NCBI GenBank assembly: GCA_029979265.1
Contig: JAPOHW010000003.1
Location: 1 to 64,000, forward strand
Reading direction: 5' to 3'
DNA: 64,000 nucleotides
DNA from: Actinomycetota bacterium
GTDB lineage: Bacteria > Actinomycetota > Acidimicrobiia > Acidimicrobiales > Aldehydirespiratoraceae
Positions 1-64,000 of this stretch are shown piece after piece; position 1 is the stretch's first letter; every line of letters starts with the position of its first letter. Under the pieces are notes generated by a model. The model did not search any database. It was not told the origin of the DNA and worked only from the letters and a program-made list of their open reading frames with translations. The position numbers and the translations under genes are program-made.

Positions 1-6
1 GGCGCC

Positions 7-474
7 ATGAGCACCGAACGTCCCTTTCGAGTCCTCGGCCTTCAGCAGATCGCCATCGGCGGTCTCGACCTGGCTGCGCTCAGTCGTCTGTGGGTCGACA
101 CCCTCGGTGTCGAGAAGGTGAGCGACTACACGAGCGAGTCGGAGAACGTGCAGGAAGACATCCTTCGCCTCGGTTCGGGATCGCACGCGGTCGAGATCGA
201 TCTCATGCAGCCCCTCGATCCTGCGTCGCGTCCCCGGGTCCACGATCCGGCGCTCAACCATCTCGGACTGTGGGTCGATGACCTCGAGGCTGCAGTTGAG
301 TGGTTGACGGCTCGCGGTATGCGGTTCACCCCGGGCGGTATTCGTCCTGGTGCCGCTGGCCACGACATCGTGTTCGTACACCCCAAGGGCAACGAAGAGT
401 TCCCGTTGAGCGGTGAGGGTGTGCTGATCGAACTCGTTCAAGCTCCCGACGACGTCATCGCCGCGCTCGGCTGA
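7..474 (+). CDS. VOC (glyoxalase/bleomycin resistance) family protein
   Basis: 155 aa ORF; '[23 protein letters not shown]' and '[17 protein letters not shown]' are VOC-type repeats. Confidence 0.8.
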
Positions 475-548
475 ACGAGGCGAGCATCACTCGCCGATCG
501 GATCGACGGTTTCGTGTCCTCGGACGCGGTCGAACGGCTCGGTGGTGC

Positions 549-1748
549 TCAGTTGAGACGCTCGACGATCATGGCCATGCCTTGGCCGCCACCTACGCAC
601 ATCGACTCCATGCCGATGGTGGCTCCGGCATCTTCGAGGCCGTTGAGCAATGTCGTCATGATGCGAGCACCGGTCATGCCGAACGGGTGCCCGAGGGCGA
701 TCGCACCCCCGTTGGGGTTGAGCCTGTCGAGGTCGATCCCGAGTGCATCGGCCGATCCGAGCACCTGCACGGCGAACGCCTCGTTGATCTCGACATGGTC
801 GATGTCGGTGATCGTCATCCCGGCTCGTGCCATGGCCTGCCGGCAGGCCTCGATCGGACCCAGCCCCATGATCTCGGGGTTGAGGGCCGAGACGCCGCTG
901 GAGATGATGCGGGCGATCGGGGCGAGGCCCATGGCCTTGGCCTTGGTGTCGCTCATGACGAGTACGGCGGCAGCGCCGTCGTTGAGGGGGCAGGCGTTGC
1001 CGGCGGTCACGGTTCCGTCGGGACGAAACACCGGCTGAAGCTGACTGACCTTGTCGATCGTGGTGCCGGGACGGATGCCGTCGTCGTGGCTGACGACGGT
1101 CCCGTCGGGCAGCGTGTAGGGCGTGATCTCGCGTTCGAAGAAACCACGAGCAAGGGCGGTCTCGGCTCGGTTTTGGGACGAGACCCCCCACTCGTCCTGG
1201 CGTTCGCGGCTGATACCGGTGTGTTGGGCAACGTTCTCGGCCGTCTGACCCATGGCGATGTAGATGTCGGGCACGCCGGACGGCGGTTGCCAGCTGTCGG
1301 CACCACCGGTGGAACGCTCGGCGGTGCGGGCCTCGGCGTCGGCGAACACCTCGTTGTGAGGACCGGTGTCCGACGCACCGTACAGGTAGCGGCTCACCGT
1401 CTCGACACCGCCGGCGACGAAGCAGTCACCTTCACCGGCCATGATGGCATGTGCTGCCATGCGAATCGTCTGCAGCGATGACGAGCAGTAACGGTTGACG
1501 GTGACACCGGGGAGATCGAGGCCCTGCTGAGCGGAGATCACGCGGGCGATGTTGTAACCACCCTCACCCCCGGGCTGACCGATGCCCCAGATGACGTCTT
1601 CGACCTCGTTCGGATCGAGGTCGACCTTGGCCATGACGTCGCTCAGCGTGTGGGCCGAGAGGTCGTCGGGTCGGGCATCGACGAGTGAACCCTTGTTGGC
1701 TCGGCCGATGGGAGTGCGGGATGTGGAGACGATGACGGCGTCAGCCAT
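549..1748 (-). CDS. acetyl-CoA C-acyltransferase (thiolase)
   Basis: MADAVIVSTSRTPIGRANKG..., catalytic 'NRYCSSSLQTIRMAAHAI', 'NPNGGAIALGHPFGMTGAR', C-terminal 'CVGGGQGMAMI'; start placed at ATG preceded by GGAGGAACC. Confidence 0.93.
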   Translation of the reverse strand: MADAVIVSTSRTPIGRANKGSLVDARPDDLSAHTLSDVMAKVDLDPNEVEDVIWGIGQPGGEGGYNIARVISAQQGLDLPGVTVNRYCSSSLQTIRMAAHAIMAGEGDCFVAGGVETVSRYLYGASDTGPHNEVFADAEARTAERSTGGADSWQPPSGVPDIYIAMGQTAENVAQHTGISRERQDEWGVSSQNRAETALARGFFEREITPYTLPDGTVVSHDDGIRPGTTIDKVSQLQPVFRPDGTVTAGNACPLNDGAAAVLVMSDTKAKAMGLAPIARIISSGVSALNPEIMGLGPIEACRQAMARAGMTITDIDHVEINEAFAVQVLGSADALGIDLDRLNPNGGAIALGHPFGMTGARIMTTLLNGLEDAGATIGMESMCVGGGQGMAMIVERLN

Positions 1749-1771
1749 GGTTCCTCCTTGGACGACGGAAA

Positions 1772-1789
1772 TGTGAACGAACGTTAACA
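1772..1789. promoter_or_regulatory. imperfect 18-bp palindrome upstream of thiolase (possible TetR-type operator)
   Basis: TGTGAACGAACGTTAACA; 14/18 positions match its reverse complement; lies 24 bp upstream of the thiolase ATG. Confidence 0.35.
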
Positions 1790-1865
1790 CCACATCCTCG
1801 GGCCACGGCACGGATGCAGCGCGGCGTTTCGGCCCCGGCACGCACCTGACGTATCGTCAGGATCC

Positions 1866-3332
1866 ATGACTTCGATCGACGTCGACAAGAACTGGCAGCT
1901 GCTCATCGACGGTGCGTGGGTCGACCCCGCGGCGGGCACGTACGACGTCGTCGATCCGGCCACGACGCAGGTGGTCGGCCACGCACCGGAGGCGTCGGTC
2001 GAGCAGGCCCTCGATGCTGCAGCCGCAGCTCGAGCGGCCGCGACGGGATGGAAGAACACGCCGCCGGCCGAACGGTGCGAGATCATCGGCCGCCTCGCCG
2101 ACGAGGTTGCAGCCAGGTCCGCCGACTGGGTGCCCACCGTGCAAGCCGAGACCGGTGCGCTGCAGCGGATCACCGAGACGCTCCAGGTCGGCGGTCCGGC
2201 GGTCGACCGATTTCGCTACTACGCCAGGCCGATCGATCTCGACGAGAGTCTTGCACCAGTGCCGGTCGAGAAGGGCCCCCTCGGCCCCGCCGGTCTCATG
2301 TCGGCTCGGGTGACCCTCCAGCCGGTCGGCGTCGTGGCGGCGATCACGCCCTACAACTTCCCGGTCACCAACGTCGCAGGAAAGATCGCCCCGGCACTTG
2401 CGGCTGGCTGCACCACCGTGATCAAGCCTGCGCCCCAAGACCCACTCGGTATTCTCCTCCTCGGCGAGGCGATCGCCGCCGCTGGCTTCCCACCCGGCGT
2501 GGTCAACATCGTCAACGGTGCCGGACCGGAGGTGCCGGCCGCGCTCGTCGACAGTCGCGATGTCGACATGATCTCCTTCACCGGATCGTCGGCGGTCGGG
2601 GCCACGATCATGGCGAATGGTGGCAAGACGATGAAGCGCCTCCTCATGGAGCTGGGTGGCAAGGGCGCAGCGATCGTCACCGAGGATGCCGACATCGCAA
2701 GCGCAGCCCAGGCGATCGCCACCGTATGGGGCTTCCATTCGGGTCAGATCTGCACGGCGCCGACCCGGGTGATCGCCCACCGCGACGTGTACGACCAACT
2801 GGTCGAGACACTCGGGACCTTCTCGGGTTTCATGGCCGTGGGCGATCCCAAGGACGCCGGCACGATCGTCGGCCCGGTCATCACCGAGGGCCACCGTGAT
2901 CGGGTGGAGGACTTCATCAGGCGCGGCACCGACGCGGGCGCCACACTCGTGTGCGGCGGCGAACGCCCCGACCTCGACGGCTACTACGTTGCGCCGACGC
3001 TCCTCGCCGACTGTACGCCCGACATGCACGTCGTCCGGGAGGAGGCCTTCGGGCCGGTCATCGTTGTGATGCCTTCCGACGACGACGACCACGCCGTCGC
3101 GTTGGCCAACGACTCCGATTACGGCCTCTACAGCTACGTGTTCTCGGGTGACACCAACCGGGCGTATCGCATCGCCCAGCAACTCGAGACCGGAAATGTT
3201 GGCCTGAACGTGATCCAGCCTCATATGGAGGCGCCCTTCGGCGGCTTCAAGATGAGCGGCGTCGGTCGCGACCGCGGCAAGTGGGGGATCGAGGCATACA
3301 GCGAGATCCAGTCGATCAACTGGATCGGCTGA
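1866..3332 (+). CDS. aldehyde dehydrogenase family protein
   Basis: 'AITPYNFPVTN', 'LLMELGGKGA', 'HSGQICTAPTR', 'EEAFGPVI' ALDH motifs. Confidence 0.93.
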   Translation: MTSIDVDKNWQLLIDGAWVDPAAGTYDVVDPATTQVVGHAPEASVEQALDAAAAARAAATGWKNTPPAERCEIIGRLADEVAARSADWVPTVQAETGALQRITETLQVGGPAVDRFRYYARPIDLDESLAPVPVEKGPLGPAGLMSARVTLQPVGVVAAITPYNFPVTNVAGKIAPALAAGCTTVIKPAPQDPLGILLLGEAIAAAGFPPGVVNIVNGAGPEVPAALVDSRDVDMISFTGSSAVGATIMANGGKTMKRLLMELGGKGAAIVTEDADIASAAQAIATVWGFHSGQICTAPTRVIAHRDVYDQLVETLGTFSGFMAVGDPKDAGTIVGPVITEGHRDRVEDFIRRGTDAGATLVCGGERPDLDGYYVAPTLLADCTPDMHVVREEAFGPVIVVMPSDDDDHAVALANDSDYGLYSYVFSGDTNRAYRIAQQLETGNVGLNVIQPHMEAPFGGFKMSGVGRDRGKWGIEAYSEIQSINWIG

Positions 3333-3342
3333 GAGGAGCGCT

Positions 3343-4551
3343 GTGCAGACTCCTCCGCTCGACGGGCTTCGGGTGATCGAAGGGTCGGCGTTCGTCGCCG
3401 CCCCCTCTGGGGGAATGACCCTGGCCCAATTGGGGGCTGACGTGATCCGGTTCGATCAGATCGGCGGTGGTATCGACTTCAAGCGGTGGCCCCTCACCGC
3501 AGAGGGGGAGTCGATCTACTGGGCCGGTCTGAACAAGGGCAAGCGGTCGATCGCCGTCGACCTGCGCAGCGACCGAGCCAAGGAGTTGCTCACCGCGCTG
3601 ATCGCCGACGCAGGCACATTTCTGACCAACTTCCCGGCCCGGGGATGGATGAGCCATGCGTCGCTGTCGCAGCACTGCGACGATCTCGTGATGCTCGCCA
3701 TCACGGGCAATCGCGACGGGTCCACTGCACTCGACTACACGGTCAACTGCGCGGTCGGATACCCGACCGCAACCGGTCCGGTGGAGGGAACCGAGCCGAT
3801 CAACCATGTCCTCCCGGCTTGGGATCTGATCTGTGGGCAGACGGCGGCCCTGGGGATCCTCGCAGCCGACCGTCACCGGCTCCGAACCGGTGCAGGATCG
3901 TCGATGACGTTGGCACTCAGCGACGTCGCCTTCGTCGCGGTGAGCGCGCTCGGTCACGTGGCCGAGGCGCAGATCAACGGCACCGAGCGAGAACGGTTCG
4001 GCAACGACATCTATGGCGCCTATGGCACGACCTTCACCTGCCGGGACGGCACGGTCGTCTACGCCGTCGGCATCAGCCCCAAGCAGTGGCGCGGCCTGCT
4101 GGAGGCGACCGATGCGGTGGATGCGGTTGCCGCGATCGAGACCGAGCTGGGAGTGAGCTTCCGCGACGAGGGAGCACGGTTCGCCCACCGGGAGGCGATC
4201 ACAGCGGCGGTGGCACCCTGGATTGCTGCACACACGATCGACGAGGTAGCCGCCCGTTTCGATGCACTTGGCGTGTGCTGGGGTCGCTACCAGTCGTTCA
4301 AAGAGTTGGTCGACCGCGACCCACGTGTTTCGCTCGAGAGCGACTTGTTCCGCAATCTCGAACAGCCAGGTATCGGCACCTACCTCACGCCAGGCTCACC
4401 GGTGGCGTTCGGCGGGACGTTGCCGCTCGAGCCGACTGCAGCTCCGCGGCTGGGGGAGCACACCGAGCAGATCCTGGCAGAAACGCTCGGGCTGTCGGCC
4501 GGTGAGATCGGTGCACTCCACGATGACGGCGTGGTGGCATCGCCATCATGA
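3343..4551 (+). CDS. CaiB/BaiF family (class III) CoA-transferase
   Basis: 'LDGLRVIEGSAFVAAPSGGMTLAQLGADVIRFD' and 'GLNKGKRSIAVDLRS' typical of the family; GTG start. Confidence 0.88.
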   Translation: MQTPPLDGLRVIEGSAFVAAPSGGMTLAQLGADVIRFDQIGGGIDFKRWPLTAEGESIYWAGLNKGKRSIAVDLRSDRAKELLTALIADAGTFLTNFPARGWMSHASLSQHCDDLVMLAITGNRDGSTALDYTVNCAVGYPTATGPVEGTEPINHVLPAWDLICGQTAALGILAADRHRLRTGAGSSMTLALSDVAFVAVSALGHVAEAQINGTERERFGNDIYGAYGTTFTCRDGTVVYAVGISPKQWRGLLEATDAVDAVAAIETELGVSFRDEGARFAHREAITAAVAPWIAAHTIDEVAARFDALGVCWGRYQSFKELVDRDPRVSLESDLFRNLEQPGIGTYLTPGSPVAFGGTLPLEPTAAPRLGEHTEQILAETLGLSAGEIGALHDDGVVASPS

Positions 4552-4764
4552 CCGGTTTGTCGCCCCGGTGATCGATCTACATTCCTCGAACAGTTCGGCG
4601 ATTAGGGATCCATCTGTCAGAACGATGATAGCTAGCGTTAACATTCATGACGCTTCCGGGGACTAGTGGTGCAGTTCTTCCTAGGTTGGGAACCGTCAGC
4701 CGAACGAGGAGCGCTTCGCCGGACCCTGCGGTGCGGTGGCGGGCCCCAGGGAAGCGAGGTAGCT

Positions 4765-5109
4765 ATGCTCGAGATGTTCGAGACCGTCGAGTCCACCGGT
4801 CCGGTCGGGCCCACGGGTTGGATGGACGAAGCCGCATGCAACGGCAAGAGCAACCTGTTTTTTGCCCCGTTCGCCGAGCGTCCCGAAGCGCGGGTTCGGC
4901 GAGAGGCGGCTGCTCGGAGGGTGTGCGAGTCCTGCGACTCGCTCGAGATGTGCCGCACCTATGCACGCACGAACCGGGAACTGGGCTTTTGGGGTGGTGA
5001 GTCCGAGAGCGAGCGGGCCGAAGCTGGCTTTGCCCCCACCACACCGATCATCGGTCGCAAGCGCGTGGCGGAGGAACGAGCCCGCACCGCGCTCGCCCGG
5101 GCGGTCTGA
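4765..5109 (+). CDS. WhiB family transcriptional regulator
   Basis: Four Cys in WhiB pattern (AC...CESCDSLEMC) followed by 'GFWGGES' signature; start taken at MLEMFETVE with GAGGT upstream. Confidence 0.92.
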   Translation: MLEMFETVESTGPVGPTGWMDEAACNGKSNLFFAPFAERPEARVRREAAARRVCESCDSLEMCRTYARTNRELGFWGGESESERAEAGFAPTTPIIGRKRVAEERARTALARAV

Positions 5110-5227
5110 GCCGACGATCGCGCTCGAGGACTCGCCCTCGGACGCTCGCAACGACGAAACTGCAGCAGTGGCCCACTCGCCGTGTTGCTCACCGAACCGT
5201 GAAACCTCCGGTCCTGCTGCCACCCCG

Positions 5228-6052
5228 ATGGGATCTGGCGGCGCGCCTGCGTCCGACCGTGTGACGATTCCGTCCGGATCGTTTCGGATGGGGACGACCG
5301 ATCAGCGATTTCCTGCCGACCGAGAGGGGCCGGTGCGGACCGTCGAGGTGGACACCTTCTCCATCGGCGCCACCGTGGTCACCAACGCCGAATGGCAGGC
5401 GTTCGTCGCTGCGACCGGTTTCGTTTCCCTCGCCGAGCGTGAGGGCTGGTCCTTCGTGTTCGGTGGCCTGCTGCCGGACGACTTTCCACCTACCCAGGGT
5501 GTCGTCGGCGCCGAATGGTGGCGAGTGGTCGAGGGCGCAAACTGGCGTCACCCCGAAGGTCCGCATGCCGACCTGGCCGGTCGTGACGATCACCCGGTGA
5601 TCCACATCAACTGGGACGAAGCGCAGAGCTATGCCCGCTGGGTCGGTGGACGGCTCCCGACCGAGGCCGAATGGGAAAAGGCGGGGCGCGGTGGCCTCGA
5701 CCAGGCGTGTTATCCCTGGGGTGACGAACTGCAGCCGGCGGGCGAGCATCGCTGCAACATCTGGCAGGGAACGTTCCCGAGTGACAACACCGCCGAAGAT
5801 GGGTGGATCGGACCATCACCCGTTCGGTCCTTCCCACCGAACGGGTACGGGCTCTTCGACGTCGCCGGCAACACCTGGGAGTGGACGGCCGACTGGTTCG
5901 ACGAGCGAGCTCGGCAGCGCGTGGTTCGCGGCGGTTCGTATCTGTGCCATGACTCGTACTGCAATCGCTACCGGGTCGGAGCCCGCAGCTCGAACACGCC
6001 GGACACGACCACCGGGAACATCGGGTTTCGTGTCGCGTGGGACGAAACTTAG
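5228..6052 (+). CDS. formylglycine-generating enzyme family protein
   Basis: 'GGRLPTEAEWEKAGRGG', 'GLFDVAGNTWEWTADW', and 'VVRGGSYLCHDSYCNRYRVGAR' containing the CxxxxC of genuine FGE. Confidence 0.92.
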   Translation: MGSGGAPASDRVTIPSGSFRMGTTDQRFPADREGPVRTVEVDTFSIGATVVTNAEWQAFVAATGFVSLAEREGWSFVFGGLLPDDFPPTQGVVGAEWWRVVEGANWRHPEGPHADLAGRDDHPVIHINWDEAQSYARWVGGRLPTEAEWEKAGRGGLDQACYPWGDELQPAGEHRCNIWQGTFPSDNTAEDGWIGPSPVRSFPPNGYGLFDVAGNTWEWTADWFDERARQRVVRGGSYLCHDSYCNRYRVGARSSNTPDTTTGNIGFRVAWDET

Positions 6053-6942
6053 GTCGACAGATCGCCGACGAAGGGCGGATCGGCACCTCGTCGCCGAACC
6101 GTGATTCCGGCGACCGAGATCGCAAAGGCGACGATCTCACGCCACTCGCTCAGGGTGACGGTGGCAAGTGCCCCGATGGTGTGGATGTGCCGTTCCCAGA
6201 GTTGGGTGAGGACACCGCCACAGAAGGAGTCGCCGGCCCCAACCGTGTCGACCACGTCGACCGGTGGCACGGGCACGGTGATGTGACCCTCGGCCGTGTG
6301 CACGGTGACGTCGACCGAGCGAGTGGTGATCAGCGCAACGATGCCACGGGCCAACAACTCGGCTGCGATGTCGCCTTCGTCCCGATCCGGCCATATCCAT
6401 GCGAGATCGTCGTCGGACGCCCGGAACAGCGAGGCGACGGCGCACCAACGATTGAACCAGGGTTGCCACCGGTCACGCCCAAGTGGCTCGATGATCTGCG
6501 GTCGGACATTGGGGTCGAACGACACGATGCCGTCGAGGGACTCGGCGAGTTCGGCCAGCACCCCGGCACCCGGTTCGCGGAAGATGCTCAGCGTTCCTCC
6601 GTGGAGCAGGTGGGGGCCACCGATCAGCAGGTCCGGGTCGGGCGGCTCGACGAAGACGTCGGCGGTGTGTTCGCCGTGGAAGCGGAAGACGGGAGGATCG
6701 CCGAACACTTCGGCCCGGCAGGTCGGCTCCGGCCCGCGCTGGGTGAGTCGAACGTCAACGCCCGATGTCACGAGGTGCTCCCAGATCGCCTTACCGTGCG
6801 AGTCCGTCGACACTCTTCCGACGAAGGCCGTCGGCGCGCCGAGACGAGCGCAGGTCACGGCGACGTTCATCGGTCCACCGCCGGGAACCGGTGCAGGGAC
6901 CAGATCGACGAGGGCTTCTCCGCAGCTGATGATCATGGCCAT
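6049..6942 (-). CDS. PfkB family carbohydrate kinase
   Basis: 'IISCGEALVDLVP', 'GGGPMNVAVTCARLG', 'VDTVGAGDSFCGGVL'. Convergent with FGE; the two stop codons overlap (TTAG). Confidence 0.9.
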   Translation of the reverse strand: MAMIISCGEALVDLVPAPVPGGGPMNVAVTCARLGAPTAFVGRVSTDSHGKAIWEHLVTSGVDVRLTQRGPEPTCRAEVFGDPPVFRFHGEHTADVFVEPPDPDLLIGGPHLLHGGTLSIFREPGAGVLAELAESLDGIVSFDPNVRPQIIEPLGRDRWQPWFNRWCAVASLFRASDDDLAWIWPDRDEGDIAAELLARGIVALITTRSVDVTVHTAEGHITVPVPPVDVVDTVGAGDSFCGGVLTQLWERHIHTIGALATVTLSEWREIVAFAISVAGITVRRRGADPPFVGDLST

Positions 6943-6964
6943 GTCATGTTGGTCGAAAGGGATG

Positions 6965-7834
6965 TCATCGGGCGATTCTGAGAGCTCCGGGAACGGACTC
7001 GATGGTGCATGGGGTTGGACCCACGCATTCGCCATCGCCCCAGACCACCAGTGGCTCGTCGGTGGTGATCCGGACCGATCGACCGCGGTACCCATGCACC
7101 TTCGGATGGTTCATATGGGTGCCGTTGAAGACCCGACTGAAAAACCGGAGGAGTTCGAGGCGACCGACCTCGTCCACGACGGTGACGTCGAGGAGCCCGT
7201 CGCTCGGATCGGCGTCCGGTGCGATCTGCATACCGCCGCCGAACCACGCAGTGTTCGCAACGGCGAGCAGGGTCGCCCGGTGAGCGATCACATCGCCGTC
7301 GATGTCGAGTTCAAGCGCTCGCGTCGCGAGCTGCGGGAGTTCGAGGATCGTGGCCACCGTGTAGCGACTCGGTCCCTGCGGACGGCGGAGGCGCTCGGCC
7401 CGCTCGTTCACGTCGCCGCTGAACCCGGCGGTGACGACTGATGCGGTCCACTGATCGCCGCAACGGAGTGCGTCGAGGGGAGTGAAGTCGTGGAGTGCGA
7501 CGGCTGCCGCCTCGAGCGGATCACTGGGAATCCAGTCGATGCCGCGGACGAAATCATTGCCGGTGCCGACCGGGATCACACCGAGGATGGTCTCGGTGCC
7601 GGCAACCGCTTGCAGCCCCAGGTGGACGATGCCATCGCCACCAAGGACGACGAGTCGCTGTGCCCCATCGGCCACGGCCTTGCGGGCGTTGGAGGCGGAC
7701 TCCTCGGCACTGGTGCCGGAGACATCGATCACCTGGGCGCCGAGCGCCCGCAGACGGTCGAGAACGTCGGCGCGTGTGCCTCTGGTTCGACCGCGGCCGG
7801 CGTCGGGACTGATCAGGACGTGAACGTCGCTCAT
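6965..7834 (-). CDS. diacylglycerol kinase / YegS family lipid kinase
   Basis: 'ADGAQRLVVLGGDGIVHLGLQAVAGTETILGVIPVGTGNDFVRG' DAGK catalytic motif. Confidence 0.92.
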   Translation of the reverse strand: MSDVHVLISPDAGRGRTRGTRADVLDRLRALGAQVIDVSGTSAEESASNARKAVADGAQRLVVLGGDGIVHLGLQAVAGTETILGVIPVGTGNDFVRGIDWIPSDPLEAAAVALHDFTPLDALRCGDQWTASVVTAGFSGDVNERAERLRRPQGPSRYTVATILELPQLATRALELDIDGDVIAHRATLLAVANTAWFGGGMQIAPDADPSDGLLDVTVVDEVGRLELLRFFSRVFNGTHMNHPKVHGYRGRSVRITTDEPLVVWGDGECVGPTPCTIESVPGALRIAR

Positions 7835-7853
7835 TGTCGCCGAGACCCGCTGG

Positions 7854-8669
7854 TCAACGCTCGTCGAGCCATGGGGGCCAGTCGGCGGTCGGACTCAGAG
7901 ACCACTGAGGATCGCGCTGCTCCAAGAACGCCTGCACGCCCTCGCGGGAGTCGGCGGTGCCCATGAGGTGCAGGTGGAGATCGCGTTCCAGTTCGTTGAT
8001 CTCGTCGGCGGAGGGTGCGGAGCGCCAGAGCAGCCGCTTCGACACGCCGACCGACACCGGTGCGGTATGGGTGGCGATGTCGGCTGCAAGTTCGAGAGCC
8101 CGCTCGAGCACGTTCGCAGCGGGGAGCGACTCGGTGGCAAGACCCCATGACACTGCGTCGTGACCGCTGAACGTACGACCGGTGAGGACGATGTCGGCCG
8201 CCCGAGCGTGCCCGACGAGGCGGGGGAGGGTCCAGTGGGCATGGGCATCGGGGAGGACACCACGCCGGTTCTGAACGATGCCGAGCTTGGCGTCGTCCGC
8301 CACGATCCGGATGTCGCACTGCAGTGTCATGGTGAGTCCGATCCCGATGGCGTGGCCGTTGATGGCGGCGATGACCGGCTTGCGGCAGTCCCACGGGTGA
8401 AAACCGTCGAGCGGGTCCGAGGAGAAGGTGTCCGTCGTCGGTGTGTCGAAGGTGCCGGCGCCCCTCGATACATCGGCACCGGCACAGAACGCCCGGCCCG
8501 AACCGGTCACCACGACGACGCGAACGGAGTCGTCCGTGTCGGCAGTACGCAGCGCGTCCACCAGACCCGCGGCCATCTCGCCCGAGAAGGCGTTCATGGT
8601 GTCGGCCCGGTTGAACGTGACCAGGAGGATTCCTGGGTCGAGACGCTCGACGAGCAGGGCCTCGCTCAT
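7854..8669 (-). CDS. enoyl-CoA hydratase/isomerase family protein
   Basis: 'VVVVTGSGRAFCAGADV', 'KPVIAAINGHAIGIGLTMTLQCDIRI'. Confidence 0.9.
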   Translation of the reverse strand: MSEALLVERLDPGILLVTFNRADTMNAFSGEMAAGLVDALRTADTDDSVRVVVVTGSGRAFCAGADVSRGAGTFDTPTTDTFSSDPLDGFHPWDCRKPVIAAINGHAIGIGLTMTLQCDIRIVADDAKLGIVQNRRGVLPDAHAHWTLPRLVGHARAADIVLTGRTFSGHDAVSWGLATESLPAANVLERALELAADIATHTAPVSVGVSKRLLWRSAPSADEINELERDLHLHLMGTADSREGVQAFLEQRDPQWSLSPTADWPPWLDER

Positions 8670-11005
8670 GACGCACGGCCGCGGTCTTCGGGGCCGAACA
8701 GTCGGCTCGCGATCCAGACACCTACCGAACCGACCAGCGTTGCGCAGGCCACGCCGAGCCACGCTTCACCGGTCGGGAGATCGAGTTCGAAGTAGTTGCG
8801 GCCGAACGGGATCGCCATCACGATGGCGTACAGGCCGGCCATCGCCACTGCGAGTCCGATCTTCCACGGTTTCAGAGGTCGGCTGATAAGTACCAGGATG
8901 GTCAGGCCGATCCCGAGCAGGGTCACGGTGGCTGCGGTGCGAGCCTCAGCGAGGGTGACACCGTCGAGGCGGCGGACCCATTCGTAGAGCACGTAGGTGA
9001 CCGCACCGGCCACCGTGCCAGCGGGCAGAGAGAACCGCAGCACCCGCTCGAGGAACCCGGGCCGAACGAGCGACTCGTTGGGGGCAAGGGCCAAGAAGAA
9101 GCCCGGGATGCCGATCGAGAACGTGCCGATCAGGGTGAGCTGGCGGGGGAGAAACGGGAATGGTGATCCGGCGATACCGACGAGGGCGGTGAGCAGCACG
9201 GCGTAGGCCGCCTTCGTGATGAACAGGTTGGCGACCCGTTCGATGTTGTTGATGACCCGCCGTCCTTCCGAGAGCACCCGGGGGAGGGTGGCGAACCGGT
9301 TGTCGAGCAGGACGAGTTGGGCGACAGCGCGGGTCGAAGACGATCCTGCGCCCATCGCAATGCCCATGTCGGCGTCCTTGAGTGCCAGGACGTCATTGAC
9401 ACCATCGCCGGTCATGGCGACGGTGCGCCCGCGACTCTGGAGTGCGTGGACCATCGCTCGTTTCTGGTGAGGAGTGACGCGCCCGAACACGGTGGTGGTC
9501 TCGAGTTGATCAGCCAGTCCGTCCGGGTCGTCGGGGATGGTGCGTGCATCGACCCAGGTGTCGGCGCCGTCCACCCCGGCCCGGCGTGCCACCTCGGCGA
9601 CGGTCGCCGGGTTGTCACCCGAGATCACCTTGAGTTGCACTCCCTGCTCCTTGAAGAAGGCGAAGATCTCGGGGGCATCAGGACGCACCGTGTCCTCGAG
9701 CAACACCAGGCACACAGGCGTGCGGCTCGAACCGAGTTCCTGGTCGTGCCAACCGTCATCGGACCGGGTGACGAGCAGAACCCGCAGCCCCGTCGCGGCT
9801 GCCGCCTCGGCCTGGGCCCGCTCGTCGTGATCGTCAGCGTCGAAGAGCACATCGGGAGCGCCGAGGTAATAGGTACCTCGCTCGCCGAACTCGGTGGCGG
9901 CCCATTTGCGGGCCGACGAGAACGGCAGCGTCCGAGTGGCATGCCAGTCCTCGGGTGCGTGGTAGTGCTCGACGATGGCAGCGAGGGTTGCGTTCGGTGA
10001 CGGGTCCGATGCACCGAGCGCCCCGAGCACTGCGGCTGCGTCGTCTTCGTCGCTGTCACCCACAACCTCGATGCGCGAGAGACTGATCTCACCGGTGGTG
10101 ATCGTGCCCGTCTTGTCGAGGCACAGGGTGTCCACCCGGGCCAGCAATTCGACCGATGCCAGTTCCTTCGCCAACGCCTGACGGCGGGCGAGCGCGATCA
10201 CCCCGGTGATGAAACTCAAGCTGGTCAGGAGCACGAGGCCGTCGGGCACCATCGCAACCGCAGCAGCCACCGTGGCCTGGAGCGCGTCCTGCCACCGATC
10301 CTGGGTGTCGAGCTGACGAAGCAGGAGCAGGATCGACGCCGGCGGGATGATGAAGGTCAGCCAGCGCAGCACGAGATTGACGCCGTGCCGAAGCTCGCTG
10401 CCGGCGAGCTCGAAACGTCGGGCTTCCTCGGACAGCTTCGCTGCGTAGGACTCGGCCCCGATATGGGTCGCGCAGTACAGACCGGAACCGGCCGACACGA
10501 ACGACCCCGACATGACCCGGTCGCCGATGCGCTTCTCCACCGGGTCAGATTCACCGGTGAGCAACGACTCGTCGATCTCGAGACCCGATGCCGCCATGAC
10601 GTCACCGTCGACGACCACCTGATCACCGGGTGCGAGTTCGAGGATCTCGTCCGCGACGACGCCACTCACCCCGATCTCGGAGGTGATGCCGTCGCGCCGG
10701 ACACGGGCCTTTGGTGCCGAGAGCACGGCAAGTGCATCGAGCGTGCGCCGGGCCTGCACCTCCTGCGCAATGCCGATCACCGAGTTGGAGACGACGACAC
10801 CGGCGAACAGTGCGTCGGCGGGGAAGCCGGCGACCAGGATCAGCACGAAGAGGGTGCCGATGATCGCGTTGACGGGCGTGAACACGTTCGCCCGGATGAT
10901 CTGGGGGACCGTGCGTACCGGCGCGTCGGGAACATCGTTGACCCGGCCGTCGGCGACGCGAGCGGCGACTTCGGCGCCGGTGAGGCCGGTCGGTGCCTCG
11001 GTCAA
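8666..11005 (-). CDS. ctpE: cation-translocating P-type ATPase, CtpE-like
   Basis: 'LCLDKTGTITTGEI', 'MTGDGVNDVLALKDADMGIAMGAGSSSTRAVAQLVLLDNRFATLP'; N-terminus 'GLTGAEVAARVADGRVNDVPDAPVRTVPQIIRANVFT' resembles mycobacterial CtpE. Confidence 0.9.
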   Translation of the reverse strand: MTEAPTGLTGAEVAARVADGRVNDVPDAPVRTVPQIIRANVFTPVNAIIGTLFVLILVAGFPADALFAGVVVSNSVIGIAQEVQARRTLDALAVLSAPKARVRRDGITSEIGVSGVVADEILELAPGDQVVVDGDVMAASGLEIDESLLTGESDPVEKRIGDRVMSGSFVSAGSGLYCATHIGAESYAAKLSEEARRFELAGSELRHGVNLVLRWLTFIIPPASILLLLRQLDTQDRWQDALQATVAAAVAMVPDGLVLLTSLSFITGVIALARRQALAKELASVELLARVDTLCLDKTGTITTGEISLSRIEVVGDSDEDDAAAVLGALGASDPSPNATLAAIVEHYHAPEDWHATRTLPFSSARKWAATEFGERGTYYLGAPDVLFDADDHDERAQAEAAAATGLRVLLVTRSDDGWHDQELGSSRTPVCLVLLEDTVRPDAPEIFAFFKEQGVQLKVISGDNPATVAEVARRAGVDGADTWVDARTIPDDPDGLADQLETTTVFGRVTPHQKRAMVHALQSRGRTVAMTGDGVNDVLALKDADMGIAMGAGSSSTRAVAQLVLLDNRFATLPRVLSEGRRVINNIERVANLFITKAAYAVLLTALVGIAGSPFPFLPRQLTLIGTFSIGIPGFFLALAPNESLVRPGFLERVLRFSLPAGTVAGAVTYVLYEWVRRLDGVTLAEARTAATVTLLGIGLTILVLISRPLKPWKIGLAVAMAGLYAIVMAIPFGRNYFELDLPTGEAWLGVACATLVGSVGVWIASRLFGPEDRGRAS

Positions 11006-11745
11006 TCGAGCACTCCGTCGTCTTCGTACACGTAGCCGTCGGGCTTCATGGTGAGTCGGTGGCGAGGGCCGTCGATGGCGGGATCACCTGCGTCGTAGCC
11101 AGCATCGCCGTGCCACATCACGACGGGATGCTCACCGCCCCGGGTGACTTTGGTGGCGTGGTAGCGAGCCGGTCGTTCGTCGAGGAACGCCAGCAGCGAT
11201 GCCACCGTGTCGTGACCGGTGAGCAGGTCGAGCGTCACCCACGTGGGTGGCACGATCTCGATCTCACCGCGATGGTGCCTGTCGATCGCAGCCGCTGGAG
11301 TTGTCCACTCCATGTCGACGATCTCGCCGTCGTCGATGATCACGTCGTCGTCGTCGACCGGAGCGGCGAAAAACCACGTGGCGTACCGCTTCGGCGCAAT
11401 AGCCGGTGGAATCCAGTGAGCAAAAACGACCATGTCGTCGAGTTCGATCCGCAAACGAGCCTCTTCGGCGGCTTCTCGTACGGCTGCATTCGCAGCGGCG
11501 GCCACGGCATCGTCGGCGCCAACCCAGTCGGCGTCGTCGACCTTCCCGCCGGGAAACACCCACATCCCACCGAATGCAATGGTGCTGTTCTTTCGCAGCA
11601 TGAGCGTTTCGGGCCCGTCGGTTCCGTCTCGCAGCACGATGACGGTTGCGGCCGGGAGCGCAGGCTCGTCACCCGACTCCTCGGCGGCCTTCGACCATGC
11701 TGCGAAACGGGCCCGTTCGGTGGTGACTCGATCGTCGGTACTCAT
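11002..11745 (-). CDS. NUDIX hydrolase
   Basis: 'GGKVDDADWVGADDAVAAAANAAVREAAEEARL' Nudix box; ATGA overlap with the P-ATPase. Confidence 0.85.
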   Translation of the reverse strand: MSTDDRVTTERARFAAWSKAAEESGDEPALPAATVIVLRDGTDGPETLMLRKNSTIAFGGMWVFPGGKVDDADWVGADDAVAAAANAAVREAAEEARLRIELDDMVVFAHWIPPAIAPKRYATWFFAAPVDDDDVIIDDGEIVDMEWTTPAAAIDRHHRGEIEIVPPTWVTLDLLTGHDTVASLLAFLDERPARYHATKVTRGGEHPVVMWHGDAGYDAGDPAIDGPRHRLTMKPDGYVYEDDGVLD

Positions 11746-11832
11746 CGGCGCCGACCCTACCTCTCCGCCCACGATTCGCCGGAGCCGGTGCGATCGTCGG
11801 GTCGGTGGGCACCCCGGTACGGGGAGGATCGA

Positions 11833-12141
11833 TCAGATGAGATCGATCGGACAGGGAGCACCGTCGAGCCCATCGACGAACACACCGACGCCGCGGCCGA
11901 AGAGTCCGGCCTTCGTCACATGGATCTCGACGGGGAGTCGGGCAAGATCAGGGTCGATGAGGACGAGCACCTCGTCGATGCCCGCTCGGATGTAGCTCTC
12001 GAGGGTTCTGCCCCTCGTGTGGGTGTCGACCGACACCTCGAACTTCTTGCCTCAACCGTATGGTTCGAGCAGGTCGACGACCGCAGTTCCCCCCTTGCGG
12101 GCGATAGCGGCAGCTGCAGCGGTACTCACGTCGACTCTCAT
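11833..12141 (-). CDS. candidate selenoprotein, hypothetical (102 codons, in-frame UGA at codon 30 as possible Sec)
   Basis: Reading: MRVDVSTAAAAAIARKGGTAVVDLLEPYG-[UGA]-GKKFEVSVDTHTRGRTLESYIRAGIDEVLVLIDPDLARLPVEIHVTKAGLFGRGVGVFVDGLDGAPCPIDLI. UGA at 12054-12052; same frame continues 72 codons with strong GC3 bias; hairpin GGTGTC-GGTC-GACACC starts 15 nt after the UGA. Alternative: 67-aa ORF from GTG at 12036. Confidence 0.45.
12022..12037 (-). promoter_or_regulatory. SECIS-like hairpin downstream of in-frame UGA
   Basis: 6-bp perfect stem GGTGTC/GACACC with apical loop GGTC; the loop starts 21 nt after the UGA and begins with G. Confidence 0.4.
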
Positions 12142-12215
12142 GTCGGTCAGAACCCGGCGACAGGGTGCCGCATTCCCGATGACCGAGATCGTTCCGAGGA
12201 GCCTCTTGCATGAAG

Positions 12216-12229
12216 CGAACAGGTGTTCG
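12216..12229. promoter_or_regulatory. LexA (SOS) box upstream of imuA-like gene
   Basis: CGAACAGGTGTTCG, perfect 5-bp arms of the actinobacterial/Bacillus-type CGAAC-N4-GTTCG box. Confidence 0.88.
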
Positions 12230-12240
12230 ATACTCGCGGG

Positions 12241-12948
12241 ATGGCACACAGGCATGCGCGAAACCTTGCTGTCGACACGCTCGATGGTCCTCATCAAGCC
12301 GTGCGACGAGCACAACTCGAGCTGGTCGCCGACCGAGTCGCGCCGCTCGCGCTCGCCCGTGAGCAGACCCTTCCGGTTCATGGTGCATTGACCTCGCTGT
12401 TTCCCGGTGGAGCGCTGCGCCGAGGGGTTGTCGTCGGTGTCGGAGGGGTCGGTGCCACCTCGCTCGCACTCGCTGTTGCCGCTGGCCCCTCTGCAGCCGG
12501 ATCATGGACAGCGTTCGTCGGCGGTACCGACATCGGTCTCGCTGCAGCAGGTGAACACGGAGTGGTGCTCGAGCGGTTGCTGGTCGTCGATCCCGAACCC
12601 TCCGCGTGGCCGTCGGCTGTCGCTGCGCTGATCGGTGCAGTCGACATGATCGTCATCTCACCCAGGCATCGGCTGCGCGAGACCGATGCTCGCCGGATCG
12701 GTTCTCGCCTGCGCGAACGGGGTTCGGTACTGGTGAGCATCGGCTCACAGTGGCCGGTTGGTGCCGACGTGCAGCTCGACGTCGTCGAGTCGCGATGGTG
12801 CGGCATCGGTATCGGTCATGGCGTGTTGCAATCACGCAAGGTCACCATCGCCGGAGGTGGCAGGGGAGCGGCGGCGCAACCCCGATCGCTCGATGTCTTG
12901 CTCCCCGGCCCCGGAGGCGCGCCTCATCCCGTGGCCACAGTCGACTGA
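12241..12948 (+). CDS. imuA': ImuA'-like mutasome accessory protein (RecA-fold)
   Basis: RecA-like 'LFPGGALRRGVVVGVGGVGATSLALAVAA'; LexA box directly upstream; overlaps imuB (ATGA). Confidence 0.8.
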   Translation: MAHRHARNLAVDTLDGPHQAVRRAQLELVADRVAPLALAREQTLPVHGALTSLFPGGALRRGVVVGVGGVGATSLALAVAAGPSAAGSWTAFVGGTDIGLAAAGEHGVVLERLLVVDPEPSAWPSAVAALIGAVDMIVISPRHRLRETDARRIGSRLRERGSVLVSIGSQWPVGADVQLDVVESRWCGIGIGHGVLQSRKVTIAGGGRGAAAQPRSLDVLLPGPGGAPHPVATVD

Positions 12949-14504
12949 TGATCGCACCCGTCCGCACGCTTGTTGCGTGGTGTCCTGATTGGCCACTTGT
13001 CGCCACCGGCGTACCGCTCGATGAACCGTCGGTGGTTGTGTTCGCCAACCGGGTCATCGCTGCGTCGCCCGGCGCTCGCGCCCACGGGGTCGTGCGAGGT
13101 TTGCGACGAAGGATGGCTCAGGCCCGATGCCCCGAGCTGTCGATCCACGACCGAGACGAAGCCAAAGAGGCACGTTTGTTCGAACCGGTTGTCGCCGTAC
13201 TCGACGACATCACCCCCAGGGTCGAGGTCACCCGCCCCGGCACGTGTGCGCTCGTTTCCCGGGGTCCATCGCGCTACTTCGGTGGTGACGATGCGGTGGC
13301 CGACCTTGCACGAGCGCGGATGGCCGAGGTTGTCGGCGGTCGTACCGATGTACGCATCGGGGTGGCCGATGGACCCTTTGCCGCTGAACTGGCCGCTCGG
13401 GGCGCTGCCCCGATCCGAGTGCTACCGCCGGGAACCACCGCCGAGTTCCTCGCCCCGATGAACATCGACCTGCTCGACCGACCCGATCTCACCGGCGTGC
13501 TCCGTCGACTCGGGATCACCACGCTCGGTGCGTTTGCTCAGCTGCCTGCAAACGACGTTCTGGCTCGCTTCGGCCGTGAAGGACAGGGTGCACATCGGTT
13601 GGCATCAGGACTCGAGGAACGACTGCCCGATGCCCGCCGACCCCCAGCCGATTGGTCGGTTTCGGCTGAGATCGATCCACCGGCCGACCGGATCGATCGG
13701 GTTGCGTTCGTCGCTCGTTCGATCGCCGACGAACTGCATCGACGACTCGGCCGCGACGGGGTCACCTGTGTTCGGGTGGGGATCCGAGCCGAGACCGAAC
13801 ATGGTGAAGAGCTCATCCGGTTCTGGCGACACGAGGGGATGTTGTCCGATGCAGCAGTTGCCGACCGGGTGCGATGGCAGCTCGACGGCTGGCTCAACGG
13901 GTCGGCGGTGACCAGACCGAGCGGTGGTATCACGAGTATCGCGCTCGTCCCCGACGAGCTCATCGCCGCCACTGGGCGCCAACTCGGCTTCTGGGGTGGC
14001 GAGACCGAGGTGGACCAACGGGCCATGCGTGTCGCAGCTCGTCTCCAGGGCCAGCTCGGTACGGAGACCGTGCTGGTACCCGAGTTCCGCGGCAGCCGCC
14101 ATGCTCATGAGCAGCTGACACTGATTCCTGCGGTCACCGTCGAACTCGCCGGTCGGTCGCTCGACCCCGGTGAGGAGACCGCCCCCTGGCCCGGCTCGCT
14201 CCCGGCTCCGTCCCCCACTCGGCTGCTCCTCGACCCGGTGGTCGTGGAGGTCCTCGACGAATCCGGTGCCGTGATCGAGGTCACCGGTCGTGGGTTGCTC
14301 TCGGCACCACCTGCTCGACTGATCGTCAAGGGTCAACGCAAGGTGGTGAGCGGATGGTCGGGACCGTGGCCGATCGACGAGCGCTGGTGGGACGTCGAGG
14401 CACAGTGCCGGCAAGCACGGCTACAGCTCGTCACCGCCGATGGCCGAGCGCTGCTCGTCGTGCTCGAAGCAGGTGTGTGGCGAGTGACGGCGCGGTGGGA
14501 CTGA
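12948..14504 (+). CDS. imuB: ImuB-type Y-family DNA polymerase homolog
   Basis: 'LVAWCPDWPLVA', 'VSRGPSRYFGGDDAVADLARARM', 'LRRLGITTLGAFAQLPANDVLARFGREGQGAHRLASG', QLGFWG clamp-binding-like motif (codons at 13980-13997). Confidence 0.88.
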   Translation: MIAPVRTLVAWCPDWPLVATGVPLDEPSVVVFANRVIAASPGARAHGVVRGLRRRMAQARCPELSIHDRDEAKEARLFEPVVAVLDDITPRVEVTRPGTCALVSRGPSRYFGGDDAVADLARARMAEVVGGRTDVRIGVADGPFAAELAARGAAPIRVLPPGTTAEFLAPMNIDLLDRPDLTGVLRRLGITTLGAFAQLPANDVLARFGREGQGAHRLASGLEERLPDARRPPADWSVSAEIDPPADRIDRVAFVARSIADELHRRLGRDGVTCVRVGIRAETEHGEELIRFWRHEGMLSDAAVADRVRWQLDGWLNGSAVTRPSGGITSIALVPDELIAATGRQLGFWGGETEVDQRAMRVAARLQGQLGTETVLVPEFRGSRHAHEQLTLIPAVTVELAGRSLDPGEETAPWPGSLPAPSPTRLLLDPVVVEVLDESGAVIEVTGRGLLSAPPARLIVKGQRKVVSGWSGPWPIDERWWDVEAQCRQARLQLVTADGRALLVVLEAGVWRVTARWD

Positions 14505-14618
14505 GAGCAAGAAGATGGAGGGGCGGTCGGGGGTCGTGGCTCCGATCCCCGAAGTGATGCTCGGGGCCACCGTCATGTGTCACAGTTCTCGGGACGACAC
14601 GCTGGGGGAACGGTGTCC

Positions 14619-15785
14619 ATGAGTCGGTCGCGATCCACAGTTGACCTCACCGAGCGCTGGTTCGTTCGGCGCGGACTACCGCACCTGATCGATCGCTATT
14701 CGGCCACCGAGGATGTCTTCACCCGTATGGCGCCGTTCCTCGCACTGGTCGTCTTTTTCGAGTTCTTCTTGGCCTTTGGTGATCGATGGACAGGCTGGTG
14801 GCAGAGCGTTGCGTTCGGGGTGTGTCTCGCTGCGCTCGTCGCGTCGGTCGCAGTCGTGAACCGGATCCGAGGGCGTCGTCCGCTGGCGTTGCCGAACGAG
14901 GTCGGCGTGTGGGAGCTCGCGCTCTACGTGCTGCTCCCCGTCGTGCCCACGGTGATCGGTTCGCAACGCTCGGTGTGGGACAACATCATCTCCGTCATCG
15001 GATTCAACCTGGCCATTCTCGCCTTGGGCTACATCGTCACCACGTGGGGTTTGTTCCCGATGATGCGGTGGTCGTTGGGGCAGGTGCGACGTCAGATCAA
15101 CGACGTCGCCACCCTTGCCATGAAGACGGTGCCGACGCTCCTCGTGTTCTCGGCCTTCATCTTCATCAATGCCGAGATGTGGCAGGTGGCCAACGACTGG
15201 ACCCTGCCGTTGTTCGGAGTCGTCTTCGGCCTGATCGTCGGGCTTGGAGGGGTTTTCGTGTTCGTATCGGTTCGGCGCATCACCGTCGACCTCGCACGGT
15301 TCGAGGCGTGGCCCGAGGTTCGGGCTCGGTGTGGGGATACGCCGGTCGCCGAGCTGGTGCCGTCCGACGACGATCCGGCCCCCGACGCTCCCACGCTGTC
15401 GCGACGAGCCGAGATCAACGTGAGCCTGTTGCTCTTCGTCGCCCAAGGGATCCAGATTGTTCTGGTGTCGTTCGTGGTCACGGTGTTCTACGTCATCTTC
15501 GGTCTGCTCACCGTGCGTGAGGACACGCTGGGTCAGTGGACGACCGCCACCGAGCTGACCTTCGAGCGCGACTGGGCGGTCGTCTTCGCTGTGTTCGGAA
15601 CCGACGTGATCTTCACGCGTCAACTCCTGCTCGTGGCGGCGTTCATCGGGTTGATGTCGGGACTCAACTTCGCAGTGCAGATCGTGACCGATCAGGCGTA
15701 CCGATCGGAGTTCGCCGAGGAGATGACCAGCGAGGTGCGAGACGCCCTCGCCGTACGGGCGGTGTATCTGCGTCGTCTCGTCTGA
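14619..15785 (+). CDS. hypothetical polytopic membrane protein
   Basis: Multiple hydrophobic segments (e.g. APFLALVVFFEFFLAF, FGVVFGLIVGLGGVFVFV); no family recognised. Confidence 0.75.
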   Translation: MSRSRSTVDLTERWFVRRGLPHLIDRYSATEDVFTRMAPFLALVVFFEFFLAFGDRWTGWWQSVAFGVCLAALVASVAVVNRIRGRRPLALPNEVGVWELALYVLLPVVPTVIGSQRSVWDNIISVIGFNLAILALGYIVTTWGLFPMMRWSLGQVRRQINDVATLAMKTVPTLLVFSAFIFINAEMWQVANDWTLPLFGVVFGLIVGLGGVFVFVSVRRITVDLARFEAWPEVRARCGDTPVAELVPSDDDPAPDAPTLSRRAEINVSLLLFVAQGIQIVLVSFVVTVFYVIFGLLTVREDTLGQWTTATELTFERDWAVVFAVFGTDVIFTRQLLLVAAFIGLMSGLNFAVQIVTDQAYRSEFAEEMTSEVRDALAVRAVYLRRLV

Positions 15786-15817
15786 CGGCTCAGCGGGTGT
15801 CTGCAGGGTTTGTGATA

Positions 15818-15831
15818 CGAACATATGTTCG
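15818..15831. promoter_or_regulatory. LexA (SOS) box upstream of dnaE2
   Basis: CGAACATATGTTCG, perfect palindrome 13 bp upstream of the dnaE2 ATG. Confidence 0.92.
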
Positions 15832-15844
15832 GTACTGTGCGACG

Positions 15845-18800
15845 ATGGGTTTTGACAATCCCGGGATCTCGTGGGGAGAGCTCGAGCGCCGTCTCTCGGA
15901 TCGGCCGGCCACCGGTCGCGTGGGTGACCTGCGGGTCGGCGATGGAAGCGACAGCCCGGCCTGGTCGCGCACCCGAGAGCCCTACACGCCGCCGTCCGGG
16001 GCCCGTCGTCGAGGTGAGGTCCCATACGCCGAGTTGCATTGCCACTCGAACTTTTCGTTTCTCGACGGTGCTTCTCATCCCGAGGAGTTGGCCGAGGAGG
16101 CAGCACGGCTCGGACTCGAAGCGCTGGCTCTCACCGATCACAACGGCTTCTATGGGGTCGTCCGGTTTTCCGAGGCAGCCAAAGCAGTCGGGCTGCCGAC
16201 CATTTTCGGTGCCGAACTCACGTTGTCGCCGTCGCCGAGGTCGGTCCGGTCCGGCCCGGCTCGACGAGCCCCGATCGATCTCCGTCGTCCTGGGCCTGCC
16301 GATCCGGAAGGGAAGCACATCCTGATCCTCGCCCGAGGACCCGAAGGGTACGCCCGGCTCGGTCGAGCGATCAGTGAGGGGCAGTTGGCCGGCGAGAAAG
16401 GGGCACCTCGGATCCCGTACGAACGATTGGTCGAACTCGCCGGCGTCGGCACCGGTGATCACTGGGCGGTACTCACTGCGTGTCGCAAAGGTCCGGTACC
16501 TGCTGCGCTCACCGCCGAAGGGCCGGCTGCGGGGCGGCGAGAACTCGAACGGCTGGTCAGCGATTTCGGCCACCAAAACGTGTTCGTCGAACTGTGGGAT
16601 CACGGTCTGCCACTCGATTCGGTTCGCAACGATGCCCTCGCCGAACTTGCGATGTCGTGTGGAGTCGATGTCGTCGCCACCGCCAACGCCCATCATCATT
16701 CGGTCGCCCGGAAGCGGCTCGCTTCCGCGCTGGCCGCAGTACGTGCCCGACGGAGCCTCGACGAGATCGATGGTTGGCTTCCCCCGGTAGGTATGCATCT
16801 GCGGTCGGGCGCCGAGCAGGCGGCCCGGTTCGCCCGCTATCCCGGAGCGGTGCAGCGGGCAGCCAAACTGGGACTCGAGTGTGCGTTCGACCTCTCGTTG
16901 GTCGCCCCGGATCTGCCGCCGTACCCCTGTCCCGACGGACTCGACGAGATGGGATTTCTCCGCCGTCTGGTCGAGGAGGGCGGTACTCGCCGATACGGAC
17001 CCCGGACCGAGGAGCGGATCGAGGGGGCATGGGCCCAACTCGATCGTGAGCTCGACCTCATCCACGATCTCAACTTCCCCGGCTACTTCTTGGTGGTGTG
17101 GGATGTCGTCGACTTCTGTCGGCGTGCCAACATCTTCTGTCAAGGCCGGGGTTCGGCGGCGAACTCCGCAGTGTGCTTCGCCCTCGGTATCACCAACGCT
17201 GATGCCGTGTCGCTCGGTCTGCTGTTCGAGCGGTTCCTGTCACCGGAGCGAGACGGCCCACCCGACATCGACATCGACATCGAGTCAGACCGACGCGAAG
17301 AGGTCATCCAGTATGTCTATGGCAAGCACGGCCGCCATCACTGTGCTCAGGTCGCCAATGTCATCACCTATCGCTCCAAGTCGGCGATCCGCGATATGGC
17401 CAAGGCGCTCGGGTATGCCCAAGGCCAGCAGGACGCCTTCTCCAAACAGGTCGACCGGTGGGGGAGCGTCGCCGCCGGCGCACAAGACCCTGACACCACG
17501 ATTCCGTTGCCGGTACTGGAGTTGGCGGCGGAGGTGGAGCACTTCCCCCGTCATCTCGGCATCCACTCCGGAGGCATGGTCATGTGCGATCGGCCGGTGA
17601 TCGAGGTGTGTCCAGTCGAGTGGGGACGTATGGACGATCGAAGCGTCTTGCAGTGGGACAAGGACGATTGTGCGGCTGCCGGTCTCGTGAAGTTCGATCT
17701 GCTCGGGCTCGGGATGCTGTCGGTGTTGCACTACGCCATCGACCTCATTGCCGATCACCATGGTGTCGAAGTCGATCTTGCGACCCTCCCCCAGGAGTCC
17801 GAGGTGTACGACATGCTGCAGCGGGCCGACTCGATCGGTGTCTTCCAGATCGAGTCTCGAGCCCAGATGGCCACCCTGCCTCGGCTCAAACCGCGCTGTT
17901 TCTACGACCTCGTCGTCGAGGTTGCCCTCATCCGCCCGGGTCCGATTCAGGGTGGATCGGTGCACCCGTACATTCGACGCCGCAATGGACTGGAACCGGT
18001 CACCTACCTTCACCCACTGCTCGAGAACGCACTTGCCAAGACCCTCGGTGTGCCGCTGTTCCAGGAGCAGCTCATGCAGATCGCGATCGATGTCGGCAAC
18101 TTCACGCCGGCTGATGCCGACCAGCTCCGCCAAGCCGTTGGTTCCAAACGAAGCAAGGAGCGTATGGAGCAGCTCAAGGCTCGCTTCTTCGATGGCATGC
18201 GTGAGAACGGCATCCCCGACGACATCGGTGAACAGATCTGGCTCAAGCTCGCTGCCTTCGCCAACTACGGGTTTCCCGAGAGCCACTCGGTGTCGTTCTC
18301 CTATCTCGTCTACGCCTCGGCATGGATCAAGTACCACTACCCGGCCGCCTTTTGTGCCGCTCTGCTCAAGGCGCAGCCGATGGGCTTCTGGTCGCCTCAC
18401 ACGCTGGTCGGCGATGCCCGACGGCACGGCGTTGTCGTGCACACCCCCGACCTCAACGCATCGGCGGCAATGGCCACACTCGAGCCGTGCCCACGCAGTA
18501 CCGGTGGCGTCGCCGTCCGTCTCGGGATCGACTATGTGCGTGGTATCGGGCTCGAGTTGGCCGAGAAGATCGATGACCTTCGGCCGTATTCGTCGGTCGA
18601 GGATCTCCGTCGTCGGGTGCCGAAGCTGTCGCTCGCGCATCTCGAAGCACTGGCGACATCGGGTGCATTTGGTTGTTTCGGCATCGACCGTCGGTCAGCG
18701 TTGTGGTCGGCCGGTGCCATGGCGCAGACCGCCTCGGATCGTCTTCCTGGCATCGTCACTGGGGTCGAGGCACCCCCACTGCCTGGGATGTCGCCCCGAG

Positions 18801-19201
18801 AGTTGGCCCATGCCGACCTGTGGGCCACCGGTGTCGCCCCTGATGGACATCCCACCAGTTTCATCCGCCATGAGCTCTCCCAGATGGGTGTGGTCACCTC
18901 GGCCGGGTTGGTCGATCATCCGGCAGGCGAGAGGGTCACCGTTGGGGGAGTGGTCACCCATCGCCAACGTCCAGCAACCGCTGGAGGTACCACCTTTCTC
19001 AACCTCGAAGACGAAACCGGCCTCATCAACGTCGTCATCTCCAAGGGTTGCTGGGAGCGCTACAAGCGAGAGGCCCGAGGGGCACCGGCACTGCTCGTCA
19101 AGGGTCGCCTCGAGAAAGAAGAGGGCGTGATCAACGTCGTCGCTGACCGTCTCGAACCACTCCCGGTCGGTGCCGCCCCCGCATCGCGCGACTTCCGCTG
19201 A
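15845..19201 (+). CDS. dnaE2: error-prone DNA polymerase DnaE2
   Basis: PHP start 'YAELHCHSNFSFLDGASHPEELAEEA', 'CQGRGSAANSAVCFALGIT', 'DGPPDIDIDIESDRREEVIQYVY'; N-terminal extension in the ORF track rejected. Confidence 0.96.
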   Translation: MGFDNPGISWGELERRLSDRPATGRVGDLRVGDGSDSPAWSRTREPYTPPSGARRRGEVPYAELHCHSNFSFLDGASHPEELAEEAARLGLEALALTDHNGFYGVVRFSEAAKAVGLPTIFGAELTLSPSPRSVRSGPARRAPIDLRRPGPADPEGKHILILARGPEGYARLGRAISEGQLAGEKGAPRIPYERLVELAGVGTGDHWAVLTACRKGPVPAALTAEGPAAGRRELERLVSDFGHQNVFVELWDHGLPLDSVRNDALAELAMSCGVDVVATANAHHHSVARKRLASALAAVRARRSLDEIDGWLPPVGMHLRSGAEQAARFARYPGAVQRAAKLGLECAFDLSLVAPDLPPYPCPDGLDEMGFLRRLVEEGGTRRYGPRTEERIEGAWAQLDRELDLIHDLNFPGYFLVVWDVVDFCRRANIFCQGRGSAANSAVCFALGITNADAVSLGLLFERFLSPERDGPPDIDIDIESDRREEVIQYVYGKHGRHHCAQVANVITYRSKSAIRDMAKALGYAQGQQDAFSKQVDRWGSVAAGAQDPDTTIPLPVLELAAEVEHFPRHLGIHSGGMVMCDRPVIEVCPVEWGRMDDRSVLQWDKDDCAAAGLVKFDLLGLGMLSVLHYAIDLIADHHGVEVDLATLPQESEVYDMLQRADSIGVFQIESRAQMATLPRLKPRCFYDLVVEVALIRPGPIQGGSVHPYIRRRNGLEPVTYLHPLLENALAKTLGVPLFQEQLMQIAIDVGNFTPADADQLRQAVGSKRSKERMEQLKARFFDGMRENGIPDDIGEQIWLKLAAFANYGFPESHSVSFSYLVYASAWIKYHYPAAFCAALLKAQPMGFWSPHTLVGDARRHGVVVHTPDLNASAAMATLEPCPRSTGGVAVRLGIDYVRGIGLELAEKIDDLRPYSSVEDLRRRVPKLSLAHLEALATSGAFGCFGIDRRSALWSAGAMAQTASDRLPGIVTGVEAPPLPGMSPRELAHADLWATGVAPDGHPTSFIRHELSQMGVVTSAGLVDHPAGERVTVGGVVTHRQRPATAGGTTFLNLEDETGLINVVISKGCWERYKREARGAPALLVKGRLEKEEGVINVVADRLEPLPVGAAPASRDFR

Positions 19202-19345
19202 CCGCTCGTCGCTGGCTCGGAGCGTCCAACGCTCGGCAGATGGAGGACTGAACCGTTCCCCGCAACAGCCACGATCTTCAACGGCATCGTCGACGGTCGG
19301 TCTGCCGGTGCGTAGCGTCGAGGCAGTCGACTCCCCGGAGGTGAG

Positions 19346-20293
19346 ATGCAAACCCGAATAACCGAGATGCTCGGGATCGAGATCCCCATCGTGCAGGCAC
19401 CGATGGGATGGATTGCACGATCACAGCTTGCGTCTGCGGTCTCGAATGCCGGTGGGCTCGGGATCATCGAGACGTCGTCGGGAGAACTCGATGCCATCAA
19501 GGGGGAGGTGGCGAAGATGCGATCGATGACCGATCGACCGTTCGGCATGAACCTCGCCCAACTCTTCATCCGTGACCCGCTGTCGATGGTCGACTTCGTG
19601 GCAGAGAACGAGATCTCGTTCGTGACCACATCGGCGGGCGATCCGTCGGTCCTCGTTCCGCGGCTCAAGGACCTCGGGATCACCGTCTTCCACGTCGTTC
19701 CGACGATCCGCGGCGCGCAGAAGGCGATCGATGCGGGGGTCGACGGACTCGTGGTCGAAGGAGCGGAGGGAGGCGGGTTCAAGAATGCCGACGGGGCATC
19801 GTGCCTGGTGCTCGTGCCCGAGATCGCTGAGCGGTTCGACGTACCGATCATCGCAGCCGGTGGGTTCGTCGATGGGCGCTCGATGGCTGCGGCGTTCGCG
19901 TTGGGGGCCGATGGTGTGCAGATGGGCACTCGGATGGTGTCGTCCGTCGAGTCGCCGATCCACGACAACTGGAAGCAATCGATCGTCGATGGCTCCGAGG
20001 TCGACACGGTCATCGTCAATCGTCACAACCGCCCGGCCATGCGCGTGTGGGCGAGCGAGAAGGCCAGAGCGCTCGATGCGGCCAACGAGCCTGCGCAGCT
20101 GGCACCCGACGCCATGATGGGCACCTATTTCGGTGGCGACATGGAGAGCGGCTTTGCGATGAGCGGACAGGTCCAAGGTCGCATCCATTCGGTGGAGCCG
20201 GTCGCCGAGATTCTGCGGAGGGCCTGGTCCGACTGTCAGTCGGTTCTGCGGGCGCTCGGCACCTCGGTGGCCGATGGTTCGATCTCGAAGTAG
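19346..20293 (+). CDS. nitronate monooxygenase (2-nitropropane dioxygenase family)
   Basis: 'IPIVQAPMGWIARSQLASAVSNAGGLGII', 'PIIAAGGFVDGRSMAAAFALGADGVQMGTRM'. Confidence 0.9.
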   Translation: MQTRITEMLGIEIPIVQAPMGWIARSQLASAVSNAGGLGIIETSSGELDAIKGEVAKMRSMTDRPFGMNLAQLFIRDPLSMVDFVAENEISFVTTSAGDPSVLVPRLKDLGITVFHVVPTIRGAQKAIDAGVDGLVVEGAEGGGFKNADGASCLVLVPEIAERFDVPIIAAGGFVDGRSMAAAFALGADGVQMGTRMVSSVESPIHDNWKQSIVDGSEVDTVIVNRHNRPAMRVWASEKARALDAANEPAQLAPDAMMGTYFGGDMESGFAMSGQVQGRIHSVEPVAEILRRAWSDCQSVLRALGTSVADGSISK

Positions 20294-20790
20294 CTGCGCT
20301 TCGGGAATCGGGCGAGTTTCGCAATCAGGAGCGACGGAATCGATTCGACGCGCCGGTTGTACTCGCGCACATTGCCGTTGAAGAGGCGCCGGGCGGCCTG
20401 GAGTCGGTCCTCGGTTGTGACGAGTTCGTTCTGAAGGTCGAGAAATGCAGCACTCGCCCGCAGCTCGGGATATGCCTCACTGATCGCCAAAAGGTGACGG
20501 AGCTCGACCGTCAGGACGTTCTCGATGCCCTCATGGGCCTCAGGTCCGCCAGAAACGCCTGCCGCGCCAGCGCGGGCTTCGGTCACGTGGCGGAAGGTGT
20601 CCGACTCGTGGGCTGCGTATCCCCGTACGGTCTCGACCAGATTGGGAATCAGCTCGTGACGTCGAGAGAGCTCCGTCTCGACGTTCGACCAGGAGTTGTC
20701 GAGTGTCTGGCGCTGTGCGACGAAGCGGTTGAAGGACACGGTTGCCCAGGCGATGACAACGACGAGAACTCCCAGGATCGCAATGGCCAT
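20236..20790 (-). CDS. LemA family protein
   Basis: 'RQTLDNSWSNVETELSRRHELIPNLVETVRGYAAHE' LemA hallmark; N-terminal TM helix. Confidence 0.9.
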   Translation of the reverse strand: MAIAILGVLVVVIAWATVSFNRFVAQRQTLDNSWSNVETELSRRHELIPNLVETVRGYAAHESDTFRHVTEARAGAAGVSGGPEAHEGIENVLTVELRHLLAISEAYPELRASAAFLDLQNELVTTEDRLQAARRLFNGNVREYNRRVESIPSLLIAKLARFPKRSYFEIEPSATEVPSARRTD

Positions 20791-20827
20791 GTCTTGTAAT
20801 CGGCCGCCCAGACTGCACACTTAGCGG

Positions 20828-22063
20828 GTGGGCCGGTCTCGTGCTGTTCACCTCTCTTGGGTCACCACGGTCGTCGGTGGTGATCGGATCGCGTACCGCA
20901 ACTCCTTGGCTGCTCTCGCGGTTGCTGTCACGGCAAGCCTGGTTGCCGGCATCACGCTTGCGACCACAACCGACACACTCGAAGAACTTCCCGGACTCCT
21001 CCTCCTCGTCCCGGCTGCCCTGGCGGTCAAGGGCAACATCTTCGGGGCACTCGGGAGTCGCTTGGGTACGTCGATCCATGCCGGCGTCTTCCAGTTGAGT
21101 CCTCGCCTCGACACCGTGGTGGGCCAGAACACAGCGGCTGCGTTGGCCCTCAGCCTCGTCGTTTCCGTCGAACTCGCATTGCTCGCCAAGGGAGTCGCAG
21201 TCGTGTTCGATATCACACCGACGATGAGCACGGCCGCCTTCGTCACCGTCAGTGCGCTCGGTGGTGCAATCGCGTCGCTGGTCGTGCTCATCATCACCCT
21301 GCTCCTTGCCGGTGGTTCGGTCCGCTTCGGGTGGGACCTCGATAACGTCGTCGCGCCCCTTGTCACTGCGACCGGTGATGTGATCACCCTCCCTGCCCTG
21401 GTATGGGCGGCCGCCCTGGCCGACATCGGCGGAGTCACGACCACGGTCGCTCTGGTCAGCACTGCGGTGTCGGTGCCGGTTGCGGTGTGGGCACTCTTTT
21501 CACCCCGGCCGGTGCTGCAGTCGATCATGCGCGAGTCACTCCCGATCCTCACGGTGGCATGCGTGGTGGACCTGATCGCTGGCATCACGATCGAGAAGCG
21601 GCTCGACGATTTCGTGGCGTATCCGGTGCTGTTGATCCTGCTCCCAGGCTTTCTCGGAACCGCAGGTGCGCTGGGTGGGGTGCTGTCCAGTCGCTTGGCC
21701 ACGAAGGTCCACCTCGGCTTGATCAGCCCCGGCGCACGACCGAGGGGACAGGCTGGCAGTGATCTCGTGATGGTGGTGTCGTTGTGTCTCCCTGCCTTCG
21801 CACTCGCCGGGATCGTTGCCGAACTGGGTGGTCTGCTCACCGGTCAGAGCAGCCCCGGACTCTGGCAGATCGTCGCCGTCTCGATGCTGGGGGGCCTGCT
21901 CGCGACGTTCGCAGTGATGATCGTGGCTTACTACACGACCGTGGTCGCCATAAGGTTCGGGCTCGATCCGGATACCTACGGCATTCCGATGGTGACGTCA
22001 TCGCTCGACTTCGTCGGTGCGTTCACCCTGATTCTCGCCCTCGTCGTCGTGGGCGTTGCATGA
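20828..22063 (+). CDS. MgtE-like (SLC41) membrane transporter with duplicated MgtE integral domain
   Basis: Two related halves: 'LPGLLLLVPAALAVKGNIFGALGSRLGTSIHAG' and 'YPVLLILLPGFLGTAGALGGVLSSRLATKVHLG'; no CBS domains. Confidence 0.82.
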   Translation: MGRSRAVHLSWVTTVVGGDRIAYRNSLAALAVAVTASLVAGITLATTTDTLEELPGLLLLVPAALAVKGNIFGALGSRLGTSIHAGVFQLSPRLDTVVGQNTAAALALSLVVSVELALLAKGVAVVFDITPTMSTAAFVTVSALGGAIASLVVLIITLLLAGGSVRFGWDLDNVVAPLVTATGDVITLPALVWAAALADIGGVTTTVALVSTAVSVPVAVWALFSPRPVLQSIMRESLPILTVACVVDLIAGITIEKRLDDFVAYPVLLILLPGFLGTAGALGGVLSSRLATKVHLGLISPGARPRGQAGSDLVMVVSLCLPAFALAGIVAELGGLLTGQSSPGLWQIVAVSMLGGLLATFAVMIVAYYTTVVAIRFGLDPDTYGIPMVTSSLDFVGAFTLILALVVVGVA

Positions 22064-23313
22064 TTGGTCAGGAGACTCAGATGGATGACAGACCCCGAAA
22101 TCTCCGCGAGATGCTCGCCGAGGCGAAGGACAGCTCGGAGCTGATGGTCGACCTCGCCTACGCCGCGCTCTATTTCGGTGATCCGGAGATGGCTGGTGAG
22201 GTCGTTGCCATCGAGGAAACGCTCAGTGATCTCGTCCACGACATGCGTGGCGTCTGCATCATGGCGGTGCGGAACCCGCGCGAGTCCGACGGCATGTCGT
22301 CGGTGCTGCAGGTCATCTCTGCGATTGAACGGATTGCAAACGACGCAGTCGACATTGCTCGGATCGTCACTCACAACGTCGGTATTCCGGTCCAACTCGT
22401 CGCCCGACTCTCTGCAGCCGAGGAGATCAGCCACCGAGTGTTGGTCAACGAGGGCAGCCTCCTTGCCCATCGTCCGCTGGCGGATCATGAGTTGCCGGTT
22501 CAGACGGGGATGCGGGTGATGGCGGTTCGCCGAGAGCGTCGATGGCTCACCGATATCGACGGCGACCTCGTCATTGTGCCCGGTGATGCTCTGTTCCTGC
22601 GGGGTTCGCCGGACGGCATCAGCCGGCTGCGAGAGTTGGCGGCGGCGGAGCGTTGGATGCCGCCGCATCTCAGCGACGATCCCTTCGCAAGCGACCTCGA
22701 CCGGGCCGTGGATGTCCTGGTCGAGATGAAGAACCTTTCTGAGGTTGCCGTGGGACTTGCGTACTCGGCCCTGGTGCTGGGCGATCGAGGCCTCGCCGCA
22801 GAGGTTCGTCAACTCGAGGATCGTCTCGACGACATGAAGGATCGACTCGAGCTCTGGGTGCTGCGTGCTGCGAGTGGGAACCCCGACCCCTCGCCGCTTC
22901 GCGGCCTGCTGCACCTGTCACAAGCGGCCGAGGACATCGGCGACCAAGCCCAGGCGATGGTGTGGCTCATCGAGCAACAAGAGGATGTGCATCCGATTCT
23001 TGGTCTTGCGTTGGGTGATTCCAATGAGGTGGTCGTCCGATTGCCGGTGGCCCCCGGCTGTGATGCGGACGGCCAATTGCTGTCGGATCTCCAGCTCAAC
23101 ATCGAGCCCGGGTTCACCGTCCTTGCGATCCGCCGGGGTGGCAGATACCTGTACCGACCGCAGGGGCACGCGCGTCTGCAGCCCGATGACGAACTGATCG
23201 CCAGCGGCCCTGACGAGGGACGCGAACTGCTCGCCCTTCGCTGTGGGTGGCGGCTCGTTGGTGCGGGTGGTGACGCACAGATGGAGCTCGAACCGGTCCA
23301 GGCCACGACCTGA
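22060..23313 (+). CDS. PhoU-domain / TrkA-C (RCK_C) regulatory protein
   Basis: Duplicated PhoU-like helices ('DSSELMVDLAYAALYFGDPEMAGEVVAIEETLSDL', 'NLSEVAVGLAYSALVLGDRGLAAEVRQLEDRLDDM') each followed by TrkA-C-like segments; ATGA overlap with upstream transporter. Confidence 0.82.
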   Translation: MIGQETQMDDRPRNLREMLAEAKDSSELMVDLAYAALYFGDPEMAGEVVAIEETLSDLVHDMRGVCIMAVRNPRESDGMSSVLQVISAIERIANDAVDIARIVTHNVGIPVQLVARLSAAEEISHRVLVNEGSLLAHRPLADHELPVQTGMRVMAVRRERRWLTDIDGDLVIVPGDALFLRGSPDGISRLRELAAAERWMPPHLSDDPFASDLDRAVDVLVEMKNLSEVAVGLAYSALVLGDRGLAAEVRQLEDRLDDMKDRLELWVLRAASGNPDPSPLRGLLHLSQAAEDIGDQAQAMVWLIEQQEDVHPILGLALGDSNEVVVRLPVAPGCDADGQLLSDLQLNIEPGFTVLAIRRGGRYLYRPQGHARLQPDDELIASGPDEGRELLALRCGWRLVGAGGDAQMELEPVQATT

Positions 23314-23328
23314 GTACCCTTCCATCCC

Positions 23329-24204
23329 ATGTCCGAGCCGCTCTGCATCCTCACCGTGCATGCACATCCTGACGATGAGGCCTCCAAAGGGGCTGCCACC
23401 ATCGCCCGGTACCGAGCGGAGGGCATCCGCACGGTGCTCGTCTGTTGCACCGGTGGCGAGGAGGGCGACATTTTGAACCCCGCCATGGATCGGGCCGAGG
23501 TCAAGGACAACCTCGGCGCGGTTCGGCGTGACGAACTTGCGAAGGCAGCCGACATCATCGGGTACGAGACCGTTCACATGCTCGGCTACCGCGACTCGGG
23601 GATGCCTGACAGCGATGCCAACTTCCACCCGGAGTGCTTCGCGGTTGCGTCACTCGACGAGGCGGTTGACCGGCTCGTGGTGCTGCTCCGGCTCGAGCGA
23701 CCGCAGGTGGTCGTGACCTATCCGGACGAGCAGGGAACGTACAACCATCCCGACCATCTCCGGGTCTATGAGATCACCCATCCGGCGACCGAACGTGCTG
23801 CCGATCCCTCCTACCGTCCCGAGCTCGGCGAGGCGTGGTCGGTGAAGAAGACCTACTACTCGACATGGTCTCGAGCTCGCATCGCTGCGCGCCACCAGGC
23901 CTTCCTCGATCACGGTCTCGAGTCACCGTACGACGAGCGGTGGCTCGATCGCCCCGATACCGATCACCAGATCACGACCCGGGTATCGATCGAGGGCTAC
24001 GCCCATGTGCGTCGGGAGGGGCTGCTCGCCCACGCCACCCAAATCGACCCTGACTCGAAGTTCTGGTTCGGCTTGCCTCCCGACGTCGACGAGACGATCC
24101 ACACCGTCGACGACTACCGCCTGGCTCGGGGCCATGAGTACTCCGAACTGCCAGAGGACGACCTCTTCGCCGGTCTGCGTGCTGCGGTCGAGATCAGCTC
24201 ATGA
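23329..24204 (+). CDS. mca: PIG-L family deacetylase, mycothiol conjugate amidase (Mca)-like
   Basis: 'ILTVHAHPDDEASKGAATIARYRAEGIRTVLVCCTGGEEGDILNPAMD', 'LGYRDSGMPDSD', 'TYPDEQGTYNHPDHLRVYEIT'. Confidence 0.88.
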   Translation: MSEPLCILTVHAHPDDEASKGAATIARYRAEGIRTVLVCCTGGEEGDILNPAMDRAEVKDNLGAVRRDELAKAADIIGYETVHMLGYRDSGMPDSDANFHPECFAVASLDEAVDRLVVLLRLERPQVVVTYPDEQGTYNHPDHLRVYEITHPATERAADPSYRPELGEAWSVKKTYYSTWSRARIAARHQAFLDHGLESPYDERWLDRPDTDHQITTRVSIEGYAHVRREGLLAHATQIDPDSKFWFGLPPDVDETIHTVDDYRLARGHEYSELPEDDLFAGLRAAVEISS

Positions 24205-24563
24205 CGCTTCCCCTGTCCGCCGAGTGGTTTGCGACCACGGCGCCGTTGCTCGGCGGGCTGAACTCGGCCGGAAGTGTCGATGCACTCATGCAGTACGTCG
24301 TTGCGTCGACGCCGGAGGGGAAGGTGACGTTTCATGTCGTCGTTGCCGGCGGCGTGGTGACCGAACTCGCGCCTGGCAAGGTCGATGCACCTGACATCGT
24401 CGTGTCGTGTACCTACGAGCAGTTTCTCGATGTGCTGGAGGGGCGCAAGACCGCCGATGTTGCGTTCATGGATGCCTCATGGAAGGTCGAGGGGGACCAC
24501 AAGCGCTGGCTCATCGATCTGCGACCGGTGCGTGAGGCGGCCCTCGCGGCGCTGTCGGTCTAA
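24201..24563 (+). CDS. SCP2 sterol-binding domain protein
   Basis: 'VTFHVVVAGGVVTELAPGKVDAPDIVVSCTYEQFLDVLEGRKTADVAFMDASWKVEGD'; ATGA overlap with mca-like gene. Confidence 0.75.
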   Translation: MTLPLSAEWFATTAPLLGGLNSAGSVDALMQYVVASTPEGKVTFHVVVAGGVVTELAPGKVDAPDIVVSCTYEQFLDVLEGRKTADVAFMDASWKVEGDHKRWLIDLRPVREAALAALSV

Positions 24564-25402
24564 GTCATCGCCGAGCGCATGGCGTCGCGGATCGAGCGAT
24601 AGCCGATCCGCACAATGTCGAGGCGTTCGAGGCGCTCGGCAAGGGTGCCGTCGGTCAGAACCGCAAGGTCGTCGAATCGGCCCGCCGCTGCGGGATCGAT
24701 GGCTCGGAGCTCTTCAGCTGCCAACGCCGGTGCAAACGCAACCTCGGTGACCCCTGCCGGCACATTGGCCAAAACCGCCTCGAGGTGTGCCCGGGTTCCC
24801 CCGCGAACGAGTCGAAAGTGGTCGGGCATCCAGATGCCCTCCTGTTCGGCGAGTGCTCGAAACGGAAAGCCGGCGTCGCCTTCAGCTGTTCCCGACTCGA
24901 GTCGTAGGGGGAGTCTCGCCTCGCGTGCGATCGAGAGGAGGACGTCGAAGAACTCGGGTCGCTGCTGCAGCGCCAGGAGGTGGGTGGTCAGGTGGGTGAT
25001 CTCGACACCCCAGCTCGTTGCCCGTTCGACCTGTGCGCGGCACTCGCGCCGCACTTCGTCGATGTCGGCGTGGTCCCACAGATCGACGAGGGTGCGTGGA
25101 AAGCCCCCGTCGCCATCGAGCAGACTCGGAGCCTGGGTGAGCGGACCCCAACGGAAGTCCTCGAGTTCGGCATTGAGTGTGAGATGGACCCCGATGTCGA
25201 GATCGGACTCCGCCGTGAAGTGGTTGGCGGCGTGGCGAGCCCATGGCCCAGGCATCATCAGCGTCGCCGTGGTGGCGAGCCCGGTGCGGAGTGCGTGAAT
25301 GCCCGCTGCAGTTGCGGCATGGGTTGATCCCACAAGGTCGGCGCTCATGATCATCAGGCGGGCGTCGGCACCGTGACCGAGCGCCTCGGTGAGGGTGGGC
25401 AC
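24560..25402 (-). CDS. ChbG/HpnK (YdjC) family deacetylase
   Basis: 'LMIMSADLVGSTHAATAAGIHALRTGLATTATLMMPGPWARHAA', 'DIGVHLTLNAELEDFRWGPL', 'ITHLTTHL'. Confidence 0.82.
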   Translation of the reverse strand: MPTLTEALGHGADARLMIMSADLVGSTHAATAAGIHALRTGLATTATLMMPGPWARHAANHFTAESDLDIGVHLTLNAELEDFRWGPLTQAPSLLDGDGGFPRTLVDLWDHADIDEVRRECRAQVERATSWGVEITHLTTHLLALQQRPEFFDVLLSIAREARLPLRLESGTAEGDAGFPFRALAEQEGIWMPDHFRLVRGGTRAHLEAVLANVPAGVTEVAFAPALAAEELRAIDPAAAGRFDDLAVLTDGTLAERLERLDIVRIGYRSIRDAMRSAMT

Positions 25403-25412
25403 CTCCGCGACG

Positions 25413-25952
25413 CTAGTCCAGCGGTACACCGGGTCCGCCGCACACTCCCCACAGTCCGATTCCGTTGGCGGATGCAACATCCTCGGCTTCTTCGAAGAGT
25501 TCGCGATAGCGGGAATTCGGCTCGTAGATGAGCACGCTCGCAAAACCTCGTTCGATGAGTTCGAGATTGATGAAGCGTTGATCGCTCGAACGCACGACAT
25601 AGGCGAGCAACCGGTCGTATCGATCGCGTGCCTCGGTGTCGCGAAGGAGCGTCACCTCGGTCCCCTCCGGGAGCAACTCGCCGAGGAAGGCCGACGACTC
25701 GGCGCCGAAGCATTGCACCGGTCGATGCTCGGCAACGGATTCGGGGGTGTCGACGCCGAGGAGGCGGACCCGTTCGCGACTGCCGTTGATCTCGACGATG
25801 ATCGTGTCGCCGTCAACCACCCGTTCCACCGTGGCGTTCGGCGCGAGGTCGGACTCGGCAGGAATCGTCGTCGGCGAGGTGGCAGGGGAGCCGACACAGG
25901 AGGTGCTCAGCGTCAAGATGCCGATGACGATTGGCAACAGGACTCCGGGCAC
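25413..25952 (-). CDS. thermonuclease (SNase)-like secreted lipoprotein
   Basis: Lipobox-like 'LTLSTSC'; 'VERVVDGDTIIVEINGSRERVRLLGVDTPE' and 'DRYDRLLAYV' SNase motifs. Confidence 0.9.
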   Translation of the reverse strand: MPGVLLPIVIGILTLSTSCVGSPATSPTTIPAESDLAPNATVERVVDGDTIIVEINGSRERVRLLGVDTPESVAEHRPVQCFGAESSAFLGELLPEGTEVTLLRDTEARDRYDRLLAYVVRSSDQRFINLELIERGFASVLIYEPNSRYRELFEEAEDVASANGIGLWGVCGGPGVPLD

Positions 25953-25964
25953 GGTTGGAGTGTG

Positions 25965-26144
25965 TCAGGCCGCTTCGGCCGTGACAGCCATGGCCCCGGA
26001 GTCGGGGGACTCGGCGGACCGCTTGGCGTCGACGGCCCGCAGAACCGCACGGGCCTTCCGGACCCCATCGAGCCCTTGAGCACGCGTGGCCTGATCGAGT
26101 CGCCACGTCGGGGTCGAGTCGATGAGGAGGAGCTGATTCGTCAT
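25965..26144 (-). CDS. hypothetical small protein (59 aa)
   Basis: MTNQLLLIDSTPTWRLDQATRAQGLDGVRKARAVLRAVDAKRSAESPDSGAMAVTAEAA; below the ORF-track threshold; coding-like, fills the gap to the divergent LLM gene. Confidence 0.5.
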   Translation of the reverse strand: MTNQLLLIDSTPTWRLDQATRAQGLDGVRKARAVLRAVDAKRSAESPDSGAMAVTAEAA

Positions 26145-26184
26145 GTGTCACATCATGCCGAGGGGGTGTGACACGATCCCCTGT

Positions 26185-27153
26185 ATGCAGCGCTACGGGA
26201 TGACCGTTCCCTTCGACGGACAGCAACTTCACGCCCAGATCGACCGGTACAGGCGGCTCGAACAGCTCGGCTACACCGATCTGTGGAGCGCCGAAGCCAT
26301 GGGCGCCGACGGACTGACGCCGTTGGCGCTCGGGTCGGTATGGACCCCGTCGATGCGGCTCGGCACCGCGATCCTGCCCGCCTACACCCGCGGGCCGGCC
26401 CTGATGGCCCAGAGTGTCGCCGCGCTGGCATCGGCGGCTCCCGGCCGATTCGTCATCGGGCTCGGTTCGAGCAGCAACGTCATCGTCGAGCGCTGGAACG
26501 GCATCCCGTTCGACAAGCCGTACCAGCAGACCCGAGACATGGTTCGTTTTCTCAAGGCAGCTCTTGGTGGGGACAAAGTCACCGAAGCGTACGAGAGCTT
26601 CACGGTCAACGGATTTCGGCTCGGACTCGTCCCCGAGCAGCCGGTTCCGATCCTCGTTGCTGCGCTCCGAGAAGGGATGTTGCGCATGGCCGGCCGTGAG
26701 AGCGACGGAGCGATCATCAACTGGCTGTCAGCCGACAACGTGTCGACGGTTGCGGCGATCGTCAAGGAGGAGAATCCGAACGCAGAGATCGTCGCTCGCT
26801 TGTTCGTCGCCCCCACCAGTGACACCGAAACGGCACGAACCATGGGAAAGTTCGCAGCCGCCGCCTACCTGAACGTGCCCGTGTACCGAGCATTCCACGA
26901 ATGGATGGGACGGGCCGAGACGCTCGGTGAACACTGGGAGCAGTGGGCAGCAGGTGATCGCAAGGGGGCGCTCGAAAAGATTCCCGACCATGTGATCGAT
27001 GAACTGATCATCCACGGCAACGCCGACGAGTGTCGGGCCCACATCCAGCGCTACATCGACAACGGTGTGACCTGCCCGGCGCTCTCGATCCTGCCGTTCC
27101 CGGGGGTCGACATCGACGACGCTATCGAGGGCCTCGCTCCCGGACCGCTATGA
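26185..27153 (+). CDS. LLM class (F420-dependent) oxidoreductase
   Basis: 'RYRRLEQLGYTDLWSAEAMGADGLTPLALGSVWTPSMRLGTAILPAYTRGPALMAQSVAALASAAPGRFVIGLGSSSNVIVERWNGIPFDKPYQQ'. Confidence 0.92.
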   Translation: MQRYGMTVPFDGQQLHAQIDRYRRLEQLGYTDLWSAEAMGADGLTPLALGSVWTPSMRLGTAILPAYTRGPALMAQSVAALASAAPGRFVIGLGSSSNVIVERWNGIPFDKPYQQTRDMVRFLKAALGGDKVTEAYESFTVNGFRLGLVPEQPVPILVAALREGMLRMAGRESDGAIINWLSADNVSTVAAIVKEENPNAEIVARLFVAPTSDTETARTMGKFAAAAYLNVPVYRAFHEWMGRAETLGEHWEQWAAGDRKGALEKIPDHVIDELIIHGNADECRAHIQRYIDNGVTCPALSILPFPGVDIDDAIEGLAPGPL

Positions 27154-28210
27154 GATGTCGGGTGAGGTCATCGAGTTGGGCATGGGCATTGAGGCCGCTT
27201 GTCGATGGCATCACATAGACGGCGGAGCCTCCGAGATCGCTCGGCTGCCATCCCGGTTTCGCTCGTCGGTCGACTGCGGCGCGCCAGCCACCGAGTCCCA
27301 CGAAGCACACGACACGCGGTCGAAGCCACGCACACAGCCACTCCACCCGGGTGAGCCCTCGGCGGTACTCGTCGATGGTGAGTTCGTCTGCCCGCGGTGT
27401 GGTCCGCTTCACCAGATCGGTCATCCCGACACCGTGGGCAGCGAGCGCCGCGCGTGGATCTCGGTCGACCGTCATCAGACCTGCTGCCAGTGCTGCTGGC
27501 CAGAAGCGGTTACCGGGTCGAGCGAAGCCGATCCCGGTGCTGGTGGAGTAGGGGCTGGGATTGAGGCCGCAGACGAGCACCTGCATGTCGGGACCGACGA
27601 TGTCGGGCAACGTGGGTGCTCGACGGAGCGAGATTTCGTAGTGTGGCCAGCCCGTGGCGTCGTCGGTGACCCATGCCTCGACGGCGAAGCCTGCACCGAT
27701 GAGCACACGACGCAGATCCGCTTCCGGCCAATGGGAGTACTTTCGGCCGCCGAACTGATCGCCCTCGGTCGGCTCGAGATCGAGATCACCGCCGAACATC
27801 ACGAGCTCAGCCGGTGCGTCATCGGCGAGTGCTCGGTGCAGTTCGGCCAACGCCAGCGGCAACCGACGTCGGGCAACATGAACGTAGACCGAGGTGACCA
27901 GGGCTGCGCCGACCGTTCCAGTGCGAAACGGAAGCGAGCCGGCCTCGCCGCGGATCCGGGTTGCGGCAGGCACCCGTCTGCCGAGGATCTTCAGGAACGC
28001 CTCGACCGGTTCGAGGGCGATGACCGGTTCGGGCAGGCGCTCGGTGAGATACCCGGGACCAGCACCAATGTCGAGGAACGGTCCTGCCGGGTTGGTGCCG
28101 GCTCGATCGACGAGACGAAGGGCTGCATCGACGTTCTTGCCCGCCCGAGCGGCTGTCCACGCCGCCGCATGCTGCTCGTAGAGTGCTGCGGTCTGCGGGT
28201 CGAGAGTCAC
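27122..28210 (-). CDS. fusion: class I SAM-dependent methyltransferase + mismatch-specific uracil/thymine DNA glycosylase (MUG/TDG)
   Basis: N-terminal 'PFLDIGAGPGYLTERL' SAM motif; C-terminal 'VLVCGLNPSPYSTSTGIGFARPGNRFWPAALAAGL' and 'VYVMPSTSGLNAH' glycosylase motifs, in one uninterrupted frame. Confidence 0.88.
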   Translation of the reverse strand: MTLDPQTAALYEQHAAAWTAARAGKNVDAALRLVDRAGTNPAGPFLDIGAGPGYLTERLPEPVIALEPVEAFLKILGRRVPAATRIRGEAGSLPFRTGTVGAALVTSVYVHVARRRLPLALAELHRALADDAPAELVMFGGDLDLEPTEGDQFGGRKYSHWPEADLRRVLIGAGFAVEAWVTDDATGWPHYEISLRRAPTLPDIVGPDMQVLVCGLNPSPYSTSTGIGFARPGNRFWPAALAAGLMTVDRDPRAALAAHGVGMTDLVKRTTPRADELTIDEYRRGLTRVEWLCAWLRPRVVCFVGLGGWRAAVDRRAKPGWQPSDLGGSAVYVMPSTSGLNAHAQLDDLTRHLIAVRERGPR

Positions 28211-28287
28211 GATCGAATCGTAGGCCGGGCAACTCGCTCGGTCTCCGGACCCGTCAGCCGGCGACCGAGTGGTCTAGGGTGCGCCGC

Positions 28288-28476
28288 ATGACGGAAACGA
28301 CCGACGTGGTCTCTCTCGACGACGCACTCTCGATGATCGATCAGAATCTCCGCGAACTGCAGGGTCGCGAACTCGTGTCGGCCAGCGAGGTGGCCGATCT
28401 GCTCCTCGATCTCCGGATGCTGCTGATGTTGGCGCCCACCGATGCCGCTGCGGTCGAGGTCGCCCCGCTGCGCTGA
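28288..28476 (+). CDS. hypothetical small protein (62 aa)
   Basis: MTETTDVVSLDDALSMIDQNLRELQGRELVSASEVADLLLDLRMLLMLAPTDAAAVEVAPLR. Confidence 0.55.
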   Translation: MTETTDVVSLDDALSMIDQNLRELQGRELVSASEVADLLLDLRMLLMLAPTDAAAVEVAPLR

Positions 28477-28478
28477 GG

Positions 28479-28997
28479 TCAGTGCCAGGCGTCGGCAAGA
28501 CGGCGCGCTGCGGCACCCAGGGCGACCCCCGCAATCAACCCGCCCGCAACATCGCTGCCGTGGTGGATCCTCACGTGGATCCGACTGAGCGCGACGACCC
28601 CGGCCAGCCCATACCAAAGGGGTCCGCCGCTGCGTCGAGAAAGCATCGCCGCAGCGACCATCGCAGCAGATGCGTGTCCGGATGGAAAGCTTGTCGTCTT
28701 GGGCTGGCGCAAGGTGTGCGGCCGCTCGCCGGCGTGGACGGGACGCGACCGTTTGAACAGCGACTTGACCGGTCCATTGATGAGGGCGGATTCGACGCCG
28801 AGGGCGGCGCTCAGTGCGAGTGCAATCTTCGGATCGTCCTCCACGATCGCCTGGACCACACCGAGGGTGTGCCACAGCACCGAGAAATCGGCAGCTTCGG
28901 AGGCGGTGTAGAAGATCCGATCGAGCGCCGGAATGCTCCGCAACGTCTCCCACGCCTCGTCGAGTCGATCGTCGAGTCGGTCGATGGACGGGTGCAT
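28479..28997 (-). CDS. PAP2 superfamily phosphatase
   Basis: 'KSLFKRSRPVHA', 'SFPSGHASAAMVAAAML', 'SRIHVRIHHGSDVAGGLIAG'. Confidence 0.9.
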   Translation of the reverse strand: MHPSIDRLDDRLDEAWETLRSIPALDRIFYTASEAADFSVLWHTLGVVQAIVEDDPKIALALSAALGVESALINGPVKSLFKRSRPVHAGERPHTLRQPKTTSFPSGHASAAMVAAAMLSRRSGGPLWYGLAGVVALSRIHVRIHHGSDVAGGLIAGVALGAAARRLADAWH

Positions 28998-29083
28998 CTT
29001 TGGAAGGTTATGGCGATCGCGGCACCGGTGGTGCGCGTCGATCGGGCTCGTTGAGTCGAGCACCCTGATCGGGCGTGCTCGGG

Positions 29084-30292
29084 CTAGGCGCGCTGGTACG
29101 CCCCAGGGCCCGTGAACATGCCGCGATGCCAGCGGCGGGGGGTGGCGATCATCGCTCGCGGGTAGTCCTCGAACATCCAGCGAGCGAAGTTTCGTCGGGT
29201 CCAGGCGTTGGCACCCGTGGCCCTGAGCGCTGCGCCGCAGATGGCAGGCCGGGCCAGGAGTGGGATGAGAAGGCGAGCCATGCGGTCGTCGGCCACCAAC
29301 TCGCGTCGAACCTCGTGTTCGTACCGCTCGAGACCGTGGTCGTCGTCCATGATCGCGTCGGCGGCGAGTCGACCGGTCAGCAGCGCTTGCCCGATGCCCT
29401 CACCGGTCATGGGGTCGGTGACTGCGGCGGCGTCGCCGACGAAGATGGTGTGCGGACCGGTGAGGGGAACACGGCCCACGCGGGCGGGGATCGGCCACGC
29501 CTTGTGCGGAGCTTCGGGTTCGGCATCGGGACCGAGGAGTTCTCGCACGTGGGGACGGGCGAGGAGGTCGGGCCAGAGCCGCTTCATCGCAGCGATGGGT
29601 TGCGAGCCACCCCGCTGGATGCCGAATCCGATGTTGGCGCGCTCGCCGGCAAGGGGGAAGGACCATGCATAGCCCGGAAGAAGATCGCGTTCGAACCAGA
29701 CGACGAGTTCTTGGGCGGCACGAGGCGAGACATTGCGGAAATACTGACGAAAGGCATGCCATTCGCCGCGATAGCTCTCGACCCCGAGACCGAGCATCTT
29801 TCGGGTGGGCGACCACATGCCGTCGGCGGCGATCACCCGACGCGCTCGGTGGACTTCTTCGCCGAAGACGAGGTCCACACCATCGGCGTCGTGATCAATC
29901 CCGGTGAGCTGCCGGCCCTCGTGCACCTGGGCACCCGATGCTCGCGCCAGGTCGACGAGCGCTGTGTCGAGATCTTCCCTTGTTGCCACCGCCGCGTGAT
30001 AGCCGGCGTCATCGGGGAGTGGGTACCGGCGTTCGGTCCCGCGCGGTGATCGGATGACCACCCCGTCGACCCGTTGCCACGACGCCACGTTCGACGGCTC
30101 GAAGCCCAGGGCCTCGAGCTCGCGAAGCGCAAGGGTGGTCAAGCCGTCGCCACAGCACTTGTCGCGGGGGAACTCGGCGCGATCGAACACGTGAACGTCG
30201 CGTCCTGCGCGGGCCAGCAGGGTTGCTGCCGCCGACCCGGCCGGGCCGGCGCCGATGATCGCGATCTCGCTGTCGAACATCGACTCCGCCAT
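29084..30292 (-). CDS. geranylgeranyl reductase family FAD-dependent oxidoreductase
   Basis: 'AIIGAGPAGSAAATLLARAGRDVHVFDRAEFPRDKCCGDGLT', 'FVGDAAAVTDPMTGEGIGQALLTGRLAADAI'. Confidence 0.9.
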   Translation of the reverse strand: MAESMFDSEIAIIGAGPAGSAAATLLARAGRDVHVFDRAEFPRDKCCGDGLTTLALRELEALGFEPSNVASWQRVDGVVIRSPRGTERRYPLPDDAGYHAAVATREDLDTALVDLARASGAQVHEGRQLTGIDHDADGVDLVFGEEVHRARRVIAADGMWSPTRKMLGLGVESYRGEWHAFRQYFRNVSPRAAQELVVWFERDLLPGYAWSFPLAGERANIGFGIQRGGSQPIAAMKRLWPDLLARPHVRELLGPDAEPEAPHKAWPIPARVGRVPLTGPHTIFVGDAAAVTDPMTGEGIGQALLTGRLAADAIMDDDHGLERYEHEVRRELVADDRMARLLIPLLARPAICGAALRATGANAWTRRNFARWMFEDYPRAMIATPRRWHRGMFTGPGAYQRA

Positions 30293-30301
30293 CGGCTCAG
30301 G

Positions 30302-31987
30302 CTACGGGACGGTGGTACTCGGCGGCACCGTCAGGGTCGTCGTTGTCGTCGTGGTTGCGTCGTCGGGAAGACTCGGTGAGCCGTCGCAGCGCATGCCCTC
30401 GGGCCGGTAGCGGGCGGTGACCGTATCGACCTCGACCGAGCCGTCGACGAAGGTGCGCGTGCGTTCGGTGGTGACCCGGGTGCACGAGGTGCCCTCGAGC
30501 CGCTCGTCCTGCGCTGTCTGTTCCCCCGTGACCCAACGGGTGGAGAAGAGCTTGACGGTGATCGAGTCGTGATTGGCGGTAGGCCAGAGCAACACGCCAT
30601 AGGGCGTGTTGTTGATGATCTGGAGGTCGGGGTGTGGAAACGACACCGTGGCCTCTCGGCCGTACGGGTAGCGGCTGATGTAGATGCTGTGCGACTGATA
30701 CTCCCCGAAGTCCAGGCCCGCGAAAAACGCGGCGTTGAACAGTGTGGTGGCGTACTGACTGATGCCGCCGCCGACCGACGTCTGGAACACGCCGTCTTGG
30801 ATCACGCCGGCCTCGACGAACCCGTTGGCTTCGGTACGAAGGCCGACGTACTCGTTCACGGAGAACATCTGACCCGGTTCGATCACGACGCCCTGGGTGA
30901 TCTGGGCGATGCGCTGAATGTTGGTCACGCGGCTCTCGTTCGGGACGTAGTTCGTCGTGAACTCCCCGATGATCTCGCGGATCCCGAGTGATTCTGCCCA
31001 GGCGACTCCTCGGACGTCGGGATCATCGCGCGGTGTGAGCTCGACCTCGTCGGCTCCGGACCGCAGCGCATCGAGGATCCGCTCCGATGAATCGAGTGCG
31101 CAGCAGATCGTGCCCGGGGTGTTGCCACGGATACGAACCACATCGTCTTGATCGACCCAGAAGGTGGCCTCGGTCCCCTCGTCGCCGAAATCGATGAAGA
31201 GCGTCTCGAGCGTCGATCTGACCAGCTCGTCGTCGAGTGTGATGGTGGGCTGATCGATCGTTCCGCCGAACACGACCCACGAGCGCAGCGCACCCTCGGG
31301 TATGAGCCGCCGCCGAAGGTTGCCGGTGATCACGACGAGGAGACCACCCTCGGTCAGTTCGGTCGCGCGCGTGATGAGTGCAGCGGCACCACGGTCGACG
31401 ACAGATTCACCCCCGATGGGAATCTCGACGGAAGCCCGACCTGTTGTGCCGGCAGCAGCCTCGAGGATCCGTGCTTCGAGTTCGGCGAGGTCGACCACCG
31501 GGATCGAGACAGCGTCTGCTTCGACGAACTCGCCGTCGATCAACTCGATCCTGGGCCGGCCGAAGTCCAACGCGAAGAATGCGTCACCATCTGTTGCCAG
31601 AAAGGTGCCGAGCGCTCCCGAATCGAGCGAGTAGACGGGCTGATGGTCGGTGCCGCCGAAGAGCGAACCGAACCAGCTGAACGGCTGTGACAGCAGTTCG
31701 GGACGCTGTGCAGCCGCTTCGAGAGCGGATTCGAGACCGATCACCACCCCGAGCTCGCCCAGGGTCGTGACCAGCTCCTGTCCTCGAAAGGCGAGCACGA
31801 TGTTGCGTCCGGTCAAGTCGGCATCGGCGAGGCGGACTTCGGCCTCGTCCAGGCGCAGTCCACCGATCGGGACGCCGGCGACCGACTGGTTGCGGGGGAT
31901 GTCACGACCGGGGAACTTGTCGTCGACGACCCAGCCGGCAAAGAACACCACGACGGCTGCCGCCATGAGCGCGAGCGCGGTTCGCAT
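30302..31987 (-). CDS. VanW family protein with N-terminal peptidoglycan-binding (YoaR-like) repeats
   Basis: 'FVEAGVIQDGVFQTSVGGGISQYATTLFNAAFFAGLDFGEYQSHSIYISRYPYGREATV' is the VanW core. Confidence 0.9.
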   Translation of the reverse strand: MRTALALMAAAVVVFFAGWVVDDKFPGRDIPRNQSVAGVPIGGLRLDEAEVRLADADLTGRNIVLAFRGQELVTTLGELGVVIGLESALEAAAQRPELLSQPFSWFGSLFGGTDHQPVYSLDSGALGTFLATDGDAFFALDFGRPRIELIDGEFVEADAVSIPVVDLAELEARILEAAAGTTGRASVEIPIGGESVVDRGAAALITRATELTEGGLLVVITGNLRRRLIPEGALRSWVVFGGTIDQPTITLDDELVRSTLETLFIDFGDEGTEATFWVDQDDVVRIRGNTPGTICCALDSSERILDALRSGADEVELTPRDDPDVRGVAWAESLGIREIIGEFTTNYVPNESRVTNIQRIAQITQGVVIEPGQMFSVNEYVGLRTEANGFVEAGVIQDGVFQTSVGGGISQYATTLFNAAFFAGLDFGEYQSHSIYISRYPYGREATVSFPHPDLQIINNTPYGVLLWPTANHDSITVKLFSTRWVTGEQTAQDERLEGTSCTRVTTERTRTFVDGSVEVDTVTARYRPEGMRCDGSPSLPDDATTTTTTTLTVPPSTTVP

Positions 31988-32015
31988 CGGCCTCCGACCC
32001 TAGTGGTCGCCGGGT

Positions 32016-32681
32016 CTAGAACAGTTTCAGGTTGGGGGACTCGATGCCGCGCAACTCGTCGTAGTCGACCTCGACCCAGGCGATCCCGCGGTCGGTTGCG
32101 AGCACCTTCGCCTGCGGCTTGATCGCTTGGGCGACGAAGACCCCGCGAACCGGTCGCAAGAGCGGATCTCGGTTGAGAAAGTCGAGGTACCGAGACAGCT
32201 GCTCGACACCATCGATCTCCCCTCGACGTTTGACCTCCACGGCAACGGCTACACCGTCGGCATCTCGGCACATGAGATCGACGGGCCCGATGTCGGTCGG
32301 GTACTCGCGTCGCACCAGCGTGAGTCCGTGTTGGATCGAGGTGGGATCATCGGCGAGCAGCTTTTGCAGGTGAGCCTCCACGCCGTCCTTCTGAAGTCCG
32401 GGATCGGCCCCCATCTCGTGGGAGGTGTCACTGAGCACGTCTTCGAAGGTGATGGTGAGTACCTCGCCCTTGAGGCTGGTGACGGTCCAGACGCCGGCCT
32501 CTGGATCCTGGACCAGGCGATTGGGCGCGTTCATCCAGTTGAGCGGCTTGTAGGCGCCGCCGTCGGCATGGACGGCGACACACCCATCGGCCTTCACCAT
32601 CACCAGCCGGATCGCCGAGGGAAGATGAGCTTGGAGACGGCCGTCGTAGTCGACGGTGCACCGAGCCACAACCAAACGCAT
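32016..32681 (-). CDS. nucS: mismatch endonuclease NucS/EndoMS
   Basis: '[16 protein letters not shown]', '[41 protein letters not shown]'; C-terminal clamp-binding-like 'PNLKLF'. Confidence 0.95.
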
Positions 32682-32723
32682 CGAGCGAACCTAACCCTGG
32701 TGTCGCTCCTGTGCGCGCACCGG

Positions 32724-34316
32724 TCAGACCCGATTGCGCAGGCGACGGCTGATGGTCTCGCGCCGCTCTTGGAGTTCTCGGTAGGTCATTCGCTCGGTCT
32801 GGGCGTCGACGCCGAACGCGGCGCGGATGCCGTCGGGGTCGAACTCGTACTCGTCGGGATCCATTCCGACTTCGGCTGCAAGACGGGCGCCATGGGCCGA
32901 GACGAAGTAGGTCGCCACATGGGTGATTTCGGCGAACAGGTCGAGATCGGGAGCAAGGGTGGCGATTGCGCCGTCGAGGAAGACCATGTTCTTGACGAAC
33001 AGCATCAGTTCCTTCGGCATGCGGGCCCCGTACCCGAGCAGCGCCTTCACCACTCGTTGCAGCTCCTCGGTGAGCTGGTCGGGGGTCATCGTCAGTGGGT
33101 CGACGACCTCGTCGAGCAGGCCGAGGTCGTTTGCGACAGCCTCGAGGTCGGTGTCGTCCGGGAGCGCACCGAGGTCACGCATGGCGGCGAGTTGGTCGAC
33201 CGGGTTGTTCATCATGCCGCCGATCAACAATCGAACGAAGGCAAGGCGCTTGGCCTCGGTCATTCGGCCGGTGATTCCGAAGTCGAGCAGGGCAGTGCGG
33301 CCGTCGTCGAGCACGTACAGGTTTCCCCCGTGGAGGTCGCCGTGGAAGATCCCGTGGATCAGCGCCCCCTCCATGAAACCGATCATCCCGGCGCGGACTG
33401 CTGCGTGTGTGTCGACCCCGAGTTCGTCGTAGCGCTCGACGTCGTCGAACCGGAAGCCATCGAGGCGCTCCATCACCAGCACTCGACGGGTGACGAGCTC
33501 GGGATGCGGCCGCGGCACGACGAAGTGGGTTTGCTCGAGATCGGCAAAGACCCGAGCCACGTCGAGCATGTTCGCCGCCTCGACCCGAAAGTCGAGTTCC
33601 TCGCTGATCGTGTGCGCAAAGACCTCGACGAGGGCGGGTGGGTTGGCCAGCGAGGCGACAGGGATACGGCCGACCAGGTACGGAGACAGCCAGGCCATCA
33701 CGCGGAGGTCCTTGTGGACGAGATCGTCGACAGTGGGTCGCTGCACCTTGACCACGACGTCGGTGCCGTCGTGCAGCGTGGCAGCGTGGACCTGCGCAAT
33801 CGATGCTGCAGCGATCGGCTCGCGATCGAATTCGGCGAAGATCGATTCGAGTGTTGCTCCGAGATCGGCCTCCACGACGCAGCGCACGGCGGCGAACGAC
33901 TCGGCTGGCACCTGATCGCGGCACTTGGCGAACTCGGTGACGAGTTCGGTGGGGAAGATGCCCTCGCCGGAGGAAATGATCTGACCGAGTTTGATGTAGG
34001 TCGGTCCGAGTATCTCGGCCGCCTTGCGCATCCGACGAGACAGATCGGCCGTGCTCTGCGATCCACCCTTGCGGCGGCCGCGCACGAACCAGGCGATCAG
34101 CGCCCAGCCGAGGTGGCGAGCGACGGTGATCGCCCGCCGAAGTGGTGGCAGTCGCGGCGGGGTGATGAGCGACGGAAGGCGCCTGCTCGTCGCCGTCCGA
34201 ATCGTGTCGACATCGGTGAGCCACGCCAGCGCGTCAGGATCGACGAGCCATGGCGGGTCGTCGCTGAACGTGCCGTGGACGAGATCGGCGGGCGAATCGG
34301 CGAGGGGACCGGTCAC
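32724..34316 (-). CDS. AarF/ABC1/UbiB family atypical kinase
   Basis: 'ILGPTYIKLGQIISS', 'PIAAASIAQVHAATLHDGTDVVVKVQRP', 'GIFHGDLHGGNLYVLDDGRTALLDFG'. Confidence 0.93.
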   Translation of the reverse strand: MTGPLADSPADLVHGTFSDDPPWLVDPDALAWLTDVDTIRTATSRRLPSLITPPRLPPLRRAITVARHLGWALIAWFVRGRRKGGSQSTADLSRRMRKAAEILGPTYIKLGQIISSGEGIFPTELVTEFAKCRDQVPAESFAAVRCVVEADLGATLESIFAEFDREPIAAASIAQVHAATLHDGTDVVVKVQRPTVDDLVHKDLRVMAWLSPYLVGRIPVASLANPPALVEVFAHTISEELDFRVEAANMLDVARVFADLEQTHFVVPRPHPELVTRRVLVMERLDGFRFDDVERYDELGVDTHAAVRAGMIGFMEGALIHGIFHGDLHGGNLYVLDDGRTALLDFGITGRMTEAKRLAFVRLLIGGMMNNPVDQLAAMRDLGALPDDTDLEAVANDLGLLDEVVDPLTMTPDQLTEELQRVVKALLGYGARMPKELMLFVKNMVFLDGAIATLAPDLDLFAEITHVATYFVSAHGARLAAEVGMDPDEYEFDPDGIRAAFGVDAQTERMTYRELQERRETISRRLRNRV

Positions 34317-34397
34317 GTCCCTAGTGTTGCGAGCCCGAGGGCCGGTACCAACCTCCGGCGACGAGGGTTCACAGTCTGACGAGACCGCTCGAGTTGC

Positions 34398-35150
34398 TCA
34401 GCCGTCGAACGATGACAGCGCCGCAAGCGCCGACGCGGCCAACTCGGGTCGACACACCAGCAGGTCGGGCAAGTACACGTCGGGTTGGTTGTAGCGCAGC
34501 GGTGATCCGTCGATTCGACTGACATGACACCCGGCAGCCTCGGCGACAGCGACCGGAGCACACGAGTCCCACTCGTACTGGCCGCCACTGTGCGCGTAGA
34601 TCTCGCACTCGCCGCGCACGACAGCCATGGTCTTCGCCCCGGCCGACCCCATCTCGACAAGCTCGGCATCGAGCGATTCCGCAACATGCAGTGCTGCCGC
34701 TGGTGGGCGACTGCGACTCACGATCATCCGCGGGGTCGGATTGGGTTCGGGCGGGAGGCGAACCGGGTCGGCGGTACTGAGGGTCACCCCGAGGCCAGGA
34801 AGGGCGACCGCCCCAACGACCGGGACATGGTCGACCACGAGGGCAACGTGGACGGCCCAGTCGCTTCGTGGGACTTCTCCGAACTCGCGAGTTCCGTCGA
34901 GCGGATCGACGATCCACACGCGCTCGGCGTCGAGGCGCGCCATATCGTCCTTTCCCTCCTCACTCAGGATTGCATCATCGGGCCGTGCTGCCTGTAAGCG
35001 TTCGACCAGGAACTCGTGGGCTTGGCGGTCACCCTCGTCTTTGAGGAGTGCCGGTGGCGCGCCCTGAGCATGGAGTCGGGCTCGGAGCTCCACGAGGAGG
35101 TCGCCGGCTTCGGTTGCAAGGCGGGCGGCGAGGCGGTGGTCGTCGGTCAC
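34398..35150 (-). CDS. inositol monophosphatase family / 3'(2'),5'-bisphosphate nucleotidase CysQ-like
   Basis: 'AILSEEGKDD', 'VWIVDPLDGTREFGE', 'YEWDSCAPVAVAEAAGCHV'. Confidence 0.88.
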   Translation of the reverse strand: MTDDHRLAARLATEAGDLLVELRARLHAQGAPPALLKDEGDRQAHEFLVERLQAARPDDAILSEEGKDDMARLDAERVWIVDPLDGTREFGEVPRSDWAVHVALVVDHVPVVGAVALPGLGVTLSTADPVRLPPEPNPTPRMIVSRSRPPAAALHVAESLDAELVEMGSAGAKTMAVVRGECEIYAHSGGQYEWDSCAPVAVAEAAGCHVSRIDGSPLRYNQPDVYLPDLLVCRPELAASALAALSSFDG

Positions 35151-35273
35151 GAATGGAACGGTACCGCTCGCTGCCCCATGCCAGAGCGACGCGTGGATGG
35201 GGCCTCTTCCCGACGAGGGGTGGCGTTGCGACGTGCTGTGGTTGCGTCGGTCGGGGAGTGCGGGTGCGGTGCG

Positions 35274-35648
35274 TCACCAACCGACGCGGTTTCGAAACGA
35301 CCTGGACCCTTCGATCCGCACATGGGGCGGCAGACGGTCGAGCAAGCCCCGGTCGGATGTGACCACCGTGATGGTCTCTGTCGCCGACGCTTCGGCGAGG
35401 ACAGTCTCGACGATGAGGTCGTCGGCGGCATCGGGGACCGAACGATTGGCGTAGCGCAGTTCGACGTTGCCTCGGGTTCCGGCCGGCACGCCTTCGATCG
35501 GGCGTCCATCCGCGATGACAAGGATCCACTCCCCGTCGAAGTCGTACTCGGCGACTGCAGTGACGAGGCGCCTCAGCGCAGACGCCTTGTCGCGCCACCA
35601 GCCATCGGGGACACAGCCGCGGACGTTCATGGCATCGATGATGATCAG
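35274..35648 (-). CDS. NYN/YacP-like RNase-fold protein; apparent CTG start
   Basis: 'LIIIDAMNVRG', 'DAADDLIVETVLAEASATETITVVTSDRGLLDRLP' PIN/NYN acidic motifs. No ATG/GTG/TTG precedes the beta-1 strand after the ettA stop; CTG at 35648-35646 is preceded by GGGGA. Confidence 0.72.
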   Translation of the reverse strand: MIIIDAMNVRGCVPDGWWRDKASALRRLVTAVAEYDFDGEWILVIADGRPIEGVPAGTRGNVELRYANRSVPDAADDLIVETVLAEASATETITVVTSDRGLLDRLPPHVRIEGSRSFRNRVGW

Positions 35649-35652
35649 TGGT

Positions 35653-37353
35653 TCATCCCCGGGTGACGGGCTTGTACTTGATGCGGTGGGGGCGCATCGC
35701 GTCAACACCGTGTTCGCGCTTGCGGTACTCGGCGTAATCACTGAAGTTTCCTTCGAACCAGCGGACCTGTGAGTCGCCCTCGAACGCCACGATGTGGGTT
35801 GCGACTCGGTCGAGGAACCACCGGTCGTGCGAAACGATGACCGCACAACCGGCGTAGGCCTCGATGGCATCCTCGAGCGCCCGCAGCGTGTCGATGTCGA
35901 GGTCGTTGGTCGGCTCGTCGAGCAGCAGGACGTTGGCGCCCTCCTTGAGGACCTTGGCCAGATGCACGCGATTGCGCTCGCCGCCGGAGAGGTTTCCCAC
36001 CATCTTCTGCTGGTCGGGACCCTTGAAATTGAATGATGCAACGTAGGAGCGCCCGTGCATCTCGCGCCCCCCGATCTCGAGGTGATCGACGCCTCCGGTG
36101 ATCTCGTCGTAGACGGTTTTGTGCGGATCGAGCGTGCGGTTCTGATCGACGTAGCCGAGTTGCACGGTGCTGCCGAGCGTGATGGAACCGGAGTCGGGTG
36201 CTGCGACCGGATCGTTTGTGCCTTCGAACTCGTCGATCAGCATCTTGAAGAGGGTGGACTTCCCGGCGCCGTTGGCACCGATGACTCCGACGATGCCAGC
36301 AGGGGGCAGGGTGAAGGAGAAGTCGTCGATGAGGAGTTTGTCTCCGAAGGCTTTGGCGATGTGCTCGGCCTCGATCACGACATCGCCCAGTCGCTTGTTG
36401 GCGGGGATGACGATCGAGAGATCCTCAGCCCGGCCCTCGGCCGCTTTCGCCTCTTCCAGCAACTTGTCGTACGCCGCCAAGCGAGCCTTTCCCTTCGACT
36501 GGCGTGCCTTTGGCGCCATCCGGACCCACTCGAGCTCGCGCTTGAGTGTTCGGGTCCGTTTGTCGTCGTCGCGCTTCTCCTGTGCGATTCGGGCTTCCTT
36601 TTGTTCCAGAAAGCCCGAGTAGTTGCCCTCGAACGGATAGCCCCGGCCATGATCGAGTTCGAGGATCCAACCGGCGACGTTGTCGAGGAAGTAGCGGTCG
36701 TGGGTCACCGCCACCACGGTGCCGGCGTAGTCCTGCAGGGTCCGTTCGAGCCACGCAACCGATTCGGCGTCGAGATGGTTGGTCGGCTCGTCGAGCAACA
36801 ACAGATCGGGCTTGGCGAGAAGCAGGCGAGCCATCGCCACCCGGCGGATCTCACCGCCCGAAAGGTTCTCCACGCTCCAGTCGCCCGGTGGTGTGCGGAG
36901 TGCGTCCATTGCGATCTCCACCGTGCGCTGGAGGTCCCATGCACCGATTGCTTCGATCTTGGACTCGAGGTCGGCCTGCTTGGCCCCGAGCTTCTCGAAA
37001 TCGGCGTCGGGGTCGCTCCATGCAGCGAGTACCCGGTCGTACTCGGCGAGCAGGGCCGATGCTTCACCGGCGCCGTCCATGACGTTCTCGAGCACCGTCT
37101 TGGTGGGATCGAGCTCGGGCTCTTGCTCGAGCATGCCGACGGTGTAGCCCTCACCGAGCTTGGCCTCTCCCGTGAAGTCGGTATCGATGCCCGCCATGAT
37201 CTTGAGCAGCGTCGACTTGCCGGCACCGTTCGGACCGAGCACGCCGATTTTTGCTCCCGGAAAGAACGAGAGCGTGATGTCTTTCAGCACATCTCGGCTC
37301 GGCGGAATGAACTTGCCGACCCTGTGCATGGTGTAGATGAACTGCGCTGCCAT
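35653..37353 (-). CDS. ettA: energy-dependent translational throttle protein EttA (ABC-F)
   Basis: 'MAAQFIYTMHRVGKFIPPSRDVLKDITLSFFPGAKIGVLGPNGAGKSTLLKIMAG'; two ABC cassettes, 'NLSGGE' twice. Confidence 0.95.
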   Translation of the reverse strand: MAAQFIYTMHRVGKFIPPSRDVLKDITLSFFPGAKIGVLGPNGAGKSTLLKIMAGIDTDFTGEAKLGEGYTVGMLEQEPELDPTKTVLENVMDGAGEASALLAEYDRVLAAWSDPDADFEKLGAKQADLESKIEAIGAWDLQRTVEIAMDALRTPPGDWSVENLSGGEIRRVAMARLLLAKPDLLLLDEPTNHLDAESVAWLERTLQDYAGTVVAVTHDRYFLDNVAGWILELDHGRGYPFEGNYSGFLEQKEARIAQEKRDDDKRTRTLKRELEWVRMAPKARQSKGKARLAAYDKLLEEAKAAEGRAEDLSIVIPANKRLGDVVIEAEHIAKAFGDKLLIDDFSFTLPPAGIVGVIGANGAGKSTLFKMLIDEFEGTNDPVAAPDSGSITLGSTVQLGYVDQNRTLDPHKTVYDEITGGVDHLEIGGREMHGRSYVASFNFKGPDQQKMVGNLSGGERNRVHLAKVLKEGANVLLLDEPTNDLDIDTLRALEDAIEAYAGCAVIVSHDRWFLDRVATHIVAFEGDSQVRWFEGNFSDYAEYRKREHGVDAMRPHRIKYKPVTRG

Positions 37354-37366
37354 GGTTACCGAGGCT

Positions 37367-37416
37367 ATCGGGCACAAAACGGCCAAGGCCCGAGGGTGAA
37401 GGCAGGGCCCTCGGGC
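37367..37416 (-). terminator. putative Rho-independent terminator/attenuator between NYN-S1 gene and ettA
   Basis: Perfect 9-bp stem GCCCGAGGG/CCCTCGGGC (37388-37396 / 37408-37416) followed on the minus strand by CTTGGCCGTTTTG. Confidence 0.5.
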
Positions 37417-37434
37417 GGCGGGCGAACCGACGAG

Positions 37435-38535
37435 TCACCGGCGTCGTGTTGCGCGACCTCGTGTTGCGGCGGCGTTTTTGGTGGGTGCTGCCTTTTTGGC
37501 TGTGGCTTTCTTGCCGGGCGTTGACTTGGTTGCTGCCTTTTTGGCTGCGGCTTTCTTGCCGGGCGTTGACTTGGTTGCTGCCTTCTTGGCTGCTGTCTTC
37601 TTTGTGGCGGTTTTCCTGGTGGGTGCTGCCTTTTTGGCTGCGGCTCTCTTGGTGGGAGCTGCCTTCTTGGTTGCCGTTCTGCTGCCGGAGCCGTCGAGAG
37701 CGATGAGCCCGGCGTCGATGCCGAGACGCTCGTGGTCGTAGCGGTGAATGACAACACGGAAGCTCTGGCCGAGCGTCACTGCGTCTCGGGCTCGCTGCGG
37801 CGCTGGATCCCCCATGAGGCGAAGCGGGAGATAGAGCGTCATCGAACCACTCGTCGCATATGCCCCGTGGGACGAGAACTCGGCGACGGTGGCGTTCACC
37901 ATCGATCCCTCCGGATGCCGTCTCCGGAACGTATTCCACGCAGCGCGCGGATTCGAACCCGGACCGACCGGCTCGGACGTCGCCGATGCACGCGCCTTCG
38001 ACGTTCTGGCGGCCTTTTTGGCGACCCGCTTGGCGGGCTTCTTGTCGGCCTTCGTCTTCGCTTCGGTCTGCTTCGGTTCGGCGTTCTCTGCTGTTGCTCG
38101 AGCCCGGCGGCTCACCGGTCCGCGAACCGGGGCGCGTGGCACGAAGATCCACCCCACCCCAGGGATCGGCTTTCCACCGATCAGGCGACCCTCGTCGAAC
38201 AGCCATCCGAACGTACCGTGGAACTCCTGGAACGAATCATTGGACAGGACCACAGCCTGGGCCCGGTCGGCGACCTGCAAGATGAAGGTGTCGCCCCGTC
38301 CGATCACCCCCGCCGGCGGCGTGATGATCTCGTTTGCGTCGATTGCGGCTCGCACCGCCTGCTGCTCTTCCTTCGCCACCCGGTGCTCGAACGATGCGTC
38401 GACAATGACGGTCACGATGTCGAACGCATACTCGGACGTGAACGTGGCCACCGCCTCGCGCAATTGCTCGAGGCTCGGCTCGGCTCGGCTCTCGGTGGCG
38501 ATGTTGGAACCGTCCACGACGGCGTGCTTGGGCAT
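37435..38535 (-). CDS. NYN-domain (Zc3h12a-like) RNase fused to S1-like domain and histone-H1/AlgP-like Lys/Ala-rich tail
   Basis: 'HAVVDGSNIATE', 'VIVDASFEHRV', 'VLSNDSFQEFHGTFGWLFDEGRLIGGKPIPGVGWIFVPR'; middle 'GSMVNATVAEFSSHGAYATSGSMTLYLPLRLMGDP' S1-like; tail AAKKAATKSTPGKKA repeats. Confidence 0.85.
   Translation of the reverse strand: MPKHAVVDGSNIATESRAEPSLEQLREAVATFTSEYAFDIVTVIVDASFEHRVAKEEQQAVRAAIDANEIITPPAGVIGRGDTFILQVADRAQAVVLSNDSFQEFHGTFGWLFDEGRLIGGKPIPGVGWIFVPRAPVRGPVSRRARATAENAEPKQTEAKTKADKKPAKRVAKKAARTSKARASATSEPVGPGSNPRAAWNTFRRRHPEGSMVNATVAEFSSHGAYATSGSMTLYLPLRLMGDPAPQRARDAVTLGQSFRVVIHRYDHERLGIDAGLIALDGSGSRTATKKAAPTKRAAAKKAAPTRKTATKKTAAKKAATKSTPGKKAAAKKAATKSTPGKKATAKKAAPTKNAAATRGRATRRR
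37440..37690 (-). repeat. coding tandem repeat encoding Lys/Ala-rich tail; 45-nt perfect-period unit twice
   Basis: GGCTTTCTTGCCGGGCGTTGACTTGGTTGCTGCCTTnTTGGCTG at 37504 and 37549 (+ strand reading), plus degenerate copies. Confidence 0.85.
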
Positions 38536-38587
38536 GGGGGTCAGTCAAGCAGGTGCATGCGTGGTGCCGGTGGTTAGGGTGCTCGAT

Positions 38588-39247
38588 GTGATCCGAGCAG
38601 TGCTCTTCGACTTCGGTGGCGTGATCCTGTCGAGTCCGTTCGAGGCCTTCAATCGGTACGAGGCGGAAGCGGGATTGCCGAGTGACACGATCCGGCGGAT
38701 CAACGCCATGAATCCCGATGCCAACGCATGGGCACACTTCGAACGCGGTGAAGTCTCGGTTGCCGGCTTCAAGGAACGTTTCGAGGCGGAGGCGAGGGCA
38801 CTCGGCTTCGACGTCGATGCGCAACGGGTCGTCGACGCGTTGCGGGGGGTGATTCGGCCCGCCATGGTCGAAGCGCTCCGCCGTTGTGCTGCGAACTTCA
38901 AAACGGCGATGCTGACCAACAACTTCAAGCCCCCGTCCGGTTCGGGGACCGAAGCAATGGTCGCGCAATCGGCAATCGACGGTGATGGCCAACCACTCGA
39001 CGAGATTCACGCGCTCTTCGACGAGATCATCGAGTCGAGCGTCGTGGGCGTGCGAAAGCCCGAGCCGCGCTTCTACGAGATCGCCTGTGAGCGGCTCGAG
39101 GTCGAACCTTCCGAATGTGTGTTTCTCGATGATCTCGGAATCAACCTGAAACCGGCGAGGGCGATGGGGATGCAGACCATCAAGGTGGTCGACCCGGACG
39201 TTGCCCTTGTCGAATTGGAGACGATCACCGGTCTCGACCTGCGTTGA
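38588..39247 (+). CDS. HAD family hydrolase
   Basis: GTG start; 'AVLFDFGGVILSSPFEAF', 'AMLTNNFKPP', 'GVRKPEPRFYEIACERLEVEPSECVFLDDLGINLKPARAMGMQTIKV'. Confidence 0.9.
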   Translation: MIRAVLFDFGGVILSSPFEAFNRYEAEAGLPSDTIRRINAMNPDANAWAHFERGEVSVAGFKERFEAEARALGFDVDAQRVVDALRGVIRPAMVEALRRCAANFKTAMLTNNFKPPSGSGTEAMVAQSAIDGDGQPLDEIHALFDEIIESSVVGVRKPEPRFYEIACERLEVEPSECVFLDDLGINLKPARAMGMQTIKVVDPDVALVELETITGLDLR

Positions 39248-39263
39248 GGCAACGGCCTCGATG

Positions 39264-42200
39264 TCAACCGAGCGCTTCGTCGAGCAGAACCTCGAGTTCT
39301 TGGCCGTGAACGGCTGCTGAGCCGCAGGCTGGTGAGCCGGACTCGAAGCGGCTGACCCGATGGATGTCGTGGGTTGCGCCGTGCGCCTCGTAGAGACGCC
39401 CCTTGATCGCATTCCACGGTCCCATGTTTTCCGGCTCCTCCTGCACCCACCGGATGTCGCGGGCGTTCGGATAGGCGTCGAGTTGTTGCTTCACTGCCTC
39501 GAACGGCCACGGATAGAGCTGTTCGACCCGGGCGATCGCAACGTTGGCCTTGCGCCTGTTGCGTTCGGCCATGAGATCGAACGCAACCTTCCCCGAGCAG
39601 AAGATGACCCGTTCGACCGCCTCTGCCGGTGGTGGATTGACGTCGCCTAGCAGCTCTTCGAAGGTGCCCGACATGAGTTCGCTCACTGGAGAACGCGAGT
39701 GCTTCGCCCGCAGCAACGACTTCGGGGTGAACACCACCAGCGGGGTCGACACCGACTGCATCGACTGGCGGCGGAGCAGGTGGAAGAACTGGCTCGCAGT
39801 CGTGGCGTTGCAGACCGATATGTTGTCCTCGGCCGCCAGCAGGAGAAACCGTTCGATTCGGGCCGACGAGTGCTCGGGTCCCTGGCCTTCGTAGCCATGG
39901 GGGAGCAGCATCACCAGGCCGCAGTCCTGGTTCCACTTGTCCTTCGCAGCCACGATGAACTGATCGATGATGATCTGGGCGCCGTTGGCGAAATCGCCGA
40001 ACTGGGCTTCCCACAGGACCAGGGCGTTCGGGTTAGCGATCGCATAGCCGTACTCGAACCCGAGTGCTGCGTACTCGCTCAGCAACGAGTCGTAGACCCA
40101 GAACTGGGTGGTGTCGCTGCCGGTGAGTGCCGTCAGCGGGACGTACTCGCTGCCGGTGTCGTAATCGACGAGCGTCGAGTGACGGTGGCTGAAGGTGCCG
40201 CGCCGGGTGTCCTGACCTGCCAGGCGAACCGAGGTTCCCTCGAGCAACAGGCTTCCATAGGCCATCGCCTCACCCAGTGCCCAGTCGACTTCGCCGCTCT
40301 CGAACAAGCTGTCGCGAGTGGCGAACTGCTGGGCCAGCTTCGGGTGCATCGTGAACCCGTCGGGTTTCGAGGAAAGCGCTGCGTAGATCGTGTCGATGGT
40401 GTCTCGGTCGACTGCCGTGTCGAGGTGAGGCAGTACTCCTGCTCCCGCAGTGGGCAGGTGAGCTCTGTCGCCGCTGTGAGCCGTCTCTCGGGTCTGATCG
40501 AGTGCAGATTGCAGCCGGGCCCGGAAGTCGGCAAGGGCTTCCTCGGCCTCGTCAGGGCTGAGGTCACCGCGCTTCACCAACGAGTTGGTATAGAGCTCGC
40601 GGACGCTCGGTCTCGCATCGATACGCCGGTACATCTCGGGGAGCGTGTAGCTCGGATCGTCACCCTCGTTGTGGCCGTGGCGCCGATAGCAAATCATGTC
40701 GATCACGACGTCCTTGTTGAACGCCTGGCGGTACTCGAATGCCAGGCGCGCGACGCGCACGCACGCCTCGGGATCGTCGCCGTTCACATGGAAGATCGGT
40801 GCCTGGATCATCTTCGCCACGTCGGTGGAGTACTGCGACGACCGCGCTGCGTGCGGAGCTGTCGTGAAACCGACCTGGTTGTTGATGATCACATGAACGC
40901 ACCCACCGACCCGGTAGCCACGAATCTGCGACAGGTTGAGCGTTTCGGCGACCACCCCCTGGCCGGCAAAGGCCGCATCTCCGTGGAGCAGCAGGGGCAA
41001 CACGGGGTACTCGCCGAAGCCGTCCCCGGGCTGGATCAGGTCCATCTGGGCGCGTGCCATACCGAGGACGACGGGATTGACTGCTTCGAGATGCGACGGG
41101 TTGGCGGCCAGTCGTATCGGGAGGTCGGATCCGTTGCGGCTGGTGAACGTTCCGCTCTGACCCAGGTGATATTTCACATCACCGGAACCCATCGTCATGT
41201 TGCCGACACCTTGGCCCTCGAACTCCGAAAAGAGTTGTCCGTAGGTTTTGCCAACGATGTTGACGAGCACGTTGAGCCGACCCCGGTGGGCCATACCGAT
41301 GATCGCCTCGGCCATCCCGTCGTCGGCGGCCGCACCGAGCAGCGCGTCGAGCAGCGGGATGGTCGACTCGGCTCCCTCGATCCCGAAGCGCTTCTGGCCG
41401 ACGTACTTCGTACCGAGGAAGACTTCCAGCGCCTCAGCCGCGTTCAGCCGCTCGAGGATGTGTCGTTGCTCGTCAGGTTGGACCGCACGATCGGCTCCCT
41501 CGAGTCGTTCCTGTATCCAGCGCTTTTCTGCCGGATCCTGGATGTGCATGTACTCGACGCCGACGGTGCGACAGTACGCATCGCGCAGAACACCGAGCAG
41601 GTCGCCGAGCGACATGCGTTCCTCGCCTCCGACCCGGGCGTAGATCCCGGTTGCGCTTCCGGTCAGGAACTGGCGGTCGAGGTCCCAGATGGTGAGGTCG
41701 TAAGTCGCCGGATCGAGCTCCGGGTGCATCGTCGGTTCCTTGACCGCCAACGGATCGAGATCGGCGATCAGGTGACCTCGGACCCGATACATGTTGATCA
41801 GCTGGTTGACCTTGGCCTGCTTTTCCAGCAGCGACGACTCACGGTCGACGGGGTTGATGTCGCGCCGCCACTTCACCGCCTCGTAGGGCACGCCCAGCGA
41901 GCGGAACACGTCGACGTAGAAGTTGTCCTCGCCGAGCAGGAGTTCGTGGACCTTTCGCAAGAACATGCCCGACTCGGCACCCTGAATGACTCGGTGGTCG
42001 TATGTCGACGTCACCGTGATGACCTTCGACACACCCAGATCGGCCAGCGTCGCCGGGTCGGCAGCCTGGAACTCGGTGGGGAAGTCGATCGAGCCCACTC
42101 CGACGATCAGGCTCTGACCCTGCATCAGGCGGGGCACCGACTGCAGTGTGCCGATCGTTCCGGGGTTGGTGAGGCTCACCGTCGTGCCGGTGAAGTCGTC

Positions 42201-42941
42201 GACGCCGAGCTTGCCGTCCCGGGTTTTTCGAATCAGCTCCTCGTACGCCTCCACGAACTGTTCGAAGTCGAGCGTGTCGGCCCTCTTGATGCACGGAACC
42301 ATGAGCGTGCGGGTCCCGTCGGGCTTTTCGAGGTCGACGGCGATCCCGAGCCCGACGTGTTCGTTGCGCAGCAACATCGGCTTGCCGTCATGGGTCGTGG
42401 TGTAGGTGTTGTTCATCGCTGGCATCGAGTCGGCAATGGCGCGAACAACGGCGTACCCGATCAGGTGTGTGAACGAGATCTTGCCGCGCAGCTTGCGGGC
42501 CAAGAAGCCGTTGATGACCTTGCGGTTGACCTCCAACAACTTCGCCGGCACCTGGCGAAACGATGTGGCGGTCGGCACCTCGAGACTCGCCTCCATGTTT
42601 GCTGCAATGCGTGCCGCTGCGCCGCGAATAGGTTCACCCTCGGGTGCTGCGGAGTGCTCGCCGGTCGTCGGCGGGGCGGTGGGGTCGTTCACCACTGCCT
42701 CTGCCTTCGTCTGTGGGGCGGGTTCGGGGACCGGTATTGCCGGTTTCGTCACCTCGCTCGAGTTGACCTCGATGGTCGAAGCCGTCGAAGGTACCGACGG
42801 GGCGGCCCCATTGGCCGGTTCGCCCTCGAACAGGGCCCGCCATTCAGGAGCAACCGAGCTTGGGTCGAGCGCCCACTGCGCTCGCATCTCGTCGGCCATC
42901 CAGGCATTCGGGCCGAGATCAGAAGGGTCGTTGATGGACAC
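39264..42941 (-). CDS. kgd: multifunctional 2-oxoglutarate decarboxylase/dehydrogenase E1 with fused E2 succinyltransferase domain
   Basis: E2 'FTGTTVSLTNPGTIGT' and 'TYDHRVIQGAESGMFLRKVHELLL' followed by E1 'GMAHRGRLNVLVNIVGK', 'HGDAAFAGQGVVAETLNLSQIRGYRVGGCVHVIINNQVGFTT'. Confidence 0.96.
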   Translation of the reverse strand: MSINDPSDLGPNAWMADEMRAQWALDPSSVAPEWRALFEGEPANGAAPSVPSTASTIEVNSSEVTKPAIPVPEPAPQTKAEAVVNDPTAPPTTGEHSAAPEGEPIRGAAARIAANMEASLEVPTATSFRQVPAKLLEVNRKVINGFLARKLRGKISFTHLIGYAVVRAIADSMPAMNNTYTTTHDGKPMLLRNEHVGLGIAVDLEKPDGTRTLMVPCIKRADTLDFEQFVEAYEELIRKTRDGKLGVDDFTGTTVSLTNPGTIGTLQSVPRLMQGQSLIVGVGSIDFPTEFQAADPATLADLGVSKVITVTSTYDHRVIQGAESGMFLRKVHELLLGEDNFYVDVFRSLGVPYEAVKWRRDINPVDRESSLLEKQAKVNQLINMYRVRGHLIADLDPLAVKEPTMHPELDPATYDLTIWDLDRQFLTGSATGIYARVGGEERMSLGDLLGVLRDAYCRTVGVEYMHIQDPAEKRWIQERLEGADRAVQPDEQRHILERLNAAEALEVFLGTKYVGQKRFGIEGAESTIPLLDALLGAAADDGMAEAIIGMAHRGRLNVLVNIVGKTYGQLFSEFEGQGVGNMTMGSGDVKYHLGQSGTFTSRNGSDLPIRLAANPSHLEAVNPVVLGMARAQMDLIQPGDGFGEYPVLPLLLHGDAAFAGQGVVAETLNLSQIRGYRVGGCVHVIINNQVGFTTAPHAARSSQYSTDVAKMIQAPIFHVNGDDPEACVRVARLAFEYRQAFNKDVVIDMICYRRHGHNEGDDPSYTLPEMYRRIDARPSVRELYTNSLVKRGDLSPDEAEEALADFRARLQSALDQTRETAHSGDRAHLPTAGAGVLPHLDTAVDRDTIDTIYAALSSKPDGFTMHPKLAQQFATRDSLFESGEVDWALGEAMAYGSLLLEGTSVRLAGQDTRRGTFSHRHSTLVDYDTGSEYVPLTALTGSDTTQFWVYDSLLSEYAALGFEYGYAIANPNALVLWEAQFGDFANGAQIIIDQFIVAAKDKWNQDCGLVMLLPHGYEGQGPEHSSARIERFLLLAAEDNISVCNATTASQFFHLLRRQSMQSVSTPLVVFTPKSLLRAKHSRSPVSELMSGTFEELLGDVNPPPAEAVERVIFCSGKVAFDLMAERNRRKANVAIARVEQLYPWPFEAVKQQLDAYPNARDIRWVQEEPENMGPWNAIKGRLYEAHGATHDIHRVSRFESGSPACGSAAVHGQELEVLLDEALG

Positions 42942-42981
42942 GCGCCACAGCATACGAGCCGACCGCGGTATGGTCCGACGG

Positions 42982-43764
42982 GTGCGGATCGCGACGTGGA
43001 ATGTCAACTCCTTGAACGCCCGAGTCGGCCGGGTCGAGCGCTGGTTGAAGACCTTCGAACCCGATGTGTTGTGCCTGCAGGAGACGAAGCTCGCCGACGA
43101 TGCATTTCCGGCACTCGCCTTCGAGGCGCTCGGCTACGAGTCCTTCCACCATGGGCAGGGCCAATGGAACGGCGTGGCGATCCTCAGCAAGGTCGGGCTC
43201 GACGACCCGATCGGTGGGTTCGGTGACGGTGCCGACCCTGACGTTGATGCTCGGATCGCCTGGGCGACATGCGGCGGTGTCCGCGTCGCCAGCTGCTACG
43301 TCCCCAACGGCCGGTCGCTCGACCATGAGCACTACCAGTACAAGTTGCGATGGCTCGATCGGCTCGCCGGCGATCTCGACGGGCAGTGCGACCCGGGCGA
43401 CGATGTTGTTGTCGTCGGCGACTACAACATCTGCCCAGCCGACATGGACTGCTGGGACCCGAAGGCGTTCGCAACCCAGACACACACCAGCCAGGCCGAG
43501 CGCGACAAGCTCGCTGCGCTCGAAGCGTGGGGCCTGGTGGACGTCTTTCGTGAGCACCATGACGCCGATCGTCTCTATTCGTGGTGGGACTACCGCGGCG
43601 GCAACTTCCACAAGAAGATGGGCTTGCGAATCGATCTGCTCATGACCACGCAATCCGTCGCTGATGCAACGCGCGTGGCGCTGATCGATCGCAACGAACG
43701 CAAGGGTCCCAAAGACGACCCGCCCTCCGATCATGCTCCGGTCTTCATCGACGTGGAGCGCTGA
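42982..43764 (+). CDS. xth: exodeoxyribonuclease III
   Basis: 'VRIATWNVNSLNARVGRVERWLKTFEPDVLCLQETKLADDAFP', 'VVVVGDYNICP', 'GLRIDLLMTT', 'PPSDHAPVFIDV'. Confidence 0.94.
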   Translation: MRIATWNVNSLNARVGRVERWLKTFEPDVLCLQETKLADDAFPALAFEALGYESFHHGQGQWNGVAILSKVGLDDPIGGFGDGADPDVDARIAWATCGGVRVASCYVPNGRSLDHEHYQYKLRWLDRLAGDLDGQCDPGDDVVVVGDYNICPADMDCWDPKAFATQTHTSQAERDKLAALEAWGLVDVFREHHDADRLYSWWDYRGGNFHKKMGLRIDLLMTTQSVADATRVALIDRNERKGPKDDPPSDHAPVFIDVER

Positions 43765-43767
43765 GGC

Positions 43768-45912
43768 GTGCTGATCCCGCTCGACGAGCATCAGCTCCTC
43801 GTCTTTTGGACGCAGCTGCTTCTCCTCGTGGCCTTTGCCCGGCTGTTCGGCGAGATCATGCGCCGGGTCAACTTGCCGTCCGTCATCGGTCAACTGGCCG
43901 CCGGCGTTGTTCTCGGCCCGTCGATCTTCGGCAGGGTCTGGCCCGATGGCTTCCATTGGTTCTTGCCCGACGACGAGATGCAGTCCGGTGCGCTCTACGC
44001 CGTGTCCTGGCTCGGTGTTGCGCTGTTGTTGATCACCGCCGGCTTCGAGACCGACCTCGGGCTCATCCGCCGCCTCGGCAGGGCCGCCGCACTCGTCGCC
44101 GGTTTCTCGCTCTTCGTTCCGCTCGTCGGTGGCCTGATCGTCGGCGAACTCCTGCCTGAGGAGTTTGTCGGTGCCGAGTCCGAGCGCCTGGTGTTCGCGC
44201 TCTTCGTCGCCGCTGCACTCTCGGTGTCGGCGCTCGCCGTGATCGCCAAGATCCTCAGTGAGCTCGGCCTGATGCGTCGTGACTTCGGTCAGATCACTGT
44301 CGCAGCAGGCATGGCGAACGACGTGGTCGGTTGGGTGATGCTTGCGATCTTCGCCGGCTTTGCGACCTCGGGTGCGGTCTCGCTCGGTGGCATCACGAAG
44401 ACGGTTGGTGGTCTGGTCGTCTTCGTGGTTCTGGCGATGACTGTGGGCCAGCGCGTCGTCGACCGCGCCCTTCGGTACGTTCGCCGAAACGGTCCGAACA
44501 TCCCGGCTGCGATGACCGTCGTCATCGCCACGATGCTGATCTATGGCGTCGCCACCCAGGCCCTCGGTATCGAGGCGGTGCTCGGCGCCTTCGTTGCCGG
44601 TGTCGTGCTTCATCGCTCCCGCTTCCAGCAACAGGAGGTGCTGCACCATGTCGAGTCGATCACCGACAGCTTTCTTGCCCCCGTTTTCTTCGCAACCGCC
44701 GGACTCCGCGTCGATCTGACGCTGCTCGGTGAAGGCGATGCCCTGCAATGGGCGTTCGTCGTGGTGCTGGTTGCGATCGTCGCCAAGTTCGCTGGTGCAT
44801 TCGTCGGTGCCCGACTGGCCGGTCAGTCTCGTCGTGCTGCGTCGGCGCTCGGTGCCGGCCTCAATGCCAGAGGTGCCTTGGAGATCGTCATCGCATCGGT
44901 CGGTCTGTCGCTGGGCGTCTTCACCGAGACGGCATACACGGTGATCGTGATCGTGCCGCTCGTGACATCGATCTTTGCCGCAGTCAGCTTGCGGATCGTC
45001 GTTCGTGATTGGCGAGGCAGTGAGGAAGAGCAGGAGCGACTCGACCGCGAAGAGGCGCTGTCGAGAAACCTCGTGGTCAAGTCGTCTCGGATCCTGCTCC
45101 CGTCGCAGGGGCACCCCGCATCGATCTCCGCAGCGCAGATCGTGCAGTTCGCGTGGCCGAAGGAAGCGCCGGCAACGATTCTCACTGTGGGGGGAGGGGA
45201 GCAGGTCGACGTCGAGGTACTGAGAGCCGTCCTCGACGAGCGCGAGGTCGACCACGCACGGGCGCAGGGTCCCGGCGTTGCCGCCGCGATCGTCACCGAG
45301 TCGAAGCTCGGGTACGGCGTGGTCGTTGTCGGTGTCGCTGCCCGCCACGAAGGTGTGCTGTATTCGCCGATGGTCGACGAGATGCTCCTCGATGCTGTCA
45401 CCCCTGTCGTGATCGTGCGCCGAGCACGAGGCCTCGAGCGGCCACTCCCAGCCGCGTTCTCTCGAGTGATCGTGCCGGTGACCGGCACACGGTCGTCTCG
45501 GTCGGCCCAAGAGGTTGCCTTTGCAATCTCGACCCAGCTCGGCACCGAAGTGGTGCTCTCACACGTCGTCGATCGCGTCAACGAGTTGCCCCGCATCTTC
45601 GCCCGCCGGAATCCGGTCGACGATCCTGTCCACACGGCGGCGGTCTCGATGATGGCCCGTGCTGTCGAGCGGGCGAACCAAGCAGGGATCGAACCGCGTG
45701 AACTCATCCGGGACGGACGTTCGGCCGGGGAAGCGCTCGTCCAGGTGGCCCGGTCCGAGGAAGCCGACCTCGTCGTGCTCGGTGCTCAGCTCCGCAATGT
45801 CGACGGCCGGCCCTTCCTCGGCCGCACCGTGGAAACCGTGCTCGAGCGCTGCGACGCCACCGTGGTCGTCGTGGCGCAGCCCCGCCAGCGTGCCGAAGAC
45901 GGCAGCGACTAG
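43768..45912 (+). CDS. monovalent cation/H+ antiporter (CPA2) with C-terminal UspA-like domain
   Basis: 'LPSVIGQLAAGVVLGPSIFG', many TM helices, 'NARGALEIVIASVGLSLGV'; C-terminal 'RVIVPVTGTRSSRSAQEVAFAI...LVVLGAQLRNVDGRPFLGRTVETVLERCDATVVVV'. Confidence 0.9.
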   Translation: MLIPLDEHQLLVFWTQLLLLVAFARLFGEIMRRVNLPSVIGQLAAGVVLGPSIFGRVWPDGFHWFLPDDEMQSGALYAVSWLGVALLLITAGFETDLGLIRRLGRAAALVAGFSLFVPLVGGLIVGELLPEEFVGAESERLVFALFVAAALSVSALAVIAKILSELGLMRRDFGQITVAAGMANDVVGWVMLAIFAGFATSGAVSLGGITKTVGGLVVFVVLAMTVGQRVVDRALRYVRRNGPNIPAAMTVVIATMLIYGVATQALGIEAVLGAFVAGVVLHRSRFQQQEVLHHVESITDSFLAPVFFATAGLRVDLTLLGEGDALQWAFVVVLVAIVAKFAGAFVGARLAGQSRRAASALGAGLNARGALEIVIASVGLSLGVFTETAYTVIVIVPLVTSIFAAVSLRIVVRDWRGSEEEQERLDREEALSRNLVVKSSRILLPSQGHPASISAAQIVQFAWPKEAPATILTVGGGEQVDVEVLRAVLDEREVDHARAQGPGVAAAIVTESKLGYGVVVVGVAARHEGVLYSPMVDEMLLDAVTPVVIVRRARGLERPLPAAFSRVIVPVTGTRSSRSAQEVAFAISTQLGTEVVLSHVVDRVNELPRIFARRNPVDDPVHTAAVSMMARAVERANQAGIEPRELIRDGRSAGEALVQVARSEEADLVVLGAQLRNVDGRPFLGRTVETVLERCDATVVVVAQPRQRAEDGSD

Positions 45913-47868
45913 CTAGTCGTCGAGGCAGGTGATTTCCAGCAGCTTGAGGCCGAAGCGGCGAGCGCGGCTCTGGCCCATTCCGTCGATGGCAGCGAGCTCG
46001 TCCATGCGACAGGGGCGCTCGATCGAGAGTTGCTCGACGGTCCAGTCCGACAGCACTGCAGTCGGTGCGACGCGAGCCCGTTCCGCAGCATCCTCGCGCC
46101 ACAACAACAACTGGTCTCGGACATGGTCCCGTTCGGTGCGATCCGTCACGGTCAGGTCGGTCTCGGGAACGGCTGCGATCTTTGCCCGGAGATTTGCAAT
46201 CGAGGGGCGTTCGTCGGGAAGCGGCGCAGGATCGCCGCGGAATGCGTCGATCCACGGCGATGGGTGTCGTTCGACCAGCGAACTTCCGATCTCTCGGGTT
46301 CGGGCCCACGAAACGTGGAGCTGGCGCTCGGCGCGCGTGGCCGCAACGTAGAGAAGCCGACGTTCCTCGCTGCGAGCTGCGACACCACGTGCGTGGGCGA
46401 TCGGAACGTAGCCGTCTTCGATTCCGACAAGATGGACGATCGGCCATTCGAGACCCTTGGCAGCGTGGAATGTCACCAGGTCGACGCCGTCGTTGACACC
46501 GTCGACGCGGTCGTCGTTGCGAAGTGATGCGGTGAAGTCGGCGACCGTCGCGCGCCGCTCGAGTTCGAGGTGGCCCCGGGCGACGTCGAGGAAGGCGCGC
46601 ACCATCATGCGACGCTCTTCGCTGAGACCTTCGGCCTGATCGGGTGGGTCGATCGAGGCCTCCGTCAACACCTTGCTCAGGGGCATGTCGTCGTTCCACC
46701 CGTCGAGCAGTTCCATGATCTCGGGTCGGCGGAGCAGTGCCCCATCGCCACGCGAGCGCGTCGGAATGCCGGCTCGCTCCAGCGCAGACCGCAGGGCCGG
46801 CAGTTGGGCGTTGGTTCGGGCGAGGATCGCCTGGTGCCGCCATGGAGCACCCGGCTTGTGGGCGCCGCGGACTGAACGGGCGATTGCGATCGCCTCGGTG
46901 TCGCCATCGAGTTCGCGAATGGTTGGTTCATCACCGGCTGGACGAGCCGCCGGTTGCGGTTCGATGCCGAGCACTCGGGCTGCTGCTCCGAGGATCTCCG
47001 GGGTCGACCGAAAGTTGGTGCGGAGTCGAAGCACTGCGGTACCGGGGAGGTGATCACCGATGTTGTCGAGCAGGTCGGGTTCTGCGCCGTTCCAGCCGTA
47101 GATGGCTTGGTTGGGATCCCCGACCACGACGAGCGTCGAGTCTGGGCCGAGCCACGAACGAAGGAGTGCGAACTGGAGAGGGTTCACATCCTGGAACTCG
47201 TCGACGAGCAGGTGGCGGTGTCGCCAGCGTTGCGCAGCGGCGAACCGTTCGTCCTGGGTCATCGTCGCATGACACAGGGCGAGGAGGTCGTCGAAATCGA
47301 CAAGTCGCCGTGTTCGTTTGGCCTCGTCGTAGTCGGCGTACACCTTCGCCACGAATGCGAGCCCGCGACCGGGCCGTCGGCCGGCGGCCGCGGCAGCGTC
47401 AGGGTATGCAGCCGGTGTGATCAGCCGAGCCCGCGACCAGCCGATCTCGGCGTCGATGTCGGCAATGGTGGCGCGGTCGAGCTTCGGATTGTGTTGTGCG
47501 AGGAACGACATGCGGCGGTCGAGCAGTTCAGGCGGCTTCCGGCCCGCATCGGCCCACCGGTTGCGGAGAACCGCAAGGGCAATCGAGTGAAAGGTGCCGG
47601 CTGCGATGTCGTCGCGCAGACCGAGTGCCCGGGTCCGGCGGCGGAGTTCACCCGCGGCGCGTCGGGTGAAGGTGACCGCAAGCACCTTGCGGGGGTCGAT
47701 GGCGCCGGTCGTGGCCTGCCACGCGATGCGGCGGGTGAGCACCCTGGTCTTCCCGGAACCGGCACCAGCAATGATCGCAAGCGGACTCGCCCTGGTCGTG
47801 ACCGCGTCACGCTGCTCGTCGGTGAGGTCCTCCAAGAGGACGTCGGCATCGCCGAGGCGTTCGACCAC
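45913..47868 (-). CDS. uvrD2: UvrD/Rep-family ATP-dependent helicase with C-terminal HRDC (UvrD2-like)
   Basis: 'LTDEQRDAVTTRASPLAIIAGAGSGKTRVLTRRIAW', 'LLVDEFQDVNPLQFALL', 'VTFHAAKGLEWPIVHLVGIEDG'; C-terminal HRDC 'RPCRMDELAAIDGMGQSRARRFG'. Confidence 0.92.
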   Translation of the reverse strand: MVERLGDADVLLEDLTDEQRDAVTTRASPLAIIAGAGSGKTRVLTRRIAWQATTGAIDPRKVLAVTFTRRAAGELRRRTRALGLRDDIAAGTFHSIALAVLRNRWADAGRKPPELLDRRMSFLAQHNPKLDRATIADIDAEIGWSRARLITPAAYPDAAAAAGRRPGRGLAFVAKVYADYDEAKRTRRLVDFDDLLALCHATMTQDERFAAAQRWRHRHLLVDEFQDVNPLQFALLRSWLGPDSTLVVVGDPNQAIYGWNGAEPDLLDNIGDHLPGTAVLRLRTNFRSTPEILGAAARVLGIEPQPAARPAGDEPTIRELDGDTEAIAIARSVRGAHKPGAPWRHQAILARTNAQLPALRSALERAGIPTRSRGDGALLRRPEIMELLDGWNDDMPLSKVLTEASIDPPDQAEGLSEERRMMVRAFLDVARGHLELERRATVADFTASLRNDDRVDGVNDGVDLVTFHAAKGLEWPIVHLVGIEDGYVPIAHARGVAARSEERRLLYVAATRAERQLHVSWARTREIGSSLVERHPSPWIDAFRGDPAPLPDERPSIANLRAKIAAVPETDLTVTDRTERDHVRDQLLLWREDAAERARVAPTAVLSDWTVEQLSIERPCRMDELAAIDGMGQSRARRFGLKLLEITCLDD

Positions 47869-47903
47869 TCCTTGACCCTAGGCGGGCTGGGTAGTTTGCG
47901 GGT

Positions 47904-48248
47904 ATGGAACCGATGCCTCGTCGAGCGTTCGAGCGCCTGGTCGCAGATGCACTCGACGCCCTCCCCGAGGAACTGGGCCGCCTGATGGAGAACGTTGCCG
48001 TGGTGGTGGAGGATCGGCACCCCACCGACGACCTGCTCGGCCTGTACGAAGGCGTACCTCTCACCGAGCGTGATGACTACGGCGGACTCGTCATGCCGGA
48101 CCTGATCACGCTCTATCGCTTGTCGTTGTGCGACTTCGTTCGAAACGAGGAGGAACTGGTCGAGGAGGTGACCATCACCGTGGTCCACGAGATTGCGCAT
48201 CATTTTGGGATCGACGACGACAGACTGCACGAGTGGGGATGGGGATGA
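47904..48248 (+). CDS. metallopeptidase family protein (minimal zincin)
   Basis: 'TVVHEIAHHFGIDDDRLHEWGWG' HExxHxxGxxD; 'FERLVADALDALPEEL'. Confidence 0.88.
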   Translation: MEPMPRRAFERLVADALDALPEELGRLMENVAVVVEDRHPTDDLLGLYEGVPLTERDDYGGLVMPDLITLYRLSLCDFVRNEEELVEEVTITVVHEIAHHFGIDDDRLHEWGWG

Positions 48249-48369
48249 ACAGCGTGGCTACGAAGCGCTGGTGCTCGATGTCCGGCAACGGGCCGCCGGT
48301 GGTTCGGTTCTCCGAGTGTTCACCCTGGCGACGCCGCGGTGCTACTGACGATCAGCGAGACTTCGAGGC

Positions 48370-49395
48370 ATGACGACGTCGGTGGGCATCAACGGGTTCG
48401 GACGGATCGGACGGCTCGCCGTGAGGGGTCTGCAGCGCCATGGCGATCTCGAGGTCGTCCACGTGAACGAACTCGCCGGAAATGTTGCGACGGCAGCGCA
48501 TCTTCTCGAGTTCGATACAGTCCATGGCCGCTACGACGGTGAGGTCGCCGTCGACGGTGACGCGTTGCTCGTTGACGGAGCAAGGGTCGGCTACTCGTCG
48601 TTCGAGGAACCGGAACGCATTCCGTGGAGCGACTTCGGGGTGGACATCGTCCTCGAAGCGACTGGGGCCTTCAAGACGATCGAGACCCTCGAGCCGCATC
48701 TCACAGCCGGTGCCCGCAAGGTGATCGTTGCAGCACCGGTGGCGAGTCCGGGGGTGCCCAACGTTGTCGTCGGGTGCAATGACGAGGTCTACAAACCCGC
48801 CGAGCACGACATCCTCACCGCGGCATCCTGCACCACCAACTCGTTGGCGCCGGTCGTGAAGGTTCTGCACGAACAGATCGGGATCGAGCGGGGCGTCCTC
48901 ACAACGATCCACGATGCGACAAACACCCAGGTGATCGTCGATGCTCCGCATCCGGATCTGCGGCGAGCTCGCTCTGCGTTGAACTCACTGATTCCCACCT
49001 CGACGGGGTCTGCGACGGCCATTGCGATGATCTACCCCGAGTTGCAGGGCAAGCTCGACGGGCTCGCTGTGCGGGTCCCGCTCCTCAACGCCTCGCTCAC
49101 CGATGCAGTGTTCACGTTCGGGCGCGACGTGACGGCTGACGAGATCAACGACCGACTCCGGGTTGCGGCGCACGGTGAGTTGGAGGGGATCCTCGGCTTC
49201 GAAGATCGACCCCTCGTCTCGGCTGACTTCGTGAACGACAGCCGTTCGGGGATCGTGGACGGTCCATCCACGACCGTGGTCGATGGTCGTTTGGCGAAGG
49301 TGCTCGTCTGGTACGACAACGAGTACGGCTATGCGTTCCGACTCGCCGATCTTGCGGCGCGGGTTGCGGGCGAGCTCTCGTCTTCCCGGGAATGA
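48370..49395 (+). CDS. gap: type I glyceraldehyde-3-phosphate dehydrogenase, ArsJ-associated
   Basis: 'SVGINGFGRIGRLAVRG', catalytic 'AASCTTNSLAPVVKVLHE', 'WYDNEYGYAFRLADL'. Confidence 0.95.
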   Translation: MTTSVGINGFGRIGRLAVRGLQRHGDLEVVHVNELAGNVATAAHLLEFDTVHGRYDGEVAVDGDALLVDGARVGYSSFEEPERIPWSDFGVDIVLEATGAFKTIETLEPHLTAGARKVIVAAPVASPGVPNVVVGCNDEVYKPAEHDILTAASCTTNSLAPVVKVLHEQIGIERGVLTTIHDATNTQVIVDAPHPDLRRARSALNSLIPTSTGSATAIAMIYPELQGKLDGLAVRVPLLNASLTDAVFTFGRDVTADEINDRLRVAAHGELEGILGFEDRPLVSADFVNDSRSGIVDGPSTTVVDGRLAKVLVWYDNEYGYAFRLADLAARVAGELSSSRE

Positions 49396-50588
49396 AGACC
49401 CGCAACTACGTCGTCGTCACCGTCGGCTATTGGGCGTTCACACTGACCGACGGGGCGCTGCGGATGCTCGTCCTGCTGCATTTCCATGATCTCGGCTACT
49501 CGCCCATTGCGCTGGCCTTCCTGTTCCTGCTCTACGAGGCCATGGGGGTGGCCACCAACCTGCTCGGTGGCTGGCTCGGTGCCCGTCGCGGCCTCGATCA
49601 GACGCTGTTGGCAGGGCTTGCCCTCCAGGTCGTTGCGCTCGCTGCGCTATCGCTGCACACCACGACGTGGGTCGAGTGGATCTCGGTGGTGTACGTGATG
49701 GCGGCGCAGGCGCTGTCGGGGATCGCGAAGGATCTCACGAAGACGAGTTCGAAGAGTGCGGTGAAGCTCGTTGCACCGCAGGGCTCGCTCTTCCGGCTCG
49801 TTGCGGTGCTGACCGGCTCGAAAAACGCTCTGAAGGGCGTCGGGTTCTTTCTCGGTGCTGCTCTGCTCTCGGCGCTCGGGTATCAGGGAGCCCTGCGATC
49901 GATGGCGGCATGCATCGCGGTGGCGCTGGTGGCGGTGGCAGTGCTGCTCGACGAGGACATCGGGAGAGCCAAAGAGAAGCCGCCGCTCGCCTCCGTGCTG
50001 TCCACCTCAGTCGCCGTCAACCGACTCTCTGCCGCTCGAATGTTCCTGTTCGGGTCGCGCGACATCTGGTTCGTGGTGGCGCTGCCCGTCTTTCTCAACG
50101 ACGCGTTCGGCTGGTCGTTCGAGGCAACTGGCGCCTTCCTCGCCACGTGGGTGGTCGGCTACGGCTTGGTGCAATCGATGGCGCCGCGCCTGCTCGGCCC
50201 GGGCGACGACATCGCCGCAGCGCAGCGATGGGCGTTTGGACTCGGCGTCGTCTCGGCGGCGATCGCCGTGGCTGTGACCTTCGAGGATGTGCGAATCCCG
50301 GCCGTGGTCGGTGGCTTGATCGTCTTCGGGATCGTGTTCGCCGTGAACTCCAGTCTTCACTCGTATCTGATCTTGGCGTATGCGGCCGACGAGGGTGTCA
50401 GCATGGATGTCGGCTACTACTACTCGGCCAACGCCGTGGGTCGTCTCGTCGGGACGTTTCTCAGCGGCGCGCTCTACCTGTGGGGTGGGTTCGAGCTTGC
50501 GATGTGGGGGTCCACGGTGTTCGTGGGGATCACCTGGCTGCTCACGCTGCGCCTCCCGCCACCGGTCGAGGCAGGGACCACCGGGTGA
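49392..50588 (+). CDS. arsJ: organoarsenical (1-arseno-3-phosphoglycerate) efflux MFS transporter ArsJ
   Basis: 'YWAFTLTDGALRMLVLLHFHDLGYSPIALAFLFLLYE', 'AQALSGIAKDLTKTSSKSAVKL', 'TGSKNALKGVGFFLGAALL'; ATGA overlap with gap. Confidence 0.88.
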   Translation: MKTRNYVVVTVGYWAFTLTDGALRMLVLLHFHDLGYSPIALAFLFLLYEAMGVATNLLGGWLGARRGLDQTLLAGLALQVVALAALSLHTTTWVEWISVVYVMAAQALSGIAKDLTKTSSKSAVKLVAPQGSLFRLVAVLTGSKNALKGVGFFLGAALLSALGYQGALRSMAACIAVALVAVAVLLDEDIGRAKEKPPLASVLSTSVAVNRLSAARMFLFGSRDIWFVVALPVFLNDAFGWSFEATGAFLATWVVGYGLVQSMAPRLLGPGDDIAAAQRWAFGLGVVSAAIAVAVTFEDVRIPAVVGGLIVFGIVFAVNSSLHSYLILAYAADEGVSMDVGYYYSANAVGRLVGTFLSGALYLWGGFELAMWGSTVFVGITWLLTLRLPPPVEAGTTG

Positions 50589-50608
50589 GCGCGCAGTACG
50601 CTTTGGCC

Positions 50609-51241
50609 ATGGCATTCCCGAAGCACCTGCTGACCGAGGACGAGGACCTCGTCCTCGACCTCCGTCCGCACTGGTGGTTCTTGGCGCCCGCCGGCGCCCT
50701 GCTCGCACTCGTCACGCTTCTCGGTGGTCTTGTCCTGGTGAACGCATGGCCTGCCCTGGTCGGCTGGGTCGTTCTCCCTGTGTGGATCGGCACCGTTGGA
50801 TACGTCGGCGTCCAATACCTGGTGTGGAACACCACCAATTTCGTCGTCACGAGCGAACGAGTCGTCTCTCGCCGAGGGGTCATTTCGAAGACGGGTATCG
50901 AGATACCGCTCGACCGGATCAATACCGTGTTCTTCAACCAGTCGATCTTCGAGCGCATGATCGGTGCCGGCGATCTCGGTATCGAGTCGGCCGGCGAGGG
51001 CGGTCGTCAGCAGTTCTCCGACATACGGAGGCCGAATCTCGTGCAGAACGAGATCTATCGCCAGGTCGAAGGTCTCCAAGATCGTCGGTTGCATCGACTC
51101 GGTCGCGCCGCGTCCGATGCATCTGCGCACGAACGCTCGATCCCCGAGCAGATCGAGCAACTCGATCGACTCCGCCGCCAGGGTGTCGTCACCGACGAGG
51201 AATTCGAGCAGAAGAAGCGTGAGCTCCTCGACCGGATGTAG
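50609..51241 (+). CDS. bacterial PH (bPH2/YdbT-like) domain protein with C-terminal SHOCT motif
   Basis: Two TM helices; 'NFVVTSERVVSRRGVISKTGIEIPLDRINTVFFNQSIFERMIGAGDLGIESAGEGG'; 'IPEQIEQLDRLRRQGVVTDEEFEQKKRELLDRM' SHOCT. Confidence 0.88.
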   Translation: MAFPKHLLTEDEDLVLDLRPHWWFLAPAGALLALVTLLGGLVLVNAWPALVGWVVLPVWIGTVGYVGVQYLVWNTTNFVVTSERVVSRRGVISKTGIEIPLDRINTVFFNQSIFERMIGAGDLGIESAGEGGRQQFSDIRRPNLVQNEIYRQVEGLQDRRLHRLGRAASDASAHERSIPEQIEQLDRLRRQGVVTDEEFEQKKRELLDRM

Positions 51242-51278
51242 CAGCTCCCGTCCGGAGCCACTCCGTTAGGGTGCGGTC

Positions 51279-52151
51279 ATGAAAATCAGCTGGTTCGATT
51301 CCGCCACCACTGTCGACGATGCGGTTGCGAACGCCGAACGAGCACGTGCCGTGGGTTGCCATCGCTACTGGTCTCCCCAGATCAGCAACGCCGATCCGAT
51401 GGTCGTGCTCGGGATCGTGGGTCGTGAGGTTGCCGACATCGGACTCGGTACGTCGGTGGTGGCCATGCAGACCACCTTCGCCCAGAACCTCGCTGCCCAG
51501 GCCCGCACGATCGCCCAGGCGAGCGGTGGCCGTTTCACCCTCGGGCTCGGTGCCAGCCACCAGCCCGCCATGGAGCTGGCATTCGGCATCCCGTGGACCA
51601 AGCCGTACACCCACATGGTCGAATATCTCGACGCACTGCTCCCGCTGCTCGAAGACCAGCAGGTGTCCACGACCGGCGAATTCGTCACCCATCACACGTC
51701 GTTGAACGTTCCTGGCCCCACCCCCGATGTCATGCTTGCCGCGCTCGGTCCAAAGATGCTGAAGCTCGCGTCCGAGCGCACAGCGGGCACCATCACGTGG
51801 ATGACTGGCCCGAAGACGATCGAGTCGCACATTCGGCCCGGTATCGGGAACGGTCACATCGCAGCGGGCGTGCCGATCTTCATCACCGACGACGTGCCGG
51901 CCGCTCGCGAGTTCGCCGGAAAGGCGCTCGCCATCTATGGCCAACTGCCGTCGTATCGGGCCATGCTCGATCGCGAAGGGATGGAGGGACCCGCCGACAT
52001 GGTGCTGGCGGGTGATCCCGAATCGGTTCGTTCCCAGCTCGAGGCCTACAAGGCGGCCGGCGTCGACGAGATCGCGATGAACGTGCTCGGCACGGGCGAA
52101 TCGCTCGACGCAACATGGGAGCTCGCCGCCTCGCTCGGTGGGGTGATGTGA
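51279..52151 (+). CDS. LLM class (F420-dependent) oxidoreductase
   Basis: 'LGTSVVAMQTTFAQNLAAQARTIAQASGGRFTLGLGASHQPAMELAFGIPWTKPYTHMVEYLDAL'. Confidence 0.92.
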   Translation: MKISWFDSATTVDDAVANAERARAVGCHRYWSPQISNADPMVVLGIVGREVADIGLGTSVVAMQTTFAQNLAAQARTIAQASGGRFTLGLGASHQPAMELAFGIPWTKPYTHMVEYLDALLPLLEDQQVSTTGEFVTHHTSLNVPGPTPDVMLAALGPKMLKLASERTAGTITWMTGPKTIESHIRPGIGNGHIAAGVPIFITDDVPAAREFAGKALAIYGQLPSYRAMLDREGMEGPADMVLAGDPESVRSQLEAYKAAGVDEIAMNVLGTGESLDATWELAASLGGVM

Positions 52152-53128
52152 TGCCCGGGGGACCTCCGGCCAGCGCCTCGGGCAACCCACAACCGCTCGG
52201 AGGCAACGAAATGCCGCGGTTCGCCGGCATCACCACCTTCATGCGCCTCCCGGGCCGAAGCGGTCCGGCCGACCTCGATGTCGCCGTGTTCGGTGTGCCG
52301 TTCGATCTGGGCACCTCCAACCGACCCGGTGCCCGCTTCGGTCCGCGCGGCATTCGCGAGGAGTCGGTGATGATTCGGCCCTACAACATGGCGACGCAAG
52401 CTGCCCCCTTCGACAGTCTGCGCATCGATGACCTCGGTGACATCGCCACCAATGCCTTCGACAAGAACGACTCGGTCGCCCGGATCGAGGCCTACGTCGA
52501 CACCTTGATGGCGCACGAACTGACAACGGTGGCGTTGGGGGGTGATCACACGATCGTCCTCCCCATCCTGCGTGCGCTGGCAAAGAAGCATGGTCCTCTC
52601 GGGCTCGTCCACATCGATGCGCACACCGACATCAACGACGACATGTTCGGCGAGAAGATCGCACACGGCACCCCGTTCCGGCGCGCGGTCGAGGAAGGCC
52701 TGCTCGACGGCGATCGCGTCGTGCAGATCGGCGTACGAGGCACGGGATACGCCGCCGATGACTTCGACTGGAGCCGTGAGCAAGGCTTCCGTGTCGTGCA
52801 GGTCGAAGAGTGCTGGCACAGGAGCCTGACCCCGCTGATGGACGAAGTGCGGGAGAAGGTCTCGGGCGGTCCCGTCTACATCAGTTTCGACATCGACGGT
52901 CTGGATCCGGCCTATGCACCGGGAACCGGCACGTTGGAGACGGGAGGGCTGACCAGTGCGCAAGGCATCGAGATCATTCGGGGTTGTTGGGGGCTGGACG
53001 TCGTCGGGTGCGACCTCGTCGAAGTCGCACCGATCTACGACGTCTCCGGCATGACCAGCCGAGTCGCCTCTGATCTCGTCTACGAGATGCTGTGCATCCT
53101 CCCCGGCGTCGAACGCAGGGACGCCTGA
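52151..53128 (+). CDS. agmatinase/guanidino-acid ureohydrolase family protein
   Basis: Mn ligands 'LGGDHTIVLP', 'LVHIDAHTDIND', 'YISFDIDGLDPAYAPGTGTLETGGLT'; substrate not predictable by eye. Confidence 0.9.
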   Translation: MPGGPPASASGNPQPLGGNEMPRFAGITTFMRLPGRSGPADLDVAVFGVPFDLGTSNRPGARFGPRGIREESVMIRPYNMATQAAPFDSLRIDDLGDIATNAFDKNDSVARIEAYVDTLMAHELTTVALGGDHTIVLPILRALAKKHGPLGLVHIDAHTDINDDMFGEKIAHGTPFRRAVEEGLLDGDRVVQIGVRGTGYAADDFDWSREQGFRVVQVEECWHRSLTPLMDEVREKVSGGPVYISFDIDGLDPAYAPGTGTLETGGLTSAQGIEIIRGCWGLDVVGCDLVEVAPIYDVSGMTSRVASDLVYEMLCILPGVERRDA

Positions 53129-53904
53129 TGGCCGAGTACCTCCATCTCGACAAGAACGAGGGCGTGGCGACGATCACCATCGACCGACCCGAGGTCCGCA
53201 ATGCGATACCCAGTGGTGGCTGGGACGCGCTCCACGATCTGTTCGACGACGTCGCCCGCGATGACGAGGTCCGTGTGCTCGTGCTCACCGGTGCGGGCGA
53301 GGACTTCTGTTCGGGTGCAGACGTCGGTGGTGATCGTGCCGAGCGTCAACCCCACCCACTCGACAGCATGCGGTTGGTCGGGCGGGCCTGTCAGACCTTG
53401 CACACGCTTCCGAAACCGACCATCGCCCGAGTCGACGGTGTCGCCGCCGGGGCCGGGCTCAACATGGCATTGGCGTGTGACTTCGTTCTGGCCAGCGACC
53501 GGAGCCGGTTCAGTGAAATCTTTGCTCGGCGGGGGCTCAACATCGATTTCGGTGGGTCGTTCATTCTGCCCCGCATCGTGGGGATGCAACGTGCAAAGGA
53601 ACTGGTGATGCTCGCGGAGGTGATCGATGCCCCCCGTGCCTACGAGATGGGCCTGCTCAATCGGGTGGTACCCCGAGAAGACCTCGACGCGCTCGTCGGG
53701 AAATTCGTCGAGAAGTTGCTTGCCGGCCCACCGATCGCCCTCGCCACGAGCAAGAAGCTGCTCAACCAGTCGTTTTCGTCGACTCTCGAGGAAGCTCTGG
53801 AGGCCGAAGGGATCGGGCAGGCCTACCAGTTCACCACGGTCGACACGGCCGAGGCCATGACCGCCTTTGTCGAGAAGCGTCCCCCTCGTTTCATCGGCCG
53901 TTGA
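53128..53904 (+). CDS. enoyl-CoA hydratase/isomerase family protein
   Basis: 'VLVLTGAGEDFCSGADVGG', 'KPTIARVDGVAAGAGLNMALACDFVLAS'. Confidence 0.9.
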   Translation: MAEYLHLDKNEGVATITIDRPEVRNAIPSGGWDALHDLFDDVARDDEVRVLVLTGAGEDFCSGADVGGDRAERQPHPLDSMRLVGRACQTLHTLPKPTIARVDGVAAGAGLNMALACDFVLASDRSRFSEIFARRGLNIDFGGSFILPRIVGMQRAKELVMLAEVIDAPRAYEMGLLNRVVPREDLDALVGKFVEKLLAGPPIALATSKKLLNQSFSSTLEEALEAEGIGQAYQFTTVDTAEAMTAFVEKRPPRFIGR

Positions 53905-53923
53905 ATGTGAGATGCTTTCCGGA

Positions 53924-55135
53924 ATGAGTCACCTCCTCCACCCGTTCACCATCCCGGCAAAGGACACGTCCGACTTCGTCAGAATCGTCTCCGGAAAGGG
54001 CGCCGTCCTGACCCTGTCGGACGGTCGTCAGATTCTCGACGGTATGGCCTCGCTCTGGTACTGCAACGTCGGCTACGGGCACCCGAAGGTCAATGAAGCG
54101 ATCATGAGCCAACTCGGTTCCATCCACGCCCATCACATCTTCGATCCGTTCACCAACGATGTCGCCGAGGCAGCGGCTGCTGCGATCGTCGAGCGGGCAC
54201 CGATGCCTGGCGGGAAGGTGTTCTTCGGCCAGTCCGGCTCCGAGGCGGTCGACACGGCCCTCAAACTGGCTCGGGCCGCCCAGGTGCAGGCGGGCCACCC
54301 GGACAAGACGATCGTGATCTCTCGCTCGAACGGCTATCACGGCACGAACTACGGCGGCACGTCGGCCCAGGGATTCGAGGTGTATCGCGAGGGCTGGGGC
54401 GGTCTGGTGCCGGATCATGTCCATGTGCCCGGCAATGACATCGAGGCGCTCGCCACCGTGTTTGCCGAGCACGGCGCTCGTATCGCTGCTGTGATTGCCG
54501 AACCATTGCAGGGTGCCGGTGGGGTCATTCCACCAGCACCGGGATATCTCGAAGCGATTCGTCGGCTCTGCTCCGAGCACGGTGCGCTGTACATCAGTGA
54601 CGAGGTCATCTGTGGCTTCGGTCGTCTGGGTCAATGGTTCGGCGCGGCGCACTACGGCATCGAGCCCGACATGGTCACATTCGCCAAGGCGGTGACCTCC
54701 GGGTATGTGCCGCTCAGTGGTGTGATCGTCGGTGAGCGAGCGCTGGGCATGCTCGAGAACGATCCGGAATGGAAGCTCAATCACGGCTTCACCTACTCGG
54801 GCCACCAGACCGCCTGCGCTGCAGCTCTGGCCTGCATCGAGGTCACCGAGGAAGAGGGGCTCTTGGAACGCGCCAGGGTGCTCGGCGCTCGACTCCGCAA
54901 GGGCCTCCAGACCTTGGCCGATGACGGTCTCTACGCCGAACTGCGAGGTGATGGCTTCGTCTATGCGTTGGTCACCCACGAGGATCAGGCCCCGATCGAT
55001 GTGCGATGGCGGGCTCTCGACCAGGGGGTGATCGTGCGCCCGATGGCCGACTCGATCGGATTTTGTCCGCCGCTCGTCAGCACCGAAGCGCAGGTCGATC
55101 AGCTCGTCGATGCTGCGGCAGCAGCTGCCCGCTGA
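53924..55135 (+). CDS. class III (omega) aminotransferase
   Basis: 'GMASLWYCNVGYGHPKVNEAI', 'FFGQSGSEAVDTALKLAR', 'LYISDEVICGFGRLGQWFGAAHYGIEPDMVTFAKAVTSGYVPLSGVIV'. Confidence 0.93.
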   Translation: MSHLLHPFTIPAKDTSDFVRIVSGKGAVLTLSDGRQILDGMASLWYCNVGYGHPKVNEAIMSQLGSIHAHHIFDPFTNDVAEAAAAAIVERAPMPGGKVFFGQSGSEAVDTALKLARAAQVQAGHPDKTIVISRSNGYHGTNYGGTSAQGFEVYREGWGGLVPDHVHVPGNDIEALATVFAEHGARIAAVIAEPLQGAGGVIPPAPGYLEAIRRLCSEHGALYISDEVICGFGRLGQWFGAAHYGIEPDMVTFAKAVTSGYVPLSGVIVGERALGMLENDPEWKLNHGFTYSGHQTACAAALACIEVTEEEGLLERARVLGARLRKGLQTLADDGLYAELRGDGFVYALVTHEDQAPIDVRWRALDQGVIVRPMADSIGFCPPLVSTEAQVDQLVDAAAAAAR

Positions 55136-55137
55136 TC

Positions 55138-55180
55138 CACTCGGTTTCCGGTCGTGCGACGATCACTCACCGAGTGATCG
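55138..55180 (+). terminator. putative structured intergenic element / attenuator with two alternative hairpins
   Basis: CGATCACTC-ACC-GAGTGATCG (55160-55180), mutually exclusive with CACTCGGT/ACCGAGTG (55138-55145/55169-55176); no clear U-tract. Confidence 0.4.
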
Positions 55181-55251
55181 CACCTGTCTGCGGGTTCTGC
55201 ACGGTGCCAGGTGGGCTGCGCAGTCGCATTGCGTTGCCTACACTGCCGGGA

Positions 55252-55348
55252 GACAACCAACCGGGGAGCTCGCAACGCCGGGCTGAGAGGTCGACAGCCG
55301 TCGACGACCCGACAGAACCTGATCTGGGTAATGCCAGCGGAGGAAGTC
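55252..55348 (+). promoter_or_regulatory. TPP (THI element) riboswitch
   Basis: Conserved 'GGGCTGAGAGG', 'CCGACAGAACCTGATCTGGGTAATGCCAGCGGAGGAAGTC' directly upstream of thiBPQ. Confidence 0.96.
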
Positions 55349-56392
55349 ATGAAAACGCTGTCGCTTTCGTTGCTGGCTGTCGTGGTGCTCACGGCAGCGT
55401 GTGGTGGTGAAGATCGAGCGGGCGAGTTCGGCAGTGACCCGGGTGGTACGACCGTCACTCTCATGACGCACGACTCGTTTGCGATCTCTGACTCGGTCTG
55501 GGAAGCCTTCACGGCCGAGACAGGCGTGACCGTCGAACTTCTCCAAGTGGGTGATGCGGGGGCGATGGTGAGCGAGGCGATCCTCACCAAGGACGCGCCG
55601 ATCGCCGATGTGATCTTTGGGGTCGACAACACCTTTCTCCAGCGCGGACTCGACGCTGCGCTCTTCCAGCCCTACGAGTCCCCGAACCTCGACCGTGTGT
55701 TCGACGAGCTGAAGCTCGACGACGACAACCGCGTCACGCCGATCAGCTTCGGGGATGTGTGCGTCAACTACTGGATCGATGCACTCCCCGGTGCTGCGGT
55801 GCCAACGACGCTGGAGGACCTCACGAACGAGCGCTATGCAGGTCAACTGGTGGTGCAGTCACCCGAGACGTCCTCGCCGGGGCTTGCGTTCCTGTTGGCC
55901 ACAATCGTCGGTACTGATGACTGGGAGCAGTTCTGGGCCAATCTGGTCGCCAACGACGTCAGCATCGCAGCCGGCTGGGAGGACGCGTATTACGGCGAGT
56001 TCATCGCCGGCGGCGGTGAGCGATCGATCGTCGTCTCGTATGCGTCGAGTCCACCGGCCGAGGTGATTTTCGCCGACCCCCCGATCGACGTTGCCCCCAC
56101 CGGGGTCCTCCTCGACTCCTGCTTCCGTCAGATCGAGTTCGCCGGCGTGCTCGCCGGTGCTGCCAATCCCTCCGGTGCGGCTGCCCTGATCGATTTCATG
56201 CTCACCGACACCTTCCAGGAGGATGTGCCGCTCAACATGTTCGTCTTCCCGGCATCGCAGTCGGCTGCACTGCCGCCGGAATTCGTCGAGCACACGACGG
56301 TTCCGATCGCGCCACACATCATGGATCCCGCCGAGATCGAGGCGAATCGAGATGCCTGGGTCGACCGCTGGGTCGAGATCGTTCTCGGGTGA
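55349..56392 (+). CDS. thiB: thiamine ABC transporter substrate-binding lipoprotein
   Basis: 'MKTLSLSLLAVVVLTAACGGED' lipobox; 'VTLMTHDSFAISDSVWEAFTAETGVTVELLQVGDAGAMVSEAILTKDAPIADVIFGVDNTFL'; TPP riboswitch upstream. Confidence 0.93.
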   Translation: MKTLSLSLLAVVVLTAACGGEDRAGEFGSDPGGTTVTLMTHDSFAISDSVWEAFTAETGVTVELLQVGDAGAMVSEAILTKDAPIADVIFGVDNTFLQRGLDAALFQPYESPNLDRVFDELKLDDDNRVTPISFGDVCVNYWIDALPGAAVPTTLEDLTNERYAGQLVVQSPETSSPGLAFLLATIVGTDDWEQFWANLVANDVSIAAGWEDAYYGEFIAGGGERSIVVSYASSPPAEVIFADPPIDVAPTGVLLDSCFRQIEFAGVLAGAANPSGAAALIDFMLTDTFQEDVPLNMFVFPASQSAALPPEFVEHTTVPIAPHIMDPAEIEANRDAWVDRWVEIVLG

Positions 56393-58005
56393 TGCGAACT
56401 CGGCTTGGCATCGGTGCCGGCGGCGCCATGGTGCTCCTGCCGATCATGTTCATCGGCCTGTTCTTTCTGTTCCCGGTCGGCACGGTTGTGGGGCGGGGAC
56501 TGGGCGGTGAGGGACTCGATGCCGTCGGCGAACTGATGAGGTCGTCGAGACAACGCAGCGTTCTCTGGTTCACGTTCTGGCAAGCAGTGGTCTCCACTGT
56601 GCTCACCCTGGCAGTCGCCCTGCCGGCGGCCGCCACGGTCGGCGGATTGAGCGACCGGGCTCGCCGCGTCGTGCGATCGCTCGTGACCGTGCCGTTCGTT
56701 CTGCCCACAGTCGTCGTCGCCGGTGCCTTCGACGAGCTCTTTTTCGCCACGGGGCTCGACTCCGGCGCATTCCGGCTCCGGCACACGGTGTGGGCGATCC
56801 TGATCGCGCACATCTTTTTCAACTACGCGGTTGTCGTTCGGGTGGTGGGAACCGCATGGGCCGGACTCGACGGTCGGCAGGCCGAGGCGGCCAGAGTGCT
56901 CGGCGCCTCCCGCTGGTGGGCATGGCGGGAGGTGACGTTGCCGTTGCTCCGCCCGGCGATCAGCTCGGCATCGGCAATCGTCTTTCTGTTCTCGTTCACC
57001 TCCTTCGGTGCGGTGTTGATCCTCGGTGGACCCAGACGGGCAACGCTCGAGACGGAGATCTACCGATATGCCGTCAGTCGCACCGATCTGACCGGCGCTG
57101 CTGCGCTGGCGGTGGTCCAACTGGCAGCGGTCCTTGCGCTGGTCGCCGTGTCGACCTGGCTCGAGCGTCGCCGTCCTGCACCCATCCGAATGGCACGCTC
57201 GACGCCGACACTCAGGTCGCGATCGGGCCGGTGGATCAACGCCGTCGTCGCCAGTGCGCTCCTCGGCGTTCCGCTCGCCGTTCTCGTCGAACGCTCGTTC
57301 TCGACCGGCACCGGCTACGGCCTCGGACACTACGAGGCGCTCGGCACCCGAGTCCGTCAACTCCCGGCACCGGCGACCACGGCGTTGTGGAACTCGGTCC
57401 ACTATGCGGTGTTGGCCACTGCACTCGCCGTGCTGATCGGCGTGGTGGCCTCGGTGGTGGTTGTCCACGGTCGCTCGGGCTGGCGGCGGCTCTTCGACCT
57501 CGGTCTGACCCTGCCGCTCGGGACGTCCGCCGTCACCATCGGTTTCGGCATGCTCGTTGCGCTGGACGAGCCGCCGGTCGACTTTCGAACCCGCTGGTGG
57601 ATCATTCCTGTCGCCCACGCGCTGGTCGGAGTTCCCTTCGTGGTTCGCACGATGGTCCCTCTTCTGCGATCGATCGACCCGTCCATCCGCGAAGCCGCTG
57701 CTGTGCTCGGTGCGTCTCGACGGCGTATTCGTCGCGAAATCGACCTCGTGATCGGTGCGCGTGGGGCTCTGGTGGGGGGCGGGTTCGCCTTTGCCGTTTC
57801 GCTCGGTGAGTTCGGGGCAACGTCGTTCCTTCCCCGGCGCCCCGATGATGTGACTGCGCCGGTCGCACTCTTCCGGCTCCTGTCGACACCGGGCGATCTC
57901 CTCCGAGGTCAGGCGATGGCGCTTGCCGTGGTGCTCATGGTGCTCGTCTCGGTGTCGGTGTTCGTGATCGAGTCATCCCACGGCACGACGGAAGGATCGC
58001 TCTGA
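56389..58005 (+). CDS. thiP: thiamine ABC transporter permease
   Basis: Two BPD-type permease halves ('EAARVLGASRWWAWREVTLPLLRPAI', 'EAAAVLGASRRRIRREIDL'). Confidence 0.92.
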   Translation: MMRTRLGIGAGGAMVLLPIMFIGLFFLFPVGTVVGRGLGGEGLDAVGELMRSSRQRSVLWFTFWQAVVSTVLTLAVALPAAATVGGLSDRARRVVRSLVTVPFVLPTVVVAGAFDELFFATGLDSGAFRLRHTVWAILIAHIFFNYAVVVRVVGTAWAGLDGRQAEAARVLGASRWWAWREVTLPLLRPAISSASAIVFLFSFTSFGAVLILGGPRRATLETEIYRYAVSRTDLTGAAALAVVQLAAVLALVAVSTWLERRRPAPIRMARSTPTLRSRSGRWINAVVASALLGVPLAVLVERSFSTGTGYGLGHYEALGTRVRQLPAPATTALWNSVHYAVLATALAVLIGVVASVVVVHGRSGWRRLFDLGLTLPLGTSAVTIGFGMLVALDEPPVDFRTRWWIIPVAHALVGVPFVVRTMVPLLRSIDPSIREAAAVLGASRRRIRREIDLVIGARGALVGGGFAFAVSLGEFGATSFLPRRPDDVTAPVALFRLLSTPGDLLRGQAMALAVVLMVLVSVSVFVIESSHGTTEGSL

Positions 58006-58943
58006 TGCTGCGAGTCGATGCATTGACCGTCAGGTTCGGAGGTGTCCGTGCGGTCGACAACGTCTCGTTCGAGTTGGCAGAAGGGGAGCGGCTCGCCGTG
58101 CTCGGGTCGAGCGGATGTGGCAAGTCAACCTTGCTGCGGGCGATCGCAGGCCTCGAAGCCGGTGACGGGACAGTGTCGGTCGATGGTACCGACCTGACCC
58201 ATGCTGCGCCGGACCACCGGCCCATCGGGTTGATGTTCCAGGACCATGCGCTGTTCCCGCACCGCACCGTGGAACAGAACGTGGCCTTCGGTCTTCGCAT
58301 GGCCGGTGAAGCAGACCGTGCCCGCACCCGGCGGGTGCGAGAGATGTTGGCGCTCGTCGGGCTGGAGGGCTTCGGCGGTCGCGAGATCGCAACACTTTCG
58401 GGTGGTGAGGCACAACGGGTTGCGCTCGCCCGCGCATTGGCACCTGCGCCGAAGGTCCTGCTCCTCGACGAGCCGCTGGGGTCACTCGACCGGCACCGCC
58501 GCGAGCGGCTCATCGACGAACTCCCCGACGTGTTGCAGGAAACCGGCACCGCGGCGATTCATGTGACCCACGATCACGACGAGGCGTTTGCGATCGGCGA
58601 TCGACTGGCGGTGATGCATGCCGGGAAGCTGCTGCAGGTTGGACCGCCCGGTGAGGTCTGGGAGGCCCCGACGTCGATCACCGTGGCTCGAGTACTCGGC
58701 CACACCAACGAAATCGTCGACGGCTCGGCCACAGTCGTGTGGCGCGCGGATGCGATGATCGTCGACCCGACGGGACCGCACGAAGCAACCGTGGATCGTG
58801 TGCAGTTCCGGGGAACATCCCACGCCGCTCGGCTGCGCACCTCCGATGGTCGGATGCTGCGGTTCCTGCTCGACGATCCGCCGACCGTGGGTGACGACGT
58901 TCGCTTCCGGATCGATCCCGCTCGTGTCCTCCGGTTCGACTGA
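58005..58943 (+). CDS. thiQ: thiamine ABC transporter ATP-binding protein
   Basis: 'LAVLGSSGCGKSTLLRAIAGLE', 'TLSGGEAQRVALARALAPAPKVLLLDEPLGSLDR'. Confidence 0.92.
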   Translation: MLRVDALTVRFGGVRAVDNVSFELAEGERLAVLGSSGCGKSTLLRAIAGLEAGDGTVSVDGTDLTHAAPDHRPIGLMFQDHALFPHRTVEQNVAFGLRMAGEADRARTRRVREMLALVGLEGFGGREIATLSGGEAQRVALARALAPAPKVLLLDEPLGSLDRHRRERLIDELPDVLQETGTAAIHVTHDHDEAFAIGDRLAVMHAGKLLQVGPPGEVWEAPTSITVARVLGHTNEIVDGSATVVWRADAMIVDPTGPHEATVDRVQFRGTSHAARLRTSDGRMLRFLLDDPPTVGDDVRFRIDPARVLRFD

Positions 58944-58984
58944 GACCGTCAGGCGTCGAGAGCGATCGAAACTATGGTCGATCC

Positions 58985-59824
58985 ATGGCGACGGCGCACA
59001 ACGGTGACATCGAGCTCTATTACGACACCTTCGGGTTTCCCGTCGACGGGTCCGACGACCCGGCGATCATCTGCATCCCGGGTATGGGAAGCCAATGCAT
59101 CATCTTTGCCGATGCGTTCTGCCACGCACTCGTCGACCGAGGCTTCTTCGTTCTCCGCATGGACAACCGCGACGTCGGACTGTCGACCAAGACGGATGCG
59201 TCGCTCGAATACACCCTCTCGGACATGGCGGCCGACGTCACGGCGGTGCTCGACGCCGCCGGCGTGCAGAAGGTCGTCGTACTCGGCATGTCGCTCGGGG
59301 GAATGGTTGCCCAGCAGACGGCGATCGACCATCCCGATCGGCTCCGAGCGCTGGTCTCGGTCGCCTCGTCGTGCGGTGACCCCACCCTGCCGGGTGCTGC
59401 GCCGGAGATCGTTGCGGCGCTAATGAAGCCGGGCGAGGCGACGATCGACGCGCAGATCGAATCCGACATCGAGTCTCGCCGGCTGTGGTCCAATCCCGAC
59501 TGGTTCGATGCAGATGCCCTTCGAGTATTTTTCGCCGCTGTCTACGAGCGGCAGTTCGACAGTGGTGGCGGACTTCGCCAGTACGCCGCTGTCATGCGTT
59601 CGCCGGCCTGGATGAACGCCCTGCAGGATCTCGACGTTCCGACGCTCGTCGTACACGGCGAGAACGACACCCTGGTCTTGCCCGAGCATGGTCGCCGCAC
59701 CGCCGAACTCATACCGGGCGCGGACTATCTCGAGATTGATGGGTTTGCCCACGACTTCGTGTATCAGATGTGGCCGCCACTGATCGAAGCAACCACTGCG
59801 CTCACCGCTCGCACGTTCGCCTGA
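58985..59824 (+). CDS. alpha/beta fold hydrolase
   Basis: '[33 protein letters not shown]', '[38 protein letters not shown]'. Confidence 0.9.
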
Positions 59825-59892
59825 GCTGTGTCCCTTCTTCGTCGCGAACTAGCATCGGCGAGCCTCACCTCAGACAGTCTCAGGAGCACGCC

Positions 59893-61035
59893 ATGGGTCC
59901 ACTCGCCGGAGTCCGCATCATCGAACTTGCCGGGATCGGACCCGGCCCGTTCTGCGCAATGATGTTGGCGGACATGGGGGCGGACGTGATCCGTGTCGAT
60001 CGAGCCGGCGCCGTACGTGGTGGCGATCCGAGCACGCCGCCGGCCGACGTGATGAACCGCGGTCGTCGTTCGATCGGGGTCGACCTGAAGTCGCCGGGTG
60101 GCGTCGAGACCGTGATGCGTCTGGTCGAGTCGGCCGACGCACTGATGGAGGGATTTCGGCCGGGTGTCACCGAGCGTCTCGGTCTCGGTCCTGACGACTG
60201 TCTGGCCCGCAACCCTGCGCTCGTCTACGGGCGCATGACCGGCTGGGGGCAAGACGGCCCGTACGCCCTTGCGGCTGGTCACGACATCAACTACATCTCG
60301 CTCGCCGGCGCGCTCGACAGCTACGGCCGCCGGGGGCAGGCCCCCGTTCCGCCGATCAACATGGTTGGCGACTTCGGCGGCGGGGGCATGTACCTGGCGT
60401 TCGGGATGGTCTGTGCGATTCTCGAGGCCCGCGGCAGTGGGCAGGGTCAGGTTGTCGATGCCGCGATGGTCGATGGTGCCGCGTCGCTCATGTCGTTCAT
60501 CCATGGCTTCCGAGCGATGGGGGTCTGGAACGACGAGCGCGGCACCAACATGCTCGACACTGGATCACACTTCTACGACGTCTACGAGACGAGCGACGGC
60601 CGATATGTGTCGATCGGTTCGATCGAGCCGCAGTTCTACGCCGAACTGCGCGAGAAGCTCGAACTCACCGACCCGAAGTGGGATCAGCAGATGAGTCGGA
60701 GCGCCTGGCCCGAACTCAAGGAAGAGCTGGCAGCGATCTTCAAGACCCGCACGCGCGACGAGTGGTGTGACGTGATGGAGCACACCGACATCTGCTTCGC
60801 CCCCGTGCTGTCGCTGGCCGAGGCTCCCCAGCATCCTCACAACGTCCATCGCGGCACCTTCATCGAGTACGAGGGCATCACCCAGCCCCGTCCGGCCCCT
60901 CGATTCAGCCGCACCGACTCCGAGATCCAGCGGCCCCCGGCCCACGCCGGTCAGCACACCGATGAGGTCCTCAGCGACTATGGATTCGGCGCGGACGAGA
61001 TTGCGTCGCTGCGAGACAGCGGCGCAATCGCCTGA
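59893..61035 (+). CDS. CaiB/BaiF CoA-transferase family, alpha-methylacyl-CoA racemase-like
   Basis: '[37 protein letters not shown]', '[29 protein letters not shown]'. Confidence 0.92.
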
Positions 61036-61856
61036 TGGCGACCGCGGTTTTCTTCCACGCCCATCCCGACGACGAGGCGATCGCGACCGGTGGCACGATG
61101 CTGATCGGGGCCCAGCGCGGCCATCGCATCGTGCTGGTCTGTGCCACCGACGGTGGGAGGGGCGAAGCAGCGCCCGAGATGATTCCGGTCGGGGACACGC
61201 TCGCCGACGTACGAGCTCGCGAGCTTCGTGCAGCCGGTGACGTGCTCGGTGTCAGCCGGCTCGAGTTCCTCGGCTACCGAGATTCAGGGATGGAGGGCGA
61301 GGCGACCAACGATGATCCGGGCTGCTTCTGGCAAGCCGACGTCGACGAGGCAGCAGAACGACTCGCAGCGATCCTGCGCAGCGAGAATGCACAGCTCGTC
61401 ACCTTCTACGACCCGATCGGCGGCTACAACCATCCCGACCACATCCAGGTGCATCGAGTCGGGAAGCGGGCCGCCGAGCTCGCTGGTGTGCCCCACTGCT
61501 TCGAATCGACCATGAACCGTGAGCAGATGAAGGGTTTCGCCGACGACCCGGCATGGGCCGAGATGACCGACGAGGGGTCGAGCGACGACGACGGTGCAGG
61601 GCAACGTGACCTGCTCGAAGCAGAGCTGGGGACGCCGGCTGCCAAGATCACCCATGCAGTCGATGTTTCGGCCGTGATCGAGGCCAAACGATCGGCAATG
61701 GCTGCCCACCGGTCGCAGATCACCGACGACTCCGTGTTTCTCCGCCTTCCGGCCGATGCCTTTGTTCGGGCGTTCGGCGTCGAGTGGTTCGTGGAGCGCG
61801 GCGCGCCGCGATCCGGTGAGCCGTACCAGCGTGACATCTTCTCGCGACTTGGTTGA
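61035..61856 (+). CDS. PIG-L family deacetylase
   Basis: 'AVFFHAHPDDEAIATGGTMLIGAQRGHRIVLVCATDGGRGE', 'YDPIGGYNHPDHIQVHRVG'. Confidence 0.9.
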   Translation: MATAVFFHAHPDDEAIATGGTMLIGAQRGHRIVLVCATDGGRGEAAPEMIPVGDTLADVRARELRAAGDVLGVSRLEFLGYRDSGMEGEATNDDPGCFWQADVDEAAERLAAILRSENAQLVTFYDPIGGYNHPDHIQVHRVGKRAAELAGVPHCFESTMNREQMKGFADDPAWAEMTDEGSSDDDGAGQRDLLEAELGTPAAKITHAVDVSAVIEAKRSAMAAHRSQITDDSVFLRLPADAFVRAFGVEWFVERGAPRSGEPYQRDIFSRLG

Positions 61857-61872
61857 TCTGCGCACCAGCGTG

Positions 61873-62454
61873 ATGCCGAATGTCTGTGAGAATTCGAGGG
61901 TGCCGCTGATCGAGCTCGTCGCCCCCGACCCCGCATGGCCCGCCCAGTTCGCCGATATCGAATGGGAACTCGACGCCGTGTTCGGATCGACTGCGCTGCG
62001 CATCGACCACATCGGCTCGACATCGGTCCCGGGACTTGCGGCGAAGGACATCATCGACGTGCAGGTCACGGTGGCGTCGTTGGATCCGACCATCGTCGAC
62101 GCGATGGTCGATGCAGGGTTCGTTCACCGTGACGACATCGACACCGATCGGTTGACGGGGTGTGATCAGCCCGACGAACTGCGAAAGCTGTACTTCAACG
62201 AGCGACCCGGCGACCGGCGGGCCAACATCCATGTTCGGGTCGCTGGGTGTTTGAACCAGCGGTATGCGCTGCTCTTCCGCGACCACCTCCGCGCTGACGA
62301 GGCGGTGCGCGCCGGGTACGCCGGACTCAAGGGTGTGATCGCCCGTGCGTACCCCGATGATCCCGAGAAGTACTACGACGTCAAGGACCCCGTGATGGAC
62401 ATCATTTTTCGGGGCGCCGAGTACTGGGCAGCGACGGTCGGGTGGACCCAATGA
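61873..62454 (+). CDS. GrpB (UPF0157) family protein
   Basis: 'IELVAPDPAWPAQFADIEWELDAVFGSTALRIDHIGSTSVPGLAAKDIIDVQVTV'. Confidence 0.9.
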   Translation: MPNVCENSRVPLIELVAPDPAWPAQFADIEWELDAVFGSTALRIDHIGSTSVPGLAAKDIIDVQVTVASLDPTIVDAMVDAGFVHRDDIDTDRLTGCDQPDELRKLYFNERPGDRRANIHVRVAGCLNQRYALLFRDHLRADEAVRAGYAGLKGVIARAYPDDPEKYYDVKDPVMDIIFRGAEYWAATVGWTQ

Positions 62455-62804
62455 TCGCCGATCTTCACGACGTTGTGAGCTGGGTGTTCGTCATTGCCAA
62501 CGGTGCAGCTGCGGTACTGGCCCTCATCGCCCACTCCGTCGAGTCCGTCCGTGGCCGCCATGTGTGGGTTGCGATCGGCGTGGGCTGGGTCATCGTCGTC
62601 GTGCAGACGGCACTCGGCGTTGCACTGCAGATCCAACGCGAGGTTGATGCCGGCACCCATCAGGCGTACGGGTTCGTTGCGTTCGGCTCGCTGTCGATCA
62701 TCTATGCCGGACGCACCGAGATGCGCGACCGCCCCTACCTGCTCTTCGGTCTGGGAACCCTCTGGGTGACCGGTCTCGGGATTCGAGCGATGTTCCTCTC
62801 GTGA
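62451..62804 (+). CDS. hypothetical small membrane protein
   Basis: 117 aa with three hydrophobic segments; ATGA overlap with GrpB gene. Confidence 0.65.
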   Translation: MIADLHDVVSWVFVIANGAAAVLALIAHSVESVRGRHVWVAIGVGWVIVVVQTALGVALQIQREVDAGTHQAYGFVAFGSLSIIYAGRTEMRDRPYLLFGLGTLWVTGLGIRAMFLS

Positions 62805-62829
62805 GTGGTGGCAGTGGGGGGAGCGCCCG

Positions 62830-63288
62830 ATGATCACCCTCGAGGACTTCCGGTTGTTCTGCGGTCGCACGATCGCCGGCACACTTGCTGCTGTCGACCG
62901 ACTCGACGACGAACTCGTAAATCGTCGACTCGGCCACGTTGGTGCGAACACGCCCTTCCAAATCGCCACCCACGCCTTCTCCGCTGCGGAGTGGTGGTGT
63001 TCGCACGTGGTCCTCGGGCGGCCGAGCAGCCGGGCTCGCGACGATGAGTTCGTCGCGTCCGGCACTGTGGCGGACCTCCACGCAGCGGCACGAGGAGTCC
63101 TCGACCTGCTCGACGATCTTGCTCCCGATCTCGCGGTGGCGACGGCCACGGTGCATCAACCCGCGACCGAGCAACCGCTCGGGCAGGCCTGGACCGTTGG
63201 CGCAGCAGTGCTTCATGCCTACGAGGAACTTGCCCAGCATCTGGGGCACCTCGAGATCACGGTCGACATGTTGTTGATGGAGGCCTGA
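62830..63288 (+). CDS. DinB-like / DUF664-type mycothiol-transferase-fold protein
   Basis: Four-helix pattern with 'ATHAFSAAEWWCSHVV' and 'AAVLHAYEELAQHLGHLEITVDML'. Confidence 0.7.
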   Translation: MITLEDFRLFCGRTIAGTLAAVDRLDDELVNRRLGHVGANTPFQIATHAFSAAEWWCSHVVLGRPSSRARDDEFVASGTVADLHAAARGVLDLLDDLAPDLAVATATVHQPATEQPLGQAWTVGAAVLHAYEELAQHLGHLEITVDMLLMEA

Positions 63289-63333
63289 CCGGAGGACGGG
63301 GATGTTCGATGCCGAGATCGACATCGGGCCCGC

Positions 63334-64000
63334 TCACATTGCAGGTTCGATTCCGAGTTCGGCGTAGTTCTGTTCGTCGTAATTGGCTCGGAACATGTCG
63401 CGCAGCCGGGTAGCAGCCTCGTCGTATGCCTCGGGGTCATCCCACGTGTCGCGCGGGTTGAGGATCGTGTCGTCGACCGTTTCGCACGTTGTGGGCATCT
63501 TCACGCCGAGGATGGGTTGGGTCACCAACTCGGCGGTGTCGAACGCGCCGTCGAGTGCTGCGTCGAGCAGCGCTCGGGTGTCCTTGAGCGACATGCGCTC
63601 GCCTTTGCCGTAGGGGCCGCCGGTCCAGCCGGTGTTGAGCATGATGCACCGCGTGTTGTTCTCGGCCATACGGTTGGCGAGCAGTTCGGCGTACACCCTC
63701 GGCTTCTGGGACATGAACGGTGCGCCGAAGCATGACGAGAAGTTCGGCTCTGGTTCGGTAACGCCCACCTCGGTACCGGCGAGCTTCGACGTGAAGCCCA
63801 TGACGAAGTGGTACATCGTTTCGCTCTTGTCGAGGATCGAGACGGGGGGCAGCACGCCGAAGGCGTCGGCCGTGAGCAGGACGATCGTTTCGGGGTGCGG
63901 CCCCGCCGCACCGTTGCGGACGTTCGGATTCGCGAGCAACGGATAGGCGAACCGGGTGTTCTCGGTGATGGAACCGTCCGTGAGATCGAACTCCTGTGGA
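63334..64000 (-). CDS. pckA: phosphoenolpyruvate carboxykinase (ATP), C-terminal part; 5' end beyond window
   Basis: 'FDLTDGSITENTRFAYPLLANPNVRNGAAGPHPETIVLLTADAFGVLPPVSILDKSETMYHFVMGFTSKLAGTEVGVTEPEPNFSSCFGAPFM'; frame runs off the right edge. Confidence 0.95.
   Translation of the reverse strand, partial: PQEFDLTDGSITENTRFAYPLLANPNVRNGAAGPHPETIVLLTADAFGVLPPVSILDKSETMYHFVMGFTSKLAGTEVGVTEPEPNFSSCFGAPFMSQKPRVYAELLANRMAENNTRCIMLNTGWTGGPYGKGERMSLKDTRALLDAALDGAFDTAELVTQPILGVKMPTTCETVDDTILNPRDTWDDPEAYDEAATRLRDMFRANYDEQNYAELGIEPAM

Follow-up and report, generated by a model that had tools for sequence, protein, structure and literature searches.

Comparison with homologs from related genomes identifies, with high confidence, a genuine selenoprotein gene on the minus strand of the window (the whole 64,000-nt stretch of DNA analyzed here). 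This small gene looks as if a stop codon truncated it, but the UGA at its codon 30 is very probably read as selenocysteine (Sec). The encoded protein represents an apparently undescribed clade of selenoproteins with a predicted IscA fold, most of which are found in Acidimicrobiales. As read from the sequence together with the homologs, the gene extends from an ATG at position 12141 to a TGA stop codon at 11835-11833 (12141-11833, minus strand) and encodes 102 residues including Sec30. The 29 codons starting with the ATG precede the in-frame TGA (12054-12052, minus strand; motif EPYG-U-GKKF), and 72 sense codons separate the latter from the stop codon. The first-pass annotation of the window had described one frame running through a single TGA with 72 codons after it, and its coordinates were verified in the sequence. 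By openness, this frame is not beyond chance: when 1,588 TGA triplets on both strands of the GC-rich window were tested, the frame stayed open for at least 72 codons in 24.7% of the cases. Because such long open stretches after a TGA are common in the window, little weight can be given to the open frame by itself. By conservation, in contrast, the UGA-spanning frame is far beyond chance.

When 298 genomes of the same order were searched by tblastn, 41 yielded a clear homolog (E ≤ 4.5e-5), and a TGA interrupts an otherwise open frame in 41 of these 41. The first-pass annotation had named homologs that begin only at the GTG at 12036 as an observation that would speak against a selenoprotein. Instead, an ATG or GTG is located 29 codons before the TGA, with 61-75 codons after it, in all 30 loci that were extracted. 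Sec falls in a single column of the alignment in 26 of 26 aligned members. Within the genus, the gene with its TGA is present in eight of nine genomes, and the sequence is under purifying selection both before and after the UGA (summed pN/pS of 0.25 upstream and 0.50 downstream). The carriers of the Sec form include Ilumatobacter nonamiensis (strain YM16-303, L044) and many metagenome assemblies of Acidimicrobiales. Searching 397 Actinomycetota genomes with a profile revealed further Sec forms outside the order (L066, L068, L069, and L073). The same search recovered four close homologs, also outside the order, that have a Cys codon in place of the UGA, namely TGT in L070 and TGC in L071, L072, and L074. 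The column that reads TGA in the Sec homologs thus reads TGC or TGT in these Cys homologs, the very alignment that the first-pass annotation had proposed to look for. The tree, which is poorly resolved, requires two changes between Sec and Cys. Weak, stop-free matches within the order (E 0.001-0.009) were considered as Cys homologs and discounted, most of them being located inside long unrelated ORFs. No relatives were found in viral contigs and plasmids.

Downstream of the UGA, the nucleotides +15 to +30 form the hairpin GGUGUC-GGUC-GACACC (12037-12022, minus strand), with a 6-bp stem and a 4-nt loop, the first base of which is at +21 (12031). For bacterial SECIS (bSECIS) elements, the constraints are an apical loop of 3-9 nt, an upper stem of 4-16 bp, a G in the first two loop positions, a distance of 16-37 nt from the UGA to the loop, and a minimum free energy of −7.5 kcal/mol or below (PMC13188914). 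The window hairpin lies within all of these limits: the loop is 4 nt and the stem 6 bp long, G is the first loop base, the UGA-to-loop distance is 20 nt, and the bare hairpin has an energy of −8.1 kcal/mol. Moreover, the hairpin forms in all 43 distinct Sec genes. The first-pass annotation had therefore been right about its sequence, its start at +15, the G at +21, and its fit to the bacterial SECIS model. An energy of −7.5 kcal/mol is reached by the bare hairpin in 39 of the 43 homologs, and the loop base is at +21 or, in some of them, at +24. When 48 nt were folded, another pairing was favored in L027, L029, and L039, perhaps because folding one sequence at a time has its limits. The geometry of loop, stem, G, and spacing is the same as in other bSECIS elements, whereas the sequence, which coincides with a conserved peptide motif, is for that reason unusually uniform throughout an order. 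A scan of the window against Rfam did not match a SECIS family; the only match was a TPP riboswitch (RF00059, 55.3 bits) at 55252-55362 on the plus strand.

The hairpin codons GAG GTG TCG GTC GAC ACC specify the peptide E-V-S-V-D-T. Their third positions are almost invariant, whereas the flanking codons vary freely. GTG is used in 43 of 43 Sec genes (versus 28% elsewhere in these genes), TCG in 41 of 41 (versus 32%), and GTC in 43 of 43 (versus 56%), counts that ignore the kinship among the 43 genes. Across the helix, 100% of the cells are paired, as compared with 25-68% when the partners are slid. Compensatory double changes were observed as well, from G-C to C-G in L038 and from U-A to G-C in L020 and L028. 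In the latter two loci, Ala stands in place of both the Ser and the nearly invariant Asp of VSVDT and the SECIS stem is intact, so that the RNA pairing is preserved despite the change in the peptide. The hairpin is lost in the four close Cys homologs, where the codons at this place specify A-A-I, V-A-I, or I-A-F. Judged by these comparisons, the hairpin is a real SECIS element.

Two alternative explanations would dispense with either the Sec or the SECIS. The UGA could be an ordinary stop codon, or reflect a pseudogene or a sequencing error, in which case a short peptide would end there and a separate small ORF would start at the GTG at 12036. Such an ORF does exist (67 aa), and the frequency of long frames after TGA triplets in the window fits this explanation, too. 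However, dozens of independent genomes have the TGA at this very codon, homology spans it, relatives have Cys codons instead, and selection is purifying on either side. The conserved TGA/Cys column already refutes this explanation on comparative grounds, and we consider it extremely improbable. Hardly more credible is the proposal that the hairpin is a by-product of the E-V-S-V-D-T motif and that chance suppression or a SECIS-free route accounts for the reading of the UGA. All of the hairpin indeed lies in the codons of a conserved peptide motif, and longer RNA folds of several homologs favor other pairings. Yet the third positions are frozen only at the hairpin codons, the compensatory changes preserve the stem, one of them (L020 and L028) at the expense of two residues, and the four close Cys homologs, with their different codons, have no hairpin. 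Decoding of the UGA as Sec through a SECIS thus remains the reading that we adopt in the following.

The first-pass annotation had suggested a search of the full genome for selA, selB, selC, and selD, and all four are present: selA (315.8 bits), selB beside it (302.6 bits with TIGR00475), tRNA-Sec (64 bits versus a gathering score of 47) on the same contig at a distance of 15 kb from selA-selB, and selD (364.6 bits). The SelB winged-helix domain PF09106 was not found in the genome, though SelB is clear by TIGR00475. This genome has two other genes that are read through a TGA, namely those for SelD (L042, G000:C14:6213-7139; HGAG-U-GCK) and FdhA (L091, G000:C13:42648-44516; CNRT-U-HAPS), and the hairpins that follow their TGA codons have GGUC in the loop, like the window hairpin. 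Across the order, SelA was found in 40 of the 41 genomes with the gene versus 139 of the 257 genomes without it (Fisher p = 5e-9, with kinship ignored). The exception among the 41 is G170; in this genome and in a further Sec-form genome, G649, with a completeness of 83% and 80%, respectively, SelA was not seen. Among the genomes with close Cys forms, SelA is absent from G420 and G459 and present in G440 and G619. In addition, eight genomes of the genera g2 and g3 of family f1 (G034, G118, G175, G200, G223, G243, G262, and G281) have SelA without a match to the selenoprotein, so that the gene is patchy even within this family.

The fold of the protein was predicted with AlphaFold2 using 46 aligned sequences, and the model is of fairly high confidence (pLDDT 84.5, pTM 0.77). 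Comparison of the model with PDB structures yielded IscA/SufA/HesB-type proteins or DsrR as the top nine matches (probability 0.90-1.00, TM about 0.5), followed by a sharp drop, and the top match in a viral structure library was an Fe-S assembly protein. When 13 A-type carriers, drawn from this genome and from related ones, were compared with the family by hhalign, Sec30 (EPYG-U-GKKF) fell on the first conserved Cys of the carriers (RPGG-C-SGFS), with P = 1.3e-4 and a probability of 54%. The window protein and 26 members had no meaningful match in Pfam, including PF01521 (E ≤ 1), and a PDB sequence search with the family profile gave no matches. Because TM is about 0.5, the hhalign probability is 54%, and PF01521 is unmatched, the assignment of the modeled structure to an IscA-like fold is good but not certain. 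The first-pass annotation had offered a HesB/IscA-like protein as a weak guess, which the fold comparison and the modest profile match now back.

The predicted fold and the position of the first Cys or Sec are common to the window protein and the A-type carriers IscA, SufA, and ErpA. The carriers, however, have PF01521 and a C-terminal CGC or CxC, whereas the window protein family lacks a Pfam match and mostly has one C-terminal Cys. This residue, Cys97 (11853-11851, minus strand), is present in at least 90% of the homologs and is a possible partner of Sec30; L019 and L035, two Sec members that end early, do not have it. The C-terminal tail is of low confidence in the AlphaFold2 model (pLDDT 46-57), so that a contact between Sec30 and Cys97 cannot be judged from it. 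The genome also encodes an ordinary A-type carrier (G000:C9:77219-77521), and therefore the selenoprotein is not a replacement for it. The gene for this carrier is located about 2 kb from selA-selB (79638-82453).

The closest known selenoprotein family, and the only curated one that the window protein matches, is the CC/Se motif family (seleno)protein NF041239, whose first prediction came from Moorella thermoacetica. All 26 tested members match its profile, with a best E value of 1.2e-9, and the window protein aligns over positions 1-81 of 91. The scores, 23.3 bits for the window protein and 35.6, 31.4, and 24.9 bits for related members, are below the curated cut-off of 40. A genome-wide search with NF041239 in the genome of the window gave no match at E ≤ 0.001, the protein matching weakly in the direct scan. 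The family motif is listed as CxxU (PMC13188914), whereas the window protein has P-Y-G-U in place of CxxU or CC, with Pro27 where the upstream Cys would be, and none of the aligned Sec members has a Cys in the three residues before Sec. In more distant, NF041239-like homologs with CC (L075) or CxxC (L076), the last Cys occupies the Sec column of the window protein. Also unlike NF041239, the window protein has a conserved GxxEVSVDTxxKGKNLxxYR segment that carries the SECIS; these comparisons were made with the curated profile and Actinomycetota homologs. TIGR01911, the HesB-like selenoprotein, is by name of the HesB/IscA type with Sec and belongs to the same superfamily as the predicted fold of the window protein. 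However, the window protein is unmatched by this profile at E ≤ 1, and the HesB-like motif is listed as UxGP (PMC13188914), as compared with U-G-K-K in the window protein. We therefore assign the window protein to a remote branch of its own that is related to NF041239 and has a predicted IscA-like fold; it is not a curated member of NF041239, TIGR01911, or PF01521.

Given the score below the NF041239 cut-off, current annotation probably lacks the clade. Such genes usually go unrecognized or are annotated as truncated, and no paper that combines selenoprotein, Acidimicrobi, and SECIS was found in the literature searched. The clade would extend the bacterial selenoproteome in Acidimicrobiales. 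It also provides a natural experiment, in which the Sec forms retain an RNA hairpin within a peptide motif and the Cys forms lose both the hairpin and the exact motif.

On the comparative evidence, it is well supported that SelB and tRNA-Sec decode the UGA at codon 30 as Sec by the standard bacterial route, directed by the SECIS hairpin 15-30 nt downstream, inside the E-V-S-V-D-T codons. The product would be a protein of about 102 residues with the predicted fold of the A-type carriers (IscA/SufA/HesB), in which Sec30 is predicted to take the place of the first cluster-binding cysteine of IscA and Cys97 to be located roughly where IscA has the C-terminal CGC. Sec30 would then be the working residue, as a selenolate that binds metal or Fe-S species or as a group that undergoes redox cycling, and Cys97 may aid it in most members. 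The function does not follow from the assignment to the IscA fold. Tentatively, and with slightly less than even confidence, we favor a role of the IscA-like pocket in metal/Fe-S or selenolate-sulfur handling.

A less probable but serious alternative is that the protein is a true selenoprotein in which Sec30 is a redox group, forming a selenenylsulfide with Cys97 or with a small thiol or thioredoxin, and the IscA fold is a mere scaffold. The majority of uncharacterized selenoproteins probably serve redox functions (PMC13188914), and the prevalence of Cys97, the reduction of the IscA CGC to one Cys, and a DsbA-like ORF that adjoins two related loci (L050 and L052) point in the same direction. 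However, neither a thioredoxin fold nor a CxxU/UxxC motif is present, both the predicted fold and the location of Sec agree with a metal/Fe-S carrier, and two members (L019 and L035) have no C-terminal Cys. A further reading is rather unlikely: in a clade of Actinomycetota, mostly Acidimicrobiales, Sec might replace the first cluster-ligand Cys of an IscA-fold protein such that metal or Fe-S is held via selenium, or Sec might receive and pass on sulfur or selenium. If true, Fe-S or chalcogen trafficking would have a selenium-based variant that differs from the known HesB-like selenoproteins. The role of Sec in an IscA-type pocket becomes testable with this clade, and the close Cys homologs are ready controls.

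The first-pass annotation had also described the gene as divergent from the SOS mutasome. This adjacency was confirmed for the locus and for near relatives; it is not general. The divergent neighbor is an imuA-like ORF (12223-12948, plus strand), and a LexA-type SOS box, CGAACAGGTGTTCG (12216-12229), is located between the two genes, the true start of the imuA-like gene probably being downstream of this box. A LexA box is also present at −71/−72 in L011, L012, L096, L097, and L098, and none was found within 120 nt in L094 and L095. A general SOS link via the LexA box was rejected, in view of two genus members without a nearby box, and the box most likely serves the imuA-like gene. Among the loci compared, L011 and L012, both of the same genus, are the only ones in which the imuA-like gene adjoins the selenoprotein gene; the other loci have different neighbors, and no conserved gene neighborhood that would point to a pathway was found in this set. 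Because the mutasome neighbor is restricted to near relatives, the SOS adjacency says little about function. In two loci, an ORF that is DsbA-like by eye lies just downstream of the selenoprotein gene (L050:8402-8971 and L052:8527-9105), possibly a functional link within that subclade. The box CGAACAGGTGTTCG is a perfect LexA-type palindrome, and the window contains a second one, CGAACATATGTTCG (15818-15831), near dnaE2.
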